Assembly (NCBI GenBank): GCA_025964695.1
Contig: JAOPYK010000074.1
Location: 62,001 to 126,000, forward strand
Reading direction: 5' to 3'
Source of the DNA: Streptosporangiaceae bacterium
GTDB lineage: Bacteria > Actinomycetota > Actinomycetes > Streptosporangiales > Streptosporangiaceae
DNA: 64,000 nt
The notes beneath the pieces are model-generated. The model had not been told where the DNA came from, ran no database searches, and worked only from the letters and a program-made list of their open reading frames with translations. Position numbers and translations under genes: made by a program. Shown piece after piece: positions 1 to 64,000 of this stretch. Every line of letters begins with the position of its first letter. Within the stretch, counting starts at the first letter, position 1.

Positions 1-589
1 GGGCCACCACGAGGAACGCGAGCGCGTTCTCCAGCTTCAGCCACCAGACCGTACGGGCGGCGGACGCGCCGGCCATTCGGGACGCCAGCCACTGGGCGGC
101 CGTCGCGGCCGGACCGTAGACCGATGGTTTGTGGCGCCAGGCGTGCGAGGACAGCCGTGCGACCGGGTCGCCGGTCCGGCCCAGCTGATAGGGCGTCGTG
201 GTGTACGGACTATGGCCCACACTCGCGATCCGCCCGTAGGCGGCGTAGTCCATCAGGTCGGTCGATCCGACCGGCGGCACGACGACCAGCACAGCCACGG
301 CGAGGGCGCCCCCGGCAGCCAGCCGGGCCGGGCTCGGCGCCCGCCCGGTCCGCACCAGTGACAACCCGGCCGACACCGCGACGCAGCCCAGGATCACCGC
401 CGTCCACAGCATCACCGTGACCCACGCATCCGGCAGGTGCATGGGACGGAACCAGGGCGGCGCCGGCGTGGGCCGGCCGATCCACGGCTCGGCGGCCGAC
501 GGACCGCTGAGTCCAACCACGGCCATCAGGAGAACACTTGCGGCCACTCCCGCCACGACGATCCGGCTACGCATGCACGCGGAGGTCAT
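1..589 (-). CDS. Polyprenol-phosphomannose-dependent mannosyltransferase (MptB-like), N-terminal part
   Basis: The frame runs off the left edge, so only about 196 N-terminal residues are visible. I read three hydrophobic segments (about residues 10-28, 48-68 and 80-97). They are followed by GSTDLMDYAAYGRI and GHSPYTTTP, a membrane-adjacent acidic motif typical of the actinobacterial GT-C alpha-1,6-mannosyltransferases (MptA/MptB family). These enzymes transfer mannose from polyprenyl-phosphate mannose on the outer face of the membrane, for lipomannan-like glycans. The start is either ATG 589 or ATG 574; neither has a clear ribosome binding site. The family call rests on motif recognition from the N-terminus only; a related GT-C family is possible. 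Confidence 0.7.
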   Translation of the reverse strand, partial: MTSACMRSRIVVAGVAASVLLMAVVGLSGPSAAEPWIGRPTPAPPWFRPMHLPDAWVTVMLWTAVILGCVAVSAGLSLVRTGRAPSPARLAAGGALAVAVLVVVPPVGSTDLMDYAAYGRIASVGHSPYTTTPYQLGRTGDPVARLSSHAWRHKPSVYGPAATAAQWLASRMAGASAARTVWWLKLENALAFLVVA

Positions 590-682
590 TTGGTGACGCT
601 ATGGGTGGACAGTGAACGATCGGGGGCTTGAAGGAGAACGATGAGAAATGTCCGGCCGCCCCGTGCCGTGAGCCCTGCCACA

Positions 683-732
683 GGTCAGGCCTCACAAGAC
701 AGGCCTCACAGGTCAGGCCTCACAGGTCAGGG
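683..732. repeat. 14-base tandem repeat, about 3.5 copies
   Basis: Units ggtcaggcctcaca at 683-696, agacaggcctcaca at 697-710 and ggtcaggcctcaca at 711-724, then a partial unit to 732. The array overlaps the last codons of the ABC ATPase gene that ends at 727 and fills part of the gap to the mannosyltransferase start. Two other short-period arrays occur in this window. Confidence 0.85.
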
Positions 733-1512
733 TCGATGCGGAGCCTGTGCGGGGGCGGGCACGTTGCGGACCAGGCGGCCGACCTCGGCACGGAGCCGGA
801 CGAAGTCGGGGTGCTCGCGGGTGGCGATCTGATCCCTCGGGGCCGGCAGTTGGACGGGCAGGTCGGCGTGGATCCGGCCGGGGGAGCGGCTGAGCACCGC
901 GACCCGGTCGCCGACATAGACACTCTCGTCGATGTCGTGGGTGACGAGCAGGATCGTCATCCCGTGGTCGGCCCGTACCCGCAGGAGCAGGTCCTCCAGA
1001 TCCTCGCGGGTCTGGGCGTCGACCGAGCCGAACGGCTCGTCCATCAGCAGCAGGGCCGGCCGGTAGGCCAGGGCCCGCGCGATGGCGACCCGCTGCTGCA
1101 TGCCGCCGGACAGCTGCCAGGGGTGCTTGCCCTCGGCGCCCTCCAACCCGACCTCGGCCAGGGCCGTCGAGGCGGCGGCACGGCGGGCGGCACGGTTCAG
1201 GCCCCGGCGGCGCAGCGGGAGCGCGACGTTGTCGCGGACGGTGAGCCACGGCAGCAGCGAGCGGCTGTAGTCCTGAAAGACCACCGCCAGATTGTCGGGT
1301 ACGCCGGCGACCGGCCGGCCGTTGAGCACGACCTGCCCGGTCGAGGGCCGGAGCAGCCCGGCGACGCACCGCAGCAGGGTGGACTTGCCGCAGCCGGAGG
1401 GCCCGACGATGCTGACCAGCTGGCCCTCCGCGACCTGCAGGCTCACCTCGTCGAGCACGGGGTGGTCGCCGTAGGAATGTCCCAGTCCTGTGATCTCAAG
1501 CATGACGGTCAT
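727..1512 (-). CDS. ABC transporter ATP-binding protein (SsuB/TauB type)
   Basis: 261 residues, a full-length ATPase subunit of a nitrate/sulfonate/taurine-type importer. Visible motifs in order: Walker A GPSGCGKST (about residues 36-44), signature LSGGMQQR, Walker B LLLMDEPFG and the switch histidine in VTHD. The substitution of M in the LSGG(M)QQ motif is normal for SsuB-like proteins. It is the last gene of a five-gene operon with the binding protein, two permeases and a flavin monooxygenase. Its ATG at 1512 overlaps the end of the monooxygenase gene (stop at 1496-1498), which implies translational coupling. An internal ATG at 1503 is the alternative start. The substrate cannot be told from the ATPase. 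Confidence 0.92.
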   Translation of the reverse strand: MTVMLEITGLGHSYGDHPVLDEVSLQVAEGQLVSIVGPSGCGKSTLLRCVAGLLRPSTGQVVLNGRPVAGVPDNLAVVFQDYSRSLLPWLTVRDNVALPLRRRGLNRAARRAAASTALAEVGLEGAEGKHPWQLSGGMQQRVAIARALAYRPALLLMDEPFGSVDAQTREDLEDLLLRVRADHGMTILLVTHDIDESVYVGDRVAVLSRSPGRIHADLPVQLPAPRDQIATREHPDFVRLRAEVGRLVRNVPAPAQAPHRP

Positions 1513-2836
1513 CTCGTCCGTGGCTCGTGGTGAAGGTGTTCATGGGGTTGCTCTCCGGTGTCGTCGCTGACGTGGTGGACAGGGCGCTCCAGGACGGACG
1601 GGCGTTCAGCCGCTCGGCGTCGATCCCGGTCGTCTGCAGGTAGGAGCCGTCGATGGCCGCGAGCTCGTCCGCGGACAGCACGTCCTCGATCCGGTCGAAG
1701 CCGTGCGGAGCGCGTTCGGCCACGGTGTGCAGGACCCGGTCGGCCGGCATGTCCCGGCAGGCCAGGACGATCGCGTTCGTGGTCTCCCGGCGGGCGGCCT
1801 CGTACCCGGCCAGTCCGGTGGCGAGGTCGTCCGCCCTGGCGAGCTCGTACGCCAGGACCCGTGCGTCGATGATGGCCTGGGAGCCGCCGTTGGACCCGAT
1901 GGGGTACATCGGATGCGCGGCGTCGCCCAGCAGGTTCACCCGGCCGCGACCCCAGAACCGCAGCGGGTCCCGGTCGACCATCGGGTATTCCAGGATCTCG
2001 GGGGACTCGGTGATCAGTGCGGGCACGTCCAGCCAGCCGAACCGCCAGTCGGCGAAGTGCGGGAGCACGTCGTCGAGGCGGCCGAGCCGGTTCCAGTCGG
2101 CGGTCTCGGTGCGGGCGTCGTCCGGCACGCGCACCTCCGCCACCCAGTTCACCAGCGCCCGGCCCTGCTCATCGAGCCGCTTGGAGATCGGGTAGGCGAC
2201 GAACTTGGCCACCGTGTTCCTGCCCGCCACCACCTGGGTCCGGCCGTCGAGGAACGGCGCGGTCTCGGCGACGCCCCGCCACATGCGGACGCCGTTGCAC
2301 AGTGGAGCGCCCTCGCCGGGGTGCAGACGGGCCCGTACCGCGGAGTTGATGCCGTCCGCCCCCACCAGGGCCCCGGCCGTGATGACGACCGGTTCCCCGT
2401 CCTCCCGCCGCCGCAGCCGGACCTGTACGCCGCCGGAATCGGTGAAGTCCTCGACGGCCAGCCCGGGCCGTACGGCGTCTTCCCCGAGCCGGGCGCGCAC
2501 GTTGTCGAGCAGCAGCGTCTGCAGCTCGCCGCGGTGCACCGAGTACTGGGGCCATCGGTACCCCAGGGCCAGGCCACGCGGCTCCCCCCAGATACGGTTG
2601 CCGAACCGATCGAAGTGCAGGAACTTCGCGGTGGGGATCCCGATGGCCGCGAGCTCCTCGCCGAGCCCCAGCTCGGTCAGTTCCCGCACCGCGTGCGGGA
2701 GGAGGTTGATGCCCACCCCGATGGGGCGGAGCCGCTCGGCGGCGTCCACCACGAGGGCGCTCAGGCCCGCCTGGTGCAGGCTCAGTGCCGCGGTCAGCCC
2801 CCCGATGCCGGCACCGGCGATCAGAACGTCAGGCAA
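1496..2836 (-). CDS. FAD-dependent aromatic-ring-type monooxygenase
   Basis: About 446 residues. It has the three flavin monooxygenase signatures: the Rossmann GAGIGGLTAAL near the N-terminus, ALVGADGINSAVR (DG motif) in the middle, and VNLLGDAAHPMYPIGSNG (GD motif) near residue 320. The last motif resembles the PhzS-like flavin hydroxylases. Such enzymes hydroxylate small aromatic or heterocyclic substrates with NAD(P)H and O2. I chose TTG 2836 because GGAAGGA lies 7 bases upstream; GTG 2842 is in frame but only one base from that sequence. The open frame continues far upstream into the permease gene, but that part is out-of-frame shadow. It lies between permease and ATPase genes, suggesting that the imported compound is its substrate. 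Confidence 0.88.
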   Translation of the reverse strand: MPDVLIAGAGIGGLTAALSLHQAGLSALVVDAAERLRPIGVGINLLPHAVRELTELGLGEELAAIGIPTAKFLHFDRFGNRIWGEPRGLALGYRWPQYSVHRGELQTLLLDNVRARLGEDAVRPGLAVEDFTDSGGVQVRLRRREDGEPVVITAGALVGADGINSAVRARLHPGEGAPLCNGVRMWRGVAETAPFLDGRTQVVAGRNTVAKFVAYPISKRLDEQGRALVNWVAEVRVPDDARTETADWNRLGRLDDVLPHFADWRFGWLDVPALITESPEILEYPMVDRDPLRFWGRGRVNLLGDAAHPMYPIGSNGGSQAIIDARVLAYELARADDLATGLAGYEAARRETTNAIVLACRDMPADRVLHTVAERAPHGFDRIEDVLSADELAAIDGSYLQTTGIDAERLNARPSWSALSTTSATTPESNPMNTFTTSHGRDDRHA

Positions 2837-2871
2837 GAGCACGTCCTTCCAGGAGTCGGGCCATGGCAGGG

Positions 2872-3684
2872 TCAGGTCTCGAGCCTGCGAGCGCCCGCGT
2901 GCCAGGCCAGCAGCCGGCCCTCGACGAGCAGGAAGGCCTCGTTGAGCAGGTAGCCCAGGATGCCGAGCAGCACGATGCCCGCCCACATCTCCGGCAGCGC
3001 GAAGGTGCGCTGGGCGGTGAGAAGCTGGGCGCCGATCCCGGTGGTGCCGCCGATCAGCTCCGAGACGACCATGAGGATGACGGCGAACGACAGGCTGACC
3101 CGCAGCCCGGCGAATATCTTGGGCGCCGCGGCGGGCAGGATCACCCTCCAGAGCCGCTGCCATCCCGTGATGCCGAAGACCTCCGCCGTGTCCAGCTGCA
3201 GCGCGTCGACCGCGCGGGCACCGTCGATGGTGTTCAGCAGGACCGGCCAGACGACGCCGAACGCGATCGTCGCCACCTGCATGGTGGCGCCCAGATGGAA
3301 CACGATGATGAAGAAGGGGATCAGCGTGGGCGGGGGCATGGCGCGGCCGAGCTGCAGCAGCGGGTCCACGTAGTCGGAGGCGGTACGGGATCGTCCCAAG
3401 GCGATACCGAGCGCGATGCCGACGACGGAGGCGAGGAGCCAGCCGGTGAACAGGTGCGTGAGGCTGGGCACGAAGTCGTCGATCGCCTTGGAGTTCAGGA
3501 AGAAGTGGGTGGCGGGGCCGGAGAACCACAGGTCCCGCATCGCCGGTACGATTTTGGTCGGCGGCGGGAAGTAGCTGTCCCCAACGGCACGAGCCGCGAT
3601 CTCCCAGATCACCACGAGGAGCACGGCCAGCCAGCCCCGGGCCGAGAGTCGGGTGATCGCGCGCCATACGGAACTGAGGGTCAT
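2872..3684 (-). CDS. ABC transporter permease (SsuC/TauC type)
   Basis: 270 residues with about six membrane segments and the cytoplasmic coupling loop EVFGITGWQRLWRVILPAAAP, the EAA-type loop that docks on the ATPase. It belongs to the binding-protein-dependent permeases of the nitrate/sulfonate/taurine class. ATG 3684 overlaps the stop of the upstream permease gene (3681-3684), so the two are translationally coupled. The two permeases are similar in layout and probably form a heterodimer, unlike most Ssu systems, which use one permease gene. Confidence 0.92.
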   Translation of the reverse strand: MTLSSVWRAITRLSARGWLAVLLVVIWEIAARAVGDSYFPPPTKIVPAMRDLWFSGPATHFFLNSKAIDDFVPSLTHLFTGWLLASVVGIALGIALGRSRTASDYVDPLLQLGRAMPPPTLIPFFIIVFHLGATMQVATIAFGVVWPVLLNTIDGARAVDALQLDTAEVFGITGWQRLWRVILPAAAPKIFAGLRVSLSFAVILMVVSELIGGTTGIGAQLLTAQRTFALPEMWAGIVLLGILGYLLNEAFLLVEGRLLAWHAGARRLET

Positions 3685-4457
3685 GTCCGGGACTCCGTAC
3701 GTGCGGCGTGCCAGCGGAACGCGTGGCGCTCGACCCAGACCAGGAACGCGTTGACCGCCAGGCCCAGCAGCCCGGCCCAGACCGCACCGGCCAGCAGCAG
3801 GTCGGTGTGGCCACCGGCGCTCTGGGTGCTCAGCAGATAGGAGCCCAGACCGCTTTCACCGCCCGAGGCGAGCTCCGCGCTGATCACGACGATCAGCCCC
3901 ACCGAGGCCGCGACCCGGACGCCGGTGGCGACGAAGGGGGCCGCGCTGGGCAGCGTCACCCGGCACAGCACCGACAGCGGGCCGAAGCCGAAGCTGCGCA
4001 GCGCCTCCTTGGCGACCGGGTCCACGTCGCGCAGGGCGTACAGCGTGTTGACGAGAATCGGCCAGGCCGCCGCGTAGGTGACCAGGGCGGTCTTGGCGTT
4101 GGTGGTCGAGGCGAAGACGGTGAGAGCGAGCGGGATCAGCGCGACCGACGGGATGGGGCGCAGGAACTCCACGACCGCGCGGCTCGCGTTGCCGATCCAG
4201 GGGATCGAGCCCAGCGCGAGCCCGGTGGGCACCGCCACCACGATCGCCAGCAGAATGCCGCCTGCCCACGCCTTGAGGGTGGCGGCGACGTCGCCGAGGA
4301 ATCCGGTGTTGCCCAGGAGGCCGCCGGTACGCATCAGTACGGTCGAGACAGGGGGCAGGGCGGTCGCGTCACCGACGCCGACCCGGGAGGCCAGCTCGGC
4401 GACAACGACCGCCCCGATGATCCCTATCGCGCCGCGAACGGCACGGGTGGATCTCAT
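3681..4457 (-). CDS. ABC transporter permease (SsuC/TauC type), second subunit
   Basis: 258 residues with an N-terminal hydrophobic segment, further membrane spans and the coupling loop EALRSFGFGPLSVLCRVTLPSAAP. The family is the same as the neighbouring permease gene at 2872-3684. The gene overlaps the binding-protein gene by 4 bases (4454-4457) and the next permease by 4 bases, giving a tightly coupled block. A heterodimeric membrane channel with its neighbour is the simplest reading. Confidence 0.92.
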   Translation of the reverse strand: MRSTRAVRGAIGIIGAVVVAELASRVGVGDATALPPVSTVLMRTGGLLGNTGFLGDVAATLKAWAGGILLAIVVAVPTGLALGSIPWIGNASRAVVEFLRPIPSVALIPLALTVFASTTNAKTALVTYAAAWPILVNTLYALRDVDPVAKEALRSFGFGPLSVLCRVTLPSAAPFVATGVRVAASVGLIVVISAELASGGESGLGSYLLSTQSAGGHTDLLLAGAVWAGLLGLAVNAFLVWVERHAFRWHAARTESRT

Positions 4458-5446
4458 CCAGTGCTCACCAGCGGCTTCACGTCGAACGGCTTGGTGAGGT
4501 ACTGGTACTGCTGCATGATGTCGGCGACCCGCTGGAGCCGGGTGGTGCTCAGCGACGTCGGGTAGCTCCCATAGTGCAGCGTGGTCGCCGTGGCGGCGTC
4601 GATCTTGGTGTAGGTCGGGAGGACCTGCTCAAGGATCTTGCGGTCGGCGATCAGCGCCTGGGCGGCGGCGATGGCCCGCTGGAAGGCGGCGACCGTCTTC
4701 GGGTTCTTCTTGGCGAACTCCTGGGTCGTGGCGAAGCCGGCGACCGGGAAGTTGACCGTCGGGCCTTGACTGAGGTCGGTGATCAGGCGGGCCCCGATCG
4801 ACTTCTGCAACTGCGTGTTGAACGGCTCGACCGCCTGCACGGCGTCGACGCTGTGAGTCTTCAGCGCCGTCTCCATCTGCGGGAACGGAATCGGGACGAA
4901 GTTCTTGTCGTCGTCGAGCTTAATGCCGCTCGGCTGCAGGGTGGCCTGCACCATTAGCGAGCTGAGGTTGTGCTTGACATTGACTCCGACCTTCTTACCG
5001 GTCAGATCCTTGATGGAGTGGATCGGGGAGTCCTTGGCCACGAGTATGACGTGCGTTCCGGGCGCGGACTGGAACGCGTCGGCCACGATGCGGAGATTGA
5101 TGGCTCCGGCCGCCTGCGCCATGAAGAACGGCACATAGGCGCCGAAGGAGAGGTCGAGGTTTCCGCTCTTCAGCTTCGGGATCGCCTCCGCCCCACCCTG
5201 CAGGATCTGCGGCTTGACGGTCAGGCCCTGGGCTTTGAAGAGCCCTCGGTCGATGGCGATTTTGAGCTGAGCGGCGTCGGCCACGGGGAGCATGCCGACG
5301 TTGAGTTCGGTCTTTTCAAGACCCGAGGCCGATTTCTTGGTGCTGCCGCCGCCACCACCGCAACCGGTTGCGGTGAGGGTTATGGCGGTGAGGGCCGCGA
5401 GGCCCGCGATCGACGCTCGATGGAGGCGGGGGAACCTCATGGACAC
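4454..5446 (-). CDS. ABC transporter substrate-binding lipoprotein (NMT1/SsuA-like)
   Basis: 330 residues. It starts with a lipoprotein signal (positive MRFPRLHR, hydrophobic core, lipobox ending TATGC about residues 26-30) and then a Gly/Ser linker. The body has the NitT/TauT-type periplasmic-binding layout: LNVGMLPVADAAQLKIA near the start, KSGNLDLSFGAY, LTGKKVGVNV and VDAVQAVEPF. It is the first gene of the import operon, with AAGGAG 6 bases before ATG 5446. The 5-prime region is notably AT-richer than the rest of the window. Ligand unknown; the linked flavin monooxygenase suggests a small aromatic or sulfonate-like compound. Confidence 0.9.
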   Translation of the reverse strand: MSMRFPRLHRASIAGLAALTAITLTATGCGGGGGSTKKSASGLEKTELNVGMLPVADAAQLKIAIDRGLFKAQGLTVKPQILQGGAEAIPKLKSGNLDLSFGAYVPFFMAQAAGAINLRIVADAFQSAPGTHVILVAKDSPIHSIKDLTGKKVGVNVKHNLSSLMVQATLQPSGIKLDDDKNFVPIPFPQMETALKTHSVDAVQAVEPFNTQLQKSIGARLITDLSQGPTVNFPVAGFATTQEFAKKNPKTVAAFQRAIAAAQALIADRKILEQVLPTYTKIDAATATTLHYGSYPTSLSTTRLQRVADIMQQYQYLTKPFDVKPLVSTG

Positions 5447-5713
5447 TCCTTGGGATATAGGGGAAGGGAAGTCCCTGAGTGGCTGCGAAGTGTGGAGCGT
5501 AGCGTAATTGGCATGTTTGAAAAATCAGGACAAAGCAGTCAAAAGAACCCCAAAAAGGGAGGTGTTGGCAATAAAGGGTGTATGTCCCTGATTGGGTTGG
5601 CTCATTAGCGTGGGGTGTGCTCCAATACCGACGCTTGGGACAAGGGGTATATGAGCACGTTGAAGCGCTTTGGTCACTGTCTGTGGTCATTGGTGGAGGG
5701 GTAACGGAGGGCA

Positions 5714-8542
5714 GTGAGAACAGCCATGGAGAGTGACCTGCAGCCCGTCCAATCATCGCCGACGCTCACTTCCGACGACGTTCCGCGCAGTTCACAGCGG
5801 CGGCGATTCGGCCTGCGCAATTGGCGAGTGGCGGCCCGTCTGGTCGCTCTCATCGCGGTTCCCACGCTGGTCGCGGGTTCGCTGGCGGCATTGCGAGTTT
5901 CTTCGGCGGTAAGTGACGCGACCGTTTATCAGCGTGTCGAGCGGCTGGCCGAGCTGGCGGGAAAGACGAGCGCCCTCGTGCACGAACTCGAGGCCGAGCG
6001 GGACCAGACCGCCGCCTACGCCGCGACCGACCCCGATCCCCGCGGGCGCTCCTCGCGGGCGGGCACCCAGATGCGTGAGCAGCAGGCGGCCGTGAACGAC
6101 GCCGTCACGACGGTCAGGGCCGCGGTGTCCGGGATCGACTCGTCCTATTCGGCGGCCGTACGGCTCAAAGTGCGCGACATCGTGAACTGGCTGGACGGGC
6201 TCAAGGCCCTCCGCGCGGTCACCAGCCAGACCTGGCTTTCGCCGCAGGCCGGAATCGAGAAGTACTCCGAGCTCATCCAGGCACTAATGGACCTCAACGA
6301 CAATGTCGCCGACGGCATCGTCGACCCGGCCCTGGCGGCGTCGACGCGTGCCGAGGCGGCGCTGGCCCTGGCCAAGGACCGGGTCGCCAAGGAGGGCGCG
6401 TTCCTGCACGCGGTGCTGATCGCGCGCCGGTTCGAGCCCACCGAACTGCAGGCGGTCCAGGCTGCCCGGGCCCAGCGCGACAGCGAGATCCTCGCGTTCC
6501 AGACGGCGGCGACCCCGAGTCAGCGCCAGTTCTTCGAGGACACGGTGAGCGGTTCCGACATCGACCTCGGGGAGACCCTGCGGCAGCGGATCGTCAGCCT
6601 CGCGAGCGATTCCAAGACCCTGTCGGTGGCTCCGCTGACCGCCGATGACGCGGTGCCGTGGTCCACCTACACCGCCGCCACGGTCAACAAGATGCGCACC
6701 GCCGAGAAGCAACTGGTCGGCACGATCGTCACCCGGAGCGGCGTGCTGAAGTCGCAGGCCCGCCAAGCCGCGTTGATCGGTGGCGTGCTCCTGTTCCTGG
6801 TCATCTTCCTGGTGCTCCTGGTGACCCTGGTCGTGGCGCGTTCGCTGGTCCGGCCGCTGCGCCGGCTGCGGACCGGCGCGCTCGACGTGGCGAGCAGCCG
6901 GCTGCCCGGCCTGGTGGACCGGCTGCGCGATCCCGACGTGGCCTCCGACGGTATCGAGATCGATCCCATCGACGTCGACTCCACCGACGAGATCGGTGAA
7001 GTGGCGCGGGCGTTCGACGAGGTGCACCGGGAGGCCGTACGGCTCGCCGCGAACGAGGCGGTGCTGCGCGGCAACATCAACGCGATGTTCGTCAACCTCT
7101 CCCGCCGCAGCCAGTCGCTGATCGAACGCCAGCTTCGCCTGATCGACGAGCTGGAGCAGGGCGAGCGCGACGACGATCGGCTGGCCAGCCTCTTCCGGCT
7201 CGACCACCTCGCCACCCGCATGCGCCGCAACTGCGAGAACCTGCTGGTCCTCGGCGGGCAGGAACAGGTGCGCCGGTGGAACCAGCCCGTGCCGCTGATC
7301 GACGTGGTGCGCGCCTCGTTGTCCGAGGTCGAGCAGTACGAGCGGGTCGGCCTGCGGATCCAGGGTGAGGTGGCGGTCGGCGGCCAGGTCGTCAACGACC
7401 TCGTCCATCTCGTCGCCGAGCTGGTCGAGAACGCCACGGTCTTCTCGCCGGAGCACACCAAGGTCACCATCTCCGGTCATCTGCTGAGCGGCGGTGGCGC
7501 TATGCTCCAGATCACCGACAACGGGGTGGGCATGTCCTCCGAGGAGCTCCAGGCGGCCAACTGGCGGCTGGCCAACCCGCCGGTCATCGACGTCTCGGCG
7601 GCCCGCCGCATGGGCCTGTTCGTGGTCGGCCGGCTGGCCGCCCGGCACGGCATCCGGGTCGAGCTGCGCGCCGCCCTGTCGGGTGGGCTCACCGCCTTCG
7701 CCCTGCTGCCTGCCCAGGCCATCGCGGTCGGGGACACTCAGTCGGTCGCGCCACGCCGGTTCGACGAGGTCCCGCCGGTGTCGCCGGCGCGATCCGTGCC
7801 GGCCGCACGGCCGATCGCGGCGCCTGTCGCGGCCGTACCGCAACCGGCGGGACCCGTGCACATGGCGCGGCCGATGCGGGCGATCCCGTCCCGGGAGATG
7901 GCCGACCCGGCGCCGCACCACCCGACGCGCCAGGTGTTCGCGCAGGAGAGCCCGCCCCGCGGTCCCTTCGTGCCTCCGCCGCATCGGCCGCAGCCCATCG
8001 TCGCCTCCGAGCCGAAGACACCCCCTCCCAACCGCCCGGTCCCGCAGGCCCCGCAGTCTCCATCGGCTCCGCAGGCCCCCTCGGGCGCGGCGCCTCCGTG
8101 GGACTCGGCTCGGGCCGCCGCACCCGGGGTCGGCTGGGGGCCGCCCGATCCCGCGGTCGCCTCCCGGCGCGCCGAGCGGTCGCCCATCTTCGAGGCGATG
8201 GAGTCGGAATGGTTCCAGCGGCGCACGCCGAGCGAGATCCCGGAGACCCCGGCTCAAGGATCATGGATGTCCGCGGGCGACGAGGGCAGGCAGGCCGCCG
8301 AGGCGGTACGCCAGCCGGTCGCCGGCGGCCACACCTCCTCCGGCCTGCCCAAGCGGGTGCCGGGCCAGAACCGGGTGCCCGGGTCCATCCCGCAGAGCCC
8401 GCCCCCGCAGGCCGCCCCGCCGGCCTCGGCCGAGACCGTACGGGCGCGGTTCTCCGGGCTGCAGCGAGGGGTGAACCGCGGGCGGGCTCAGACTCAGGCA
8501 GATGGCGGCCAGCCACGAGAAGAGACAGGAGACACGGTGTGA
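5714..8542 (+). CDS. cvnA: Conservon CvnA-type sensor histidine-kinase-like protein with NIT sensor domain
   Basis: 942 residues. A membrane segment (about 38-60) is followed by a long extracellular nitrate/nitrite-sensing-type domain, a second membrane segment (about 352-380), a HAMP region, a helical dimerisation stretch ending LDHLATRMRRNCENLLVLGG, and an HATPase domain with the N box HLVAELVENATVFSP and ITDNGVGMS. The last 280 residues are Pro/Ala-rich and probably disordered. In conservons CvnA works with CvnB, C and D as a membrane complex likened to eukaryotic G-protein receptors. GTG 5714 has GGAGG 3 bases upstream; ATG 5726 is an alternative. The stop overlaps the cvnB start. Confidence 0.92.
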   Translation: MRTAMESDLQPVQSSPTLTSDDVPRSSQRRRFGLRNWRVAARLVALIAVPTLVAGSLAALRVSSAVSDATVYQRVERLAELAGKTSALVHELEAERDQTAAYAATDPDPRGRSSRAGTQMREQQAAVNDAVTTVRAAVSGIDSSYSAAVRLKVRDIVNWLDGLKALRAVTSQTWLSPQAGIEKYSELIQALMDLNDNVADGIVDPALAASTRAEAALALAKDRVAKEGAFLHAVLIARRFEPTELQAVQAARAQRDSEILAFQTAATPSQRQFFEDTVSGSDIDLGETLRQRIVSLASDSKTLSVAPLTADDAVPWSTYTAATVNKMRTAEKQLVGTIVTRSGVLKSQARQAALIGGVLLFLVIFLVLLVTLVVARSLVRPLRRLRTGALDVASSRLPGLVDRLRDPDVASDGIEIDPIDVDSTDEIGEVARAFDEVHREAVRLAANEAVLRGNINAMFVNLSRRSQSLIERQLRLIDELEQGERDDDRLASLFRLDHLATRMRRNCENLLVLGGQEQVRRWNQPVPLIDVVRASLSEVEQYERVGLRIQGEVAVGGQVVNDLVHLVAELVENATVFSPEHTKVTISGHLLSGGGAMLQITDNGVGMSSEELQAANWRLANPPVIDVSAARRMGLFVVGRLAARHGIRVELRAALSGGLTAFALLPAQAIAVGDTQSVAPRRFDEVPPVSPARSVPAARPIAAPVAAVPQPAGPVHMARPMRAIPSREMADPAPHHPTRQVFAQESPPRGPFVPPPHRPQPIVASEPKTPPPNRPVPQAPQSPSAPQAPSGAAPPWDSARAAAPGVGWGPPDPAVASRRAERSPIFEAMESEWFQRRTPSEIPETPAQGSWMSAGDEGRQAAEAVRQPVAGGHTSSGLPKRVPGQNRVPGSIPQSPPPQAAPPASAETVRARFSGLQRGVNRGRAQTQADGGQPREETGDTV

Positions 8543-8955
8543 GCGAGCCGAGCCGGCAGGATCTCAATTGGCTGGTGACGAACTTCGTCGAACGGGTCAT
8601 CAACGTCGCGCACGCGGTCGTGGTGTCCTCCGACGGGCTGCCACTGGCGTTTTCCCACGGCTTCCCGCCCGACCGTGCTGATCAGCTGTCGGCCATCGCC
8701 TCAGGATTGACCAGCCTGACGCACGGAGCGGCACAGATCTTCGACGCGGGTGGTGTCAGCCAGACGGTCGTCGAGATGGAACGTGGGTTGCTGCTGGTGA
8801 TGGCGGTCCGAGGGGGCTCGGTCTTCGCCGTACTGGCCTCGCCGGAATGTGATCTCGGGCTGGTGGCCTACGAGATGACGCTCCTGGTGGAGCGCGTGGG
8901 CCGAGTACTCACCCCAGCCCTGCGGACCGAACTGGGCGCCGGTCCGCCGCGTTGA
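8539..8955 (+). CDS. cvnB: Conservon CvnB: roadblock/LC7-domain protein
   Basis: 138 residues, essentially one roadblock/LC7 domain (DLNWLVTNFVERV, VSSDGLPLAFSHGF, GLTSLTHGAAQIF). Roadblock proteins modulate small GTPases; here the partner should be CvnD encoded two genes on. GTG 8539 overlaps the cvnA stop by 4 bases (GTGA) and has AGGAG 7 bases upstream. A longer in-frame open frame reaching back to 8098 is a shadow of cvnA. Confidence 0.93.
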   Translation: MSEPSRQDLNWLVTNFVERVINVAHAVVVSSDGLPLAFSHGFPPDRADQLSAIASGLTSLTHGAAQIFDAGGVSQTVVEMERGLLLVMAVRGGSVFAVLASPECDLGLVAYEMTLLVERVGRVLTPALRTELGAGPPR

Positions 8956-8988
8956 GCGACGGGCGGATTGTAGAGGGAGGCATCGCTG

Positions 8989-9390
8989 GTGGAGCACGAT
9001 GGCGCGCCGCGTCGTGACCCGTCTTCCGGCCAGGCCGTGCCGGAGTCAGGAGATCGGAACTTCCTGGTACGCCCGTACACCATGACCGGGGGGCGGACCC
9101 GGCCCCGGAACGAGATCGCGATCGAGGCGATGTGCTCGGCGGTTCCGTACCCACCGCGTGATCTGTCGACGCTGACCCCCGAATACAAGGCGATCATCGG
9201 CATGAGCAGAGAGTGGCGCTCGGTGGCGGAGATCTCTTCGCTGCTGCGGCTGCCGCTCGGCGTCACCCGAGTCCTCATCGCCGACATGGCGCACGAGGGG
9301 TTGTTGCGCCTACATCAGACCAACCCGGTGGACGGGCAGCCCGACATCGGCTTGCTGGAAAGGGTTCTCAGTGGACTTCGCAAGCTCTGA
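8989..9390 (+). CDS. cvnC: Conservon CvnC: DUF742 protein
   Basis: 133 residues with the DUF742 pattern: FLVRPYTMTGGRTRPRNEIA followed by a winged-helix-like section (EWRSVAEISSLLRLPLGVTRVLIADMAHEGLL). DUF742 is the third member of every conservon; its exact action is not established, but the helix-turn-helix-like core suggests protein or DNA contact. GTG 8989 has GGAGG 8 bases upstream. Its end overlaps the cvnD start by 20 bases. Confidence 0.92.
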   Translation: MEHDGAPRRDPSSGQAVPESGDRNFLVRPYTMTGGRTRPRNEIAIEAMCSAVPYPPRDLSTLTPEYKAIIGMSREWRSVAEISSLLRLPLGVTRVLIADMAHEGLLRLHQTNPVDGQPDIGLLERVLSGLRKL

Positions 9391-9997
9391 GTTTGCTTCG
9401 AGCCCCCAGTCGGGGGGTCTGCCCCCGACCTCTCCGGGGCCGGCGCTCACCTCAGTCAAGATCATCGTCGGAGGGGGTTTCGGCGTCGGCAAGACGACCT
9501 TCGTCGGGTCGGTGTCGGAGATCATGCCGCTCACGACCGAAGCGGTCATGACGGCCGCCAGCGCGGGCATCGATGACCTGACCGCGGTGCCGGACAAGAC
9601 GACGACCACGGTCGCGATGGACTTCGGCCGGTTGACGCTCGACAGCGACCTGATCCTCTATCTGTTCGGCACGCCGGGACAGCACCGCTTCTGGTTCATG
9701 TGGGATGACCTGATCCGCGGCGCGATCGGCGCCGTCGTGCTGGTCGACACCCGGCGGCTGGAGGACTCCTTCGCCGCCGTGGACTACTTCGAAGAGTCCG
9801 GGATCCCCTTCGTCGTCGGCATCAACGGCTTTCACGGAGAGTTCCGGTACGCCGCGGAGGAGATCAGGGAGGCGCTCACCATCCGCCCGCAGGTGCCCAT
9901 CGTCATGTGCGACGCCCGTGCCCGGGAGTCCACCAAGGCGACGCTCATCACACTCGTGGAGTACGCGATGCGCGCTCACCTGGGCGCGATGCGCTGA
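9371..9997 (+). CDS. cvnD: Conservon CvnD: small Ras-like GTPase
   Basis: 208 residues, including a 36-residue N-terminal tail. GTPase motifs are readable: G1 GGFGVGKTTF, switch I threonines in DKTTTTVAMDFG, G3 FGTPGQHRF and G4-like VGINGF. In conservons this is the G-protein-like output of the membrane kinase complex, thought to be regulated by the roadblock protein. GTG 9371 lies inside the end of cvnC, so translation is coupled. The NKxD motif is replaced by NGFH, as in other CvnD-type GTPases. Confidence 0.93.
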   Translation: MDFASSEFASSPQSGGLPPTSPGPALTSVKIIVGGGFGVGKTTFVGSVSEIMPLTTEAVMTAASAGIDDLTAVPDKTTTTVAMDFGRLTLDSDLILYLFGTPGQHRFWFMWDDLIRGAIGAVVLVDTRRLEDSFAAVDYFEESGIPFVVGINGFHGEFRYAAEEIREALTIRPQVPIVMCDARARESTKATLITLVEYAMRAHLGAMR

Positions 9998-10025
9998 TCC
10001 CCGCCTGTCAGGCATTACCGGCATA

Positions 10026-10043
10026 CCCTACGGTCGCGTAGGG
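10026..10043. promoter_or_regulatory. Perfect short inverted repeat upstream of the SGNH hydrolase gene
   Basis: CCCTACG at 10026-10032 and CGTAGGG at 10037-10043, separated by GTCG. It lies 29 bases before GTG 10072, followed by two copies of the self-complementary ATGCAT. No T tract follows, so a protein-binding operator is more likely than a terminator for cvnD, but either is possible. Confidence 0.4.
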
Positions 10044-10071
10044 ATGCATGCAGAATGCATGATTGTGAGAC

Positions 10072-10878
10072 GTGACTGAACACGAGTCCGTTACTGGGGT
10101 AGCGGTGGATGAGATCAACACGTATGTGGCACTCGGGGACAGCTTCACCGAGGGCATGGACGACCCGTACGCCGAGGGTGACTCCCGCGGTGAGTACCGG
10201 GGCTGGGCCGACCGGGTGGCCGAGCATCTCGCGGCCGACAGGCCGGGATTGCGGTACGCCAACCTCGCGGTACGCGGCAAGCTGTTGCATCAAATCGTGG
10301 CCGACCAGGTGCCGCGGGCGGTCGAACTGCGGCCCGACCTGATCACCATCTGCGGTGGCGGCAACGACATGATCCGTCCGGCCGCGGACCCGGACGCGCT
10401 CGCGGTGCTGTTCGACGACGCGGTGCGCAGCCTGCGGTCCACCGGCTCGGAGGTGGTGATCTTCACCGGCTTCGATCCACGCCGCCTGGGCAGGGGTAAG
10501 CGCTTCCGCGGCCAGGCCGCGACGTACAACATGCACCTGCGGGCCATCGCGGACCGGCGTGGCTGCCGGGTCGTCGATCTGTGGCCCAAGGGAGCGCTGC
10601 ACGACCCGCGCGCCTGGAGCGCTGACCGCCTGCATCTGTCGCCCGAAGGGCACCGGCGGCTGGCGCTGCGGGTCTGCCAGGTGCTGGACGTGCCCGTCAC
10701 CGACGACTGGCGCGAGCCCTGGCCGCCTGCCCAGCAGATCGACTGGCTGACGCTGCGCCGGGAGGACCTGCACTGGGCCAGGACTTACCTGCTGCCCTGG
10801 GTCCAGCGCAGGGTGCAGCGCCGCTCCTCGGGCGACGGCCGTCACCCCAAGAGACCGGATCTGCTGCCGCTGCCCTGA
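10072..10878 (+). CDS. SGNH/GDSL hydrolase (lipase or esterase-like)
   Basis: 268 residues. The nucleophile motif is YVALGDSFTEG (Ser about residue 24), followed by the glycine and asparagine blocks (CGGGNDM) and the catalytic Asp/His pair SADRLHLSPEGH near residue 182, so it is probably active. There is no signal peptide, so it acts in the cytoplasm; the substrate is unknown. The C-terminus is a basic tail (RRVQRRSSGDGRHPKR). GTG 10072 has no good ribosome binding site; GTG 10105 is a possible later start. It is not part of the conservon operon, from which a 74-base gap with an inverted repeat separates it. Confidence 0.88.
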   Translation: MTEHESVTGVAVDEINTYVALGDSFTEGMDDPYAEGDSRGEYRGWADRVAEHLAADRPGLRYANLAVRGKLLHQIVADQVPRAVELRPDLITICGGGNDMIRPAADPDALAVLFDDAVRSLRSTGSEVVIFTGFDPRRLGRGKRFRGQAATYNMHLRAIADRRGCRVVDLWPKGALHDPRAWSADRLHLSPEGHRRLALRVCQVLDVPVTDDWREPWPPAQQIDWLTLRREDLHWARTYLLPWVQRRVQRRSSGDGRHPKRPDLLPLP

Positions 10879-10899
10879 AGGCGCACTCGTTCATCGGAT

Positions 10900-10974
10900 C
10901 GGTGGTCGGTGGTCGGTGGTCGGTGGTGGGTCGGTGGTCGGTCGGGGGTCAAATCGGTGGTCGGTCGGTGGTCA
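10900..10974. repeat. Heptanucleotide tandem repeat (CGGTGGT and variants)
   Basis: Four exact copies of cggtggt at 10900-10927 followed by degenerate copies to about 10974. The array sits between two convergent genes just after the SGNH hydrolase stop. It creates spurious open frames rich in VGGRW in all three forward frames; none is a credible gene. Confidence 0.9.
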
Positions 10975-10993
10975 GCCGATGCGAAGAGTGCAA

Positions 10994-11050
10994 CTCCGGC
11001 CGTCCCGGGCGTTCGCCGCGCGTGGCGGAGGACGCCCCGGACGGCCGGAG
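10994..11050. terminator. Long hairpin between convergent genes (likely bidirectional terminator)
   Basis: Arms 10994-11012 and 11032-11050 match in 18 of 19 positions (ctccggccgtcc at the outer end), with a 19-base loop. It lies between the stop of the SGNH gene (10878) and the stop of the STAS gene (11069). There is no clear T tract on either strand. Confidence 0.6.
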
Positions 11051-11068
11051 CCGCGTGGGGGAGACGAG

Positions 11069-11422
11069 TCAGGCCGTGCCGGCGGGCTGGCCGGAGGCTT
11101 CCGCTACGGTGTTGAAGATCGCGAAGCGCCGGTTCAGGCCGGTGATCTCCAGGGTGCGTTTCACGATGGGCCGCGGGGCGACGAGGGCGAGGCTTCCGCC
11201 CGCCGCGGAGACGGCCTTGTGGCAGCCGATGATGACGGACAGGCCCTGCGAGTCCATGAACTCCAGATCGGTGAGATCGAGGATCAGGTGGTCACCATGG
11301 GTCTGGCGGGCCGAGCGCAGTTGCCCGCGCAGATCGTCCACGCTGGCGATATCGAGGTCGCCACGCAGGTCGACGACCGTGTGGCCGTGCTGCGAGCGGG
11401 CGGATACATGAAGGTATTGCAC
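11069..11422 (-). CDS. STAS-domain anti-sigma factor antagonist
   Basis: 117 residues, a single STAS domain of the SpoIIAA/RsbV type. The conserved phosphorylation site is DLEFMDSQGLSVI, with Ser about residue 56-57. Unphosphorylated antagonists of this family bind an anti-sigma kinase and free a sigma factor. Neither a kinase nor a sigma gene is adjacent, so its partner lies elsewhere. GTG 11422 has GGAGGAGG 8 bases upstream, a strong start. The gene is divergent from the triple-AAA gene and convergent with the SGNH gene. Confidence 0.9.
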   Translation of the reverse strand: MQYLHVSARSQHGHTVVDLRGDLDIASVDDLRGQLRSARQTHGDHLILDLTDLEFMDSQGLSVIIGCHKAVSAAGGSLALVAPRPIVKRTLEITGLNRRFAIFNTVAEASGQPAGTA

Positions 11423-11725
11423 CGGGGATTCCTCCTCCGGGTCGATGAAGATCCATGTCTGGGGCGAAAGACCCAGGCGATTGACTTTTCAAGGATCAAC
11501 TATCCGGCAGGAAATCCCTTCTGCCAACCGTTGGGCGACCACAAACCGATGGCGCTGTGCCCGAAATCGCCCGGAAGATGATGTGCAAGAGTCGGCTGAG
11601 GCCGACTGCGGCCGTTCCGAGCCCGCTTGACGGGATGAGAGGTGCCCCGTCACTCTGCGCCCCCTAGAGTTCTGCCGGACAATTGAATTCCCCGCAGAAA
11701 ACCCCCCGACACGAAGGGCTGTCAG
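11423..11725. other. Divergent intergenic region (303 bases)
   Basis: This region holds the promoters of the STAS gene and of the triple-AAA gene. On the plus strand TTGACG at 11627-11632 is followed 18 bases later by CACTCT (11651-11656), a weak candidate promoter for the AAA gene. A small hairpin with arms GTCGG and CCGAC sits near 11591-11605. No open frame with a ribosome binding site was seen. Confidence 0.4.
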
Positions 11726-14700
11726 GTGAGCGCGCCGCGGCTGCCGGAGCATCTCGAGATGCTGCTGACCGAAGAACCCGTGCTGGACGTCTACTCGCAT
11801 GGTCCGTGGCGGGTTCCGGACGGGCTTTACGAGGCGATGCGGGAGCGGGCGCTGGCCTTCGACCGGGACCCGCGGGCGGCCGTTCTCACCCGGGCGGCCA
11901 ATCCCTTCTACGCCGACAGCACCTCGGTGCTGGGCGCGGAGATGTGGTCGCTGCTCACCTTCCTGCTGGGCGCCGGGGCCATCCGCGCCGGCTCCCGGGG
12001 GGATGTGGACTACGAGCTGCTCGCCGACTTCCTGGCCAAGCCGGAGCCGGCGGTTCGGGACCCGCTGGCGTTCTTCACCCAGAGCGGCCGGTTGCGGCCG
12101 CCCGGGATGTGGTTGCCGGAGTCGGCGGGTGATGATCGCGACCGCCGGGCCGTCATGCTGGAACTGGCGCGCGAATGCCTGGACGTCTTCGAGGGACTGG
12201 AGCCGCTCGACGAGCGGCGCCGGGCCCTGATCGGGATGCACGAGCTGCGGGCCGCCGACCCGAAGCTGCACGAGCAGGATCTGACCCTGCCCGTCGCCGA
12301 GCTGGAGGCGGCGTGGGCGGCGGGCGCGGACGAGGCGGCCCTGGCGGTGCTGCCCGAGCTGAGCGGCGCGCTCGGCCATCTGGAGTGGGCGTGCGCGGGG
12401 TTCACCGCCGCGCACGAGCGCCTGGTCGCCACGACGGGTGACGGGGACGCGATCGACCTGGCACTGGCCAGGCTGATGCTGCAGGCCGAGCTCACCGTGC
12501 TGCCCGCCGAGCTCGCCATGGCCCTGGGGCTGGCGCGTTACGAGTCGGTCCAGGAGCGGATGCGCGCGCTGCGCGAGAGCTATGCGGTGGAGACCTGGCA
12601 GAACGACGTGCGCGGCTGGCTGGCGCGCGGGCTGGTGGCCGGTGAGGCGGACGCCTGCCGGGCCTGGCTGGACATGGCGCTGCGCGTCACGGGAGCGGTG
12701 CAGGGTCTGCCCGACATCCTGAGCACGCCCAAGCACCGGGTGCCGATCCGGGCGTTCCAGCGCGACCTGCGCCGCCTCTTCCAGCGCCGGACGGTGGTCA
12801 ACCCGCTGGTGGCCCGGTTCGCCCCGCGCCCGGCCGAGCCGGACACCGAGTCCTCAGGCGAGTCCTCGGGCGAGGCCGGTGCCGAGGAGGGGGAGAAGGC
12901 TTCGGGGCGGGATCCGGCGGCGCCGCCGGGACCGGCGGATGCCCTGGTCGGGCAGCCCGAGCTGGCCGCGGGGATCCGAACGGCCCTGGGTACCCAGGAC
13001 CGGCCCGTGCGGCTGCTCATCTCCGGGCCGGAGGGCACCGGCAAGGGCACCGCCGTGGCGCTGCTCGAACAGGCGCTCGTGGACCGGGGCACCGTCCGCG
13101 ACTCGCTGTGGGTCTCCGATCAGGTGTTCCCCAACCTGCACGTCAGCGATGCCGTGCTCTGGTTCCAGGCGCGGGTGCGCGAATGCGTCGACGGCAAGCT
13201 GCTGCTGGTCGTGGACGATCTCGACAAGCTCTCCGGCGCCGACCGCTGCGGGCCCGCGCTGACCGAGGAACTGCGCCGCCTGATGGCCCGCTATCCGCGG
13301 CTGCACGTGGTCGCGCTCTGCCGGCCGGGCGGTCAGGAACGGCTCTTCGAGGCCAACCCGGCACTGGTGCAGGGCTTCCAGGTCACCCGGACTCGTGAGT
13401 TCGGGGAGGACGACTACACAGAGCTGTTCCAGCGCATGATCACCTCACGCGGGGGAGTGGTCGCCAAGGACGTCGCCCGGACCGCCGGAGTGCTGCTGGC
13501 CCGGACACCGCCGCTGCTCAACCTGCGCAACGCCCGGCTTGCCGACTTCCTGGCCGCCCAGTGCCTGGTGGCGGCACGCTCCCGCGGCGCCGGCCCGGAC
13601 CTGCCCGAGGTGATCGCGGCGGACCTGCCGCAGCGGCTCATCCAGGGCGGTGCCGGCGGCACCGACCCGCTCGCCGAACTGGCGGCGTGCGCGGGCATCG
13701 AAGGGGTCAAGCAGGAGGTGGCACTGCTCATCGCGGAGGCCAAGGCGGCCCGGCTGCGCCGCGAGGCGGGCATGGCCGTCGCCGCCCGCCCGCGCCACCT
13801 GGTCTTCACCGGCAGACGCGGGACCGGCAAGACGAAGGTCGCGCGCCTCCTCGGCCGCATCTACGCCGATCTGGGCGTGCTGTCATCGGGACACCTCGTC
13901 GAAGTGGACCGGGCAGACCTCGTCGGCGAGTACGCCAGTGAGAGCGGCCCCCGGGTGCGCAGAGCGGTGGAGCGGGCCCAGGGCGGCGTGCTCGTGATCG
14001 AAGACGCGCACACTCTCAAGGCCGCCGACTCGCCCCGCGACCGGGAGGCGATCGACGTCCTGCTCGCCGCCCTGCAGCAGCATCCCGAGGACCTCGTGGT
14101 GGTGCTGACCGGGCCGGAGGCCGACATCAACGGCCTGCTCAAGGGGGAGGCCGAGCTGGCCGCGTTCTTCCCCAAAGTTGTGCGCTTCGCGGACCTCGCC
14201 GAGGCGGACCTGGTGAGCATCTTCGCCGCGAAGGCCGCGGACGGCGGGTTCGCGCTGGCCGATGGCGTGCTCGACAGGGTACGCGCCCTGGTGCACGCCG
14301 TTCCGCGCGGCAACGCCTTCGCCAACGCCAGACTTATGATCAACTTGCTGGACCGTGCGGTGGCCATGCAGGGCCGCCGGGTGCTCGAGGACGGCATCCT
14401 CGACGAGGACGAGTCACTGTCCGAACTGCTGGTGGAGGACATTCCCGACGCCCTCACCGCCGCCGGCCGGGTCGAGCTACCCGGCGACCCGCTGGCCGAG
14501 ATCGACCGGCTGGTCGGGCTGGAGGCCGTCAAGCACGAGGTGAAGCTGCTGGTCGACGAGGTCAAGGCCGAGCAGATACGCCGTGACGCGGGCATCCCCA
14601 TCGCGGCCCCCACCCGGCACATGGTCTTCACCGGCAACCCCGGCACGGCCAAGACCACCGTGGCCCGGCTGATCGCCGCGGTCTACGCCCGGCTGGGGCT

Positions 14701-15325
14701 GCTGTCGTCGGGACATCTGGTCGAGGTGGGCCGGGCCGATCTGGTCGGGGAGTACGTCGGCCAGACCGCGCCCAAGGTGCGGGCCGCGGTGGACCGGGCA
14801 TTGGGGGGAGTGCTGTTCATCGACGAGGCCTACGCGCTCACCCCGCCCGACTCGGCCCGCGACTACGGGCACGAGGCGGTGGCCGAGCTGCTCAAGCTGA
14901 TGGAGGAGCAGCGGGCCGACCTGGTCGTCATCGTCGCCGGATACGAGCGTGAGATGCAGCGGTTCCGCGAGTTCAACCCGGGGCTGGCGTCGCGGTTCCC
15001 GCATGTCCTGCGTTTTCCCGACTACACCGACGACGAGCTCGTCACCATCTTCGAGATCATGGCCGCCGAAGCCGGGTTCACTCTCGCCGACGGGGTGCTG
15101 GACGCCGTCCGGGCGCTGGTGCGGGCCGCCCCGCGCGGGCCGTCGTTCGGCAACGCCCGGCTGATGCGCAACGTCCTGGACCGGGCCGTGGCCCTGCAGG
15201 CACAGCGCATCATGTCGGCCGAGACCCCGGCCTCCGTCGAGGAGATCCGCCGCCTGCGCCCGGCCGATCTGCCGGGCGGCGGTCCCTCGCAAGACCGTGA
15301 CGACGTCATCGGCCCGTACCTCTGA
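11726..15325 (+). CDS. Large three-module AAA ATPase (SpoVK/CbbX-like C-terminal half)
   Basis: 1,199 residues. After about 410 residues of helical N-terminal region and an acidic linker come three P-loop modules. Module 1: Walker A GPEGTGKGT near residue 433 with VVDDLDKL as Walker B. Module 2: GRRGTGKTK near 696 with IEDAH instead of the usual DE Walker B. Module 3: GNPGTAKTT near 969, IDEAY and a full CbbX/SpoVK-like second region. Modules 2 and 3 are close repeats, sharing SSGHLVEV, RADLVGEY and PRG-F-NARLM blocks. CbbX/EccA-type ATPases remodel protein complexes; the client here is unknown. GTG 11726 has GAAGGG upstream. Confidence 0.85.
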   Translation: MSAPRLPEHLEMLLTEEPVLDVYSHGPWRVPDGLYEAMRERALAFDRDPRAAVLTRAANPFYADSTSVLGAEMWSLLTFLLGAGAIRAGSRGDVDYELLADFLAKPEPAVRDPLAFFTQSGRLRPPGMWLPESAGDDRDRRAVMLELARECLDVFEGLEPLDERRRALIGMHELRAADPKLHEQDLTLPVAELEAAWAAGADEAALAVLPELSGALGHLEWACAGFTAAHERLVATTGDGDAIDLALARLMLQAELTVLPAELAMALGLARYESVQERMRALRESYAVETWQNDVRGWLARGLVAGEADACRAWLDMALRVTGAVQGLPDILSTPKHRVPIRAFQRDLRRLFQRRTVVNPLVARFAPRPAEPDTESSGESSGEAGAEEGEKASGRDPAAPPGPADALVGQPELAAGIRTALGTQDRPVRLLISGPEGTGKGTAVALLEQALVDRGTVRDSLWVSDQVFPNLHVSDAVLWFQARVRECVDGKLLLVVDDLDKLSGADRCGPALTEELRRLMARYPRLHVVALCRPGGQERLFEANPALVQGFQVTRTREFGEDDYTELFQRMITSRGGVVAKDVARTAGVLLARTPPLLNLRNARLADFLAAQCLVAARSRGAGPDLPEVIAADLPQRLIQGGAGGTDPLAELAACAGIEGVKQEVALLIAEAKAARLRREAGMAVAARPRHLVFTGRRGTGKTKVARLLGRIYADLGVLSSGHLVEVDRADLVGEYASESGPRVRRAVERAQGGVLVIEDAHTLKAADSPRDREAIDVLLAALQQHPEDLVVVLTGPEADINGLLKGEAELAAFFPKVVRFADLAEADLVSIFAAKAADGGFALADGVLDRVRALVHAVPRGNAFANARLMINLLDRAVAMQGRRVLEDGILDEDESLSELLVEDIPDALTAAGRVELPGDPLAEIDRLVGLEAVKHEVKLLVDEVKAEQIRRDAGIPIAAPTRHMVFTGNPGTAKTTVARLIAAVYARLGLLSSGHLVEVGRADLVGEYVGQTAPKVRAAVDRALGGVLFIDEAYALTPPDSARDYGHEAVAELLKLMEEQRADLVVIVAGYEREMQRFREFNPGLASRFPHVLRFPDYTDDELVTIFEIMAAEAGFTLADGVLDAVRALVRAAPRGPSFGNARLMRNVLDRAVALQAQRIMSAETPASVEEIRRLRPADLPGGGPSQDRDDVIGPYL

Positions 15326-15348
15326 GCCGACGAGACGCACCCGGATGC

Positions 15349-15378
15349 GGTGGCGGCCGGGGCGTTCCGGCCGCCACC
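15349..15378. terminator. Perfect 12-bp hairpin between convergent genes
   Basis: GGTGGCGGCCGG (15349-15360), loop ggcgtt, CCGGCCGCCACC (15367-15378). It lies between the AAA gene stop (15325) and the stop of the small minus-strand gene (15382). GC-rich with no T tract; probably a bidirectional transcription stop. Confidence 0.6.
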
Positions 15379-15381
15379 GGA

Positions 15382-15669
15382 TCAGGGAGTGGGATTGCGG
15401 GAGTGCTCGGTCAGATAACCGGTGTAGATCGGGCGGAGCGCCTCGGCCACCTTCCCGTCACCGGCCAGCGCGAAGTCACTGAGCAGCGCGGAAATGTGCA
15501 GAAGGTCGGAGTTGCTGCGCTCGAGGTCGCCGGTCGCCGCCTGGGCGGCCGGGATCTCGCTCATCAGCCGCCACAGGAACTTGACGTCCCCCCGGTGCAC
15601 GGCGAGCTTGATCGCGCGGTCATGTAGCTCCTTGGCGGACAGAGTGTCCAAATCATCGACATCGGCCAT
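15382..15669 (-). CDS. Small conserved-looking helical protein, function unknown
   Basis: 95 residues from ATG 15669 (MADVDDLDTLSAKELHDRAIKLA...). TTG 15687 would add 6 residues but has no better ribosome binding site. The sequence is soluble, mostly helical, without Cys clusters or signal peptide. I recognise it only as the kind of short protein annotated as hypothetical in actinomycetes. It follows the ABC exporter gene on the same strand with a 31-base gap, so the two may be co-transcribed. Confidence 0.65.
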   Translation of the reverse strand: MADVDDLDTLSAKELHDRAIKLAVHRGDVKFLWRLMSEIPAAQAATGDLERSNSDLLHISALLSDFALAGDGKVAEALRPIYTGYLTEHSRNPTP

Positions 15670-15700
15670 GCACACGACCCTACTCAACCGTTCCGCCCGC

Positions 15701-17773
15701 TCAGTCGGGAACGTGCGCGTAGGCCGAGGCCTGCAGGGTGTAGAGCTCGGCGTAGAGACCGTCCAGCTCCATCAGCGTGTCGTGGTCGCCCTGTTCGATC
15801 ACCTGGCCGTGGTCCAGGACGTAGATCCGGTCGGCGTGCCGGACACTGGCCAGCCGATGGGTGATGAGCAGGACCGTACGGCCGTCCGAGTGCGCCCGGA
15901 TGCGCTCGAAGAGGGAATGCTCGGCGCGGGCGTCCAGCGCGGCGGTGGGCTCGTCGCAAATGAGCAGGGGAGCGTCCCGGTAGAAGCCACGAGCGACCGC
16001 GAGGCGCTGCCACTGGCCGCCGGACAGCTCGGCGCCGCCGTCGAAGCGGCGGTCGAGCAGGGTTTCGTAGCCGTGCGCCAGGTCGTCGATGACCTGGTCG
16101 GCGCCGGCGGCGACGGCGGCCTGCTCGATGGCGTGGTCACTGCCGGCCCGGCCCATCGAGATGTTCTGCCGGGCCGTCATCGGCCAATGCGTGTGGTCCT
16201 GGGCGATCACCGCGATCCGCTGCCGGAGCTGCTCGGGGTCGACCCGCCACAGTGAGGTGTCGTCCCAGCGGACCTCGCCGCCGTCGGGATCGTAGAGACC
16301 CGCGAGGATCTTGGCCAGCGTGGTCTTGCCGGAGCCGTTCTCGCCGACCAGGGCGATGACCTCACCGCGCCGGACCTCCACTGAGACCCCGGTCAGCGAC
16401 GGGCTCTCGGCCCCCGGATAGGTGAAGGTGACCTCGTCGGCGGTGATCCGCTCGAAGTCCCATGGGACGGGTTCGTCGGTCACCTGTTCTCTGCGCGGCT
16501 CCGGTACGGCCGCGTGCTCGGCGCCGCGCTCGCGTACCGGCTCCGCGTCGCCCGGCTCGCGCACGGGGGCGGCCTGGCCGGGCGCGGGCCCCGGGTCGCC
16601 GGTGCGCTCGCATACCGGACCCGAGCGGTCGCCTCGGGGCAGACGTTGCTCGGCCTCGGCGCAGAAGCCGAGATAGTCGCTGAAGTACAGGCCCTCCTCG
16701 TAGCAGCGGTTGATGGCGTAGACGAGGTTGGCCAGCGAGGTCTGGCCGGTCCTGATGGCCAGCACGGCCGTGCCCGCCACGGCGAGGGGGACCTCGCCGT
16801 TCCATAGCAGGAGGCCGAGGGAGAGGTAGACGATCGCCGTCGCCACGCCCTTGAGCATGTCTCCGAAGAGACGGGCGACCGTCTGCCGGCGGGCCACGTC
16901 CATCTCGGCGTCCCGTACGTGCGCGGCGAGGCGGACATACTGCTCCAGCAGGAAGTCACGGACCGTGAAGGACCGCACCTCGGCGGCGTGCCGGCGCTGG
17001 GTCATGAGATCCGACAGGATCCATTTGCGCCGTCTGGTGGAGACCAGGGTGAGCATCGTCAGGTAGCGCAGCCGCGCGGCCCGGACCGAGGCCCAGCCCT
17101 CCGGCAGGGCGGTGGCCAGCAGCAGCGGAAGCAGCAAGGGGTGCAGCACGCCCAGGGCGCCCGCGGCGGCCACCATGCCGACGGCGCCGGTGAGCACGTC
17201 GATCGTGAAGTTGACCATGCCGGGAGCGGCCTGTATGCCTCGGCCCTCGGCCCGCTGCATGCCGTCGAGGAAGTCCGAGTCGTCCAGAGCGGCCAGTTCC
17301 ACCGCGGTGCAGAGCTCGAACAACCGGATCTCGACGAGACGGTCGACCTGCGGTTCCAGCCGCGCCTGCGCCCATCCGGCGGCCGCCTGGAGACCGGCCC
17401 GCAGCGCGGTGGCCACTCCGACGAGAATGAGCGACGGCAGCGCGGCACGGACCCGGTCCGGGGTCGGCCCGGCGGCGAACAGCGCGTGCAGCACGCCGGT
17501 GGTGGCGAGCAGGCCGAAGGCGGTGAAGATACCGGCCAGCAGGTTGAGTGAGATGGTGACGGCGGTGTCGGCCCGGCTCGCCTGCCAGGCCAGCCGCAGC
17601 GCCTGGCCGATCAGGGCCGGCAGCCGGCGGGCCACCGTGATCAGGCCGGTCTCGGCGAGTTCGCCCGTGCGGGCCGTCCATCTGTGTTCGGCCAGTTTCG
17701 GCCCTTCGATCTCCTGAGGAGTGCGGCTGCGCCTGCGGCGCCACCGGGTGAACAGCCCCCCCTGAATGCCCAT
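15701..17773 (-). CDS. ABC exporter, fused membrane and ATPase domains (NisT/LanT-like)
   Basis: 690 residues. An N-terminal membrane domain with several hydrophobic segments (about residues 60-330) is joined to an ATPase with Walker A GENGSGKTT, signature LSGGQWQRLAVARGFYRD, Walker B LLICDEPTAALD and ITHR. The W in LSGGQWQR and the following wording resemble lanthipeptide-type exporters such as NisT. There is no N-terminal C39 peptidase. A Pro/Ala/Glu-rich insert lies between the membrane and ATPase domains. ATG 17773 has CGGAGGG 5 bases upstream. No precursor peptide or modification enzyme is adjacent, so the cargo is open. Confidence 0.85.
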   Translation of the reverse strand: MGIQGGLFTRWRRRRSRTPQEIEGPKLAEHRWTARTGELAETGLITVARRLPALIGQALRLAWQASRADTAVTISLNLLAGIFTAFGLLATTGVLHALFAAGPTPDRVRAALPSLILVGVATALRAGLQAAAGWAQARLEPQVDRLVEIRLFELCTAVELAALDDSDFLDGMQRAEGRGIQAAPGMVNFTIDVLTGAVGMVAAAGALGVLHPLLLPLLLATALPEGWASVRAARLRYLTMLTLVSTRRRKWILSDLMTQRRHAAEVRSFTVRDFLLEQYVRLAAHVRDAEMDVARRQTVARLFGDMLKGVATAIVYLSLGLLLWNGEVPLAVAGTAVLAIRTGQTSLANLVYAINRCYEEGLYFSDYLGFCAEAEQRLPRGDRSGPVCERTGDPGPAPGQAAPVREPGDAEPVRERGAEHAAVPEPRREQVTDEPVPWDFERITADEVTFTYPGAESPSLTGVSVEVRRGEVIALVGENGSGKTTLAKILAGLYDPDGGEVRWDDTSLWRVDPEQLRQRIAVIAQDHTHWPMTARQNISMGRAGSDHAIEQAAVAAGADQVIDDLAHGYETLLDRRFDGGAELSGGQWQRLAVARGFYRDAPLLICDEPTAALDARAEHSLFERIRAHSDGRTVLLITHRLASVRHADRIYVLDHGQVIEQGDHDTLMELDGLYAELYTLQASAYAHVPD

Positions 17774-17916
17774 GCGGACCCTCCGGCTCGTGTATCCCCC
17801 CTCAGCAGTGTGCCCCGCGAGGAGGACGAGCTTTAGGGCAAATCTCACACAGTGTGGCTACGAGGTGAGGCTTGACGTCATGCGCGGGAGCGACGCGCGG
17901 ACTTGGCGGCGTTGTC

Positions 17917-17922
17917 TATGTT
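17917..17922 (+). promoter_or_regulatory. -10 box for the LCP gene, likely leaderless
   Basis: TATGTT, exactly 6 bases before ATG 17929, with no ribosome binding site. This spacing puts transcription start at the A of ATG. No recognisable -35 box is present. Confidence 0.5.
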
Positions 17923-17928
17923 TGCTGC

Positions 17929-19005
17929 ATGAACGACGGCCGATCGGAGCAGTGGACCAGACCAGGGCGGGGTGAGCACATGGCGGGGGCGCCGGTGGCG
18001 GCACCGTGGCAGGGCGGCGGGCCGCCCGGATCCGCTCCGGGGCCGGTCAGGCGCAGGCGGCGCCGCTGGCCTAGAGTGCTGCTCGGCGTGGTAGTGGTGC
18101 TGGCGATCCTGATCGTCGGCGGCTACTTCTATCTGGACTCACGGCTCAAGCGCGAGAACGCGCTGGTCGACTACGCCGGCCGGCCGGCCGACACACCGGG
18201 GACGAACTGGCTGATCGTCGGCTCCGACAGCCGTGCGGGCCTGACCAAGCAGCAGCGCCGGGACTACGCGACCGGCAACGCCGCCGGCCGCCGCACCGAC
18301 TCGATGATGCTGATGCACACCGGCTCGGGCGGGACGACCCTGGTCAGCCTGCCGCGCGACTCATACGTCCCGATCCCGGGACACGGGTCCAACAAGCTCA
18401 ACGCGGCCTTCGCCTTCGGCGGCCCGCAACTGCTCGTCCGCACGATCGAGCAGGCGACCGGCGTGCGCGTCGACCACTACGCGGAGATCGGATTCGGCGG
18501 TTTCGTCGGGGTCGTGGACGCGGTCGGCGGGGTGCGGATGTGCATCAAGCAGCCGATGAAGGACCGCAAGGCCGGCCTGGACCTGAAGAAGGGCTGCCAG
18601 ACCCTCAACGGCGGGGAGGCGCTCGGCTATGTCCGCACCCGGGCCTCCGCGCGGGCCGACCTCGACCGGGTCGCCCGCCAGCGGCAGTTCTTCAGCGCCC
18701 TGATCAGCAAGGCGACCAGTCCCGGAGTGGTCCTCAACCCGTTCAGCAGCATCCCCATGGCTTTGCACGCGACCGACAACTTCTCCGTCGACCAGCGGGA
18801 CGGCCTGTCAGACCTGGTCGGGCTGATGTGGTCGATCAAGGGCGTCAGTTCCGGTGGCGGCATCACCACCACGGTGCCGGTGGGCGGGTTCGGTTCCTCT
18901 CCCGCCGCGGGGTCCTATCTGATCTGGGACCGCACCAAGGCGGCCGAGCTGTTCGGCGCGCTCAAGGCCGACACGAAAGTACCCGCGGACATCGTCTCGC
19001 GCTGA
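17929..19005 (+). CDS. LytR-CpsA-Psr (LCP) family cell-wall glycopolymer ligase
   Basis: 358 residues. A 40-residue cytoplasmic tail ends in an Arg-run, then a single membrane span (about 49-68), then the extracellular LCP domain. Typical blocks are TNWLIVGSDSR, RRTDSMMLMH, LVSLPRDSYVPIP, KLNAAFAFGGP and RTRASARADLDRVARQRQF; the arginines and aspartates bind the pyrophosphate lipid substrate. LCP proteins attach teichoic-acid-like or arabinogalactan-like polymers to peptidoglycan. I chose ATG 17929 because a -10 box sits 6 bases upstream; ATG 17980 is the alternative. It is followed by two tiny membrane protein genes. Confidence 0.92.
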   Translation: MNDGRSEQWTRPGRGEHMAGAPVAAPWQGGGPPGSAPGPVRRRRRRWPRVLLGVVVVLAILIVGGYFYLDSRLKRENALVDYAGRPADTPGTNWLIVGSDSRAGLTKQQRRDYATGNAAGRRTDSMMLMHTGSGGTTLVSLPRDSYVPIPGHGSNKLNAAFAFGGPQLLVRTIEQATGVRVDHYAEIGFGGFVGVVDAVGGVRMCIKQPMKDRKAGLDLKKGCQTLNGGEALGYVRTRASARADLDRVARQRQFFSALISKATSPGVVLNPFSSIPMALHATDNFSVDQRDGLSDLVGLMWSIKGVSSGGGITTTVPVGGFGSSPAAGSYLIWDRTKAAELFGALKADTKVPADIVSR

Positions 19006-19125
19006 GTCGGCGGCCGAGTCGGCGGCTGAGTTGGCGCGGTCTTTACGGAGTGCCGACGCCGCCGGGACACGGATCAGGGAATAGCTCTCAGTAGTCATCC
19101 GTCTACCGAGAGTGCAGGCATCCTG

Positions 19126-19278
19126 ATGAAGAAGTATGCCAAGTGGGGGTCCATCGCTTTCGTGCTGTGGTTCATGATCAGCCGGCCCAGCGAGGCGGCC
19201 GGCGTCGTCCACGGCACCCTGGGTGGTCTCGGCGGCGCGGCCAACCACCTGGGGCAATTCGTGAGTTCTATCCCGTAA
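19126..19278 (+). CDS. 50-residue membrane peptide, first of two tandem paralogs
   Basis: The product starts MKKYAKWGSIAFVLWFMISRPS and continues EAAGVVHGTL, ending LGQFVSSIP. There is a basic N-terminus, one hydrophobic span (about residues 8-19), then a Gly/Ala-rich helix. It is clearly related to the next gene: both share MKK, an IAFV span, a P-x-x-AAGVV motif and a QFV ending. Function is unknown. The ribosome binding site is weak. The resemblance to a second copy in frame, with matched length, is the main evidence that it is real. Confidence 0.75.
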   Translation: MKKYAKWGSIAFVLWFMISRPSEAAGVVHGTLGGLGGAANHLGQFVSSIP

Positions 19279-19322
19279 GCCCGCTAAGCCCGCGATACGG
19301 CGGTCGCTTCGTCACCGTCGGT

Positions 19323-19356
19323 AAGCCCCGTGCCGCACCCCGGCGCGGGGCTTTCT
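19323..19356 (+). terminator. Rho-independent-like terminator after the first small peptide
   Basis: AAGCCCCG (19323-19330) pairs with CGGGGCTT (19346-19353), followed by TTCT. It ends the first peptide transcript and so separates the two paralogs into different transcription units. Confidence 0.7.
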
Positions 19357-19473
19357 GTGGCCGCTCTCACATGCTGGACTGGTGGTCACATGAAACTCTC
19401 TTTAAGGGCAGAATCAGATGGGCACAACTGAATAGGGTCAGTGTGTCACTGCGTAACAAGGGGACGGCGACTG

Positions 19474-19629
19474 ATGAAGAAGAACCTCCGCTACGTGGCC
19501 ATCGCTTTCGTAGTCTTCTACCTGCTCAGTCAACCGACGAACGCTGCCGGCGTGGTCAACAACGCTTTCAATGCTCTGGCCAGCGCCGGTACGTCGCTGG
19601 CGCAGTTCGTGAACCACCTAGGTGCATAG
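19474..19629 (+). CDS. 51-residue membrane peptide, second of two tandem paralogs
   Basis: The product starts MKKNLRYVAIAFVVFYLLSQ and continues PTNAAGVVNNAFNALASAG, ending LAQFVNHLGA. It has the same layout as the peptide at 19126: charged start, single hydrophobic span, AAGVV block and amphipathic helix. ATG 19474 has AAGGGGACGG about 8-10 bases upstream; a GTG at 19441 would add 11 residues without any better site. Short proteins of this pattern look familiar from actinomycete genomes, but I know no assigned function. It could be a membrane-associated partner of the LCP or exporter nearby. Confidence 0.78.
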   Translation: MKKNLRYVAIAFVVFYLLSQPTNAAGVVNNAFNALASAGTSLAQFVNHLGA

Positions 19630-19696
19630 GTGCGCACCTAAACCCGAGTTTTGGCCAGCCGATACGGGCCCGGGTAGCGGATCGAGACCGTGTCGT

Positions 19697-19702
19697 TAAG
19701 AT
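19697..19702 (+). promoter_or_regulatory. -10 box for the glutathione peroxidase gene
   Basis: TAAGAT, 7 bases before ATG 19710, with no Shine-Dalgarno sequence between. This suggests a leaderless or nearly leaderless transcript. The -35 region is not recognisable. Confidence 0.4.
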
Positions 19703-19709
19703 CGGTCAC

Positions 19710-20198
19710 ATGTCTATCTATGACGTGGAGATCGAAGGGCTGCAGGGCGGTTCCGCCGACCTCGCGCAATATCGGGGCAAAGCCGTACTGGTGGTGAACG
19801 TCGCTTCCAAGTGCGGGCTCACCCCGCAGTACACCGGGCTGGAGCAGCTGCAGGAGAGCTACGCCGGGCGCGGCTTCACCGTTCTGGGCGTGCCCTGCAA
19901 CCAGTTCATGGGTCAGGAACCGGGCACGGCCGAAGAGATCGCCCAGTTCTGCTCGGCCACCTATGGGGTGACCTTCCCGATGACCGAAAAGGTCGACGTG
20001 AACGGCCCGCAACGGCATCCCCTCTACCAGGGACTGGTCGGCACGCCCGACACGACAGGTCACACCGGCGACATCCGCTGGAACTTCGAGAAGTTCCTGA
20101 TCGCCCCGGACGGCACCGTGGCGGCCCGCTTCGACCCCCGGACCGAGCCCGACTCCGACGACCTCGTCGTAGCCATCGAGAAGACCCTGCCCACCTGA
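19710..20198 (+). CDS. Glutathione peroxidase family thiol peroxidase
   Basis: 162 residues. Peroxidatic Cys35 is in NVASKCGLTPQ (Cys, not selenocysteine), and the tetrad partners Gln65 (CNQF) and Trp124-Asn125 (IRWNFEKF) are present. Monomeric, cytoplasmic enzymes of this type reduce H2O2 and organic peroxides; in actinomycetes, which lack glutathione, thioredoxin or mycothiol systems are the probable reductants. The open frame extends far upstream without a stop, but the homology starts at MSIYDVEIEGL, fixing ATG 19710. Confidence 0.93.
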   Translation: MSIYDVEIEGLQGGSADLAQYRGKAVLVVNVASKCGLTPQYTGLEQLQESYAGRGFTVLGVPCNQFMGQEPGTAEEIAQFCSATYGVTFPMTEKVDVNGPQRHPLYQGLVGTPDTTGHTGDIRWNFEKFLIAPDGTVAARFDPRTEPDSDDLVVAIEKTLPT

Positions 20199-20262
20199 TC
20201 TTCGCCGGTCCGATCCCGCCGGCGTGCCGCACCGGCCGTGCGCGACCATGGGATCGATGGCC

Positions 20263-20304
20263 TGACGCAGAAGGTCCGGCGCAGAAGGTCTGACGCAGAA
20301 GGTC
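20263..20304. repeat. Three tandem copies of a 14-base unit
   Basis: tgacgcagaaggtc at 20263-20276, cggcgcagaaggtc at 20277-20290 and tgacgcagaaggtc at 20291-20304. The array ends 21 bases before the SDR start codon, in its 5-prime region. The period equals that of the array at 683-732. Confidence 0.85.
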
Positions 20305-20325
20305 TGACTCGAGAGTGGTGGTCCC

Positions 20326-21237
20326 ATGGGCTGGACGGCGGCCGACATCCCCGATCTGACCGGGCGGCGCGCGATCGTCACCGGTGCCAACAGCGGCATC
20401 GGCTATCACACGGCGCTGGAACTGGCCCGGCACGGCGCCGATGTAGTGCTGGCCTGCCGCAGTGCCGAGCGCGGCGGCGCCGCCCTTGGCCGGATCCGCG
20501 CCGAGCTGCCGCAGGCGTCGGTCACCCTGGGGTCACTGGACCTGGCGAGCCTCGACTCGGTACGGGCGTTCAGCGCGGGACAGGAGAGCCCGCTGGACAT
20601 CCTGGTGAACAACGCCGGGGTGATGGCGCTGCCCCGGCGCACCACCGCCGAGGGATTCGAGATGCAGTTCGGCACCAACCATCTCGGCCATTTCGCACTC
20701 ACCGGGCTGCTGCTCCCCGCCCTGCAGGGAGGACGGAACCCCCGGGTGGTCACGGTGACCAGCATGGCGGCCTGGGGCGGCCACATCCGGTTCGACGATC
20801 TCCAGGGGGAGTGGAGGTATCGCCGCTGGCCCGCCTACTGCCAGGCCAAACTGGCCAACCTGCTGTTCGCCAAGGAGCTCGACCGGCGCGTCGACGGCCT
20901 GACCAGTGTCGCCGCCCACCCCGGCTACGCCACGACCAACCTGCAGCAGACCGCGCCCCGCGAACTCGGATCCAAGTTCCGGGAGAAGGGGTACGGCCTC
21001 AGCAACGCGCTGCTCGGCCAGTCGGCCGCCGCGGGCGCGCTGCCCACGCTGTACGGCGCGACCGCACCCCGGGTGCGAGGCGGGGAGACCTACGGGCCCC
21101 GCGGCCTGTTCCAGCAGCGAGGCCTGCCCACCCGGGTCCGGACCAACCCGCGGGCCGACAGGCCCGAGCTCGCCCGCAAGCTGTGGGAGGTCTCCGAGGA
21201 CCTCACCGGTGTCGCCTACGACGTGATGACCCCCTGA
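20326..21237 (+). CDS. Short-chain dehydrogenase/reductase
   Basis: 303 residues. It has the NAD(P) motif VTGANSGIG (about residues 18-26), NNAGVM, and the catalytic Ser in VTSMAAWGG with YCQAK (Tyr about 172, Lys about 176). This long SDR type resembles retinol-dehydrogenase-like oxidoreductases (WWOX-like) common in actinomycetes; the substrate is unknown. The stop codon lies inside the loop of a terminator. The 5-prime region carries the tandem repeat. Confidence 0.9.
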   Translation: MGWTAADIPDLTGRRAIVTGANSGIGYHTALELARHGADVVLACRSAERGGAALGRIRAELPQASVTLGSLDLASLDSVRAFSAGQESPLDILVNNAGVMALPRRTTAEGFEMQFGTNHLGHFALTGLLLPALQGGRNPRVVTVTSMAAWGGHIRFDDLQGEWRYRRWPAYCQAKLANLLFAKELDRRVDGLTSVAAHPGYATTNLQQTAPRELGSKFREKGYGLSNALLGQSAAAGALPTLYGATAPRVRGGETYGPRGLFQQRGLPTRVRTNPRADRPELARKLWEVSEDLTGVAYDVMTP

Positions 21238-21250
21238 GCGGGGGATTTTT
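21230..21250 (+). terminator. Rho-independent terminator overlapping the SDR stop codon
   Basis: CCCCC (21230-21234), TGAGC, GGGGG (21240-21244) then ATTTTT. The SDR stop TGA (21235-21237) forms the loop. Confidence 0.75.
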
Positions 21251-21255
21251 GCGGC

Positions 21256-21301
21256 GGCTAGTCCACCTCAGTGATGAGTGCCTCACGCCTGAGGACTAGC
21301 C
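21256..21301. other. Large imperfect hairpin with nested inner stem
   Basis: GGCTAGTCC (21256-21264) pairs perfectly with GGACTAGCC (21293-21301). Inside, CTCAG and CTGAG extend the stem after a small bulge, and TGAG/CTCA can pair at the tip. It immediately follows the terminator of the SDR gene and precedes the rhomboid-like gene. Confidence 0.6.
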
Positions 21302-21358
21302 CAACGTCAGCTGAAAGCCCGATGGCAGGCGCGGGACGGCGGTGAGATCGTGTGATAC

Positions 21359-22090
21359 ATGATCATCGCTGCCCCGCCGCGCGCCCACCGGAGTCCTTCC
21401 CGCCCGGTGACCCGGAGCCCGGTCTCGGCCGTCGTCGAGGAGTGGCATCGGCTCATGGCCGTGCCCCGGCTCAGTATGCGCGAAGGCCGGCGTGCCTTTC
21501 CGCTGACGCTCTGCTCGACTGGGCTGATCATGGTGCTGTGGCTGGCTCAGATGACCCGGCAGGGCGAGGCCGCGGTTCGCCTTCTCGGCGGGATCAGCGC
21601 GAAGCTGCCGCTCGACGTCGCGTTGATCCGGCTGCCGGGATCCATGCTCGTGCCCGCGCCGAACCTGCCCGCCTGGGGCGCGCTGACACAGGTCCTGCTG
21701 GTCTTCGGGCTGGCCGAGGCCTGGTTCGGAGCACGACGGACGCTCGGGATCGCGCTGGCCGCGACCGCTCTGAGCACCCTCGGCGGCAGGATCATGTGCA
21801 TGCTCGGCCCGCACCACCTGCTGGGCCTGCCGGGCTCTGAGGCCTGGGTGCTCGACACCGGCCCGTCCTCGGCCGTGGTGGCGCTCCTGGTCTACGTGTG
21901 CTGCCGCCGCCGGGCCTGGCTGACGCTGTCCGTTCTGGTCGCCACCATGGTGGGCGAGCTGATCGTGCTGCCAAACCTGGCGGGCCGTGAGCACATCATC
22001 GCCATCGCGGTGGGCGCCGCGGCCGCCTCGCCGCTGGTCGTCCGCCGGGTCCAGCTGAGGCAGCTCGCGGCGCCCGTCTCTACGGGGTGA
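21359..22090 (+). CDS. Rhomboid-like integral membrane protein
   Basis: 243 residues with about six hydrophobic segments. The motif LDTGPSSAVVALLVYV near residue 165 resembles the serine-bearing helix of actinobacterial rhomboid-like proteins, and MCMLGPHH precedes it, consistent with an intramembrane serine protease fold. A histidine (REHIIAIAVGA) lies in the last span and could complete a dyad. Activity is not certain. ATG 21359 has no clear ribosome binding site. The 3-prime end overlaps the end of the convergent ogt gene by 11 bases. Confidence 0.65.
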   Translation: MIIAAPPRAHRSPSRPVTRSPVSAVVEEWHRLMAVPRLSMREGRRAFPLTLCSTGLIMVLWLAQMTRQGEAAVRLLGGISAKLPLDVALIRLPGSMLVPAPNLPAWGALTQVLLVFGLAEAWFGARRTLGIALAATALSTLGGRIMCMLGPHHLLGLPGSEAWVLDTGPSSAVVALLVYVCCRRRAWLTLSVLVATMVGELIVLPNLAGREHIIAIAVGAAAASPLVVRRVQLRQLAAPVSTG

Positions 22091-22631
22091 CCGGCCCCAG
22101 GGAGGGATCCCAGTCGAGGGTCGGTGGGAGCGCGCCCTCGAGGGTGAGCAGCCAGCGTTTGATCTCCGGGCCGGAACCGCCGCTGTAGCCGCCGAGACCG
22201 TTGCTCGCCACGACCCGGTGGCAGGGGACGATCACCGGGACGGGATTGGAGCCCATGATCTGGCCGATGGCCCGGGCGGGCACGCCGGCACCGCTGCGCT
22301 CACCCAGCTCGCCGTAGGTCACCATCCGCCCGAACGGCACCGTCTCGTGGAGTGTGCCGAGCACCCGCCCCTGCACCCGGGAGGTCAGCCGCCAGTCGAC
22401 CGGCAGCGTGAACTTCTCCAGCCGGCCGGCGAAGTAGTCCGCGAGTTCGGCGAGCACCGGAGCCGTACGACCGGGGTCGGCGGCGACCGGCAGCCCGACC
22501 GTGGCGGCCGGCCGGGCGCGTTCGGCGGGGGAGTCCCCGAAGTGCACCCAGGCGACACCGATCTCGGTGACGCCGACCAGCAGCCGCCCGACGGGGGTGT
22601 CGACGGCGCCGAGCGCGACGGTCTGGTTCAT
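22080..22631 (-). CDS. ogt: Methylated-DNA-protein-cysteine methyltransferase
   Basis: 183 residues. The active-site motif is VPVIVPCHRVVASNG (Cys137), preceded by the DNA-binding helix region (FGRMVTYGELGERSGAGVPARAIGQIM). It repairs O6-alkylguanine by irreversible transfer of the alkyl group to Cys137. ATG 22631 overlaps the stop of the MFS gene by 4 bases, so it is coupled to that transporter. The much longer open frame upstream is the shadow of the MFS gene. Confidence 0.95.
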   Translation of the reverse strand: MNQTVALGAVDTPVGRLLVGVTEIGVAWVHFGDSPAERARPAATVGLPVAADPGRTAPVLAELADYFAGRLEKFTLPVDWRLTSRVQGRVLGTLHETVPFGRMVTYGELGERSGAGVPARAIGQIMGSNPVPVIVPCHRVVASNGLGGYSGGSGPEIKRWLLTLEGALPPTLDWDPSLGPVTP

Positions 22632-23878
22632 CGGGAGTCCCTGGCCAGAAGGAGAACGACGATCATCGGGATGACGAAGGCGGCGATGAGGCCGGCCAGG
22701 ACAGCGTAGGACGACAGCATCACGATCGCTCCCGCGAGCACGCCGCCGAGCGCGCCGCCGCCGTTCATCAGCAGGTCCGACAACCCCTGCACGGAGGGTC
22801 GTCTTTCTGCCGGGACGGAGTCGGTGAGCAGCGCGGACCCGGCGACCAGCCCGCACGACCAGCCGGTGCCGAGCAGGATCAGCCCGGCGGACAGCTGCCC
22901 CACGTCGTGCGCGGAGGACGTGCCGGCCAGTGCCGTCGCGGCGATCAGCTGCACCATGCCGAGCAGTAGCACGGGAAGGTGGCCGAGCTGGTCTGCCAGC
23001 CAGCCGACCAGCGGCGACAGCGCGAACATCCCGGCGATGTGCAGGCTGATCACGATGCCGACCACCGTCACGTCGGCGCCCCCATGGTTGAGGTGCACCG
23101 GGGTCATCGACATCAGCGAGACCATCGCGGTGTGGCTCACCACGATGGCGGCCACCGCGATCCGGCCACTGCGGGAGGCGCGGAGCGTCCGCCAGGCCGC
23201 ACCGAGGGAACGGTCCGGACCGGGGGTGCCCGCGGCCTCGAGCTTCTGGGCGAGGCGCAATGGGTCGGGGCGCAGCCCGGCCAGGATCCCGAGCGCGGCC
23301 AGGCCGAACGCCAGGGCCGCCAGCGCGTACGGCCCGGCCCGCTCCGGCAGCCCGAACCACGCGCCCACCCGGCCGGCGGGCGCGGCCAGGTTGGGCCCGG
23401 CCACCGACCCGATGGTGGTGGCCCAGACGACGATCGACAGGTCCCGGGCGGAGTGGCCCGGTCTGGACAGGTCGGTGGCGGCGTAGCGGGCGGCCAGGTT
23501 GGCGGTGCTCCCGCCGCCGAAGAGCAGCAGGCCGGCCAGCATGAGCGGCCATGTCCCGAGGGCGAGGGCGGTCATGGTGACCACGGCGCCGAGCACTCCG
23601 CAGCCATAGGCGAACATCAGCGCCGTCCGCCGGCCGCTGCGCGCGGCCGCCCGGGCCGTGGGCACGGCGAGGAGCGCCGCGCCCAGCACCGCGCTGGTCT
23701 GGGCGAGCCCGCCGATCGCGTCGGACCCGGACAGCGACGCGGCGGCCAGCGTGCTGACGGCCACGCCGGTGGCGACCCCGATGCCGCCGAGCACCTGAGT
23801 GGCGGTGAGCACACGGATGATCCGACGCTGGACACCGGCCGGCACAGAGGTGGCCGGTCTGTCGTCTGTGAGCGCCAT
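22628..23878 (-). CDS. MFS transporter, probable drug or metabolite exporter
   Basis: 416 residues from ATG 23878 (GGAG 3 bases upstream), with about twelve hydrophobic segments. An MFS cytoplasmic-loop signature is visible as ARSGRRTALMF. The start was chosen by the ribosome binding site; the open frame continues 126 bases upstream without support. Typical of Bcr/CflA- or EmrB-like exporters, but the substrate is not readable. Its coupling to ogt may mean defence against an alkylating compound, which is inference only. Confidence 0.88.
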   Translation of the reverse strand: MALTDDRPATSVPAGVQRRIIRVLTATQVLGGIGVATGVAVSTLAAASLSGSDAIGGLAQTSAVLGAALLAVPTARAAARSGRRTALMFAYGCGVLGAVVTMTALALGTWPLMLAGLLLFGGGSTANLAARYAATDLSRPGHSARDLSIVVWATTIGSVAGPNLAAPAGRVGAWFGLPERAGPYALAALAFGLAALGILAGLRPDPLRLAQKLEAAGTPGPDRSLGAAWRTLRASRSGRIAVAAIVVSHTAMVSLMSMTPVHLNHGGADVTVVGIVISLHIAGMFALSPLVGWLADQLGHLPVLLLGMVQLIAATALAGTSSAHDVGQLSAGLILLGTGWSCGLVAGSALLTDSVPAERRPSVQGLSDLLMNGGGALGGVLAGAIVMLSSYAVLAGLIAAFVIPMIVVLLLARDSR

Positions 23879-23895
23879 GGGCTCCTGTCCGGTCG

Positions 23896-23920
23896 CCGGA
23901 AGATGTCGAGATACTTCCGG
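23896..23920. promoter_or_regulatory. Inverted repeat before the MFS gene (candidate operator)
   Basis: CCGGAAG (23896-23902) and CTTCCGG (23914-23920) separated by 11 bases, 18-42 bases upstream of the MFS start. Position fits a repressor site in the 5-prime region of the MFS-ogt operon. Confidence 0.45.
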
Positions 23921-24138
23921 AATTCTAGGGGTGTGCGACCTGGTGATCACGGGATCACTCGCCGGGCAGGCTCGGCGGACGGCGCCCGGCCGCCCGAACA
24001 TCACCCCTGGGGCGGAACTTGTGGCTGCGCACTTCCGGGACGTGCGACTCGTCGGTAACCGACTCGTTCGCTTGAAATTCCCTTGCGCGGAACCGGGAGG
24101 CGGCCCGGCCGTAGCGCCGCCCCGTCACGCTCACGGCC

Positions 24139-25257
24139 GTGAAGGTCGCAATCGTGGCCGAGTCGTTCCTGCCCCGGATCAACGGGGTCACCAACTCGGT
24201 CTGCCGTGTCCTGGACCACCTCGCCGCCCGCGGGCACGACGCAATCGTCGTCGCTCCCGCCCCCGGCCCGGACAGCTACGCCGGTTTCCCGGTACGGCTG
24301 GTGCCGGGCGCCGCACTTCCCTTCTACCGTTCCTTCGTCGTGGGCATGCCGGGCCGCAGGGTGGAAGAGGCCCTGCGTGACTTCGGGCCCGACGTCGTTC
24401 ATCTGGCGTCACCACTGGTGCTCGGCTCGTCCGGCGCCGCCGCCGCCCGGCGCCTCGGTGTGCCGGCCGTCGCGGTGTTCCAGACCGACGTCGCCGGTTT
24501 CGCCCGCCGGTACGGCCTGCGCGGCACCGACCGGGTCATCTGGTCCTGGCTGCGGCACATCCACGAGCAGGCGGACCGCACCCTGGCCCCGTCCATGCCG
24601 ACCCTGCGGGAACTGGAGAGATGGGGTCTGCCGCGGCTCGAGCTGTGGGGCCGCGGGGTCGACCAGGATCGCTTCGACCCCCGTCATCGCTCGGCGGCGC
24701 TGCGGGCCGAATGGGCTCCCGGCGGGGAGGTTCTGATCGGCTACGTCGGCCGGCTGGCCGCCGAGAAGAGTCCCCGGCTGCTGGCCCGGCTTGCCGATCT
24801 GCCGGGGACCCGGCTGGTGGTGGTCGGGGACGGCCCCGAGGAACAGCGGCTGCGCCGGCTGCTGCCCGGCGCGGTCTTCACCGGCCTGCGCACGGGGCGG
24901 CAGTTGTCGCAGATCATGGCGTCCCTCGACGTGTTCGTGCACACCGGAGCCAACGAGACGTTCTGCCAGGCCGTACAGGAGGCACTGTCGGCGGGGGTGC
25001 CGGTGGTGGCCCCGGCCGCCGGTGGCCCGCTCGACCTCATCCGGCCCGGCGACAACGGGCTGCTGTTCACTCCCGGGGACGGCGACGCGCTGCGCGCGGC
25101 GGTGGCGAGCCTGGCGGCCGACGAGGCGCAACGCATCCAGATGGGTGTCGCGGGCCGCCGGTCGGTACGAGGGCGTACCTGGCAGGCGATCTGCGACGAA
25201 CTGATCGGACATTACGAAGAGGCGGCCTTCGGAGCCATGGCGAGGCGGGCCGCGTGA
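24139..25257 (+). CDS. GT4 glycosyltransferase, GDP-mannose-dependent mannosyltransferase type (MgtA-like)
   Basis: 372 residues. A GT-B enzyme with N-terminal VAESFLPRINGVTNSVCRVL, the donor-site VGRLAAEKSPRLL near residue 205 and the acid/nucleotide motif GANETFCQAVQEALSAGVPVVAP near 272. This pattern matches actinobacterial alpha-mannosyltransferases that act on glucuronosyl- or phosphatidylinositol-type lipids. It is cytoplasmic at the membrane. GTG 24139 has no obvious ribosome binding site. The stop overlaps the next gene by 4 bases (GTGA), and the third gene is another GT4, so the three form one unit. Confidence 0.88.
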   Translation: MKVAIVAESFLPRINGVTNSVCRVLDHLAARGHDAIVVAPAPGPDSYAGFPVRLVPGAALPFYRSFVVGMPGRRVEEALRDFGPDVVHLASPLVLGSSGAAAARRLGVPAVAVFQTDVAGFARRYGLRGTDRVIWSWLRHIHEQADRTLAPSMPTLRELERWGLPRLELWGRGVDQDRFDPRHRSAALRAEWAPGGEVLIGYVGRLAAEKSPRLLARLADLPGTRLVVVGDGPEEQRLRRLLPGAVFTGLRTGRQLSQIMASLDVFVHTGANETFCQAVQEALSAGVPVVAPAAGGPLDLIRPGDNGLLFTPGDGDALRAAVASLAADEAQRIQMGVAGRRSVRGRTWQAICDELIGHYEEAAFGAMARRAA

Positions 25258-26009
25258 CCTTCCCTTTCGTGGTGTCCGTGCACGACGTCGCCTCCGCGAC
25301 CGCGGAGCAGACCGCCACCTGGATCGCCGATCTGGACGAACGCGAGGTGCCGGCGACGCTGCTGATCGTCCCGGCCGCGTTCGGCGGCGGCCCCGCGCTG
25401 CCCGACGACCCCGCCCTCGTGGCGTACCTGCACGCCGCGGTGGGACGCGGTCATGAGCCGTCGCTGCACGGGTTCCGGCACCGGGGAGTGCCGGGCGGTC
25501 CACGGTGGCGGCGGACGGTCGATCAGGTTCTGGCCCGTGGGGCGGGGGAGTTCTGGTCGCTCACCGAACAGCAGGCCCGGGAACTGCTGCGGGCCGGCCT
25601 GGAGGTGCTGGCGGGCGTCGACATCGGGGTCACCGGCTTCACGCCGCCCGGCTGGCTCGCCTCTCCCGGGGCCCGGCGCGCCCTGGCCGAGCTCGGGTTC
25701 CGCTACTGGACCAGCCAGCTGGCCGTCCACGATCTCGGTGCCGGGACCGTACACCGCATGCCCGCGCTCTCGCACCGCCCCGGCGGAGCGGGTGAACGGG
25801 CCGGAGCCCATCTCATGATCGCCGCGGCGCGGTCGCTGTCCCGCCTGCGCAGACCCTTCCGGATCGCCCTGCACCCGGCGGATCTGGACCACGCCGGGTT
25901 GCGCGAGGCCGCCCACGCGGCCATCGAGCTGGCCCTGGCGGCCGGCGGCCGGCCGGTGACGTACGAGACCCTCGTCATCGGTCCGGGTCCGGAGACGATC
26001 GACGCGTGA
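25254..26009 (+). CDS. DUF2334 polysaccharide deacetylase-like protein
   Basis: 251 residues starting VTFPFVVSVHDVASATAE. The HD of VSVHDV, the SLHGFRHRG block and the late IALHPADLD histidine match the metal-site pattern of NodB-like deacetylases in the DUF2334 branch. Such proteins may remove acetyl groups from a glycolipid intermediate; no signal peptide is seen, so it would act inside the cell. GTG 25254 overlaps the upstream glycosyltransferase stop, and its own stop overlaps the next gene at 26006-26009. The longer open frame from 24621 is a shadow. Confidence 0.85.
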   Translation: MTFPFVVSVHDVASATAEQTATWIADLDEREVPATLLIVPAAFGGGPALPDDPALVAYLHAAVGRGHEPSLHGFRHRGVPGGPRWRRTVDQVLARGAGEFWSLTEQQARELLRAGLEVLAGVDIGVTGFTPPGWLASPGARRALAELGFRYWTSQLAVHDLGAGTVHRMPALSHRPGGAGERAGAHLMIAAARSLSRLRRPFRIALHPADLDHAGLREAAHAAIELALAAGGRPVTYETLVIGPGPETIDA

Positions 26010-27127
26010 GGATCGTTCAACTGGCGAACCTCTACAGTCCCGTGTCGGGAGGTCTGCGCACCGCCGTGGACGCGCTCGGCCGGGGTTACCTCGCCGCCGG
26101 CCACGACCGGGTGCTCGTCGTGCCCGGCCGGTCCTACACCCGGCGGCAGACCGAGGCGGGACCGGTCGTGACCGTCCCCGGCCCGTCGATCGCGCCCGGC
26201 TACCGTTTTGTACTCGACCCACGGCCGGTACTGCGGGTGCTCGACCGGCTCGGGCCGGACGTCGTCGAGGTGTCGGACAAGGCGACCCTCGCGGTCGCGG
26301 CCCGCTGGGCCCGCAGGCGCGGGGTGCGCTCCGTGCTGTTCTCGCACGAACGGCTCGACGCGATCCTCGCACCGCGCCTGCCCAGGCTGCCGGAGCGGCT
26401 GCCGGTCGAACGCGCCCTCCAGCAGGCCACGGACTGCTGGAACCGCCGGCTGGCGAGCGCGTTCGACGCGATCGTGGTCACCTCGGCGTTCGCCGCCGCC
26501 GAGTTCGTGCGGGTAGGCGCCCCCGCGTTGCACCGGGTTCCGCTCGGCGTTGATCTCGGCACCTTCCGCCCGCCGCCACATGCCGCGGCCGGCCGGGTGG
26601 CCGGCGAGGTACGACTGATCAACCTCGGCCGGCTGTCCGCGGAGAAGAGACCGGAGCTGGCCCTGGAGGCGGCCATCGAACTGCGGCGCCGCGGTATGGA
26701 CGTCAAGCTGGACATGGTGGGCGAAGGGCCGCTCGGCCCCGCACTGCGGCGGGCGGCGGGCCGCGAGGGACTGCGCGCCGAGTTCCACGGTCATGTACGG
26801 TCCCGTGCCGACGTCGCCCGGCTGCTGGGGCGCGCCGACGTGGCCCTCGCCACCTGCCCGGTGGAATCCTTCGGTCTCGCGGTCCTGGAGGCCCTGGCCT
26901 GCGGCACCCCGGTGGTGGCCGCGGACCGCGGTGCCGCGGGCGAGCTGCTCGTGCGCGGCGCGGGAGTAGCCGCCCCCGCCACCGGCACCGGCTTCGCGGA
27001 CGGGGTCGCCGAGGTCCTCGGCTGGCCGGAGGGCTGGCGCCGGGCCGGCGCCCGCCGCCGGGCTGAGCTCTATCCCTGGTCCGCCACCGTGGCCGGCATG
27101 CTCCGCGTGCACACGGGAGGGGACTGA
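26006..27127 (+). CDS. GT4 glycosyltransferase, second of the operon
   Basis: 373 residues. N-terminus LANLYSPVSGGLRTAVDALG, donor motif LGRLSAEKRPELAL near residue 210 and CPVESFGLAVLEALACGTPVVAADRG near 287, all typical of GT-B retaining enzymes. It resembles mannosyltransferases of the PimB/MgtA group, but the acceptor is unknown. GTG 26006 overlaps the DUF2334 stop (GTGA), completing a three-gene coupled operon. Confidence 0.88.
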   Translation: MRIVQLANLYSPVSGGLRTAVDALGRGYLAAGHDRVLVVPGRSYTRRQTEAGPVVTVPGPSIAPGYRFVLDPRPVLRVLDRLGPDVVEVSDKATLAVAARWARRRGVRSVLFSHERLDAILAPRLPRLPERLPVERALQQATDCWNRRLASAFDAIVVTSAFAAAEFVRVGAPALHRVPLGVDLGTFRPPPHAAAGRVAGEVRLINLGRLSAEKRPELALEAAIELRRRGMDVKLDMVGEGPLGPALRRAAGREGLRAEFHGHVRSRADVARLLGRADVALATCPVESFGLAVLEALACGTPVVAADRGAAGELLVRGAGVAAPATGTGFADGVAEVLGWPEGWRRAGARRRAELYPWSATVAGMLRVHTGGD

Positions 27128-27162
27128 AGCGGGGGGGAACGCCGAGTTCGCCGAGGCCGGGG

Positions 27163-27168
27163 TACTCT
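27163..27168 (+). promoter_or_regulatory. -10 box, likely leaderless transcript
   Basis: TACTCT, 7 bases before GTG 27176. There is no ribosome binding site between them. An upstream GGAAC at 27136-27140 could be part of an alternative-sigma -35. Confidence 0.4.
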
Positions 27169-27175
27169 CTTTGAC

Positions 27176-27538
27176 GTGCGACGGTTCTTCACCCCCAGCT
27201 GGCTGGGACTCCACGCGGTGGCGGCCAGCCTGTTCGGCACGTTCCTGTGGTTCGGCTGGTGGCAGTTCCATCGCGCCCTGGGGGGCAACGGGCTGAGCTG
27301 GGGCTACACCTTCGAATGGCCGCTCTTCGCGATCTTCGTGGTCGTCATGTGGGTCAAGATGGTCTACGACGAGCTGCACCCGGAGAAGAAGGAGGCCGCC
27401 GAGCGGGCGAAGGTGGCCGACGAGGCCGGGATCGTCACGGCGGCGGAGGTCATCGAGCAGGACGAGCGCGACGACCCGGATCTGGCGGCGTACAACCGCT
27501 ACCTCGCGCGGCTCAACGCTGAGGGCGGCCATCCCTGA
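27176..27538 (+). CDS. Small membrane protein with two spans and a charged tail
   Basis: 120 residues: MRRFFTPSWLGLHAV, two hydrophobic spans (about 9-28 and 48-66) around a WWQFHRALGG loop, then a charged C-terminal tail (ELHPEKKEAAERAKVADEAG). The pattern is typical of an actinobacterial protein always annotated as hypothetical and often next to a DUF3817 gene, as here. It is probably membrane-anchored with the tail in the cytoplasm. No function assigned. Confidence 0.75.
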   Translation: MRRFFTPSWLGLHAVAASLFGTFLWFGWWQFHRALGGNGLSWGYTFEWPLFAIFVVVMWVKMVYDELHPEKKEAAERAKVADEAGIVTAAEVIEQDERDDPDLAAYNRYLARLNAEGGHP

Positions 27539-27653
27539 GCCCGCTCCCCCGGCGGGAAATCGGCGGAGGGTGCCCCATCGGGCCCGAACCTGATCAACCT
27601 GAATCAAAACTGATCAACCCTGACCCAACAAGCCTGACCAAAGAGGTGTATCT

Positions 27654-27971
27654 GTGGAAGCGGCCATGAACCGTTACCGCGTGCTGGCCAACGTGGTCGG
27701 GGTGGCTCTCGTGCTGCTCGTCGTTGGCATGATCCTGAAGTACACGCCCATCGACAGCCCCACCATGGTGGGGATCGTCGCGCCCGTGCACGGCGCTCTC
27801 TACATGGTCTACCTGGTGACGGCCTACGACCTCTGGCGCCGCACGGGCTGGCCGCTGGGCCGGATGGTGGCCATGGTGCTCGCCGGCATCGTGCCGTTCA
27901 TGACCTTCGTCATCGAGCGCAGGATCGTCCGGGACGCGAAGGTCCTTCTCGCTCCTGAGCCCGCCGCCTGA
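27654..27971 (+). CDS. DUF3817 membrane protein
   Basis: 105 residues with three hydrophobic spans: NVVGVALVLLVVGMIL, PVHGALYMVYLVTAYDLW and MVAMVLAGIVPFMTFVIE. The central HG-YMVY and the terminal PFMTFVIERR pattern match DUF3817 proteins of the inner membrane. GTG 27654 has AGAGG 8 bases upstream; ATG 27666 is a possible alternative. It follows the small membrane protein on the same strand after a 115-base gap that contains the direct repeat ctgatcaacc. Confidence 0.85.
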   Translation: MEAAMNRYRVLANVVGVALVLLVVGMILKYTPIDSPTMVGIVAPVHGALYMVYLVTAYDLWRRTGWPLGRMVAMVLAGIVPFMTFVIERRIVRDAKVLLAPEPAA

Positions 27972-28035
27972 GCCGTCGCGGCAATCCGCCCCGTCTCCGC
28001 CGAATCGGCTGGACCGCCGTCTCTTTGGCGGATTA

Positions 28036-28054
28036 TGTTTGACTGAGTCAAACA
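28036..28054. promoter_or_regulatory. Perfect palindromic operator of the MarR-GNAT gene
   Basis: TGTTTGAC (28036-28043), TGA, GTCAAACA (28047-28054): an 8-bp perfect inverted repeat 17 bases upstream of the ribosome binding site and start. Position and form fit the autoregulatory site of a MarR dimer. Confidence 0.75.
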
Positions 28055-28071
28055 ATCTGCCGAGGTGAGCC

Positions 28072-28983
28072 ATGGACGACTCCGTAGCGACGGTCCGGTC
28101 CTTCAACCGCTTCTACACCAACGTGATCGGCGTCCTGCACGAAGGCCTGGTGCGGTCGCCCTACTCGCTGACCGAGGCCAGGGTGATCTTCGAACTGGCC
28201 CAGCGGGACACCGCCGAGGTCCTCGCCCTGCGCCGGTCGCTCGACCTGGACGCCGGCTACCTGAGCCGCATGCTGACCCGTTTCGAGGCCGACGGCCTGA
28301 TCACCAGGGAACGCTCGGCCGCCGACGCCCGGCGTCAGATCATCAGGCTCACCCGGCAGGGCCGCGCCGCGTACTCCATGCTGGACGAAGGATCCGACGA
28401 TGAGGTCCGGGCACTGCTGGCGGACCACTCCGAGGAGCAGCGGCGCAGGCTCGTCGCCGCCATGGACACCATCCGCGGCGTCCTGGACGGCGCACCCGCC
28501 ACGGACTCGTGCGTGCTGCGGCCGATGCGGCCCGGGGACTACGGCTGGGTGATCCAGCGAAACGCCGTGCTTTACGCCCGGGAGTACGGCTGGGACGGGA
28601 CCTACGAGACGCTGGTGGTCCGGATCGTCGCGGGCTTTCTCGAGGACCACGACCCCGAGCGGGAGCACGCCTGGATCGCCGAGGTCGACGGGGAGCCGGT
28701 GGGCGGCGTCTTCTGCATGCGGGAGGACGACAAGACAGCCCGGCTACGGCTGCTGCTCGTCGAGCCGGGTGCGCGCGGCCGGGGCGTCGGCGGCCGCCTG
28801 GTCGACGAATGTCTGCGGTTCGCCCGTGAAGCGGGATACAAGGACATGGTGCTCTGGACCAACGACGTCCTGGCGGCCGCCCGGCGGATCTACCAGCGGG
28901 CCGGGTTCGAGCTGGTCGAGGAGGCGCCACATCGCAGCTTCGGCCACGATCTGGTCGGCCAGACCTGGCGCCGGAGCCTGTGA
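28072..28983 (+). CDS. MarR-family regulator fused to GNAT acetyltransferase
   Basis: 303 residues. Residues 1-140 are a MarR winged helix (EARVIFELAQRDTAEVLALRRSLDLDAGYLSRMLTRFEADGLITRERS). From about 145 to 300 there is a GNAT domain with the acetyl-CoA motif LLLVEPGARGRGVGGRLVDECLRFAREAG and a terminal YQRAGFELVEE. Such fusions probably sense or modify a small molecule and control nearby genes; targets are unknown. ATG 28072 has GAGGTGA 3-4 bases upstream. A palindromic operator sits just before it. It is followed by a 336-base region full of hairpins. Confidence 0.9.
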   Translation: MDDSVATVRSFNRFYTNVIGVLHEGLVRSPYSLTEARVIFELAQRDTAEVLALRRSLDLDAGYLSRMLTRFEADGLITRERSAADARRQIIRLTRQGRAAYSMLDEGSDDEVRALLADHSEEQRRRLVAAMDTIRGVLDGAPATDSCVLRPMRPGDYGWVIQRNAVLYAREYGWDGTYETLVVRIVAGFLEDHDPEREHAWIAEVDGEPVGGVFCMREDDKTARLRLLLVEPGARGRGVGGRLVDECLRFAREAGYKDMVLWTNDVLAAARRIYQRAGFELVEEAPHRSFGHDLVGQTWRRSL

Positions 28984-29021
28984 CCGGGCCCGCGGCACGG
29001 CGCCGGCGACGGGCGCCCGGG

Positions 29022-29107
29022 GTACGGCCGAGGACCCGAGGTGTTCCGCGGGCGATCACGCACCGTCGTCACGACGGCTGTGCGCCCGCGAATGCCCTCG
29101 GCCGTAC
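29022..29107. other. 86-base three-tier hairpin
   Basis: Outer arms GTACGGCCGAG (29022-29032) and CTCGGCCGTAC (29097-29107); middle arms CGCGGGCG (29047-29054) and CGCCCGCG (29083-29090); inner arms CCGTCGT (29063-29069) and ACGACGG (29071-29077). All three are perfect. It lies in the 3-prime region of the MarR-GNAT gene. Confidence 0.75.
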
Positions 29108-29140
29108 CCGTGCAGGTTCAGAGGATCCCCGTCACCTGAC

Positions 29141-29188
29141 GTTACTCCCTTGTGACCTTCAGTACCCGGAGGTCACGCCGGAGTAAAC
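29141..29188. other. Two-tier hairpin
   Basis: Outer GTTACTCC (29141-29148) with GGAGTAAAC (29180-29188, one extra A), inner GTGACCT (29152-29158) with AGGTCAC (29170-29176). It lies just downstream of the larger hairpin. Confidence 0.65.
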
Positions 29189-29237
29189 CAAGGTCAACGA
29201 AGTAATCGCCGGCCGGCCGCCGCTCCGCAGGCCGCAA

Positions 29238-29276
29238 GAAAAGGGCCCCGGCAGCACCGATGACTGCCGGGCCCCC
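29238..29276 (-). terminator. Terminator of lon
   Basis: On the minus strand GGGCCCGGCAG (29274-29264) pairs with CTGCCGGGGCCC (29254-29243, one bulged G) and is followed by TTTTCTT. It lies about 45 bases after the lon stop. Confidence 0.85.
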
Positions 29277-29319
29277 TTCGCTGAGCGCCTGATCGCTGTT
29301 GAGCGCCTGGTCGCTGGGG

Positions 29320-31710
29320 TCAGGCCGCGACCGCGGCCTCGTTCGTGGCGGCCTCGAGCGCCAGCTCGAGCACCTCACGGACATCGCTGACCGCGAACAC
29401 CGTCAGCTCCTCGAGGACTCCGGCCGGGACGTCGTCCAGGTCGGGCTCGTTCCGCTTCGGGATGAGCACGGTCGTGATGCCGGCCCGGTGCGCGGCCAGC
29501 AGCTTCTGCTTGACGCCGCCGATGGGCAGCACCCGCCCGGTGAGGGAGACCTCCCCGGTCATGGCCACGTCGTCACGGACCGGCCGTCCGGACAGCAGCG
29601 ACGCCAGTGCCGTGATCATGGTGACTCCCGCAGACGGTCCGTCCTTGGGCACGGCACCGGCCGGCACGTGGATGTGCACCCCACGGCTGGCCAGATCACT
29701 GACCGGCAACTCCAGCTCGGCGCCGCGCGACCGCAGGTACGACAGCGCGATCCGGGCCGACTCCTTCATCACGTCACCGAGCTGCCCGGTGAGCGTCACC
29801 CCGGTGTCGCCGGTCTCCGGGTCGGCCAGCGAGGCCTCGACGTAGAGCACGTCGCCCCCGGCCCCGGTGACCGCGAGCCCGGTCGCCACACCAGGCACCG
29901 CCGTACGCCGCTCGGACTCGTTCAGCGAGATCTCCGGCGTGAACCGTGGCCGGCCCAGGTAGCCGGTCAGGTCGTCCTTGCCGATCGCGATCGGCAGGGT
30001 GTCCTGCTCCAGGGCCACGTTCGCGGTGACCTTGCGCAGCACCCGGGCGATCGAGCGCTCCAGCGAGCGGACGCCGGCCTCCCGGGTGTACTCGCCGGCC
30101 AGCAGCCGCAGCGCGTCATCGGTGAACGTGGTCTCCGCAGGCTCCAGCCCTGCCTTCTCCAGCTGCCGGGGCAGCAGGTGGTCGCGGGCGATCGTGACCT
30201 TCTCGTCCTCGGTGTAGCCGTCCAGCTGGACGAGCTCCATCCGGTCCAGCAACGGGCCGGGGATGGCCTCGATCACGTTGGCGGTGGCCAGGAAGAGCAC
30301 GTCGGACAGGTCCAGCTCGACCTCCAGGTAGTGATCCCGGAAGGTGTGGTTCTGCGCCGGGTCCAGGACCTCCAGTAGTGCCGCGGTCGGGTCGCCGCGG
30401 TAGTCCGCGCCGACCTTGTCGATCTCGTCCAGCAGCACCACCGGGTTCATGGAGCCCGCCTCGCGGATGGCTCGCACGATCCGGCCGGGCAGGGCACCGA
30501 CGTAGGTACGCCGGTGACCGCGGATCTCCGCCTCGTCCCGGACGCCGCCGAGCGCGACCCGGACGAACCGGCGTCCCATCGCCCGTGCGACGGACTCGCC
30601 CAGCGAGGTCTTACCCACTCCGGGCGGCCCGGTCAGCGCCAGCACGGCTCCGGAACGGCGGCCGCCGACGACGCCGAGGCCCCGGTCCGACCTGCGCTTG
30701 CGGACGGCCAGGTACTCGACGATCCGCTCCTTGACGTCGTCGAGACCGGCGTGGTCGGCGTCCAGGATCTCCCGGGCTCCCGCGATGTCGTAGGAGTCCT
30801 CGGTCCGCTCGTTCCACGGAATGTCCAGGACGGTGTCCAGCCAGGTACGGATCCAGCCGCCCTCGGGGGAGGACTCGGAGGACCTCTCCAGCTTCTCGAC
30901 CTCCTTGAGCGCGGCCTCACGGACCTTCTCTGGCAGGTCGGCGGCCTCGATCCGGGCCCGGTAGTCGTCCTCCTCGTCGGCGGGGTCGCCGTTGAGCTCG
31001 GCCAGTTCCTTGCGGACGGCGGCCAGCTGCTGGCGGAGCAGGAACTCGCGCTGCTGCTTCTCCATCCCCTCCTGGACGTCCTTGCGGATGGTCTCGGTGA
31101 CGTCCAGCTCGGCGAGGTGGTCCCGGGTCCAGCCGATCACCAGACCGAGCCGTTCGACGACGTCGGTCGTCTCCAGCACCTCGATCTTCTGCTCGGTGGA
31201 GAGGTACGGGGCGTAGCCGGAGTTGTCGGCCAGCGCCGAAGGATCGTCGATCTGCTGGACGATGTCGACGACCTGCCAGGCTCCGCGCTTCTGGAGCACG
31301 GCGCTGACCAGGCTCTTGTACTCCTTGGCCAGCTCCTTGGCCCGGGTCCCGGCCGAGGGCACCTCGACCTCGGAGCCCTCCACCCACAAAGCGGCGCCGG
31401 GGCCGGTGGTCCCGGTTCCGACCCGTACGCGGGTCACGCCGCGCACGACCGCGCCGGGCTCACCACTGGGCAGCCGGCCCTCCTGCTCGATCACGCCGAT
31501 GGTGCCCACCGCCGCGTACTTTCCATTAAGCCGGGGGACGAGCAGGACCCGCGGCTTCGCCTCTGACCGGACGCCGGTTCCGTAGGGTGCCCGGGCCGCC
31601 TCCACCGCGGCTCGCGCCTCCGCATCGGACAGGTCGATCGGCACGACCATGCCGGGCAGCACGACCGTGTCGTCCAAGGGCAGAACCGGAAGCGTCAGGG
31701 TCTCACTCAT
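29320..31710 (-). CDS. lon: ATP-dependent Lon protease
   Basis: 796 residues, full length. N-terminal LON domain (LPVLPLDDTVVLPGMVVPI), AAA module with Walker A GPPGVGKTSLGESVA and Walker B VVLLDEIDKVG, then the C-terminal serine/lysine protease domain with the catalytic dyad motif KDGPSAGVTM (Ser) and a downstream Lys region. Cytoplasmic quality-control protease. ATG 31710 has AGAGGAG 6 bases upstream; the extra 53 upstream codons of the open frame are not supported. The upstream HAIR box implies HspR-repressed heat-shock control. A strong terminator follows. Confidence 0.97.
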   Translation of the reverse strand: MSETLTLPVLPLDDTVVLPGMVVPIDLSDAEARAAVEAARAPYGTGVRSEAKPRVLLVPRLNGKYAAVGTIGVIEQEGRLPSGEPGAVVRGVTRVRVGTGTTGPGAALWVEGSEVEVPSAGTRAKELAKEYKSLVSAVLQKRGAWQVVDIVQQIDDPSALADNSGYAPYLSTEQKIEVLETTDVVERLGLVIGWTRDHLAELDVTETIRKDVQEGMEKQQREFLLRQQLAAVRKELAELNGDPADEEDDYRARIEAADLPEKVREAALKEVEKLERSSESSPEGGWIRTWLDTVLDIPWNERTEDSYDIAGAREILDADHAGLDDVKERIVEYLAVRKRRSDRGLGVVGGRRSGAVLALTGPPGVGKTSLGESVARAMGRRFVRVALGGVRDEAEIRGHRRTYVGALPGRIVRAIREAGSMNPVVLLDEIDKVGADYRGDPTAALLEVLDPAQNHTFRDHYLEVELDLSDVLFLATANVIEAIPGPLLDRMELVQLDGYTEDEKVTIARDHLLPRQLEKAGLEPAETTFTDDALRLLAGEYTREAGVRSLERSIARVLRKVTANVALEQDTLPIAIGKDDLTGYLGRPRFTPEISLNESERRTAVPGVATGLAVTGAGGDVLYVEASLADPETGDTGVTLTGQLGDVMKESARIALSYLRSRGAELELPVSDLASRGVHIHVPAGAVPKDGPSAGVTMITALASLLSGRPVRDDVAMTGEVSLTGRVLPIGGVKQKLLAAHRAGITTVLIPKRNEPDLDDVPAGVLEELTVFAVSDVREVLELALEAATNEAAVAA

Positions 31711-31741
31711 ACTGTGCTCCTCTCGGGGACCCAACCAACGA

Positions 31742-31762
31742 GTTGAGTCATACACACTCAAG
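31742..31762. promoter_or_regulatory. HspR (HAIR) operator of lon
   Basis: GTTGAGT-N7-ACTCAAG on the plus strand, equal to CTTGAGT-N7-ACTCAAC on the coding strand. The HspR consensus is CTTGAGT-N7-ACTCAAG, so 13 of 14 fixed bases match. It lies 32-52 bases upstream of the lon start, fitting a repressor overlapping the promoter. Confidence 0.85.
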
Positions 31763-31932
31763 AAAACAGAGCTCGATTTTGTTTCCGCAGCCGTGTTCGC
31801 TGAGAGCGATGAGCGTGAACGATGCGGCTGTGGGTGTCCTGTCCGGCCGGGCCGGGCAAAGATGATCACTCGGATCCGGTGCGGCTACACTCCACCACTA
31901 GCGGAAGACGCGGCTCGGCGAAGGAGGACACG

Positions 31933-32412
31933 GTGCGCCATGCCATCGAGACGGTGCTGCTGTTGGCCATCGGCCGCGTCAACCAGGCGATGTTCTGGGC
32001 CACCCGGGGCCGCGTGGTGCTCTACCGGTTCTACGGCAGGCCGGACGTGCTGCTCACCGTCACCGGACCGGACGCACCGGCCGGCGAGGTCATGGGCGTC
32101 GGCTACCTACCTGACGGCGACGACTACATCGTCCTGGCCACAGACGCGGAGACCGGCGAGCGGGCCGCCCTGCGCACCGCCACCGCCGCGACCGCCGAAC
32201 TCACCCCGGACCAGCACGTGGCCGTCGACATCACCATGCTGACCGACGACGCGGAACGCGCCGTACTCCTCGACAGGCTCCTCAGGCGCGCGTCCCTTGA
32301 CGAACGGCATGAAGTCGTGCGGCGCCGTGAGTTCCCCATCGCCCGCCTGACACCGCACCACAAGGCCGCCCACGCCGGCTCGGTCGCATTCAGCGGAATC
32401 TGGCTTTCCTGA
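31933..32412 (+). CDS. Nitroreductase/deazaflavin-type oxidoreductase-like protein
   Basis: 159 residues starting VRHAIETVLLLAIGRVNQAMFW. GTG 31933 has AAGGAGG 5 bases upstream, a strong start. The core (RPDVLLTVTGPDAPAGEVMGVGYLPDGDDYIVLATDAETG) resembles the split-barrel F420-dependent reductases (DDN family) but is shortened and lacks the usual PAW-NL motif. A candidate -10 (TACACT) lies at 31886-31891. Could be inactive or bind a different flavin. The next gene starts 8 bases after its stop. Confidence 0.55.
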   Translation: MRHAIETVLLLAIGRVNQAMFWATRGRVVLYRFYGRPDVLLTVTGPDAPAGEVMGVGYLPDGDDYIVLATDAETGERAALRTATAATAELTPDQHVAVDITMLTDDAERAVLLDRLLRRASLDERHEVVRRREFPIARLTPHHKAAHAGSVAFSGIWLS

Positions 32413-32420
32413 CCACGCTC

Positions 32421-33158
32421 ATGGCTCTTGATCTGAAGCGGGGTTTCGAACCCCTCTCCCTCCTCGACCGGATCGTCAACGCAACCGATTACCTGCTCAC
32501 CACCACGGCCGGTCTCAGCAACGATGACGTGCGCGATCGATCCCTGTTGCCGAACTGGTCGCGCGGACACGTGCTGACCCACCTGGCCCGCAACGCCGAT
32601 GGCGGCACCCGGCTGCTGGCCTGGGCACGGACTGGAGTACCGGCGGCGGAGTATCCGAGCCTTGAAGCCAGAGCAGCGCAGATCGAGGCGGGTGCCGCTC
32701 GAAGCGCCGCCGAACTGGTCGCCGACGTTCGCGCCAGTGCCGAAAGATTCGCAGCCGAATATTCGCAGATGCCCGCCGAGGCCTGGCAGCACATGGTCCA
32801 GTGGACCGCAGGGCAACGACATCCCGCCGCCCGGATCGCGGACTCCCGGCTCTGCGAGGTGCTCGTCCACCACATCGATCTGCGGGTCGGCGTCACCCCC
32901 GACCACTGGCCCGCCGACTTCGTCGCCCATGAACTGAACGTGGTCACAGCGGCCTTCACCACCCGCGAAGACGCACCCGCCATGCGGATCCACGCCACCG
33001 ACACCGACGTTTGGTACGAGGTGTCCCCCAGCCACGACACCGCCGTGATCCGGGGCCGCCAAGCATCACTGCTGGCATGGCTGATGGGGCGATCAGCAGG
33101 CAACGAGCTCACCACCGACAACGGCAAGGACCTGCCCACTCCACCGTTCCTCTACTGA
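32421..33158 (+). CDS. Maleylpyruvate isomerase family mycothiol-dependent enzyme
   Basis: 245 residues. The N-terminal DinB-like helical bundle carries LLPNWSRGHVLTHLARNADGG (metal-binding His) and LVHHIDLRVG near residue 155; a C-terminal MDMPI-C-like domain follows. Family members use mycothiol as the thiol cofactor, for example in maleylpyruvate isomerisation, but most have other unknown substrates. ATG 32421 has no good ribosome binding site and probably depends on coupling to the upstream gene. Confidence 0.88.
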   Translation: MALDLKRGFEPLSLLDRIVNATDYLLTTTAGLSNDDVRDRSLLPNWSRGHVLTHLARNADGGTRLLAWARTGVPAAEYPSLEARAAQIEAGAARSAAELVADVRASAERFAAEYSQMPAEAWQHMVQWTAGQRHPAARIADSRLCEVLVHHIDLRVGVTPDHWPADFVAHELNVVTAAFTTREDAPAMRIHATDTDVWYEVSPSHDTAVIRGRQASLLAWLMGRSAGNELTTDNGKDLPTPPFLY

Positions 33159-33243
33159 AGCATCTCGGCCCTTACCGCGATCATGAACCCTCCTTCATCG
33201 CGCAGCGGATCGGCGTGTTCTCCGGGGTGCTTCCCGGCCACCG

Positions 33244-33609
33244 CCGACGCCACGCTGCACGAGGTCACCGGCCAGGAGTCCAGCCTCGTTGACATCAACG
33301 CCGCCGAGGAGGCGGTCCAGGACGCGTTCACCGCGGCTGTGCAACGGTGGCCGTCCGCTGGACTGCCCCCGAGCCCGGCGGGCTGGATCATCACCACCGC
33401 CCGTAACCGGGCGATCGACCGTCTCCGCAGGGAGGCGTCCCGCGAGGGCCGGCACGCCGAGGCCGCCCTGCCGCACGCCCGCGGCGAACCGGCCGGGGAG
33501 GGTGCCGTGCGCGATGACCGACCAGCTCCTATCGCTGGCCCCGAGTCCGGTCGTGGCCCTCAACCGCGCGGTCGCGGTGGCCGAAGTGGAGGGACCCGGC
33601 CGAGCGTGA
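33244..33609 (+). pseudogene. Remnant of an ECF sigma factor (DUF6596-type) gene
   Basis: The frame starting before 33286 encodes a sigma region 2 segment: DINAAEEAVQDAFTAAVQRWPSAGLPPSPAGWIITTARNRAIDRLRREAS. About 120 bases later a different frame reads SLAPSPVVALNRAVAVAEVEGPG, which is part of the C-terminal region of the same long ECF family. The ~200 residues normally between them and all of region 4 are missing, and the two pieces are in different frames. The stop at 33607-33609 ends the second piece. So this is a deleted, frameshifted gene; the upstream end is degraded as well. Confidence 0.8.
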
Positions 33610-33641
33610 CTTCCTGCGGCGCAGCCGTCAGGCGACCCGGG

Positions 33642-34145
33642 TCAGCCCACCGGGGTCAGCCGGAAGATCCGCAGCTCACGGCCCGAACGCTCCACGTACT
33701 TGTCGTACACGGGCCAGACCCGCAGCAGCCGCGGCCAGATCTCGGCGCGCTCGGCGTCCTCCAGCAGCCGGGCGGTCACCGGGGTGCTCCGGCCGTGGAA
33801 GCTCACCTCGGCGTTCGGCTGCTTGAGCAGGTTCCCCGTCCAGGCCGGGTGCCTGTCCCGGCCGAAGTTGCTGCCCACCACGATCCAGCCGCCGTCCGGC
33901 TCCGGCATGCAGGCCAGGGGGGCCTGCCGGGGCTCGCCGCTGACGGCGCCGGTGGTGGTCAGCAGCAGGCTCGGCACCAGCGACTGGCCCAGCAGGAACC
34001 GGCCGCCCGAGAGCCGGTGCAACGCCTTGTCCAGCGGGGGCACGATCTTCGGTCCGACCTTCGCGAACCAGGCGGAACCGGAGATCCGCTGAAAGAGCGG
34101 TCCGAGGGTGCGCTGGATCAAGGTGGGTGGCCGGACGTCGCTCAT
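33642..34145 (-). CDS. Nitroreductase family deazaflavin (F420)-dependent oxidoreductase
   Basis: 167 residues from ATG 34145 (AGGAG 7 bases upstream). The split-barrel pattern includes PSLLLTTTGAVSGEPRQAPL, GGWIVVGSNFGRDRHPAWTGNLLKQPNAEVSF and LWPVYDKYVERSGRELRIFRL. The HPAW-NL motif is the F420-binding region of the DDN family. It may reduce quinones or lipophilic substrates at the membrane. The start overlaps the stop of the epimerase gene by 4 bases, so they form one unit. Confidence 0.9.
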   Translation of the reverse strand: MSDVRPPTLIQRTLGPLFQRISGSAWFAKVGPKIVPPLDKALHRLSGGRFLLGQSLVPSLLLTTTGAVSGEPRQAPLACMPEPDGGWIVVGSNFGRDRHPAWTGNLLKQPNAEVSFHGRSTPVTARLLEDAERAEIWPRLLRVWPVYDKYVERSGRELRIFRLTPVG

Positions 34146-35194
34146 ATGTCTGCTCCTGGGTTGGGTGAGTGGCCCAGGCGGCCCGCCTTGCCGGGGGTCA
34201 GATGGCCCGCCGTGACGAGCCAGCGCAGGGCGTCGGTCAGGGTCTGTTCGACCGGCCGGAGCGTCAGGTCCAGGGCGTCCAGCAGCGGGCGATCGTCGGT
34301 GGCCACCAGTGTGATCATCATTTCGGCCGCATCGCGGGTGAGCGGGAAGTCGAAGTTCCTGATCCGCTTGGCGGCGTCCAGCAGCGAGCCGAGCCCGAGC
34401 ATCAGCCGGCCCGGCACCATGAGACGGCGGCACTTCACGCCGGTGAGCTCATCGCACCGGTCGGCGAGCTGGGACCAGGTCAGATAGTGACCGCCGAGCA
34501 GCCAGCGGCGCGGTCCCTGACCGGCCACGACGGACCGGCGCAGGGCCTCGGCCAGGTCACGGACGTCCAGCACCGAGCAACCGCCCCGGGGCATGGGCCA
34601 GGCCTGGCCGAGGCCGGCGGCGAATCCCTCGTTCAGCGCGTCCAGCACCGGCTGATGCGGCCCGCACACGCCGCCCGGATAGATGACCGTGATCGGCGCG
34701 CCCTCGTCCTGAAGGCCCCGCACATAGCGTTCGGCCGCCAGCTTGGACCGGCCGTAGTCCGTGCGCGGGCTCGCCAGCGGGCCGTCCACTGTGATCACCG
34801 GGGAGTTCGGCGGTACGAAGACCCCCACCGTCGAGACGTGGATCACGGGATCGAGGCCCTGGGCCACCGCGCCGCCGACGACGTTGCGGGTGCCGGTGAC
34901 GTTGGTCTCGACGAGGCCGCCCGGCCCGCCGGTCCCGCCGCCGGTGATGCCGATGGCCGCGGCGGCGTGCACCGCCGCGTCACAGCCGTCGAGGGCCCGG
35001 CCGACCGCGGCCGGATCGAGCATGTCCCCGGGCACGAACTCCACCTCGTCGGCTTGGACCCCGATCGCGGCGAGCACCTTGGTGGCCTTGCCCGGGTCGC
35101 GGACCAGCGCCCGCGGCTGATGCCCGGCGGCGAGCAGCGCCGCGACGGTATACGACCCCACGAAGCCCGAGGCCCCTGTCACCATGACGCGCAT
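34142..35194 (-). CDS. NAD-dependent epimerase/dehydratase (extended SDR)
   Basis: 350 residues. Rossmann motif VTGASGFVGSY at the start, VHAAAAIG, and YGRSKLAAERYV (Tyr/Lys catalytic pair). Closest in pattern to dihydroflavonol-4-reductase-like extended SDRs. I prefer ATG 35194 because a -10 box (35201-35206) lies 6 bases upstream; GTG 35200 is the other option. It is coupled to the F420-type oxidoreductase, suggesting linked redox steps on one substrate. Confidence 0.88.
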   Translation of the reverse strand: MRVMVTGASGFVGSYTVAALLAAGHQPRALVRDPGKATKVLAAIGVQADEVEFVPGDMLDPAAVGRALDGCDAAVHAAAAIGITGGGTGGPGGLVETNVTGTRNVVGGAVAQGLDPVIHVSTVGVFVPPNSPVITVDGPLASPRTDYGRSKLAAERYVRGLQDEGAPITVIYPGGVCGPHQPVLDALNEGFAAGLGQAWPMPRGGCSVLDVRDLAEALRRSVVAGQGPRRWLLGGHYLTWSQLADRCDELTGVKCRRLMVPGRLMLGLGSLLDAAKRIRNFDFPLTRDAAEMMITLVATDDRPLLDALDLTLRPVEQTLTDALRWLVTAGHLTPGKAGRLGHSPNPGADI

Positions 35195-35200
35195 TGGCAC

Positions 35201-35206
35201 AAACTA
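35201..35206 (-). promoter_or_regulatory. -10 box of the epimerase gene, likely leaderless
   Basis: TAGTTT on the minus strand, 6 bases before ATG 35194, without a ribosome binding site. No -35 seen. Confidence 0.45.
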
Positions 35207-35317
35207 GCGCTTGGTAGCGTCGCCTGGACAGTGTTCCACGCCCCATCCTCACCTGATCTGGCAGCGGTGTCCACGCGGCGCGTCCGAGCGCGTCGGCAAG
35301 CGTGTCCGCGCCCAGCG

Positions 35318-36754
35318 TCAGGAGGCGGGGCGGGGGATGGACTTGTACTCGAGGTAGGCGGTCAGGCCCTCGGGGCCGAGCTCACGGCCGAGGCCGCTGT
35401 TCTTGTAGCCACCGAACGGGGTGTTGGCGTCGAGGCTGTACAGGTTGACGCCACAGCTACCGGTACGGATCCGGCGGGCCACCTCGATGCCGTGCGAGAC
35501 ATCGGCGGTCCAGACGGAGCCGCCCAGGCCGTAGTCGCTGTCATTGGCGATCTTGATGGCGTCGTCCTCGTCCTCGTAGGACAGCAGGGCGAGCACCGGG
35601 CCGAAGATCTCCTCGCGGGCGATCCGCATGTCATTGGTGACGTTGCCGAACACCGTGGGCGCGACGTACCAGCCACGGTCGTGCGGCCGATCGAGACCGC
35701 CAGCGATGATCTTGGCGCCTTCATCCTGGCCGATCTTGATATAGCCCTCGACCCGGTCCTGCTGGCGCTTGGCGACCAGCGGGCCGATCTCGGTCGCATA
35801 GTCCGCGGGGTCGCCCACGGTGAGCCCGCTCACCATGGCGGCCAGGGCCTCGGCGACCTCGTCGTAGCGGCTGCGCGGCGCCAGGATGCGGGTCTGCGCG
35901 GCACAGGCCTGGCCGTTGTTCATCAGCGAGGCGAGTTTGAAACCCTCGATGGTGGTGGCGAGGTCGGCGTCCTCCAGGATGATCGCCGCCGACTTGCCTC
36001 CGAGCTCGAGGGTCACCCGCTTGAGCTGCTCACCGCAGACGGCGCCGATCTTCCGGCCGGCCGCTGTCGAGCCGGTGAACGACACCTTGTCGATGCCGGG
36101 ATGCCGGACCAGGTGCTCGCCGACCTCGCGTCCCGCCGTCACGATGTTGACGACCCCGTCCGGGATCCCCGCCTCCTTGATCCATTCGGCGAGGAGATAG
36201 GTGTCCAGTGGCGTCTCGGGAGATGGCTTGGCCACCACCGTGCAGCCCGCGATCAGAGCGGGGGCGAGCTTGAGCATCAGGGTGAACTGGGGGACGTTCC
36301 ACGGCACGATGGCCGCCACCACGCCGACCGGTTCCGTGGTCACGGTCACCGGGCCCAGCATTCCCTGGCGCTCCTCCTCCCAGGTGTAGGTGCCGGCCAG
36401 GTCCACGTAGTACTGCAGCACCATCTGCGGAATCGCGGCCTGCCCGAAGATCGAGAAGAGCGCGGGCGATCCCATCTCCGCGGTGACCAACTCGGCCATG
36501 TCGTTCTGCCGCTCGGCATAGATCGCCGCCAGCCGGCCCACGATCTCGGCGCGTTCGGCCGGCGTCATCCGCGGCCAGGGGCCGTGGTCGAAGGCCTGCC
36601 GGGCTGCCGCGACGGCCTTGTCGATGTCGGCCTCGGTGCCCTCGGGCACCCGGCCGATGACCTCTTCGGTGTGCGGGGAGATCACGTCGATGGTGGCCGT
36701 GCCGGCCGGAGCGACCCAGTCGCCGCCGATGAAGAGCCGATCATGCTCGCGCAT
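35318..36754 (-). CDS. Aldehyde dehydrogenase (NAD(P)+)
   Basis: 478 residues. NAD-binding WNVPQFTLMLKLAPAL, FTGSTAAGRKI, catalytic Glu250 (LELGGKSA) and Cys284 (NNGQACAAQTRI) are present, along with EEIFGPVLALLSYEDEDDAI. This full-length cytoplasmic enzyme oxidises aldehydes to acids. ATG 36754 has AGGAGG 6 bases upstream; the open frame continues 186 bases further but without support. It is monocistronic. A palindrome-like sequence at 36795-36812 may be the operator of a TetR-type regulator. Confidence 0.95.
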   Translation of the reverse strand: MREHDRLFIGGDWVAPAGTATIDVISPHTEEVIGRVPEGTEADIDKAVAAARQAFDHGPWPRMTPAERAEIVGRLAAIYAERQNDMAELVTAEMGSPALFSIFGQAAIPQMVLQYYVDLAGTYTWEEERQGMLGPVTVTTEPVGVVAAIVPWNVPQFTLMLKLAPALIAGCTVVAKPSPETPLDTYLLAEWIKEAGIPDGVVNIVTAGREVGEHLVRHPGIDKVSFTGSTAAGRKIGAVCGEQLKRVTLELGGKSAAIILEDADLATTIEGFKLASLMNNGQACAAQTRILAPRSRYDEVAEALAAMVSGLTVGDPADYATEIGPLVAKRQQDRVEGYIKIGQDEGAKIIAGGLDRPHDRGWYVAPTVFGNVTNDMRIAREEIFGPVLALLSYEDEDDAIKIANDSDYGLGGSVWTADVSHGIEVARRIRTGSCGVNLYSLDANTPFGGYKNSGLGRELGPEGLTAYLEYKSIPRPAS

Positions 36755-36794
36755 GTTGTTCCTCCTGCCCGGGGTGAAACGCCGGAGGTCGTTG

Positions 36795-36812
36795 ACCGAA
36801 TGCTTGCTTGGT
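36795..36812. promoter_or_regulatory. Imperfect TetR-like inverted repeat upstream of aldehyde dehydrogenase
   Basis: accgaatgcttgcttggt, arms ACC and GGT with an internal AATGC/GCTTG core. It is 41-58 bases upstream of the start. No TetR gene is near, so the match is weak. Confidence 0.3.
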
Positions 36813-36946
36813 GAACACTCTCTCATGAGGGTGGTGGGTGTCCACAAGAGCCTGCCCGCCGCCCGACCTGGCGGGGTGAGCGGGTCGGTCACCGTGGCAG
36901 GCCCGATTTCCGGGACGGCGGGGCCGGCGGTGATGACCACGGCGGC

Positions 36947-37351
36947 TCAACGATGCAGCGGGAGTCCTTTCGTCGTCTTGTCGACGGCGTTGCGCGGACC
37001 GTACACGGCGAGGCCGGCGAACCGCAGCTTCGCCGCGGCGAGCACCGCCGCCCGGTTGTCGGCGTCGTTGTCGGTGGTGAACAGCTCGTCGGTGTAGACG
37101 GCGATCGCCAGTCCCCGGGACAGCGCCTGTGCGTGCACGCGGTCCAGCGCCTCGGCGTTCGCGCCGAACACCAGCACCGGCTGGCGGAACATGGGCAGGT
37201 ACCGGTTGCCGGCGCCGTCCTCGTACGGTTCGCCGAGGATCTCGGGAAAGCTCTTGGGCAGGCCGCTGACGAGGAAGGCGGTCACGTTCAGCCGCTGCCA
37301 GCCGGCCAGGTCCTCCCGGACGACAACAGCGATCTTGGTGTCGAAGCGCAT
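36947..37351 (-). CDS. DUF2000 family protein
   Basis: 134 residues starting MRFDTKIAVVVREDLAGWQRLNV. The domain matches DUF2000 proteins (AFLVSGLPKSFPEILGEPYEDG, VYTDELFTT, AVYGPRNAVDKTTKGLPLHR), which have a PTH2-like fold and no proven role. It is divergent from an AraC regulator, a common arrangement that suggests the regulator controls it. The much longer open frame upstream (to 38053) is antisense to that regulator. Confidence 0.88.
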   Translation of the reverse strand: MRFDTKIAVVVREDLAGWQRLNVTAFLVSGLPKSFPEILGEPYEDGAGNRYLPMFRQPVLVFGANAEALDRVHAQALSRGLAIAVYTDELFTTDNDADNRAAVLAAAKLRFAGLAVYGPRNAVDKTTKGLPLHR

Positions 37352-37414
37352 ACGGCCAGCCTGTCCGCGGCTCCGATCGCGCGTCTTGAACGCTGGTGCG
37401 CGACACTGGGGGGC

Positions 37415-38227
37415 ATGAGCGAGTGGGTGCGGTACTGGCGCGCGGATGACCGTCCGCTGGAGGCCATGCACGCCCGCTTCGAACGGCACGCCTACCACCG
37501 GCACAGCCACGAGGGGTACTCCTTCGGGGTCACCGACGCCGGCGCCCAGGCGTTCAACTGCCGGGGCGGCTCGCACACGAGCGCAGCGGGCATGGTGATG
37601 GCGTTCAACCCCGACGACCCGCACGATGGCCGCCCGGCGGACGAATCCGGGTTCACCTACCGCATCGTCCACATCGGTGCCGGCCTGGTCGCCGACGTGC
37701 TCGGCGACATGGCCGCCCGGCCCACCGGGCTGCCGCTGTTCGCCGATCCGGTGGCGCGGGACCCGGTGCTGGCCACTGCGCTGCGCCGACTGCACTCCGC
37801 CCTCGGCGGCGGTATGCCGCAGGGCGAATCGCTCGTGCGGGAGGAGTTGCTCGTCGCGGTCGTGGCAGCCATGGTGCAGCGCGGCGCGACCCGGCCGGTC
37901 ACCGTGGCGGCTCCGGTGGGGGAGCAGGTGATCGCACAACGGGTGCGCGCCATGCTCGACGACGCCTTCGCCGGTCAGGTCACCGCCGACGACGTGGCGG
38001 CCGCGGCCGGGGCGAGCCGGTTCGTGGCCTACCGGTCCTTCCGGCGTGTCCACGGCATGGCACCCAGCGACTACCAGCGCCAGCTACGGCTGCGCGCCGC
38101 ACGCCGGATGCTCTCCCGCGGCCACCGGATCGCCGACGTGGCGACCGCGGTCGGATTCGCCGATCAGAGCCATCTGACCCGTTGGTTCGTGCGCTACTAC
38201 GGCGTCACGCCCGGCGTTTTCCGCTGA
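37415..38227 (+). CDS. AraC-family transcriptional regulator
   Basis: 270 residues. N-terminal cupin sensor domain (HAYHRHSHEGYSFGVTDAGAQAF, GMVMAFNPDDPHDG) and a C-terminal double helix-turn-helix: TADDVAAAAGASRFVAYRSFRRVHGMAPSDYQRQLRLRAARRML and IADVATAVGFADQSHLTRWFVRYYGVTPGVFR. ATG 37415 has GGGGGG upstream. It probably controls the divergent DUF2000 gene. The open frame reaching back to 36953 is antisense to DUF2000. Confidence 0.93.
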   Translation: MSEWVRYWRADDRPLEAMHARFERHAYHRHSHEGYSFGVTDAGAQAFNCRGGSHTSAAGMVMAFNPDDPHDGRPADESGFTYRIVHIGAGLVADVLGDMAARPTGLPLFADPVARDPVLATALRRLHSALGGGMPQGESLVREELLVAVVAAMVQRGATRPVTVAAPVGEQVIAQRVRAMLDDAFAGQVTADDVAAAAGASRFVAYRSFRRVHGMAPSDYQRQLRLRAARRMLSRGHRIADVATAVGFADQSHLTRWFVRYYGVTPGVFR

Positions 38228-38261
38228 GCGTCCCGTACCGATCCGGCGGCCGCGCGCCGGG

Positions 38262-38849
38262 TCACTTGTCGCGCAGGATCAGCCTTCTCTGCTGGAAGTC
38301 CACGGTGACGCGGCCGAACCGGCGCAGTTCGTCGGAGCCGAGCAGCCCGGCGATGTTCGGGTCGCCCATGTTGATGACCGTCAGGGAACGGCTGCTCAGG
38401 GCCTGTCCGCCGAGCGTCCAGCTGCGGATCCGGACCACGGGCACGGTGGCCCGTCCGGTCACCCCCTGGATGCGGGCGGTCTGCCCGGTGCGGGACAGCT
38501 TCAGCCGGCGCATGAGGGATCGGTCCAGCGTGGAGGTGGACGCGCCGGTGTCGAGGATGAACTGGAAGGGGCCGCGGCCGTTGACCTTGATCGGGACCAT
38601 GACCAGGGTCGCCCCGTGGTCGATGGTCACCCGGATGGGGATCGAGGTCCCGCCCCCGGCGGTACGGGTGGCCCGCACGCTCGAATATTTCGGAGACTTG
38701 CGAGCACCCGGAGCCAGTGACTCACGCAACGACTCGTGAGACGGCGCGGCCCCGGGTCCGGATCTGATGGCGCAGCCGCTCAACCCCAGCACCAGAGCGC
38801 CTGCCAGCGCGGTTGTGAACCAGAGCGCCTTGATCTCGACCACCGCCAC
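38262..38849 (-). CDS. Secreted retropepsin-like aspartyl protease lipoprotein
   Basis: 195 residues. N-terminal lipoprotein signal (ALVLGLSGC) followed by a single-domain aspartyl protease with active motif FILDTGASTSTLD (about residues 98-110) and the flap/tail motif GLLGSDELRRFGRVTVDFQQRR. Such half-size proteases act as homodimers. It should be membrane-anchored on the outer face. GTG 38849 is used; GTG 38843 is a near alternative. Substrate unknown; it may process envelope proteins. Confidence 0.85.
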   Translation of the reverse strand: MAVVEIKALWFTTALAGALVLGLSGCAIRSGPGAAPSHESLRESLAPGARKSPKYSSVRATRTAGGGTSIPIRVTIDHGATLVMVPIKVNGRGPFQFILDTGASTSTLDRSLMRRLKLSRTGQTARIQGVTGRATVPVVRIRSWTLGGQALSSRSLTVINMGDPNIAGLLGSDELRRFGRVTVDFQQRRLILRDK

Positions 38850-38941
38850 CTGTATGGAACGACGTCCCGGACCTTACCGGCTATCCATACATACGTCGCA
38901 GGCGGGCACTTCCGTTCAGCCGGATCCGCCGGTCATTTCCA

Positions 38942-39412
38942 CTAACGCAGGAGATGGGCGTTGGGTGCGCGGGCGCGACCGGCGAGGTCGGGGAGCTCGA
39001 TGACCTCCGCCCCCGCGGCGCGCAGTTGCTCGGTGCCCTCACCGTCGGCGAACAGCGGCGGCTCACGCCAGGCGTAGACCACCCGGGGAATGCCGGCGGC
39101 CACGATCAGCCGGGCGCACGGCTCCGGACGGGACGCCCGCCCGCCGCAGGGCTCCAGCGAGGTGTAGATCGTGGCCCCGCTCAGATCGGTGCCGGGCCGC
39201 AGCCTGCCCAACGCAGCCTCCTCGGCGTGCTCTACCGGGTCGCCCTCCCGCGAGTGGCCACGGGCCAGCTCCCGCCCCCCGCCGTCCACGATGACGGCGC
39301 CCACCGAGTACGCGGTCTGGGAGGGCGGGCAGAGGGCCGCCAGTTCACAGGCCAGCTCCAGCCATCGCCGGTCCGCCCCGTACCGGGTGGAGGAATCAGC
39401 CACGGCGGCCAC
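38942..39412 (-). CDS. RibD-type deaminase (CMP/dCMP-deaminase-like zinc enzyme)
   Basis: 156 residues. Zinc/catalytic motifs: VEHAEEAALGRL (HAE) and TSLEPCGGRASRPEPCARLI (PCx8PEPC, with an extended loop). The deaminase half of RibD has this type of site, converting diaminohydroxyphosphoribosylaminopyrimidine to the ketone. GTG 39412 lies 16 bases inside the end of the reductase gene, giving coupled expression. An alternative start is GTG 39403. The neighbouring reductase could supply the missing half. Confidence 0.82.
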   Translation of the reverse strand: MAAVADSSTRYGADRRWLELACELAALCPPSQTAYSVGAVIVDGGGRELARGHSREGDPVEHAEEAALGRLRPGTDLSGATIYTSLEPCGGRASRPEPCARLIVAAGIPRVVYAWREPPLFADGEGTEQLRAAGAEVIELPDLAGRARAPNAHLLR

Positions 39413-40091
39413 CGATCAGGTAACGCAGCAGGGCCACGTCGCCGATCCGGGTGGCCTCGGCCAGCCGCATGGGCCTGCCCGGGCTCTGCGGGAAGACCCC
39501 GGGATGCACGAAGCGCGGCGCGGACGGATCGCCGACGAAGAACGGGGCCACGGCCAGCTGCAGTTCGTCGGCCAGCCCCTGGGTGAGGAAGCGGGTGTGG
39601 AGGTCTCCGCCGCCCTCGACCATCAGCCGCCGGACGCCGCGCCGGCTCAGCTCGGCGAGCAGGGCGGGCAGGCTCACGGGGTCTCCGCCGTCGATGACCT
39701 CGGCACGCTCGCCCAGCCGCCCCGCCAGCGCCGGGGCGGCCGGTGAGGAGCTGAACACCAGCTTGGGGGAGGCGCCGGTGGTGAAGAACCGGGCCTCCGG
39801 CGCGAGGTCGCCGCTGCCGGTCACCGTGACCTTGGTCAAATCCGGTGCCCGGCCCCGCGCGACGCGCTGGGCCTTGCGCGACTCCGACCGGATGAGCAGC
39901 TGAGGGTCGTCCTGGCGGAGGGTACCGGCCCCCACCAGGATCGCGTCGCAGGAGGCACGCACCGCGTCCACGCGGTCGAAGTCGGCGGGATTGGACAACC
40001 GCAGTCGTTCCGGGCTCGCGTCGTCGATATAGCCGTCGACCGACATGGCACAGCTCAGCAGTACATAAGGGCGATCACTCACAAGGGACAT
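39396..40091 (-). CDS. RibD-type pyrimidine reductase (dihydrofolate-reductase-like)
   Basis: 231 residues. The start is LLSCAMSVDGYIDD; then ASCDAILVGAGTLRQDDPQL, LMVEGGGDLHTRFLTQGLADELQLAVAPFFVG and the C-terminus typical of RibD reductase domains (COG1985). It reduces a ribosylaminopyrimidine with NADPH. ATG 40091 has no strong ribosome binding site; GTG 40082 is an alternative. Adjacent to a separate deaminase gene, so the pair resembles a split RibD. Riboflavin genes ribA/B/E/H are not in the window. Confidence 0.87.
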   Translation of the reverse strand: MSLVSDRPYVLLSCAMSVDGYIDDASPERLRLSNPADFDRVDAVRASCDAILVGAGTLRQDDPQLLIRSESRKAQRVARGRAPDLTKVTVTGSGDLAPEARFFTTGASPKLVFSSSPAAPALAGRLGERAEVIDGGDPVSLPALLAELSRRGVRRLMVEGGGDLHTRFLTQGLADELQLAVAPFFVGDPSAPRFVHPGVFPQSPGRPMRLAEATRIGDVALLRYLIGGRRG

Positions 40092-40167
40092 TACACCGCA
40101 TCACACATCGGCCTCAGCCGGTGACGGTCCCGTCGCGCCCAAGATCCGCTGCGGATCCGGCGAGTGG

Positions 40168-41079
40168 TCACGCCAGGCAGGTGGGAATCTGCCCGTCGTT
40201 GTAGGTGACCATTTCCAGCATGATCGTCAGATCGTCGAGCGGGACGCCGGGTCGCTCGCCTCGCGCCTCGGCATAGGCCCGGTGCAGATTGCCGACGATG
40301 CGTTCGGGGTCCAGCAGGTCCGCGTACTCGCCCAGCTCCGCCGCGCCGGCCACCGCCAGCGGTGACAGCCCGGCCTCGATGCCCTGCCGGGCCAGCTCCT
40401 GGATCCAGCGCAGGTACGACTCGGTCGCGTCGTACGACTCCGGCCCGCCCACCGGGCCGTGTCCCGCGACCACGGTGGACGCGCCCAGGGCCCGCAGCCG
40501 CTCGATCGCCGTCAGGGAACCGGAGACCGATCCCATGAGCGTGAAGGGAGTGCCGCCGGAGAAGACCACGTCGCCCGCGAACAGCACTCCGTGGTCGGGG
40601 ATCCACGCCACGACGTCGTTGGTCGTGTGCGCAGGCCCGACATGGATCAGCTCGACCCGCAGGTCACCGGAGTAGACCGTCAGCCGGTCCGGGAAGGTCA
40701 CCGTGGGCGGCACGATGTCGATCGAGCCCCACTCGACATGCGTCCACAGCCGCGTCAGCATCAGCCCCGCCTCCACCATCGCGGCCGGGCAGTCGTCGTG
40801 GCCGATGATCACCGCTTCGGGGAAGATCCCGTTGCCGTAGGTGTGGTCGCCATGGTGATGGGTGTTGATCAAGGTACGGGTCGGGGCCGAGGTCACCGAC
40901 CCGATGGCCGTTCGCAGTGCCCTGGCCCGGGGTTCGGTGGCCGCGGTGTCGATCAGCGTCACCCGGTCCGGCCCGACCAGGAAACCGGAGTTGCTGAGGC
41001 ACCAGCCGCCGTCAGGCTGTATGTAGGCGTAGATCCGCTCGGCGATCTCTTCCAGCCGAGGCCGTGGGGCCTTGTTCAT
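40168..41079 (-). CDS. Metallo-beta-lactamase-fold hydrolase
   Basis: 303 residues. Metal-site motif LINTHHHGDHTYGN near residue 72, then the further ligands in VGPAHTTNDVVAWIPDHGVLFAGDVVFSGGTPF and VVAGHGPVGGP. Resembles cyclase/lactonase-like MBL enzymes that act on small esters or lactones. Only 71 bases separate its start from the divergent sbcD start, so the two genes share a promoter region. Confidence 0.9.
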   Translation of the reverse strand: MNKAPRPRLEEIAERIYAYIQPDGGWCLSNSGFLVGPDRVTLIDTAATEPRARALRTAIGSVTSAPTRTLINTHHHGDHTYGNGIFPEAVIIGHDDCPAAMVEAGLMLTRLWTHVEWGSIDIVPPTVTFPDRLTVYSGDLRVELIHVGPAHTTNDVVAWIPDHGVLFAGDVVFSGGTPFTLMGSVSGSLTAIERLRALGASTVVAGHGPVGGPESYDATESYLRWIQELARQGIEAGLSPLAVAGAAELGEYADLLDPERIVGNLHRAYAEARGERPGVPLDDLTIMLEMVTYNDGQIPTCLA

Positions 41080-41135
41080 AGTGATCCTTTGGGGTTTGTC
41101 GGCGTTTCTGCGACGGAAGTGTCGTGGGTGCTGTC

Positions 41136-41141
41136 TATGGT
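41136..41141 (+). promoter_or_regulatory. -10 box of sbcD
   Basis: TATGGT, 9 bases before ATG 41151, and no ribosome binding site. A leader of only about 3 bases would result. Confidence 0.35.
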
Positions 41142-41150
41142 TTGCACTCG

Positions 41151-42284
41151 ATGCGCCTCCTTCATACGTCCGACTGGCATCTGGGCCGGTCCTTCCACCG
41201 TGAGGACCTCTTGGGCGCCCAGGCCACTTTCGTCGACCATCTGGTCGAGACCGTTCGGAGCGAGGACGTCGACGCGGTGCTCATCTCCGGTGACGTCTAC
41301 GACCGGGCGCTGCCGCCGGTCGATGCCGTACGGCTGTGCAACGAGGCGCTGCGGCGTCTCGCGGACCTGACCCGGGTGGTCCTCATCGCCGGCAACCACG
41401 ACTCCGCGCAGCGCCTCGGCTTCGGTGCCGATCTCATGGACGCCGCCGGGGTGCACGTCCGCACCGATCCCGCGGCGGTCGGCAGGCCCGCCATGATCGG
41501 CGATGCCGCGGTCTACGGCATCCCCTATCTGGAGCCGGAGCTGGTCCGCGCCCCCTGGGAGCTGGAGGAGCGCGGTCACGCGGCCGCGCTGGCGGAGGCG
41601 ATGCGCCGGATCCGCGCCGATGCCGCCCGCCGCCCCGCGGACACGCCCTCCGTCGTGCTGGCACACGCCTTCGTGACCGGCGGCGAGGCCAGCGACAGCG
41701 AACGCGACATCTCCGTGGGCGGCGCCGCGCACGTCCCGGCGAGCGTCTTCGACGGTGTGGGCTATGCGGCCCTGGGCCATCTGCACGGCCGTCAGACCAT
41801 GACCGAACGGGTCCGCTACTCCGGTTCCCCGCTGGCCTACTCCTTCTCCGAGGACCGCCAGCGCAAGGGGTGCTGGCTGGTCGAGCTGCGGGACGGCGGG
41901 GTGCGCGCCGAGTTCGCCGAGGCGCCGGTGCCGCGCCGCATCGCCCGGCTGCGCGGCCGGATCGACGAGCTGCTCCTCGCGGACCATTACGAGAAGTACC
42001 GGCAGCACTGGCTGCAGATCACCCTGACCGACCCGGTGCGGCCCGGCGGCGCGATGGAGCGGCTGCGCCGCCGGTTCCCGTACGCGCTGGTGCTCGGCTT
42101 CGAACCCGAGGGCGGCACGGCCGGCCAGGACCGCAGCTGGAGCGAGCGGATCACCGGCCGCGCGGACCGGGAGCTGGCCCGTGACTTCGTCACCGAGGTC
42201 ACCGGCAGCCCCATCGACGACGCCGAGCAGGCCCTGCTCGACGAGGCCTTCCAGCACTGCCGCATCAAGGAGGGCGCGACGTGA
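41151..42284 (+). CDS. sbcD: DNA double-strand-break nuclease SbcD
   Basis: 377 residues. Calcineurin-type phosphodiesterase motifs are all present: TSDWHLGRS, LISGDVYDRA, AGNHDSA, VVLAHAFVTGG and GHLHGRQ. Forms the manganese nuclease of the SbcCD (Rad50-Mre11-like) complex that opens DNA hairpins and blocked ends. ATG 41151 is chosen because similarity begins at MRLLHTSDWHLG. sbcC follows 80 bases later. Confidence 0.96.
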   Translation: MRLLHTSDWHLGRSFHREDLLGAQATFVDHLVETVRSEDVDAVLISGDVYDRALPPVDAVRLCNEALRRLADLTRVVLIAGNHDSAQRLGFGADLMDAAGVHVRTDPAAVGRPAMIGDAAVYGIPYLEPELVRAPWELEERGHAAALAEAMRRIRADAARRPADTPSVVLAHAFVTGGEASDSERDISVGGAAHVPASVFDGVGYAALGHLHGRQTMTERVRYSGSPLAYSFSEDRQRKGCWLVELRDGGVRAEFAEAPVPRRIARLRGRIDELLLADHYEKYRQHWLQITLTDPVRPGGAMERLRRRFPYALVLGFEPEGGTAGQDRSWSERITGRADRELARDFVTEVTGSPIDDAEQALLDEAFQHCRIKEGAT

Positions 42285-42364
42285 CCGCACCACGAGCCCG
42301 GCGGCGCGTACGGCGAGCGACCGGGGCGGCAGAGCACACCTAGGCGAGCGAAGCAGGAGACGGC

Positions 42365-45300
42365 ATGAGGCTGCACCGACTGACGGTCACCGCTTTCGGG
42401 CCGTTCGCCGGCACCGAGGAGATCGACTTCGACGCGCTGTCCGACGCCGGGCTGTTCCTGATCAACGGCCAGACCGGGGCGGGCAAGACCAGCGTGCTCG
42501 ACGCGATCTCCTTCGCGCTGTTCGGGCAGGTCCCCGGGGCGCGCAACGCGGTCAAGACGCTGCGCAGCGACCACGCGGCGCCAGAGCTGGGCCCCCAGGT
42601 GAGGCTGGAGGCGACCATCCGCGGCCGAGCCTTCCGGATCACCCGCTCGCCGACCTGGGAGCGCCCCAAGAAGCGCGGCACCGGCACCACGAACGAGCAG
42701 GCCTCGGTGATCGTCGAGGAGCGCACCGGCGGCGCCTGGGTCGGCCTCACCACCCGGCTGGACGAGGCGGGAGATCTGATCGGCAGGCTGCTCGGGATGA
42801 ACGCGGCGCAGTTCTGCCAGGTGGCGATGCTCCCCCAGGGCGAGTTCGCCGCGTTCCTGCGAGCCGGCGCCGAGGAGCGCCGCAAGGTCCTGGAGAGGCT
42901 GTTCGCCACCGAGATCTTCACCCGGGTCGAGAAGTGGCTGGCCGAGCACCGGGCGGAGACCCGCCGGGCCGCCGACGAGCTACGCGCCGCGGCCGAGTCG
43001 ACCGCCGACCGGATCGCCGAGACCGCCGGCGTAGAACGGCCCGGCGCCCTCCGGGTGCCCCCGCCCCGCGGCGGCGAGCCCGACTCGGACGTCCAACCCG
43101 GCACGTGTGAGCTGCTCGTGCCCTGGACCACCGAGCTCGCGGCGCAGCTCGCCGCCGGCGGAGCCAGTGCGCTGGCGCTGCGCGAGGAGTCGGCGACGAC
43201 GCTGGCCCTGGCGCGGGCGGCCGCCGAGACCGGCCACGCTCTGGGCGAGCGGCAGCGCCGGCACGCCGACGCCCTCCGCCGTCGCGCCGCGCTGGACGAA
43301 CGCGCTGCGGATCGCGCGCGACTGGCCGTACGGCTCGAGACCGCACAACGTGCCGACCGGGTCCTGCCGCTGCTCAAGAGCGCCGCCGAGCGTGCGAAGG
43401 CGGCCGAGACCACCCGGGGTGAGGCTGTGGCGGCGCGGGCGGCCACCGGCGAGCTGGTCCCCGGCGCCGCGCCCGACGACGTGCTGAGCAAGGCAGAGCG
43501 GGACCGCCGCGACGAGGCCGCCGCGCTGGAGCAGTTGCGCGGCGACGAGGTGCACCGGGCCCGGCTTGAGCAGGAGCGCGTCACCGAACAGGCCACGCTG
43601 GACCGGCTGAACACCGAGGAGGCCGAGCTGGCCAGGCGGGTCGCCGAGCTGCCCGGAGTGGTGGAGGAGCTGCGCACCGAGCTCGAGACCGTACGGATCC
43701 GGGTCGCCGCGCGCCCCGGCGCGGTCACGGCCGTCGAGGAGGCGGCACGGCGGCTGGAGGCGGCCCGCCGCCGCGACACGCTGATCGGCAGGCTCGCCGA
43801 GGCCGAGTCGGCGCACCGTGCCGCGGTCGACGCGGCGCAGGAGGCCAGGGAAAGGCTCCAGGAGTTGCGGCAGGCCAGACTGGACGGGATGGCCGCCGTG
43901 CTCGCGGGTGAGCTGGTCGACGGGCAGGCGTGCCGGGTCTGTGGTTCGCCCTCGCATCCCGCGCCTGCGGTGAACCCGGGCACGGTGCTGGTCGACGCCG
44001 ACGAGAAACGGTCCGAGCAGGCCTACAACCGGGCGCAGACCGTCCGGGAGGAGACCGCCACCCGGGCCGGCGCGCTGGCGGCCGAGCTGCAGTCGGCACG
44101 GGAACAGGTCGGCGAGCGGCCCGCGGAGGCGCTGGCCACCGAGCTGACCGCGGCCGAGGCGGAGCTGGACACCATCGACGCGATCGCCGGCGGGGCGGCG
44201 CGGCTCGCGGCCGATCTGGCACGGGGCGAGGCCGGCTTGGCGCAGGCCCGCGACGGTCGCGAGGGTGTCGTGCGCGCGCGGGCCGAGTCCCGCGCCCGGA
44301 TTGCCGAGCTGACCGCGGAGGCCGAACGGCTGCGGGTCCGGCTGGACGAGGCGCGCGGTGCCGACCCGTCCCTGCAGGCGCGGATCGGCCGGCTGGCAGG
44401 CGAGGCCACCCTGCTGCAAACCGCCATCGAGGCCCTGACCGCGGCCGAGACCGCGGCGGAGGAGCTGGTACGAGCCCGTACGGCCGCCGAGGACGCCGCC
44501 GCGGCCGAGGGGTTCGGCTCGGCGGCCGAGGCGGCGGACGCCGCGCTGCCCGCCGGAACCCGGGCGGAGCTCAGCGGGCGCGTCCGCACCATCGACGACG
44601 AAGAGGCCGCGGTCCGTGAGCTGCTCGCCGACCCGTCGCTGGAAGCCTCCGCCGCCGCCCCGGCTCCGGACCTCGCGGCGCTGGAGGAGACCCTGACCTC
44701 CGCCCAGGACCTGCACACCGCGATGACCGGCGCGTACGAGCGGTCCCGGCGGCGGTCCGCCCGGCTGGCCGAGCTTTCGGCGCTGCTCTTCGCCCAGGTG
44801 GCGGCCTGGCGGCCGGCGGCGGAGCGTCAGGCCGTCGCGTCCCGGCTCGCCGGACTCGCCACCGGCCAGTCGGCGATGAACCGGCTCAGCATGCGGTTGT
44901 CGGCCTATGTTCTGGCGGCCAGGCTCGAACAGGTCGTCGCCGCCGCCAACGAACGGCTCGCCCGGATGTCGGCGGGCCGCTACACCCTGGTGCACACCGT
45001 CGACAAAGCCGCCGGTGACCGGCGCGGTGGCAGCGGCGGTCTCGGCCTGCGGGTCATCGACGGCTGGACCGGCCGGCAGCGCGACCCGGTGACCCTCTCC
45101 GGCGGGGAGTCCTTCATCACCTCGCTCTCGCTGGCCCTCGGACTCGCCGACGTGGTCACCGCGGAGGCCGGTGGGGCCGAGATCGGGACGCTCTTCGTCG
45201 ACGAGGGCTTCGGCACCCTGGACGAGGACACCCTCGACGAGGTCATGGACGTCCTGGACGGGCTGCGCGACGGGGGCCGGGCGGTCGGCATCGTCAGCCA

Positions 45301-45385
45301 CGTCGCCGAACTCCGCACCCGCATTCCCGCTCAGCTCCGCGTGCACAAGGACCGCGCGGGCTCCCGGGTCGCCGTCACCGTGTGA
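42365..45385 (+). CDS. sbcC: SMC-like ATPase SbcC
   Basis: 1,006 residues. Walker A is in the N-terminal lobe (INGQTGAGKTSVLDAISFALFG), the CxxC zinc hook CRVCGSPSHP lies near residue 523 in the middle of two long coiled coils, and the C-terminal lobe has VTLSGGESFITSLSLALGL and LFVDEGFGTLDEDTL. It gates access of SbcD to DNA ends. ATG 42365 has GCAGGAG 5 bases upstream. The coiled coil is Ala/Arg/Glu-rich, as expected for GC-rich actinomycetes. Confidence 0.96.
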   Translation: MRLHRLTVTAFGPFAGTEEIDFDALSDAGLFLINGQTGAGKTSVLDAISFALFGQVPGARNAVKTLRSDHAAPELGPQVRLEATIRGRAFRITRSPTWERPKKRGTGTTNEQASVIVEERTGGAWVGLTTRLDEAGDLIGRLLGMNAAQFCQVAMLPQGEFAAFLRAGAEERRKVLERLFATEIFTRVEKWLAEHRAETRRAADELRAAAESTADRIAETAGVERPGALRVPPPRGGEPDSDVQPGTCELLVPWTTELAAQLAAGGASALALREESATTLALARAAAETGHALGERQRRHADALRRRAALDERAADRARLAVRLETAQRADRVLPLLKSAAERAKAAETTRGEAVAARAATGELVPGAAPDDVLSKAERDRRDEAAALEQLRGDEVHRARLEQERVTEQATLDRLNTEEAELARRVAELPGVVEELRTELETVRIRVAARPGAVTAVEEAARRLEAARRRDTLIGRLAEAESAHRAAVDAAQEARERLQELRQARLDGMAAVLAGELVDGQACRVCGSPSHPAPAVNPGTVLVDADEKRSEQAYNRAQTVREETATRAGALAAELQSAREQVGERPAEALATELTAAEAELDTIDAIAGGAARLAADLARGEAGLAQARDGREGVVRARAESRARIAELTAEAERLRVRLDEARGADPSLQARIGRLAGEATLLQTAIEALTAAETAAEELVRARTAAEDAAAAEGFGSAAEAADAALPAGTRAELSGRVRTIDDEEAAVRELLADPSLEASAAAPAPDLAALEETLTSAQDLHTAMTGAYERSRRRSARLAELSALLFAQVAAWRPAAERQAVASRLAGLATGQSAMNRLSMRLSAYVLAARLEQVVAAANERLARMSAGRYTLVHTVDKAAGDRRGGSGGLGLRVIDGWTGRQRDPVTLSGGESFITSLSLALGLADVVTAEAGGAEIGTLFVDEGFGTLDEDTLDEVMDVLDGLRDGGRAVGIVSHVAELRTRIPAQLRVHKDRAGSRVAVTV

Positions 45386-45547
45386 TGAGCGCGCCGCCAA
45401 GGCAAGCCGGTCCCAACCGGCACATGGAGGGCGTCGACGGCATCATCTGGGAGCACGGCCGGCGCAACTTCTCCTTGCGAGCCGACGGGCTGCTGTCCAT
45501 CATCTGCCCGGTCGGCGACGGTACCCAGGTGGCGGGCGTGGGCATCT

Positions 45548-45673
45548 TCAAAGGAACCGCCACCAGGAGTTGGGGTCTTCCAGTCTGTCGTCACCGACAA
45601 AGAAGCAACAGTAGAGCTGGAGACCGTAGACCAAACACAGAAATCCCATCACCAGCCAATAGTCCACGAACAT
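45548..45673 (-). CDS. Possible 41-residue Trp-rich membrane peptide
   Basis: The product starts MFVDYWLVMGFLCLVYGLQ, with one hydrophobic span about residues 5-26, and ends in a charged-aromatic tail DDRLEDPNSWWRFL. Codons mostly end in G or C except in the AT-rich part. The ribosome binding site is weak (gagag), and an AAAAAA tract plus a hairpin lies just upstream. The composition (one clean transmembrane segment plus a polar tail) is why I list it; it may also be chance. Confidence 0.35.
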   Translation of the reverse strand: MFVDYWLVMGFLCLVYGLQLYCCFFVGDDRLEDPNSWWRFL

Positions 45674-45675
45674 CT

Positions 45676-45701
45676 CTCAATTCTCGTGAATTGGGTTTTT
45701 T
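45676..45701 (+). terminator. Rho-independent terminator
   Basis: CTCAATTC (45676-45683), loop TCGT, GAATTGGG (45688-45695) with one G-T pair, followed by six T. It is about 290 bases after sbcC and is the only gene-stop signal on the plus strand before the GDPD gene. Confidence 0.8.
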
Positions 45702-46050
45702 GCTACGTCACTGGCAATTAACTCGACAATGGACAATCTGGGCTTGATCGCCGCACCCGATGCCGACCTGCGGAATCGCCCCCGAAACCATTGTCACCTG
45801 GCACCGCCGATGAAGTCCGGTGCACTTTAGAACAGTCCCCGGTCGTCCATGAGTGAAGCGATCTCCGGGGGATTTCCCGCGGTCTTTCCCGATGGTCATA
45901 CGGCCCATATGCGTGCTGAGCGCGGTGCGGCCCGAGGCCCGGTGGCCGAGACGAGACTTCGCCTGGAGATCACCTGCCGCACACCTGGACGTCGCGTCGG
46001 TAGGCCAGTTTCGGGGCCGTACCTTTCGGATACCGGATGGAGGCACAGCG

Positions 46051-47115
46051 ATGATCGGTTGGCGAGTGGCCGCAGCCGCGGTCCTCGGCGCGGCGGTGCT
46101 CATGGCACCCGGCAGCGCGATGGCCGCCGCTCACGGCGCCGGGCACCACCAGGCCTTCGACCTCCAGGCGCATCGAGGCGGGTTGGGTCTGCGGGTCGAG
46201 AGCACCCTGGCGTCCTTCGGCCACGGACTCGAGGTCGGTGTCAGCACCCTGGAACTCGACGTTCAGATCACCGAGGACGGCAAGGCCGTCGTCACGCACG
46301 ACCGCAAGGTGGATGCCAAGAAGTGCCAGGACACCGGACCGGTCGTGCCCGGCGACCCCGACTATCCGTACGTCGGCAAGTTCGTGAACACGCTGACGCT
46401 CAAGCAGGTCAAGACCCTGGACTGCGGGTCGAAGACGCTGCCCGACTTCCCGCAGCAGGTCGCCGATCCGGGAGCGCGGATGCCGCTGCTCAGCGAGGTG
46501 TTCGATCTGGTCAAGCGCTACCACGCCTGGGGCGTGAAGCTGAACGTCGAGACCAAGGTCGAGGCCGGCGCGCCTGCCGAGACCGCGCCCATGGAGCAGT
46601 TCGTCCAGGTGACGGCCGCCGAGGTCCGCAAGGCGCACATGATCCGCCAGGTGACCATTGAGAGCTTCGACTGGAGTTCGCTCATGCGGATGCGCCAGGT
46701 CGAGCCGAGGCTGCCCCTGGTGGCACTGACGAACTACGACTTCCTGCAGACCGGGCAGCCGGGGAAGTCGCCCTGGCTGGGCGGCATCGACATCGACGAC
46801 TTCGGCGGTGACCCGCTCAAGGCGATCAAGTCGTTCGGGGCGTCGGCGTTCTCACCGGTGCACGGCTTCCCGCAGGACGGGAAGATCACCGACCCCGGCT
46901 ACCGGCCATACGTCACGAAGGCGATGGTGGACGAGGCGCACGGCCTCGACATCAAGGTCATCCCCTGGACCGTCGACGACGCCCCCACGATGAACAAGCT
47001 CATCGATGACGGGGTCGACGGCATGATCACCGACTATCCGGACCGGCTGCGCGCGGTGCTGGCCGACCGCGGGTTCCGGCTACCGCGCCCATACCACCTG
47101 CACCACCAGAAGTAG
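46051..47115 (+). CDS. Secreted glycerophosphodiester phosphodiesterase
   Basis: 354 residues. A signal peptide (MIGWRVAAAAVLGAAVLMAPGSAMA) is followed by the GDPD barrel. Catalytic His is in LQAHRGG, then ESTLASFGHGLEVGVSTLELDVQITEDGKAVVTHD (metal-binding Glu/Asp and second His), VKLNVETKVE near residue 165 and IPWTVDD-DGVDGMITDYPDRL at the end. It hydrolyses glycerophosphodiesters from lipids or wall polymers. ATG 46051 has GGAGG 7 bases upstream; upstream codons of the open frame are unsupported. Confidence 0.92.
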   Translation: MIGWRVAAAAVLGAAVLMAPGSAMAAAHGAGHHQAFDLQAHRGGLGLRVESTLASFGHGLEVGVSTLELDVQITEDGKAVVTHDRKVDAKKCQDTGPVVPGDPDYPYVGKFVNTLTLKQVKTLDCGSKTLPDFPQQVADPGARMPLLSEVFDLVKRYHAWGVKLNVETKVEAGAPAETAPMEQFVQVTAAEVRKAHMIRQVTIESFDWSSLMRMRQVEPRLPLVALTNYDFLQTGQPGKSPWLGGIDIDDFGGDPLKAIKSFGASAFSPVHGFPQDGKITDPGYRPYVTKAMVDEAHGLDIKVIPWTVDDAPTMNKLIDDGVDGMITDYPDRLRAVLADRGFRLPRPYHLHHQK

Positions 47116-47121
47116 GGCCGA

Positions 47122-47186
47122 GAGCACCGGTCTCTATCTCGAGCCCCGGTACCCGGGGCTCAGAGGTAGAGACCGGTGCCGTGCTC
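47122..47186. terminator. Large nested hairpin between convergent GDPD and groES-like genes
   Basis: Outer arms GCACCGGTCTCTA (47124-47136) and TAGAGACCGGTGC (47167-47179), inner arms GAGCCCCGG (47141-47149) and CCGGGGCTC (47153-47161) around a TAC loop; GAGCAC/GTGCTC may extend the outside. The right arm encodes the last codons and stop of the GroES-like gene. Probably a bidirectional transcription terminator. Confidence 0.65.
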
Positions 47187-47480
47187 CGGGCGCACGTTGG
47201 CGATGGCGTGCAGGTCGCGCTCGCGCATGACGAGATAGTCCGTGCCCTGGATCTCGACCTCGTACTGCTCCTCGGGGTGGAACAGGACCCGGTCGCCCAC
47301 CTTGACCGTGCGCACGTGGTGCCCGACCCCGCAGACCTCACCCCAGGCGAGGCGATTCTCCTGTTTCACCGTCGCCGGGATGACGATGCCACCGGAGCTC
47401 CGGCGTTCCTCCTGATCCCGCTCGACACGGATCATCACCCGGTCGTGCAGCATCTGCACTTCGAACTTCGCCTCGGACAT
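47160..47480 (-). CDS. GroES-like co-chaperone domain protein
   Basis: 106 residues, one GroES fold: LHDRVMIRVERDQEERRSSGGIVIPATVKQENRLAWGEVCGVGHHVRTVKVGDRVLFHPEEQYEVEIQGTDYLVMRERDLHAI. Slightly longer than classical GroES at the ends, with the mobile loop region present (SSGGIVIPATVKQ). No groL beside it, so it may be an extra co-chaperone. ATG 47480 has only a weak purine-rich stretch upstream. Its 3-prime end forms half of the large hairpin. Confidence 0.85.
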   Translation of the reverse strand: MSEAKFEVQMLHDRVMIRVERDQEERRSSGGIVIPATVKQENRLAWGEVCGVGHHVRTVKVGDRVLFHPEEQYEVEIQGTDYLVMRERDLHAIANVRPEHGTGLYL

Positions 47481-47489
47481 TCTGTGATT

Positions 47490-48251
47490 TTACTGCTCAA
47501 AGGGCAGAGTCAGGGCCGGGAGCCTGGTGTAGACCCCCGGATAGCCCGGACGCGCGCACCCGTACGCCCACGAGGTGAGCCCGGCCAGCCGGTCACCGAC
47601 GAGCAACGGGCCGCCGCTGTCCAGTAGGCAGGTGTCGGCCTGCGGGGAACCGGCGCAGACCATGTCCCCGGCGTCGAAGGCCGATCCGTAGGCCTGCGCG
47701 CAGCCGGCGTCGCTCACCAGGGGGACCGAGGCCGCCCGCAGCCGGGTGTTGAGCAGGTCGTTCTCGGAGGTCGTGCCCCAGCCGAGCACCACTCCCGAGG
47801 CGCCCGGCCGGTAGACGTCTCGTCCGGCGAGGCGGACGACGGGCCGGTCGAGGGCGCCGGACAGGGTCAGCACGGCCACGTCGTCGTGCTCGACGGTCTC
47901 GCCCTTGAAGGTCGTCTCGTGGAAGCCCGGATGCACCCAGACCTTCGTGACCTTGACCGTGGCGCCGTCGTGGTCGCGCAGATCGCTGCGCCCGAAGGTC
48001 ACCGACAGGGCTCCGGGGGCGCGACGGAACAGTGTCACGCAGTGCGCCGCCGTGACGACCTTGTCGGGTGCGATCAGGGCACCGCCGCAGAACTGCCCGG
48101 ACGGACGCAGGAACAGCAGCGGTGAGCCGACCGACGCCAGCCAGGGATACCTCTGGGCGCTGACCGGGGCTCCTCCGACCACCGCCGAGGCGGGCGCGGC
48201 GGAGGCGATCACTACTCCGGCGGCCACGGCGGCCAGGGGCATCAGGCGCAT
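47490..48251 (-). CDS. Secreted trypsin-like serine protease
   Basis: 253 residues from ATG 48251 (GGAGGT 7 bases upstream). Signal peptide ending ASA, followed directly by VVGGAPVSAQRYPWL, the mature N-terminus of chymotrypsin-fold proteases. Catalytic His in VTAAHC, Asp in EHDDVAVL, Ser in TCLLDSGGPLL. The residues before the catalytic Ser (LL) differ from the usual QG, which shapes the oxyanion-hole side. Specificity-pocket wording is not enough to name a substrate. Secreted; may act on envelope or environmental proteins. Confidence 0.9.
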   Translation of the reverse strand: MRLMPLAAVAAGVVIASAAPASAVVGGAPVSAQRYPWLASVGSPLLFLRPSGQFCGGALIAPDKVVTAAHCVTLFRRAPGALSVTFGRSDLRDHDGATVKVTKVWVHPGFHETTFKGETVEHDDVAVLTLSGALDRPVVRLAGRDVYRPGASGVVLGWGTTSENDLLNTRLRAASVPLVSDAGCAQAYGSAFDAGDMVCAGSPQADTCLLDSGGPLLVGDRLAGLTSWAYGCARPGYPGVYTRLPALTLPFEQ

Positions 48252-48457
48252 CGGGGGCACCTCCGTCGGGGGGAGGCCGCCCACGTTAACCGTGATCACC
48301 CGTATGCGACAGCGCCTCGTCCTGATCCGGACGCCGTTGCCGGGTACGGTCATCGGCCCGGCCGGGCGAGGTCCAGGGGTCAGCAGGCCCTATCCTTCGA
48401 AGTCGACCACTCCACCGGCTCACCACCGAGCTCACCGCCACCGGCGAAGGGAAGACC

Positions 48458-49729
48458 GTGATGTCCTCGGCACCGCGCATCGACGAGCTGACCGCGCAGC
48501 GCGACCGCGCTCTGCGTGACTACGAGGCCCTGGTCGAGCGTGGTCTGTCCCTCAACCTGACCAGGGGCAAGCCGTCGGCGCAGCAACTCGACCTCTCCAA
48601 TGCTCTGCTGGGGTTGCCCGGCGGCCATACCGCCGCCGACGGGACCGACTGCCGCAACTACGGCGGCCTGGCGGGGCTTGCGGAGATGTCCGCGCTGTTC
48701 AGCGGCTTCCTGCAGGTGCCGGCCGCGCAGCTGGTGGCGGCGGGCAACTCCAGCCTGGCGTTGATGCACGACTCCATCGTGCACGCGCTGTTCAGCCGGC
48801 TGCCGGGCGCCGAGCGCCGCTGGGCGGACGAGCCGCGGATCGCGTTCCTGTGCCCGGTCCCCGGTTACGACCGGCACTTCGCCCTGTGCGAGCGGTTCGG
48901 GATCGAGATGATCCCCGTGCCGATGACCGCCGAGGGCCCCGACATGGACGTCGTGGAGCGGCTCGTGGCGCAGGACCCGGCCGTCAAGGGCATCTGGTGC
49001 GTGCCCAAGTACAGCAACCCGGACGGGGTCTGCTACAGCGACGAGACCGTGCGCAGGCTGGCCGCCATGACCACCGCCGCACCGGACTTCCGGATCTTCT
49101 GGGACAACGCCTACACGGTGCACCACCTCACCGACGCTCCAGTGGAGATCGCCGATCTGCCGGCCGCGTGCGCCGAGAGCGGCAACCCCGACCGGGTCCT
49201 CGTCTATGGCTCCACCTCGAAGATCACCTGGGCCGGTGCCGGGGTCGCCTTCTTCGGCTCGTCCCCGGCCAACGTGGCCTGGTTCATCGGCCACACCGGC
49301 AAGCGCACCATCGGGCCCGACAAGATCAACCAGCTTCGCCATGTGGCGTTGCTCCGCGACGAGGAGGGCGTCCGTGAGCACATGCGGCGCCACGCCGAGC
49401 TGATCCGGCCGAAGTTCGAGGTGGTCGACCGGATTCTTACCGAGGAGCTGGGCGGCACCGGGCTGGCGACCTGGTCCACGCCCGCGGGAGGCTACTTCAT
49501 CTGCCTGGAGGTACCCGACGGGTGCGCCCGGGAGGTCGTGAGCCGGGCGGCGCGCGCGGGCATCGCCCTCACGCCCGCCGGGGCCACTCATCCCTACGGG
49601 AAGGACCCCCGGGACCGCACCATCCGCATCGCCCCCACCTACCCGGATCTCAAGGAGGTCGAGCTCGCGATCAGCGGCCTGGCCACCTGCGTCCGCCTGG
49701 TCGGGACCGAGAAGCTCCTCGAAAGCTGA
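48458..49729 (+). CDS. Aspartate-type aminotransferase (class I, PLP)
   Basis: 423 residues. PLP lysine in VYGSTSKITWAGAGV near residue 257, with NYGGLAGLAEM, DNAYTVHHL and PTYPDLKEVELAI also readable. The family (PF12897-like, subgroup Ic aspartate aminotransferases) makes aspartate and glutamate from oxaloacetate and 2-oxoglutarate; a paralogous MocR-type regulator was excluded because there is no N-terminal wHTH. Start GTG 48458 or ATG 48461, with AAGGG upstream. Confidence 0.9.
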   Translation: MMSSAPRIDELTAQRDRALRDYEALVERGLSLNLTRGKPSAQQLDLSNALLGLPGGHTAADGTDCRNYGGLAGLAEMSALFSGFLQVPAAQLVAAGNSSLALMHDSIVHALFSRLPGAERRWADEPRIAFLCPVPGYDRHFALCERFGIEMIPVPMTAEGPDMDVVERLVAQDPAVKGIWCVPKYSNPDGVCYSDETVRRLAAMTTAAPDFRIFWDNAYTVHHLTDAPVEIADLPAACAESGNPDRVLVYGSTSKITWAGAGVAFFGSSPANVAWFIGHTGKRTIGPDKINQLRHVALLRDEEGVREHMRRHAELIRPKFEVVDRILTEELGGTGLATWSTPAGGYFICLEVPDGCAREVVSRAARAGIALTPAGATHPYGKDPRDRTIRIAPTYPDLKEVELAISGLATCVRLVGTEKLLES

Positions 49730-49735
49730 GGCCCG

Positions 49736-50491
49736 TCAGTCGTAGGAGCGGCCCGCCCGCGACGACAGCCGCCCGGCGAGGTTGCGCGGAACGAGCTTGC
49801 CCAGCGCCACGAGGGTCTTGTACTGCGCTCCGGGCACGCTGACCAGCACTCCCTTGCGCAGGTCGCGGAGCGCGTCGGTGACCACCCGGTCGGCGTCCAG
49901 CCAGAGGAAGTCGGGGATGCTGCTGACGTCCATGCCGGCGCGCTCGTGGAACTCGGTGTGCACGAATCCGGGGCACATCGCCATGACCTGCACGGGCTTG
50001 CCGCCGAGGTCCTGAGACACTCCCTGGCTGAAGCTCACCACCCAGGCCTTGGACGCGCCGTAGGTGCCGCGCGAGAAGAACGCGGCCACCGAGGCCATGT
50101 TGATGATGCCGCCCCGGCCCCGCTCGATCATGCCCGGAAGGGCGGCGTAGGTGAGGCGGAGCACGGCCTCGCAGTGCACGCGCAGCATCCGCAACTCGTC
50201 CTCGAGCGGCACCTCGAGGAACCTGCCCTGGTTGCCGAAGCCCGCGTTGTTGACGAGCAGGTCGGTGCTCTTCACCCGGTTCTCGACGTCGGCCAGCCCC
50301 TCGTCGGTGGCCAGGTCGGCACGGAGCACCTCGACCTCGACCCGGTACTTCTCGCGCAGCCGGGCGGCGGCTTCGGTCAGGCGGGCCTCGTCGCGGGCGA
50401 CCAGCACGAGGCCGAATCCGTCGGCGGCGAGACGGCGGGCGAACGCGGCACCGATTCCCGCGGTGGCACCGGTGATGAGAGCAGTCGGCAT
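49736..50491 (-). CDS. Short-chain dehydrogenase/reductase
   Basis: 251 residues from ATG 50491 (AGGGTGA 6 bases upstream). NAD(P) motif ITGATAGIGAAFA, NNAGFGNQGRF, catalytic Ser in INMASVAAFF and YGASK. A classical SDR of the cl/fatty-acyl type; substrate unknown. Its stop lies 6 bases after the aminotransferase stop, so the two are tail-to-tail with no room for a terminator. Confidence 0.9.
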   Translation of the reverse strand: MPTALITGATAGIGAAFARRLAADGFGLVLVARDEARLTEAAARLREKYRVEVEVLRADLATDEGLADVENRVKSTDLLVNNAGFGNQGRFLEVPLEDELRMLRVHCEAVLRLTYAALPGMIERGRGGIINMASVAAFFSRGTYGASKAWVVSFSQGVSQDLGGKPVQVMAMCPGFVHTEFHERAGMDVSSIPDFLWLDADRVVTDALRDLRKGVLVSVPGAQYKTLVALGKLVPRNLAGRLSSRAGRSYD

Positions 50492-50530
50492 GATGGTCAC
50501 CCTACTGATTGGGTCCGGCCGCCGCGTCGA

Positions 50531-51340
50531 TCACTTCCCGGTCAGGATGGCCGCGTGGTCGGGGACACAGGTCTGCAGCTCCTTGGGCGCCCGTACGTAT
50601 CCGGTGCCGGGCGGGCGCGGGGGCAGCTTGATCGAGGGGTGCTTCACCTTGTGGTACGGGACGGTGGAGAGCAGGTGAGCGATCATGTTGATGCGCGCAC
50701 GCCGCTTGTCGTCGCTGTCCACGACGTACCAGGGGGCCTCCGGGATGTCGGTATGGACGAACATCTCGTCCTTGGCCCGTGAGTAGTCCTCCCAGTGGGT
50801 GATCGACTCCACGTCCATCGGCGACAGCTTCCAGCTTCGCAACGGATCCTCCAGCCGGGACCGGAAGCGCCGCTCCTGCGCCTCGTCACTCACCGAGAAC
50901 CAGTATTTGCGCAGTTCGATGCCGTCCTCCACCAGAAGCCGCTCGAAGATCGGGCACTGGTGCAGGAAGCGCGTGTACTCCTCCTTGGTGCAGAAACCCA
51001 TCACCCGCTCGACGCCCGCGCGGTTGTACCAGCTCCGGTCGAACAGCACGATCTCCCCGGCCGCGGGCAGCTGCTCGACGTACCGCTGGAAGTACCACTG
51101 TGTACGCTGGCGCTCGGTCGGTGCGGGCAGCGCCGCGACCCGGGTGGTGCGGGGGTTGAGGTACTCGGTGACCCGCTTGATCGTGCCGCCCTTCCCCGCC
51201 GCGTCACGTCCCTCGAAGATGACCACTAGCCGGGCGCCCTCCGCACGTACCCATTCCTGCAGCTTCACCAGTTCGCCCTGCAGCCGCAGTAGTTCCTTCT
51301 CGTAGCGCTTGCGTGGTAGCCGCTCATCCGTCGAACTCAC
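50531..51340 (-). CDS. ppk2: Polyphosphate kinase 2 (PPK2)
   Basis: 269 residues from GTG 51340 (AGGAGG 8 bases upstream). Walker A EGRDAAGKGGTIKRV (residues 43-57), Walker B LFDRSWYNRAGVERVMGF, lid residues RQRTQWYFQRYV, and the C-terminal VPYHKVKHPSIKLPP tail of class I PPK2. It uses polyphosphate to phosphorylate nucleotides (GDP or ADP). The extra 117 bases of open frame upstream are Pro/Ala-rich and not supported. Confidence 0.94.
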   Translation of the reverse strand: MSSTDERLPRKRYEKELLRLQGELVKLQEWVRAEGARLVVIFEGRDAAGKGGTIKRVTEYLNPRTTRVAALPAPTERQRTQWYFQRYVEQLPAAGEIVLFDRSWYNRAGVERVMGFCTKEEYTRFLHQCPIFERLLVEDGIELRKYWFSVSDEAQERRFRSRLEDPLRSWKLSPMDVESITHWEDYSRAKDEMFVHTDIPEAPWYVVDSDDKRRARINMIAHLLSTVPYHKVKHPSIKLPPRPPGTGYVRAPKELQTCVPDHAAILTGK

Positions 51341-51582
51341 CGGTTTCGCCTCCTGCGGAGATGGATCTCGTGGTCCTACCGTAATCGGGGCCGGCGAACC
51401 CGGGCCACGCGAGGGCCGAGCCCCTCCCGGCGCGCGGGAAGCCGCCGCCGCATTCAATGACTCGGCAAGTCACATATGGTCAGCACGGTATTTGATATCT
51501 TATCTCAGCCCGTCAGGATCATATATTTGACAATTATGTGCCCCTGGGTGAGCTTTCCGGTCTGTCTGGGAACACTATTGTT

Positions 51583-51618
51583 CGCAGGTAAGTCGGAATG
51601 CGCAGGTAAGTCGGAATG
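51583..51618. repeat. Perfect 18-base tandem duplication before the esterase gene
   Basis: cgcaggtaagtcggaatg at 51583-51600 and again at 51601-51618. It ends 14 bases before the start codon and directly precedes the AGGAG. The region upstream (51480-51580) is AT-rich and holds TTGACA at 51527-51532. Confidence 0.85.
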
Positions 51619-51632
51619 CTAGGAGTGCCGCT

Positions 51633-52613
51633 ATGGAGCGGGCTATTCGGCATGGCATATGGTTCATCACGGTCGTCGTCATCATGCTGCTGACATTCGC
51701 CCGCGCCGTTCCCGCCCGTGCCGCGGCGCCGGCGGCGGACGACGGCGCGCGCGTCATGGGCGAGAGCATGGTGGCCCCCCGCACGCTCGACCTGACGGTC
51801 GGTTCACCTGCCATCGACGGTGTCCAGAAGGTGCGCCTCCTGCTGCCGCGTGGCTGGTCGAAGAGCGCGCACCGCACCTGGCCGGTGCTGTGGCTGCTGC
51901 ACGGCGGAGCCGACGACTACACCGCCTGGACCAAGAACACCGACGTCGCGGACCTCGCCAGGGATTCCGGGGTCATCGTCGTCATGCCGAACGGCGGGCG
52001 GTGCGGCGACTACACGGACTGGTGGAACTACGGCAATGGCGGGTCGCCCCAGTGGGAGACATTCCATATGACGGATCTCCGGCAGATCCTCGAGCGTGGT
52101 TACCGAGCTGGAAAAGCGCGGGCGATAGCCGGAAACTCGATGGGCGGACTCGGCGCGATCGAATACGCGGCACGCTTTCCCGGTATGTTCCGGGCGGCCG
52201 CCGTGTTCAGCGGATACCTCGACACCCTGCACGGCCATGTGGCCGGAGACTCCTCGCCCGGCATCGGCCCCGCGATGGTCTGCCCCTTCACCGACTGGCG
52301 CCGGGTCTGGGGTGATCCGGACGCCCAGGCCGCGATCTGGCACGCGCACAACCCGTTCGACCTGGTCGCCCGGCTGCGGGGGGTCGAGCTCTACGTGGCG
52401 GCCGGCAACGGAACGGCGGGCCCGCTCGGCGGCGTTCCCTTCACCGACCCGGTGGAGCGACTCGCCGGTGAGGAGGCACACGACTTCGTGGGCTTGCTGG
52501 ACGCCGAGCGCATCGCGGTGACCTCGCACTTCTACGTGGGCCAGCACTCCTGGCCGTACTGGCAGCGGGAACTGCACGCCGTCTTCCCCTTGCTGATGGA
52601 CCGGCTGGGCTGA
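51633..52613 (+). CDS. Secreted alpha/beta-hydrolase esterase (antigen-85-like)
   Basis: 326 residues. N-terminal signal peptide (GIWFITVVVIMLLTFARAVPARAAA), then an esterase-D/mycolyltransferase-like fold with LLHGGADDYTAW, the nucleophile GNSMGGLGAIEYAA (Ser) and a final HFYVGQHSWPYW (His). Antigen-85 members transfer acyl groups on cell-wall lipids; in non-mycolate actinomycetes the homologues are secreted esterases of unknown substrate. ATG 51633 has AGGAG 7 bases upstream. Confidence 0.9.
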   Translation: MERAIRHGIWFITVVVIMLLTFARAVPARAAAPAADDGARVMGESMVAPRTLDLTVGSPAIDGVQKVRLLLPRGWSKSAHRTWPVLWLLHGGADDYTAWTKNTDVADLARDSGVIVVMPNGGRCGDYTDWWNYGNGGSPQWETFHMTDLRQILERGYRAGKARAIAGNSMGGLGAIEYAARFPGMFRAAAVFSGYLDTLHGHVAGDSSPGIGPAMVCPFTDWRRVWGDPDAQAAIWHAHNPFDLVARLRGVELYVAAGNGTAGPLGGVPFTDPVERLAGEEAHDFVGLLDAERIAVTSHFYVGQHSWPYWQRELHAVFPLLMDRLG

Positions 52614-52655
52614 CTCCCGGCCGCTCATGACATCGTGATCATGCGATTCCCACGA

Positions 52656-53861
52656 TTACGACGTGGCGGGCAGAATCTCACGCCAGGCGTTCAGGCCCGC
52701 CTCGGACAGGATGGCGTCGAAGGCGAGGTCGGCGGCTCCCCGCAGGCTCCCGTCCTGCGGGAACTCCGACCGGACCAGCGGGGGCGGGTCGTCGCGCCGG
52801 AAACTCATCAGACCGCCGTGGTAGGCGCGGTCGACGGCCGGGCCGGCGACCTCGAGCATGGTGGCGGCCAGCCCCGCAAGCGTCACGATCCGCGGGTCGA
52901 GCGCGTTGACCAGCCCCGCGATGCCGCGGCCCAGACTTCGCGCCACCGTCTCGGCCGCCGCCCTCGCCTCCGGGTCGCCGCGGCGGGCCCGGTCCAGCAC
53001 CTCACCCGCCGCCAGACGGGGGTCGGCCGGGGGAGGAGCGCCCAGCAGCCGGGCGAGGGCCCGCCCGTCGACCTCCTGGTCCCAGCAGCCGTACGCCCCG
53101 CAGGGACAGCGGCGCTCCGGGTCGCCGAAGGGCACATGACCGAACTCGCCGCCCGTTCCGGTGCCGCCGGAGACCGGGTGCCCCTGGTCGAGGAGCACCC
53201 CGCCGATCCCGACCTCGACGGTCAGGTACAGAGCGGTGCCGGCTCCCCGGGCCGCGCCCCGCCGTGCCTCGGTTACGCCCGCCAGGGTGGCGTCGTTGCC
53301 GACGACCACGGGGACGGGGCCGAGCGACAGCGCCCGGGCGACCTCGACGTCCCGCCAGCCCATGCTTCCCGCCTGGACGACCCGGCCCTCGCTCACGGTG
53401 CCCGCGACCGAGACGCCCAACGCCGCGAGCCTCGGCCCGAGCTCCTCACGGGCCTCGGTGATCGCGTGAGAGACGCGGGCGAGCACCTCGGCCGGGTGGC
53501 GTCCGGGGGGGTGCCGCTCCTCGGCCATCATCCGGAGCCCGCCGCCCACCTCGGCCACGGCCAGCCGCCACCTCTCGTACGAGATGTCGACCGTCAGCGC
53601 CAGCGGGCCGGCCGGGTGCGGCCCCACCGCCCGGGTGGGCCTGCCCCGGCCGCCGCCGGGCGCCGCGTCGCCCTCCTCGACCAGCGACAGCGCCCGCAGC
53701 CTGGCCATGATCTCGGTCGCCGATCCGCGGCTGAGCCCGAGCTCACGGGCGAGGCCGGCCCGGGTGGTGGCGGACCGCAGATGAACGTGGCGCAGCACGT
53801 CCAGCACGCCGCGCAGCCGGAGGGCCTGAGCCCGGTCACCGGGGTATTGTCCACCCGCCAT
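52656..53861 (-). CDS. ROK-family transcriptional repressor
   Basis: 401 residues from ATG 53861. N-terminal wHTH (RAGLARELGLSRGSATEIMARLRALSLVEEG) and a sugar-kinase-like ROK domain with VVGNDATLAGVTEARRGAARGAGTALYLTVEVGIGGVLLD, the zinc/ROK signature CPCGAYGCWDQEV and ALDPRIVTLAG. A predicted cytoplasmic repressor that responds to a sugar or sugar phosphate. A -10 box lies 6 bases upstream, so the message is likely leaderless, and an inverted repeat overlaps it. It is divergent from SemiSWEET and the sugar phosphatase. Confidence 0.92.
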   Translation of the reverse strand: MAGGQYPGDRAQALRLRGVLDVLRHVHLRSATTRAGLARELGLSRGSATEIMARLRALSLVEEGDAAPGGGRGRPTRAVGPHPAGPLALTVDISYERWRLAVAEVGGGLRMMAEERHPPGRHPAEVLARVSHAITEAREELGPRLAALGVSVAGTVSEGRVVQAGSMGWRDVEVARALSLGPVPVVVGNDATLAGVTEARRGAARGAGTALYLTVEVGIGGVLLDQGHPVSGGTGTGGEFGHVPFGDPERRCPCGAYGCWDQEVDGRALARLLGAPPPADPRLAAGEVLDRARRGDPEARAAAETVARSLGRGIAGLVNALDPRIVTLAGLAATMLEVAGPAVDRAYHGGLMSFRRDDPPPLVRSEFPQDGSLRGAADLAFDAILSEAGLNAWREILPATS

Positions 53862-53867
53862 GTACCA

Positions 53868-53888
53868 ATTATGCTCGTGGTGCGAGCA
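53868..53888 (-). promoter_or_regulatory. -10 box of the ROK gene overlapped by an inverted repeat (operator)
   Basis: On the minus strand CATAAT (53868-53873) is 6 bases before ATG 53861. TGCTCG (53872-53877) and CGAGCA (53883-53888) form an inverted repeat that overlaps the -10 box and lies between the divergent ROK and SemiSWEET starts. This suggests that ROK represses both. Confidence 0.6.
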
Positions 53889-53904
53889 AAAGAAGGGAAT
53901 CATA

Positions 53905-54162
53905 GTGACATTTCTCGGGCTGGTCGCCGGCGCGCTCACCGCCGGTTGCTGGTTTCCCCAGCTCATGAGGTCATGGCGGACCCGCTCCACCGGTGATCTC
54001 TCCTGGGTCTACATCGCCGCCCTCGGCGCGGGCATCCTGCTCTGGCTGCTGTACGGCGTGATCCTGGGTGACATAGCCATCATCGCGACCAACGGCGTCA
54101 CCCTGCTCGCCCTGCTGACCCTCGCCGGCATCAAGGCCAGGTTCGATGCGCGTCCGGCCTGA
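53905..54162 (+). CDS. SemiSWEET sugar transporter
   Basis: 85 residues: a three-helix PQ-loop domain (FLGLVAGALTAGCWFPQLMRSWRTRSTGDLSW, with PQ at the first helix, then two more hydrophobic helices). SemiSWEETs dimerise to make a facilitative sugar channel. GTG 53905 has AAGGG 7 bases upstream; ATG 53860 would add 15 polar residues and is less likely. It overlaps the following HAD gene by 17 bases and is divergent from the ROK repressor. Confidence 0.88.
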   Translation: MTFLGLVAGALTAGCWFPQLMRSWRTRSTGDLSWVYIAALGAGILLWLLYGVILGDIAIIATNGVTLLALLTLAGIKARFDARPA

Positions 54163-54772
54163 CCGGATCGAGGCGGTCCTGTTCGACATGGACGGGACGC
54201 TCGTCGACTCCGACGCCGCCGTCGAGCGCGCCTGGCTCGCCTGGGCGCGGTGGTTCGGCGTCGCCGGCGCGAAGGTCCTCGCTCTCGCCCACGGCAGCCC
54301 GTCCGAGCGCACGGTGCGCCGGGTGGCCCCGTGGCTCGACGACCACCAGGTGACCGCGGCGGCCCAGCACCAGCTCGACCTGCAGTACACCGATCTCCAC
54401 GACGTGGGCGCGGCTCCCGGGGCCCATGACGCGCTGGCGGTGCTGGCCGCCCGGCGGCTGCCCTGGGGGGTCGTGACCAGCGCCGACCGCCGGCTCGCGG
54501 GGCTACGGCTCGCCGCGGCCGGCATCGAGCCGCCGCTCCTGGTGACGGTCGAGGACACCGCGCGGGGCAAGCCGCATCCCGACGGCTATCTCAAGGCCGC
54601 TGCCGCTCTAGGAGCCGATCCGGTCGGCTGCCTGGTCGTGGAGGACTCCGAGCCGGGGATCGCGGCCGGCCGGGCCGCCGGCATGCCGGTCGCCGCGCTG
54701 CGCGGGCTTCCGGCCGACCTTCCGATCGCCGACCTCCGCGCGCTGGCCGGCTGGCTCGACGGCGCCCGCTAG
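54146..54772 (+). CDS. HAD-superfamily sugar phosphatase-like hydrolase
   Basis: 208 residues. HAD motifs: DMDGTLVDSDAAV (nucleophile Asp), VVTSADRR, KPHPDGYLKAA (Lys) and VVEDSEPGI (Asp pair), with a cap helix AWLAWARWFGV and ALAHGSPSERTVRRV. Cap features resemble YfbT-like sugar phosphatases. Downstream of and overlapping SemiSWEET, it could dephosphorylate an incoming or outgoing sugar phosphate. Confidence 0.88.
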   Translation: MRVRPDRIEAVLFDMDGTLVDSDAAVERAWLAWARWFGVAGAKVLALAHGSPSERTVRRVAPWLDDHQVTAAAQHQLDLQYTDLHDVGAAPGAHDALAVLAARRLPWGVVTSADRRLAGLRLAAAGIEPPLLVTVEDTARGKPHPDGYLKAAAALGADPVGCLVVEDSEPGIAAGRAAGMPVAALRGLPADLPIADLRALAGWLDGAR

Positions 54773-54783
54773 TAGAGGCTAGA

Positions 54784-54800
54784 CGCCCGCTTTTCGGGCG
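54784..54800. terminator. Short hairpin between convergent genes
   Basis: CGCCCG (54784-54789), loop CTTTT, CGGGCG (54795-54800). It lies after the HAD stop (54772) and before the CDF stop (54824). Confidence 0.5.
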
Positions 54801-54823
54801 CACGCCCCCGCCGGGGCCGTGTT

Positions 54824-55804
54824 TCAGTGCCCGCAGCCGGGGTCGCCGGCGTGCTCGTGCGGCTCCTCCTCCGCGGCGACGTGCCGCGGCCCGTGCGGAT
54901 CCTCGCAGTGGAATGTTCCGGTGTCCCCGGTCTGCGCGTGATCGACCTCGAGAGTGCTGTGGCTGATGCCGTACGAGCTGTACAGCACCGCCTGCAGGTC
55001 CCGGCGTACGGCGTGGCAGTCGCCGCCGGGCTCCACCAGCACGTGGGCCGACATCGCCGCATACCCGGAGGTGACCTCCCAGACGTGCAGGTCATGGACC
55101 TCCACCACGCAGGGGCGCTGGGCCAGCCGGGTACCGACCTCGACGGGATCCATGCCGGAGGGTGCCGCCTCCATGAGCACCCGGCCCGCCGAACGGATCA
55201 GCCCGTACCCGGCCTTGAGCATGAGCGCAGCGATGATCAGCGAGGCGATGGCGTCAGCCCGGGCGAACCCGGTGAGCCAGATGATCAAGCCGGCGATCGC
55301 GGTCGCGGCGAAGGCGTACAGGTCGTTGAGAACGTGCTGGAACGCGCCCTCGATGTTGAGGCTGGTACGGTCCGCACGGCCGATCAGCCGGGTGGCGACC
55401 AGATTGATCACGATGCCGGCCAGGGCCGTGCCGAGCACGGGGAGGCCGGCCACCTCGGGCGGTGAGATCAGGCGGTGGATCGCCTCGTACACGAAGTAAG
55501 CGGCCAGCAGGATCAGCGTCAGCCCGTTGAGCTGGGCGGACAGGATCTCCGACCGCTTCAGCCCGAAGGTGTAGCCGCCCTCTGGGGGCCGGGCCGCGAG
55601 CCGCATCGCGACCAGCGCCAGCGCGATCGAGAACGCGTCGGTGAGCATGTGGGCCGCGTCGGAGAGCAGGGCCAGTGAGCCGGAGAGCAGGCCCACGACG
55701 ACCTCGGCCGCCATGAACGCCAGCAGCAGCGCCAGCGCACCGGCCAGATACCGGCGATCGGCCTCGGCCGACACCCCGTGCCCGTGCCCGTGTCCGGCGC
55801 CCAT
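54824..55804 (-). CDS. Cation diffusion facilitator (Zn/Co/Cd efflux)
   Basis: 326 residues. His-rich start MGAGHGHGHGVS, six hydrophobic segments, and the metal-site motif SLALLSDAAHMLTDAFSIALAL (HxxxD in TM2) with its partner VLNDLYAFAA (HVLND) in TM5. The C-terminal cytoplasmic domain ends in a His/Cys tail (EPHEHAGDPGCGH). Exports divalent metals by proton exchange. ATG 55804 shares one base with the ArsR stop (TGATG), so the two are coupled. Confidence 0.94.
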   Translation of the reverse strand: MGAGHGHGHGVSAEADRRYLAGALALLLAFMAAEVVVGLLSGSLALLSDAAHMLTDAFSIALALVAMRLAARPPEGGYTFGLKRSEILSAQLNGLTLILLAAYFVYEAIHRLISPPEVAGLPVLGTALAGIVINLVATRLIGRADRTSLNIEGAFQHVLNDLYAFAATAIAGLIIWLTGFARADAIASLIIAALMLKAGYGLIRSAGRVLMEAAPSGMDPVEVGTRLAQRPCVVEVHDLHVWEVTSGYAAMSAHVLVEPGGDCHAVRRDLQAVLYSSYGISHSTLEVDHAQTGDTGTFHCEDPHGPRHVAAEEEPHEHAGDPGCGH

Positions 55805-56193
55805 CAGGCGTCTCCGTCGTGCACGATGTGGTCGAGCGCCATGTCGAGCAGCATCCGCACATGCGAGTCGTCCAGCCGGTAGTAGGCCATCCGGCCCGAC
55901 CGGCGCACGCGTACGACTCGATGGGCCCGCAGCAGCCGAAGGGCGTGGGAGGCAGCGGACTCGCTGTGCCCCGTGGCGGCGGCGAGGTCGCACACGCACA
56001 TCTCGCCACCCTTGAGCAGCGCCGTGATCATCCGCAGCCGGCCTGGATCGGCGAGCAGCCCGAACACCTTGGTCAGTTCATCGATCGTCTCGGCGCCGGG
56101 CATGGCGGCCGACACGGCGCTCACCCGCTCAGGGTCCACCACCCGGATGGCCCAGCCGCCGGCGGCCGTCTGCTCGTATGAATGGACGCTCAC
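55804..56193 (-). CDS. ArsR/SmtB-family metal sensor
   Basis: 129 residues from GTG 56193. Winged helix with KVFGLLADPGRLRMITALL, CVCDLAAATGHSESAASHALRLLRAHRVVRVRRSGRMAYYRLDDSHVRMLLDMALDHIVHDGD. The last helix has DSH-(x)10-H type residues of the alpha-5 metal site (SmtB/NmtR-like), and CVC in the recognition helix may add ligands. A -10 box ends 6 bases before GTG 56193, so I prefer that start over ATG 56214. Coupled to the CDF exporter, which it should repress. Confidence 0.9.
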   Translation of the reverse strand: MSVHSYEQTAAGGWAIRVVDPERVSAVSAAMPGAETIDELTKVFGLLADPGRLRMITALLKGGEMCVCDLAAATGHSESAASHALRLLRAHRVVRVRRSGRMAYYRLDDSHVRMLLDMALDHIVHDGDA

Positions 56194-56199
56194 ACGTAG

Positions 56200-56205
56200 A
56201 GTATA
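56200..56205 (-). promoter_or_regulatory. -10 box of the arsR-cdf operon, likely leaderless
   Basis: TATACT on the minus strand, exactly 6 bases before GTG 56193. An ATG frame upstream (56214) would include this box as coding sequence. The repeats TGAGCG at both sides may be part of the operator. Confidence 0.5.
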
Positions 56206-56244
56206 TGCGCTCACGTCGGGGCCGCCTGAGCGGGAGGGCGGGAG

Positions 56245-56985
56245 CTAGGCGGGGGGGCGGGGATCCTCTTCGGCGTCGAAGTCGCCGTTCCAGGCCCAGG
56301 CCAGCGCCCTGGGCAGCCCCCACCGGCCGAGCTCGCTGAGCCGGCCGTGCTCGTCGATCGCGCCGGTCGCCTCCCAGAGCTCCAGCAGATAGGTGAAGCC
56401 CTCTTCGATGACCTCGACGTCGTCCGGGTCGGCCTTGCCCTCGATCTCGGGGCACTCGTCGGCGTACTCGACCAGGTCGGCAGGCTCGGCGGGTGCGCCG
56501 ACCCCCGCCCGCACCAGCCCGATCACGGCTCCGGCCCAGTCCCCGTGCTGCAGGGCCATGATCGTGGACTGCCGCTGGACGGACATCGGAATCTCACCGA
56601 AGCCCGCGATCAGCGAGCCGCTGGCAGCGATCCATAGTTCGCGGTCGTCGGCGGGCGGCTTCGCGGACCAGCCGGCTCCACCCGGGATGTAGCTGTACGG
56701 CGGGCGCCTGGCGGCGATCCCGGCCCGGATCCGCTCGGCGGCGTCGTGCAGCTCGTCGTGCGGCGGAGCGGCCCGTACGAGCTCGGGAAGCGCCTCCCGC
56801 AGAAGCTCGACCGCCCCGCCCTCGGCCTCTTCCCACTCGGCCAGGAACTCGTCCTCGTCCAGGTCGAAGAGGTCATCGAGCTCGGCGAAGTCAGCGTCGT
56901 CGAGATCCGCGGCCGTGCCGTCGTCGCCTTTTCGCGGCACGAAAGGCCGCACGTTGCTGTCGTGGCGGTCATCGTCCTCTGCCAT
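56245..56985 (-). CDS. Acidic protein at the end of the MoxR-VWA cluster, function unknown
   Basis: 246 residues starting MAEDDDRHDSNVRPFVPRK. Strongly acidic first third (AADLDDADFAELDDLFDLDEDEFLAEWEEAEGG) and a folded C-terminal part with GDWAGAVIGLVRAG, ELWEATGAIDEHGRLSELGRWGLPRALAWAW. ATG 56985 has no ribosome binding site, but TAACGT lies 6 bases upstream and overlaps the VWA stop, so the gene may be on its own leaderless message. No known domain recognised; it looks like an actinomycete-specific helper of the cluster. Confidence 0.75.
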   Translation of the reverse strand: MAEDDDRHDSNVRPFVPRKGDDGTAADLDDADFAELDDLFDLDEDEFLAEWEEAEGGAVELLREALPELVRAAPPHDELHDAAERIRAGIAARRPPYSYIPGGAGWSAKPPADDRELWIAASGSLIAGFGEIPMSVQRQSTIMALQHGDWAGAVIGLVRAGVGAPAEPADLVEYADECPEIEGKADPDDVEVIEEGFTYLLELWEATGAIDEHGRLSELGRWGLPRALAWAWNGDFDAEEDPRPPA

Positions 56986-56991
56986 AGGACC

Positions 56992-56997
56992 ACGTTA
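56992..56997 (-). promoter_or_regulatory. Possible internal -10 box overlapping the VWA stop codon
   Basis: TAACGT on the minus strand, 6 bases before ATG 56985; the TAA is also the stop of the VWA gene. Supports independent leaderless expression of the acidic protein. Confidence 0.4.
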
Positions 56998-58164
56998 GCG
57001 ACCTTGGGCGTTCCGTTCCGACCATTCCCTGAGGTCGCGCCGTTCGATCGCGGCCGCCATCAGGTCGGGGAACACGTCGGGGGTGCAGGCGAAGGCGGGC
57101 ACCCCCAGCGCGGCCAGCGCCGCGGCGTTGTCGTGGTCGTAGGCGGGCGCGCCCTCGTCCGACAGGGCCAGCAGCACCACGACCTGGATCCCGGCGCTCG
57201 TCATCGCGGCCACCCGCTTGAGCATCTCGTTGCGGACCCCGCCCTCGTAGAGGTCGCTGATCAATATGAAGATCGAATCGGTCGGGCGGGTGATGACGCC
57301 CTGGCAGTACGCGATCGCGCGGTTGATGTCGGTGCCGCCGCCCAGCTGGGTGCCGAACAGCACCTCCACCGGGTCGTGCAGCTGGTCGGTCAGGTCGACG
57401 ACGGAGGTGTCGAACACCACCAGTGACGTGCGCAGCGACCTCATCGAGGCCAATACCGCGCCGAACACGCTGGCGTACACCACGGAGGCCGCCATCGAGC
57501 CGCTCTGGTCGATGCAGAGCACTACGTCACGCTTGACCGCCTGCTGCCGCCGGCCGTATCCGATCAGCCGCTCGGGCACCACGGTCCGCTGCTCGGGCAG
57601 ATAGTGCCGCAGGTTGGCGTGGATGGTGCGATTCCAGTCGACGTCGCCGGGGCGTCTGGGCCGCAGCACCCGCGCCGACCGGTCCAGCGCCCCCGTGATC
57701 GCCGATCGGGTCCGCTGAGCGAGCCGCTTCTCCAGCTGTTGGACCACCCCGCGGACCACCGACCGCGCCGACTCCTTGGCCCGCTCGGGCATGACCTGGT
57801 TGAGGGACAGCAGCGTGCCGACGAGATGCACATCCGGCTCGACCGCCTCCAGCATCTCCGGCTCCAGCAGCATCCGGGTCAGATCGAGCCGCTCCAGCGC
57901 GTCCTTCTGCATGACCTGCACGACCGTCGACGGGAAGCAGGCCCGGATGTCGCCCAGCCAGCGGGCCACCTTCGGCGCCGAGGCTCCCAGGCCGGCGCTC
58001 CGCCGGCCGCCCGCGCCCCGGCCCTCACCAGCGCGGCCCGATGCGTACAGCGCCTCCAGCGCTCCATCCATCGTGGCGTCGGCACCCTCGAGGGTGACCC
58101 CGGTCCCCTCGGCTGCCTCGCCGCCCAGCACCAGCCGCCACCGCTTCAACCGCTCGTCGGTCAT
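56995..58164 (-). CDS. VWA-domain protein (MoxR-partner, CoxE-like)
   Basis: 389 residues from ATG 58164 (AGAGG 5 bases upstream). The first half is helical. The von Willebrand A domain has the full MIDAS: CIDQSGSMAAS near residue 220, GGTDINRA and ISDLYEGGVRNE. A VWA beside a MoxR ATPase normally forms a metal-dependent assembly or insertion machine (as in CoxD/CoxE or RavA-ViaA). Here DUF5682 sits between them. The open frame of 19 extra codons upstream is unsupported. Confidence 0.9.
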   Translation of the reverse strand: MTDERLKRWRLVLGGEAAEGTGVTLEGADATMDGALEALYASGRAGEGRGAGGRRSAGLGASAPKVARWLGDIRACFPSTVVQVMQKDALERLDLTRMLLEPEMLEAVEPDVHLVGTLLSLNQVMPERAKESARSVVRGVVQQLEKRLAQRTRSAITGALDRSARVLRPRRPGDVDWNRTIHANLRHYLPEQRTVVPERLIGYGRRQQAVKRDVVLCIDQSGSMAASVVYASVFGAVLASMRSLRTSLVVFDTSVVDLTDQLHDPVEVLFGTQLGGGTDINRAIAYCQGVITRPTDSIFILISDLYEGGVRNEMLKRVAAMTSAGIQVVVLLALSDEGAPAYDHDNAAALAALGVPAFACTPDVFPDLMAAAIERRDLREWSERNAQGR

Positions 58165-58204
58165 CTTGGCCTCTTTCGTTCCTGCGCGGCCCGCCCCTTC
58201 GTGA

Positions 58205-60691
58205 TCATCGCGGATCACGTAGGAGGGTGGTCCAGCCGAGGATCCCGGCGACGGTGCGTACGGCGGGAGCGGCGCGTTCGCCGTCCAGATCGTCGCCGGC
58301 CACGTCGCCGGCCACGTCGGCCGCAGCGCGCGGGGTGGCGTCCAGCCGCCGCACGCGCTCGCCGATCGAGCGCCGCTCGGGTGCGGCGTACTCGGAAAAG
58401 GTGCGGCGCAGCAGCGGCAGCACGTCGGTGAACGATCGCTCCGGCAGCCCCGAGATCCACTCGTCGATCAGGCGGAGCAGCGCGTCGTCGTGGACGAGCA
58501 CCAGCCCGCCGCCGGCCAGGAAACCCTCGATCCACGCCGCCGCCCGGGCGGGCGTCGCACCGACCGACACCGCCCTGGCCATCCGGTCCGCGACGTCGTC
58601 GAGTCGTCCGGCGTCGCGCAGCAGCCGGGTCAGCCGCCCCTCGAGCAGCCCGTGCAGCCCGGACCGGTCGATCAGGCTGGTCAGGGTGTCGTGCCATCGG
58701 GTCATGTGACCGGTCCGGGCCGTCGCGGTGGCGCCGCCGGTGACGGCCTCGGGGTTGCCGGTGTCCAGCAGGGCGAGGGCGCCGTTGACCTCGTCGGTGT
58801 GCTTGAGCAGCAGCCGGGCGGCGTCGTCGTCCAGCCCGCCCGCGGCGGGGGAGAGGCCGACGCACACGCGCACGACCAGCCCGTCCACGACGGCCCCCAG
58901 CGACCGCGTATCGGTGCCCCGCACGTCGCCGTAGCGCAGAGCCCGCACCAGTGCCGGCAGCGCCGCCATCAAGTGGACAACGTCGGTGTCCGCAGCGGCC
59001 CGGTCGGCGAGCGCCCGCATGACCTGCGGCAATGCCTGGCCCAGGTCCGCCAGCAGGCAGCGCTCGGCCAGCCCGGTCAGCCGCGGTAGCGCGCCCTCGT
59101 CCGGTACGGTCCCCGCGTCCGCGCCGCCGGCCAGCCGGTCGGCGAGCGCGACCGCCTTGGCGCCGGCGGCGCCCTGCACGGTCGTGCCCCAGGCGCCGGC
59201 CTCGATCAGCTCCACGTCGAACTCGGGTTTCCAGAGCAGGCTCCAGCTCTCGCGGAACGTGCCCTTGGCGCGGCCGGTGTCCTGTTGCGGCGTGCCCCAG
59301 TCGACGCCGAGCAGGCACAGCCGGTGCAGCAGCCTGCTGCGCTCCAGGTCGGTCGGTTTGCGCAGGTCGAGGTCGTGCATGGTGCCGCGGGCGTCCGGCC
59401 TGAATTTCAGCCGCCGCTGCTGGGCCTGCAGGTCCCGCTGCAGCGGCACCATCGGTGTGCTGTCCGGTACGGCCCCGAGCCGCTCGCCGACCACCATCCG
59501 GTGCTGGATCAGCTCGAGGGGGAGTTCCGCGCCCTCGCACAGCACCGACCGGGTGGCCTCGGTGACCTCCTCCAGCCCGGCCAGCGGACGGCCGCGCAGC
59601 GCCGCCAGCGCCTCCGCCAGCCGTACGGCCTCGATGACGTGCGCCGACGAGACCGGCAGGTCCTCGGCGCGCAGCACCCGGGCCGCCTCCGTCAGCCAGC
59701 GCTCGATGGGCCGGTCCGGGGCCGAGAACAGATGGTGGTACCAGCCCGGGGAGCGCACGCCCGCGCCGTAACCCGACCAGCTGGCCAGCCGGCCGTGCGT
59801 CCACGGGACCCAGGTGAGGTCGACCTTGACCTTGGGCAGCCCCCGCAGGATCTGGTCGTCCTTGCCGGCGCCGGTGGCCGAGGAGCGTGACGTGCTGAGC
59901 GCGGCCTCGATCGCCGGGACATGCCAGGCGCCGCAGACGACGGCCACCCGCTCGAACCCCTCCTTGAGGGCCCGGCGGAGCGTCCTGCGCATGTACGCCT
60001 CTCGGTGTTCCTCCCGCCGGGTGTAGTCCGCCGGCATCGGCGGGGCGTGCTCGCGCAGGGTCCGCATGGCCTCCGCGATGGCCTCGAACGGGGACGGCCC
60101 GGTGCCGCGGTGCTCGACCACGTCGTCCCACCAGCGCTCGGCGTCGTCGTATCCCGCCGCCTCCGCGAGCCACCCGAGGGGGTCCATCCGCACCAGCTCG
60201 GCCGGGGCGGGCGTCTCCTGGGCGCCCTGCGATCCGGGCTCCGGCTCCGGCTCTGGCTCGGGTCTGTCACCGAGCGGATCGGCGACCGGGTCCGGGATCG
60301 GGTCGGCCAGCTGGTGGGCGGCGGGCAGGTCGCAGAATCGCACGGGCACGTCCGCGGTCATGGCGTAGCGGACGGCGTTCCACTCCGGGGAGAACTCCGC
60401 GAAGGGCCAGAAGGCGGCCCGCCGCCCGGAGCCGCCGGCGGGCCGGACGTCGCCGTCCGCATCGGCCGGCTCGGGGGCCGCACCCGGGGGTTTGCCCCCG
60501 GGCACGTACGCCAGCAGCGCGACCGGGGGCACCATGCCGGGGTCGGCGGCCAACCCGACGATCGCGTCGGCCTCCGGCGGCCCCTCGATCAGCACGATGT
60601 CCGGCTTGTACTCCTCCAGTGCCCGGCCGAGCGTCCGGGCCGAGCCCGGCCCATGGTGCCGGATCCCGTAGGTGCGTACCTGGCCGGTCAA
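58205..60691 (-). CDS. DUF5682 protein with TraB/TIKI-like motifs
   Basis: 828 residues from TTG 60691, which overlaps the MoxR stop (TTGA) and has GGAGGTGTC upstream. Conserved N-terminal blocks: GIRHHGPGSARTLGRALEEYKPDIVLIEGPPEADAIV, FCDLPAAH, and VAVVCGAWHVPAIEA near residue 253. The paired HH/EGPPEAD and GAWH motifs are reminiscent of TraB/TIKI/ChaN metalloproteases, but I assign this only as inference. The long C-terminal part is helical. A large shadow frame lies on the same strand at 58215-60173. Confidence 0.85.
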   Translation of the reverse strand: MTGQVRTYGIRHHGPGSARTLGRALEEYKPDIVLIEGPPEADAIVGLAADPGMVPPVALLAYVPGGKPPGAAPEPADADGDVRPAGGSGRRAAFWPFAEFSPEWNAVRYAMTADVPVRFCDLPAAHQLADPIPDPVADPLGDRPEPEPEPEPGSQGAQETPAPAELVRMDPLGWLAEAAGYDDAERWWDDVVEHRGTGPSPFEAIAEAMRTLREHAPPMPADYTRREEHREAYMRRTLRRALKEGFERVAVVCGAWHVPAIEAALSTSRSSATGAGKDDQILRGLPKVKVDLTWVPWTHGRLASWSGYGAGVRSPGWYHHLFSAPDRPIERWLTEAARVLRAEDLPVSSAHVIEAVRLAEALAALRGRPLAGLEEVTEATRSVLCEGAELPLELIQHRMVVGERLGAVPDSTPMVPLQRDLQAQQRRLKFRPDARGTMHDLDLRKPTDLERSRLLHRLCLLGVDWGTPQQDTGRAKGTFRESWSLLWKPEFDVELIEAGAWGTTVQGAAGAKAVALADRLAGGADAGTVPDEGALPRLTGLAERCLLADLGQALPQVMRALADRAAADTDVVHLMAALPALVRALRYGDVRGTDTRSLGAVVDGLVVRVCVGLSPAAGGLDDDAARLLLKHTDEVNGALALLDTGNPEAVTGGATATARTGHMTRWHDTLTSLIDRSGLHGLLEGRLTRLLRDAGRLDDVADRMARAVSVGATPARAAAWIEGFLAGGGLVLVHDDALLRLIDEWISGLPERSFTDVLPLLRRTFSEYAAPERRSIGERVRRLDATPRAAADVAGDVAGDDLDGERAAPAVRTVAGILGWTTLLRDPR

Positions 60692-61779
60692 GACACCTCC
60701 CGGCAGGCCCGGTAGAAGTCACGCCACTCGGGACGCTCGCGGACGACGGTCTCGAGGTATTCCTGCCAGACGACCCGGTCGGACACCGGGTCCTGGACCA
60801 CGGCGCCGACGATGCCACCGGCCACGTCGGCGGCCCGCAGCATGCCGTCGCCGAAGTGCGTGGCCAGTACCCGGCCGCTGGTGATGACCGAGATGGCCTC
60901 AGCGGTGCTCAGGGTGCCGCTTGGCGACTTGAGCTTGGTCCGGCCGTCGTCGGTGCGGCCCGACCGCAGCTCACGGAAGACGGTGACGACCCGGCGGATC
61001 TCCTCCAGTCCGTCCAGCGGGCCGGGCAGTTCCAGGGACGCGCCGAGCTGGTCTACCCGGCGGGCGACGATGTCGACCTCGTCGTCGGCCGAGGCCGGCA
61101 GCGGCAGCACGACCGTGTTGAACCGGCGGCGCAGCGCGCTGGACAGCTCGTTCACGCCTCGGTCACGGTCGTTGGCCGTGGCGATGACGGTGAAGCCCTT
61201 ACGGGCCTGGACCTCGGTGTTCAGCTCGGGGACCGGCAGCGTCTTCTCGGACAGGATGGTGATGAGCGCGTCCTGCACGTCGGATGGCATCCGGGTGAGC
61301 TCCTCGATGCGGGCCACCGCACCGGTGCGCATGGCCCGCATCATCGGGCTCGGCACCAGCGCCTGCTCCGAGGGCCCGTCGGCGAGCAGCCTGGCGTAGT
61401 TCCAGCCGTACCGGATCGCCTCCTCGGAAGTGCCCGCGGTGCCCTGGACCAGCAGGGTCGAATCGCCGCTCACCGCGGCCGCCAGATGCTCCGACACCCA
61501 GGTCTTGGCGGTGCCGGGCACTCCCAGCAGCAGCAGTGACCGGTCGGTGGCGAGCGTCGCGACGGCGACCTCGATCAGGCGGCGCGGCCCGACGTACTTC
61601 GGGGTGATGGCGCTGCCGTCCGGCAGGTCACCGCCGAGCAGGTAGGTGGTGACCGCCCACGGGGACAACCGCCAGCCGGGCGGCCGGGCGCGGTCGTCGT
61701 GCTCGGCCAGCCGGGCCAGCTCACCGGCGTACTGCTGCTCGGCGTGCGGGCGCAGCACCTCTTCCTGCGGCGAGGTCAT
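60688..61779 (-). CDS. MoxR-family AAA ATPase
   Basis: 363 residues from ATG 61779 (AAGGAG 5 bases upstream). Walker A LLLGVPGTAKTW (residues 84-95, with A in place of G before the Lys), Walker B-like VARIEELTRMPSDVQDALI, sensor 1 VIATANDRDRGVNELSSALRRRF and a C-terminal lid. MoxR ATPases act as chaperones for VWA partners. The gene overlaps DUF5682 by 4 bases, and the DUF5691 gene ends 92 bases upstream. Confidence 0.93.
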   Translation of the reverse strand: MTSPQEEVLRPHAEQQYAGELARLAEHDDRARPPGWRLSPWAVTTYLLGGDLPDGSAITPKYVGPRRLIEVAVATLATDRSLLLLGVPGTAKTWVSEHLAAAVSGDSTLLVQGTAGTSEEAIRYGWNYARLLADGPSEQALVPSPMMRAMRTGAVARIEELTRMPSDVQDALITILSEKTLPVPELNTEVQARKGFTVIATANDRDRGVNELSSALRRRFNTVVLPLPASADDEVDIVARRVDQLGASLELPGPLDGLEEIRRVVTVFRELRSGRTDDGRTKLKSPSGTLSTAEAISVITSGRVLATHFGDGMLRAADVAGGIVGAVVQDPVSDRVVWQEYLETVVRERPEWRDFYRACREVS

Positions 61780-61871
61780 GGCAGCTCCTTCGGTTCGCGC
61801 TGGGTTCATGCCGGTTCGTCCGGATTCATTCGAGTCGGTCGGGGGATCACGCAGCGTGCGGTGTCGGCTGG

Positions 61872-63503
61872 TCACGACGGCGGGCGTGGCACGAGCTCCC
61901 GCACCATGTCGTGGCGGAAACGCAGGGTCTCGGTCAGCTCGGTGAGCGGCCAGCAGCCGGGATTCAGGCTGCTGAGCTCGTCCAGCCGGGGCGCGATGTC
62001 GGGCGTGAGCCGTTCGTCGGCGAGACGGCACAGCTGAGCCAGGAAGCGGGCCGAATCGCCGTGCGGGCCGCTGGCGCCGGCCGCCGGACCGGCCGGGGCG
62101 CCGCGCCGCAACTCCTCGGCCAGGATGCCGAGCACCGTGCCGGCCAGCGTCCCGGTCCAGGGTGCGGGGATGCGGTCCAGCACCCTCAGCAGATCCACCT
62201 TGCCGTCGACCCAGCGGATGAGGTCCGTGGCGGCCGAGTCCCGCTCGGGCTCGGGAAGCACGCCGAGCAGGTCGGCCAGCGCCTCGACCTCCTCCAGCAC
62301 CACTCCGCCCTTGAGCAGGGCCTGGGCCCAGCGGGCGTCGCGCTGCCGTACGGCGGCGCGGGCCCAGCCGAGGTGCACGTCAGGCGCGAAATCGTCGGCG
62401 ATGGGCAGGCACACGACCTCCATCGGGCTCGCCGGGCCGTGCGGGCCGAACAGGGTGGTCCACGTGGTCAGCGGGGTGCGCGCGATGATCTCCCGCAGCC
62501 ACGCGGCACGGGTGCCGACCGGCGCGCCCGAGCGGCTGTCGGGGACGAAGGAGCCGGCCGGGTGGAACGGCACGCCGTCGCGCCGCATCCCCTCGTCGTG
62601 GCCCTGCGGGGGCTCGACGATCACCCAGGTCTGGGTGCGCAGCCGCACGGTCCGGCGCTCGGGCCGCAGACAGGTCCGGGCCCGCTCCGCCATCCGCTCG
62701 CCGTACGCGGAGCCGGGCAGCCGGGCCAGCAGATCGGCGGCGACGGCCCGCACGTCCTTGGCGCGGTCGTCGAGGGCCTGCTCCAGGAACTCCTCGTCGG
62801 AGCCGGACAGCCCGGTCTCGAAGGTGGCCAGGAAGGCCACCCGGTCGGCGGCCGGCTCCTTGGCCCAGGTCTCCCGCAGAGCGGTCCGGGCCCGTTCCGG
62901 ATCCTCGGCGCGCAGCCCGCTCAGCCGGGTGACCCGCTGCCCCCGGGTACCGGTCTCCCAGACATCGGGCCCCCGGGTCCCGTCGCCGTCGGCGGGCGGC
63001 TCCACCCTCCCGGTGCCGGGCTCCGGGGTGATCGCCACCTCGGTGGTCAGGTATGCCCAGTCGGGGTTCTGCAGGGCCAGCCAGAGCCCGCGACGCCCGG
63101 CCGCGGCGGCGATGCGCGGCCGCAGCGTCCGATCGCCACGGCCCTTCTCGAGCAGGTCGGGCAGCAGCCGCGCGGGCACCCGGTAACCGCTGCGGGCCGC
63201 GGCGTCGAGCCACTCCGGCAGCATCCGGATCTGCTGCCCGCTCAGGATCTGCCGCAACCGGCGCGCGGCCTCGGGACCCACCGCGGGCAGGGTCTCGGCG
63301 GGTGCGGGCGCGATCGGCTCGGCCCGCAGCGCGCGGAACCCGGCCCGCCGTGCGGCCGTCAGCACCGCCGCCTGGTCGAGCAGCCTGCCCGCCGGATCGC
63401 CGGACCCGTCGGACACCGGAGCCGGTGCCTCGGGCAGCGTGGGCGCCTGCCGCCGCTGGGTGCCGAGCAGTGCCGCGGTGACGTGCTCCGTCCAGGTGCT
63501 CAC
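61872..63503 (-). CDS. DUF5691 protein (helical repeat-like)
   Basis: 543 residues starting VSTWTEHVTAALLGTQRRQAP. Matches DUF5691 proteins of MoxR/VWA loci: LDAAARSGYRVPARLLPDLLEKGRGDRTLRPRIAAAAGRRGLWLALQNPDWAYL, EEFLEQALDDRAKDVRAVAADLLARLPGSAY and a C-terminal FRHDMVRELVPRP. The many regularly spaced helices suggest HEAT-like repeats and thus a scaffold role. GTG 63503 overlaps the upstream gene by 4 bases (GTGA). Function unknown. Confidence 0.88.
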   Translation of the reverse strand: MSTWTEHVTAALLGTQRRQAPTLPEAPAPVSDGSGDPAGRLLDQAAVLTAARRAGFRALRAEPIAPAPAETLPAVGPEAARRLRQILSGQQIRMLPEWLDAAARSGYRVPARLLPDLLEKGRGDRTLRPRIAAAAGRRGLWLALQNPDWAYLTTEVAITPEPGTGRVEPPADGDGTRGPDVWETGTRGQRVTRLSGLRAEDPERARTALRETWAKEPAADRVAFLATFETGLSGSDEEFLEQALDDRAKDVRAVAADLLARLPGSAYGERMAERARTCLRPERRTVRLRTQTWVIVEPPQGHDEGMRRDGVPFHPAGSFVPDSRSGAPVGTRAAWLREIIARTPLTTWTTLFGPHGPASPMEVVCLPIADDFAPDVHLGWARAAVRQRDARWAQALLKGGVVLEEVEALADLLGVLPEPERDSAATDLIRWVDGKVDLLRVLDRIPAPWTGTLAGTVLGILAEELRRGAPAGPAAGASGPHGDSARFLAQLCRLADERLTPDIAPRLDELSSLNPGCWPLTELTETLRFRHDMVRELVPRPPS

Positions 63504-64000
63504 AGGACGAGGACCCCTTCTTCTTCGTGCCAGGCCGACAGCGCCCGCAGCCCCCGGGGAGACCACTCGCCGGCGACGGTCAGTGGGCCGCCGCCGGAAA
63601 CGGCCAGCAGCCGCCACGGGTCCGTCGCGTCGAGGGGCAGGGCGTCCCCGTGCGCGTCGACGAGCCGGTGGTCGCGCGACAGCCGTACGCTCTCGAGCAC
63701 GGCCGGCCAGCGGTCCAGCCACGGATCCAGGGCGAGCGCCTGGGCGTACTCCCGCAGGAACGCGCCGACCGTGCTGCCGGGCGGTGCCGCCGGGCCGGGC
63801 GCGCCGTGCCGGGTGACGATCAGGGCGCGCAGTGGCTGGGCGCCCGGGTAGAAGACGAGGTCGGCGTCCACGGCGGTGCCAGCCACAAGCGAGGAGTCCA
63901 GCGGCCGGCCCGGCGCGGCGAACGACAGCACGAGCGCCGGCGTGCGGGTCCGCAGGCCGCGCAGCCAGACCCGGCGGGTGATGAGCCGGTCCTGCTCGGA
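63500..64000 (-). CDS. SWIM-zinc-finger-type protein, C-terminal part
   Basis: The frame is open to the right edge, showing about 166 C-terminal residues: LRGLRTRTPALVLSFAAPGRPLDSSLVAGTAVDADLVFYPGAQPLRALI ... GEWSPRGLRALSAWHEEEGVLVL. The wording and position (just upstream of DUF5691) match SWIM zinc-finger proteins that head such clusters. The zinc finger itself lies beyond the window, so the call rests on its C-terminus and context. Confidence 0.6.
   Translation of the reverse strand, partial: SEQDRLITRRVWLRGLRTRTPALVLSFAAPGRPLDSSLVAGTAVDADLVFYPGAQPLRALIVTRHGAPGPAAPPGSTVGAFLREYAQALALDPWLDRWPAVLESVRLSRDHRLVDAHGDALPLDATDPWRLLAVSGGGPLTVAGEWSPRGLRALSAWHEEEGVLVL

Follow-up and report, generated by a model that had tools for sequence, protein, structure and literature searches.

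Two very short open reading frames follow one another on the forward strand of the window (the whole stretch of 64,000 nucleotides that was analysed), downstream of a gene for a LytR-CpsA-Psr (LCP) protein, and they raise the question of whether they encode genuine proteins and, if so, with which partner. PEP1 (19126..19278, including the stop codon) encodes a membrane-type microprotein of 50 residues, and PEP2 (19474..19629, including the stop codon) one of 51 residues. A sequence-only reading of this DNA had placed both ORFs correctly and noticed the MKK start and the P-x-x-AAGVV block that both have in common. Its view of the two as tandem paralogues agrees with the BLASTP comparison (20/49 identical residues, 41%, E 3e-15). 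It had also given both peptides a QFV ending; the motif is present in each but is not terminal, being followed by a few more residues (QFVSSIP in PEP1, QFVNHLGA in PEP2). The observation as such was right, and the pair is old and conserved.

An undescribed family of actinobacterial microproteins

No model from Pfam or NCBIfam (E <= 1) or from PHROGs (E <= 0.1) matched PEP1 or PEP2. Judged by title or abstract, none of the publications found in our searches describes the peptide family, and no papers came up for SCO4036 or SCO4037, two guessed names. Our profile A2, in which both peptides are rows (E 6.2e-24 for PEP2, 6.2e-22 for PEP1), detected members in 290 of 297 genomes from the family-level group to which the window belongs (E <= 0.001), in 158/394 genomes of its class (E <= 1e-4) and in 25/296 genomes of a phylum sample, among which 10 are not of that class. 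A search with PEP2 found three copies in the window's genome and matches in 43/60 relatives (E <= 0.1), and a PEP2 pattern scan of 84,980 species genomes yielded 111 confirmed relatives, the 80 listed of which comprise 79 actinobacterial titles and one Patescibacteria title. The pN/pS ratio was 0.36 for 37 PEP1 genes (pN < pS in 661/666 pairs, which are not independent) and 0.46 for 35 PEP2 genes (529/595 pairs, likewise not independent). Because of these ratios and the homologues in nearly all family genomes, PEP1 and PEP2 are not chance ORFs, and the search for the AAGVV family in other genomes, by which the sequence-only reading was to be judged, revealed conservation. The family consists of undescribed actinobacterial microproteins of about 50 residues; found in almost all genomes of a large group of antibiotic producers and lacking a model in three libraries, it represents an annotation gap.

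A tree of 246 short sequences, in which deep support was weak and five contigs were entered twice, placed the PEP2-type copies in one group (C2, support 0.87), with a peptide from a contig titled as Patescibacteria (L129, see below) inside it. The PEP1-type copies formed group C1 (support 0.41) joined by four further sequences, which include the single copies of L117 and L120. Tandem copies found in another setting, near ABC-exporter and hisF genes (7 loci and 4 added), made up a clade of their own (support 0.61), which indicates that the peptide gene was probably duplicated more than once. PEP1 and PEP2 diverged as copies long ago. A phage or plasmid origin was considered and rejected: a tblastn search with PEP2 (E <= 0.01) matched none of 50,697 phage records and none of 72,556 plasmid records, and none of 146 pattern matches in viral contigs was confirmed as a relative.

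The proline is kept in 246/246 family sequences, a set that counts some contigs twice (L034/L128, L036/L146, L059/L187, L063/L164 and L125/L132), and an alignment of 30 members has P21 and F45 invariant and F12, A24, A25 and L42 nearly so. Lysine and arginine average 2.5 in the first 8 residues versus 0.8 past the proline (246 sequences). Since the basic flank of a membrane segment stays inside (positive-inside rule), this concentration before the proline suggests that the peptide inserts with its N-terminus inside. Downstream of the proline, the C-terminal helix of 246/246 members exceeds over 95% of shuffled versions of itself in hydrophobic moment, and an AlphaFold2 model of the single PEP2 sequence has helices at residues 2-19 and 24-50 (mean pLDDT 83, pTM 0.46). 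In plan, family members begin with a basic N-terminus, followed by a short apolar helix, a break at the invariant proline and an amphipathic helix. The sequence-only reading had given each peptide one membrane span. A full span is plausible for PEP1 and PEP2, but their apolar core is short, at about 13-15 residues (best 13-residue Kyte-Doolittle means of 1.73 and 2.35, respectively); over 19 residues the values are 1.36 and 1.48, and 74/246 members reach 1.6. With a 17-residue window and a cut-off of 1.5, no segment was found in PEP1 or PEP2 and none in 114/246 members.

The LCP neighbourhood and probable separate transcription of the pair

The upstream gene is indeed of the LCP type (17929..19005, forward strand; PF03816, E 6.1e-44; its start was picked by eye in a frame open from 17872). 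Short near-repeats of gagtcggcggc lie directly past its stop codon (19001-19040). Downstream of PEP2 and on the same strand come a glutathione-peroxidase (GPx) family gene (19710..20198; PF00255, E 2.5e-39) and an SDR gene (20326-21237). LCP, PEP1, PEP2 and GPx occur together in 62 public loci, drawn from the 80 listed of the 111 relatives, and in the window. Several contigs among these 63 pair loci are short; the loci belong mostly to Actinomadura, and also to Spirillospora, Thermomonospora, Actinocorallia and three metagenome records. The SDR gene is present in 52 of them. A protein of 1199 residues with AAA and AAA_lid_6 domains, encoded upstream of an ABC exporter gene (11726-15325 in the window), neighbours the pair in the majority of the 63 loci.

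The LCP gene lies upstream of the pair on the same strand in 62/63 loci but adjoins PEP1 (gap <= 260 nt) in only 6. A homologue of an 87-residue protein stands between the two in 56 loci and elsewhere in three, including the window, where it is encoded on the reverse strand (15382..15687). In one contig, fetched twice (L063/L164), LCP is inverted and an ABC-exporter gene separates it from the pair. The GPx gene, within 600 nt downstream in 63/63 loci, is as constant a neighbour as LCP.

Between PEP1 and PEP2 lies a hairpin (19323..19353, forward strand), a probable terminator, with a 13-bp stem and a 5-nt loop followed by TCTGT instead of a full T run. A terminator scan scored just 19338-19350 of it, and the scan total of 2 against 1.3 expected by shuffling was near chance. 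Across the 63 loci, where the hairpin recurs, the 90 nt after PEP1 fold at a mean of -25.7 kcal/mol versus -19.5 for shuffles; the hairpin reaches -20 kcal/mol or lower in 60 loci, and in 31 none of 20 shuffles equals it. Each gene is also preceded by a conserved leader, and the two leaders carry different blocks (63 loci each). That of PEP1 (19041..19118, forward strand) has a CTTTACGG block, a GGGAATAGCTC block and a ribosome-binding region, and its best site is within one mismatch of GGGAATCACTC in 37/63 loci (a raw count without shuffled control). The leader of PEP2 (19384..19467, forward strand) contains CTCTTTAAGG, GGGCACAA, GGGTCA, GTGTGTCAC and a ribosome-binding site; by raw counts without shuffled control, GGGCACAA is exact in 51/63 loci and CGGGTCA in 50/63. 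This second leader is very strongly kept throughout the 63 loci, and GTGTGTCACTGCGTAAC stands close to its ribosome-binding site. The conserved blocks of both leaders match no sigma-factor consensus that we recognised; a scan for sigma-70 promoters gave 0 sites, with 0.2 expected. Since each gene has a distinct conserved leader and a hairpin follows PEP1, two transcription units are likely, in line with the separate transcription that the sequence-only reading had proposed from the terminator.

That reading had further suggested that the peptides could be partners of the adjacent wall ligase, or signals. In a partnership of this kind, PEP1 (and PEP2) would partner the LCP glycopolymer ligase, with the outer peptide helix touching the LCP catalytic domain. 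The constant upstream position of LCP in this clade would fit, as would the fact that single-copy genera with this setting have retained the LCP-proximal type (L117 and L120, of one genus, have this peptide alone). However, the intervening gene in most loci, the equally constant GPx neighbour and the separate leaders and hairpin all speak against it: neither a constant adjacency nor an operon with LCP was found. Outside the pair clade, moreover, members have no LCP gene nearby and most often adjoin a bPH_2 gene instead, as do 10/10 members from Actinobacteria of other classes. The LCP glycopolymer transferases (PF03816) have a neighbourhood in common with the pair and are a different protein. 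An LCP partnership is weakly supported and, as a mechanism, distinctly unlikely; the link is mainly one of common neighbourhood, and bPH_2 is the better partner candidate.

The bPH_2 gene as the most constant gene partner

We inspected 95 loci, hand-picked from match lists (60, 20 and 13 loci) together with the third copy (L004) and the window, so that the shares are not population estimates. A bPH_2 gene follows the peptide gene on the same strand in 52 of them, within 100 nt in 49 and at 321-408 nt in the other three. A second batch had bPH_2 beside the peptide in 12/15 loci, which include all 10 members from outside the class, and it was also found at L196, L198, L199 and L205, 4 of the 80 listed relatives from the scan. 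The partner (PF03703, E 2.5e-10) has two hydrophobic spans in 26/27 sequences, and its PF03703 domain follows them, as in YdbS-like proteins; it had no NCBIfam match and no solved relative by sequence. The bPH_2 (YdbS-like) protein is the family's most constant and widest gene partner. In the window's own genome the third copy (G000:C82) overlaps a bPH_2 gene, and the pairing thus exists there too. Genes for upp (uracil phosphoribosyltransferase) or of the tadA type are also near most bPH_2-type loci of the window's family. The one candidate examined for a natural fusion of peptide and bPH_2 (L039) was rejected, the apparent fusion being an out-of-frame overlap from a long start choice.

The remaining 43/95 loci lack a bPH_2 neighbour: 10 are of the LCP type, 15 have the ABC-exporter/hisF setting and the rest are various. 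PEP1 and PEP2 belong to this part, with no bPH_2 match in positions 13001-27000 of the window and hence no adjacent bPH_2 gene. In a family of large genomes, by synteny probably Streptomyces (L093-L096, L251 and L252), a single member is followed by genes other than bPH_2. In L093-L096 its surroundings comprise upp/tadA genes, one Dabb-domain gene and a couple of sigma-70-family genes (two), with no bPH_2 neighbour.

In 21 of the 52 bPH_2 loci the peptide's stop codon overlaps the start codon of the partner's frame (ATGA/GTGA). Such an overlap could also be expected if the short ORF regulated the downstream gene as a leader peptide and its product had no function of its own. Nevertheless, the amino acids are conserved over the full length with pN < pS, and paralogues persist without a downstream partner, each with its own leader, which makes this extremely improbable. 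The explanation that we favour, to which we give an even chance, is that the peptides are small, helical subunits in the membrane that work together with the bPH_2 protein and that PEP1 and PEP2 are specialised copies, a function suggested by gene order and peptide anatomy. The peptide would enter the membrane with its N-terminus inside and serve the bPH_2 membrane protein as a small subunit or as a regulator; the apolar helix might pack on this protein, and the amphipathic helix might lie along the membrane or a partner. PEP1 and PEP2 would act likewise under their own promoters, with a distant bPH_2 protein or another envelope protein. Against this subunit role stand the window pair and the other loci without a bPH_2 neighbour, together with an apolar core that is short for a full span. 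To our knowledge, bPH_2 proteins have no known role in most bacteria, and their constant small neighbour provides a direct handle on them.

Patescibacteria copies and resemblance to known systems

A few relatives of the peptides belong to very small bacteria of another phylum, the Patescibacteria. One contig of 78.9 kb (L129) bears the title 'Patescibacteria group bacterium isolate RYN_427', and its peptide (L129:7001-7153) is 92% identical to PEP2. The gene differs from the window's PEP2 at 20/150 bases, with 13 codons changed synonymously and 4 non-synonymously, and from that of L128 at 23/150. It stands alone, without a partner copy, between a NUDIX gene and GAPDH, amid ppa and rpiB-, rpe- and transketolase-like genes (most names given by eye), and these flanks are unlike those of PEP2 in Actinobacteria. 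In the relative G940, ppa and GAPDH are 72 nt apart, with neither NUDIX nor peptide gene; no close ppa neighbour was found in the stretches from other L129 relatives, so that an insertion in L129 rests on this one empty site. As L128 comes from the same RYN metagenome series, real contact and assembly mixing are both possible, and the L129 contig may be a chimeric assembly.

Members occur in 2/7 genomes of the L129 family, the same two being 2/286 of the phylum sample, and in 12/392 genomes of a single Patescibacteria class (E <= 0.001, 11 of them under 5e-6). A 16S primer sequence, which we take to be a signature of Saccharibacteria, was exact in 5 of these 12 and differed by one base in one more; the L129 genome, the L129 family and the window's genome had no match to it. 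Four of the Patescibacteria genomes (L228, L229, L231 and L232) have divergent members near an ftsA-like gene and mnmA, and three class loci have an EngA neighbourhood in common. Since they have these surroundings in common, the divergent copies look inherited rather than freshly acquired. In L232 there is a weak PH-domain match two genes upstream (E 5e-5).

These copies might mean that the peptide, as part of the envelope, is exploited where Actinobacteria and their Patescibacteria epibionts meet, and that the epibionts carry host-derived copies. The members in genomes with the presumed Saccharibacteria signature and the nesting of the L129 peptide in group C2 point in this direction; their rarity in the class, the two L129-family genomes without that signature and the apparently inherited divergent copies point away from it, and we consider the idea clearly improbable. 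A broader combination would join an old peptide-bPH_2 module of Actinomycetota, a second, separately regulated pair in Thermomonosporaceae-like actinomycetes and carriage by Patescibacteria (in a class that includes Saccharibacteria), with recent capture, in at least one case, of a PEP2 gene closely similar to that of the window. Taken as a whole this is rather doubtful; if true, the module would be a host-interface component of epibiosis. Provided that the Patescibacteria copies are genuine, a single short gene could serve to probe what epibionts acquire from actinobacterial hosts.

Aureocin A53-like leaderless bacteriocins are about 44-53 residues long, and PEP1 and PEP2 fall within this range. 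The ancestral peptide-bPH_2 pair resembles leaderless-bacteriocin clusters in gene logic: in both cases a leaderless peptide of ~50 residues is encoded beside a small two-span PH-domain membrane protein, as described for the clusters of enterocin DD14 (PMC8657885) and aureocin A53 (PMC11580447). Export of enterocin DD14 requires both the 141-residue, two-span DdE and the larger DdF (PMC8657885). Many aureocin A53-like clusters, among them some from Actinobacteria, contain PH-domain genes, and aureocin A53 has 51 residues, is highly cationic and contains five Trp (PMC11580447). By this analogy the peptide could be a bacteriocin-like product handled by a YdbS-like bPH_2 exporter. Yet the family does not combine high cationic charge with Trp richness (mean net charge +1.8, with 116/246 members lacking Trp; PEP1 +3 with 2 Trp and PEP2 +3 without Trp, initial Met excluded). 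Unlike sporadic bacteriocins, it is near-universal in its family group and often coupled to bPH_2 by stop/start overlap, and, unlike the bacteriocin clusters, the window pair has no adjacent bPH_2 gene. We regard a bacteriocin as very unlikely. Another comparable system is SmeA/SffA of Streptomyces, where a very small membrane protein is likewise encoded beside a membrane partner; in contrast to the peptide family, SmeA/SffA are limited to streptomycetes and close relatives according to their description (PMC4255298).

Follow-up and report, generated by a model that had tools for sequence, protein, structure and literature searches.

A block of six genes, all on the minus strand, closes the right end of the window analysed here, a stretch of 64,000 nucleotides from a Streptosporangiaceae bacterium (G000:C31:62001-126000), and it raises the question of whether these genes encode one machine and, if so, what that machine does. 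The first gene of the block encodes a SWIM zinc-finger protein, of which the C-terminal part lies in the window (63500..64000; Pfam SWIM 25.7 bits, cut-off 19.6); the full gene, G000:C31:125500-126831, encodes 443 aa and runs 831 bases beyond the right edge, and reading the DNA past this edge showed that the zinc finger, CSCPSRKFPCKH, is intact. It is followed by genes encoding a DUF5691 protein of 543 aa, a predicted HEAT/ARM-like scaffold (61872..63503, GTG start; Pfam 466 bits), a MoxR-family AAA+ ATPase of 363 aa and of the YehL type (60688..61779; Pfam AAA_5 137 bits), a DUF5682 protein of 828 aa homologous to YehM (58205..60691, TTG start; Pfam 918 bits), a CoxE-like VWA protein (56995..58164; VWA_CoxE 192 bits, with an ATG at 58164 and an alternative GTG at 58218), and an acidic protein of 246 aa with a pI of 4.1 (56245..56985). 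The SWIM and DUF5691 genes overlap by GTGA at CTGTGAGC, the MoxR and DUF5682 genes overlap by TTGA at TCTTGACC, and the remaining intergenic gaps measure 92, 40, and 9 bases; all of these coordinates and junctions agree exactly with the initial annotation. The next gene upstream of the SWIM gene on the minus strand encodes an M50B-like peptidase, which is absent among the recurring neighbours of related loci.

A DUF5682 profile scan of GTDB genomes gave at least 576 confirmed relatives, and the best 80 loci were analysed. All five genes from SWIM to VWA were found in 70 of these best 80, each time in one of two fixed orders, a proportion that describes the type of locus in the window rather than DUF5682 loci at large, as the best 80 are its nearest relatives. 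Since so many of the loci keep the five genes in fixed orders, the arrangement is far beyond chance. Among the 70 complete loci within the best 80, 48 show the collinear order SWIM-DUF5691-MoxR-DUF5682-VWA and 22, chiefly from Streptomyces, have SWIM-DUF5691 divergent from MoxR-DUF5682-VWA, while most of the incomplete loci are truncated by contig ends; the cyanobacterial loci L061, L079, and L093 resemble reduced or solo forms. Where the order is collinear, the median spacing is -4 bases between SWIM and DUF5691, -4 between DUF5691 and MoxR, 3 between MoxR and DUF5682, and -1 between DUF5682 and VWA. The best 80 of the at least 576 loci come from Actinomycetota, Cyanobacteriota, Chloroflexota, Planctomycetota, and the gammaproteobacterium Thiofilum, and the module is thus present in at least five bacterial phyla.

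Co-occurrence of the two large families of unassigned function is strict. An even draw of 149 genomes from the phylum contained DUF5682 in 10, DUF5691 in 10, and both in 9, and among 60 relatives DUF5682 was present in 27 and DUF5691 in 25, with every one of the DUF5691 genomes (25/25) also carrying DUF5682; the two relatives that have DUF5682 without DUF5691 carry divergent DUF5682 forms. The corresponding Fisher p values (7e-15 for the 60 relatives and 1e-12 for the 149 phylum genomes) are indicative only, because the genomes are phylogenetically non-independent. Furthermore, 8 of 81 loci, among them loci from Nocardia, Actinoplanes-like genera, and a planctomycete, have SWIM and DUF5691 in one open frame (with Pfam applied to one example), and two paralogous loci (L030/L031) encode DUF5682 and VWA as one protein of some 1200 aa. 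Both fusions argue for direct contact between the fused partners. Conserved order, strict co-occurrence, and gene fusions bear out the proposal in the initial annotation that the set behaves as a single machine, and SWIM, DUF5691, MoxR, DUF5682, and VWA constitute one real five-gene module. The contrary reading, that the genes are accidental neighbours with no common function, had been tied to rare co-occurrence or unconserved middle genes, and the comparison of gene order across genomes found neither. With order, co-occurrence, and fusions kept across phyla, this reading is refuted for the five core genes and hardly credible for the cluster as a whole; the acidic sixth gene alone fits it, its link being confined to close relatives.

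The acidic gene had been counted as a member of the set, and in this respect the original six-gene grouping has to be reduced to five genes conserved together, with the sixth outside the conserved set. Its product has no Pfam match, and the gene was found in none of the best 80 of the at least 576 DUF5682 loci. A copy lies just after the VWA gene in a congener, at 77% identity, and in a single further genus of the family, at 65%, and synteny with the cluster was seen only in these relatives' genomes, G149 and G150. Weaker homologues of the acidic protein occur elsewhere in the family, on other contigs wherever positions could be compared. The acidic gene is a local, lineage-specific addition.

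In the MoxR-VWA pairs described in the literature, ATP drives the remodelling of a partner that the VWA protein binds, and the window pair had been read as such a chaperone pair. The adjacent genes encode proteins with intact motifs: Walker A is kept in 90 of 90 MoxR homologues, and the VWA MIDAS motif DxSGSM is kept in 90 of 91 homologues. By these sequence features the two proteins are a proper MoxR-VWA pair, for which a remodelling activity is predicted. The SWIM finger CxCPxxxxPCxH is likewise preserved, in 74 of 75 full-length homologues. The window MoxR protein aligns with YehL at 41% identity over 364 aa (E 1e-80), is about 30% identical to the MoxR-like proteins of its own genome, and has no significant match to RavA (E 0.16). 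Within this set of comparisons (YehL, RavA, and own-genome proteins), and with weak tree support, its sequence groups with the YehL subfamily, one of seven that have been named among MoxR proteins. E. coli K-12 has just two MoxR proteins, and YehL is one of these (PMC3893208).

In E. coli K-12, yehL, yehM, yehP, and yehQ lie in a row and encode MoxR, DUF5682, VWA_CoxE, and SWIM proteins, respectively. The window proteins are 41% identical to YehL, 28% identical to YehM over about 550 aa, and 36-37% identical to YehP. Like the window cluster, yehL-yehM-yehP keeps the order MoxR-DUF5682-VWA on one strand and is accompanied by a SWIM gene. The two arrangements differ in that the E. coli operon lacks the DUF5691 gene of the window type, its SWIM gene is last rather than first, YehQ has 614 aa compared with 443 aa for the window SWIM protein, and DUF4132/WGR genes lie upstream. 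Such DUF4132/WGR genes likewise precede L032, a locus from the Streptomyces family, and in part L028. Aligning YehQ with the window SWIM protein matched the zinc finger alone (24 columns, E 0.085), and this comparison gives no support for YehQ as an equivalent of SWIM plus DUF5691. Given also the paralogous loci L030/L031, with fused DUF5682-VWA, and L033, with the order VWA-MoxR-DUF5682, at least two sister types, plus paralogous types, exist around one MoxR-DUF5682-VWA core. The set had been presented as a candidate for a poorly described system; it does have a precedent in the homologous E. coli operon and the named YehL subfamily, and the operon type is a variant of MoxR-VWA systems already known. 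No functional paper on the yeh operon was found in the literature searched.

The literature searched also contained no papers on DUF5682 or DUF5691 and none joining SWIM, MoxR, and VWA. The description of DUF5682 and DUF5691 as two large proteins of unknown function therefore still holds for both in this literature, but a hydrolase-like function can now be proposed for DUF5682. Across 14 DUF5682 sequences, down to 24% identity, the residues R11, H12, H13, P15, E36, G254, and H257 are invariant. These residues make up one GX2H motif, a glutamate 24 positions further along, and a second GX2H motif, a pattern identical to that of TraB/PrgY, where the H21-E45 spacing of PrgY is also 24. On the DNA the candidate active residues are H12 (60656-60658) with the adjoining H13, E36 (60584-60586), and H257 (59921-59923), all on the minus strand. 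A profile-profile comparison with PrgY-type TraB, represented by PrgY of pCF10, covered 228 columns and aligned DUF5682 7-265 with PrgY 11-262, with both GX2H motifs and the glutamate in register; its E value was 0.00096, at an hhalign probability of only 22% and with a shallow TraB alignment. A control alignment with DUF5691 gave E 0.55 over 7 columns. Pfam PF01963 (TraB_PrgY_gumN) scored 11.3 bits against DUF5682, under the cut-off of 26.8, and covered the region of the second motif. The phylum itself yielded too few TraB homologues to be of use, namely one GumN-like match that is possibly on a stray contig.

An AlphaFold2 model of DUF5682 (mean pLDDT 81) points the same way. With a second-look aligner, the single match covering residues 1-273 (59873..60691) was chain 7w5z_E (Z 10.3, 201 residues, rmsd 5.1), named “TraB family protein” in the PDB, and this name agrees with the TraB-family subunit described in Tetrahymena complex IV (PMC10060162). 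The top 50 Foldseek matches for the DUF5682 model included helical-repeat proteins only and no TraB chain, and for the E. coli TraB protein YbaP no PDB relative was found. These lines of evidence are concordant, and each is moderate alone. By sequence, DUF5682 is probably a distant relative of the TIKI/TraB superfamily, outside the Pfam PF01963 family, and in the model its N-terminal domain appears to resemble the TIKI/TraB hydrolase fold. Proteins of the TIKI fold include known hydrolases with 2His/2Glu sites, and the fold can also be non-catalytic, as in the PMT domain without catalytic residues (PMC6254334); the Tetrahymena TraB-family subunit, for its part, lacks the first histidine. As far as the literature searched shows, the TIKI/TraB-like domain of DUF5682/YehM is newly recognised here. 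The two GX2H motifs, the glutamate spacing, and the predicted fold are held in common with TIKI proteases, TraB/PrgY, Ere esterases, and ChaN; DUF5682 differs from this superfamily in about 500 extra residues and in its AAA+ operon, and we know of no other superfamily member that works in such an operon. The extra residues are mostly helical repeat in the model, with a C-terminal repeat at about residues 490-785 (58337..59224) that gave only helical-repeat matches.

The SWIM and DUF5691 proteins were modelled together by means of a natural fusion (L059, 949 aa; pLDDT 91). The best matches of the DUF5691 half were HEAT/ARM proteins, with Z of about 9, so that DUF5691 looks like a HEAT/ARM scaffold, a repeat-protein match of this kind saying “scaffold” and nothing further. 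In the same model the SWIM protein combines its zinc finger with helices and a beta domain; structure searches with it returned no fold match for the beta domain, which is not evidence of a new fold.

The initial annotation had proposed looking for a constant seventh gene. None was found in the 4-kb flanks of 41 loci: the most frequent neighbour family was present in 7 of the 41, all of them close Streptosporangiales-type relatives, and no conserved enzyme gene adjoins the module in these 4-kb flanks. The ArsR/cation-efflux-like genes adjacent to the window cluster also fail to recur among the neighbours of the 41 loci, so that conserved neighbours lend no support to the suggestion of a metal-linked system. 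An alternative reading of the module is a cofactor- or metal-insertion chaperone comparable to NorQ/NorD or CoxD/CoxE, in which MoxR-VWA would remodel an apo-enzyme encoded elsewhere and the TIKI-like domain of DUF5682 would hold the cofactor rather than cut. The conserved histidines and glutamate of DUF5682 could bind metal or haem, and ChaN is a haem-binding TIKI relative; the window VWA protein is CoxE-like, and the best-studied MoxR-VWA pairs in the literature work in enzyme maturation and metal insertion. Known MoxR-VWA maturation pairs adjoin their client enzyme, however, whereas the window module has no conserved enzyme alongside in the 41 loci, and the motif pattern of DUF5682 is that of hydrolytic TIKI members. 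We regard this explanation as somewhat unlikely. The lack of a conserved neighbour beyond the five genes argues against a dedicated maturation factor for a single enzyme and leaves the client in trans. Compared with RavA-ViaA, NorQ-NorD, CoxD-CoxE, and CbbQ-CbbO, the window module shares the MoxR AAA+ motor and VWA partner but belongs to another MoxR subfamily, contains DUF5682 as a constant large third subunit together with the SWIM-DUF5691 pair, and has no client enzyme conserved alongside.

The initial annotation had also considered a conflict system. Here SWIM-DUF5691 would be the sensor of an anti-invader system, MoxR-VWA its ATP switch, and DUF5682 a toxic effector, as in the vWA-MoxR-VMAP ternary systems of Kaur et al. 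(2020), which share the operon core of MoxR plus vWA with the window; MoxR-VWA cores do occur in such systems, and the paper makes no mention of SWIM, Yeh genes, DUF5682, or DUF5691 (PMC7159879). The patchy distribution of DUF5682 (10/149 phylum genomes and 27/60 relatives) and the largely filamentous or morphologically complex hosts of the best 80 of the at least 576 loci are in keeping with this idea. On the other hand, yehM is present in 5284 of 5426 complete E. coli genomes (97%), and for this reason it belongs to the E. coli core rather than to an accessory island. PADLOC gave no real defence match; its one hit, to IetA (E 0.002), was confined to a 30-residue stretch of the AAA P-loop. 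The bpMoxR model scored 22.4 bits against a cut-off of 27, and no VMAP model matched at E 0.01. The window module differs from the ternary systems in having no VMAP domain, a sub-cut-off bpMoxR score, and a constant rather than variable effector. Among mobile elements, relatives turned up in just 1 phage record and 36 plasmid records. A role in conflict is weakened by the core status of yehM and the PADLOC result, and we consider it improbable.

Taken together, we favour, at a probability of roughly 0.45, a reading of the five genes as one ATP-driven MoxR-VWA remodelling machine of the YehL type coupled to a TIKI-like hydrolase. In this machine the MoxR hexamer would be the motor, and the VWA protein would be the adaptor that transmits the pull of MoxR to the bound partner. 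The SWIM and DUF5691 proteins, sometimes a single polypeptide, would recognise the client through their zinc finger, beta domain, and HEAT/ARM scaffold. DUF5682, which can be fused to VWA, would be the effector, its helical-repeat body carrying the TIKI/TraB-like hydrolase domain at the N-terminus. MoxR-VWA may act on the client or on the hydrolase itself, so that ATP hydrolysis would either present the client to the DUF5682 active site or switch this site on, and the candidate site of two GX2H histidines and a glutamate would then cleave a peptide or ester bond. A bolder version, unlikely in our estimate, is an ATP-dependent proteolytic machine of new architecture, with a wide distribution that takes in E. 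coli, actinomycetes, and cyanobacteria, in which a MoxR-VWA motor and a SWIM/HEAT receptor feed or gate the TIKI-fold peptidase DUF5682; this design would be unrelated to those of Clp, Lon, FtsH, and the proteasome.

If the favoured reading of a MoxR-VWA machine coupled to a TIKI-like hydrolase is right, an AAA+ motor would be linked to a TIKI-type peptidase fold, for which we know of no motor-driven case. The TIKI/TraB-like domain of DUF5682/YehM gives the five-gene machine a concrete, mutable active-site hypothesis, and with it an old unknown of E. coli becomes testable.

Directly downstream of the acidic gene, by-eye reading of the translations placed an ArsR/SmtB-like regulator (55804-56214, minus strand) followed by a cation-diffusion-facilitator-like transporter (frame 54824-55999, minus strand), the pair together spanning 54824-56214. 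The suggestion in the initial annotation that the cluster is metal-linked may have originated from these adjoining genes; it gained no support from conserved neighbors, as the pair did not recur within 4 kb of the clusters at the 41 loci examined.

The module itself varied in several genomes. In Kribbella steppae (locus L051), an IS200/IS605 TnpB-like gene (8694-9989, minus strand) interrupts the junction between MoxR and DUF5682, and another locus, L056, has a gap close to this one in size. At three loci of the actinobacterial family f27 (L025, L026, and L027), DUF5691 is half-length, about 260 aa, within an otherwise complete module. The cyanobacterial DUF5682 genes L061, L079, and L093 lack the full module, and L079 retains only DUF5682 and VWA, with 4.9 kb of upstream sequence covered. 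A DUF5682 relative with 27% identity is also encoded (11145-12752) in one human-faecal sequence of 14 kb deposited as “Bacteriophage sp.” (MT835988.1), which is possibly host DNA.

Other types of cluster were present as well. Actinobacteria also carry E. coli-type yehLMP clusters with upstream DUF4132 (YehI-like, MolR-like) genes (L032, 4000-14743; L028, 14221-19957), and one genome, G128, harbors both this and the window-type cluster. An additional, paralogous type has the order VWA-MoxR-DUF5682 (L033, 5875-10316), with a DUF5682 open frame of 1100-1400 aa in which the match is confined to the first two thirds of DUF5682; similar long frames also occur in genomes of the window organism's own family.
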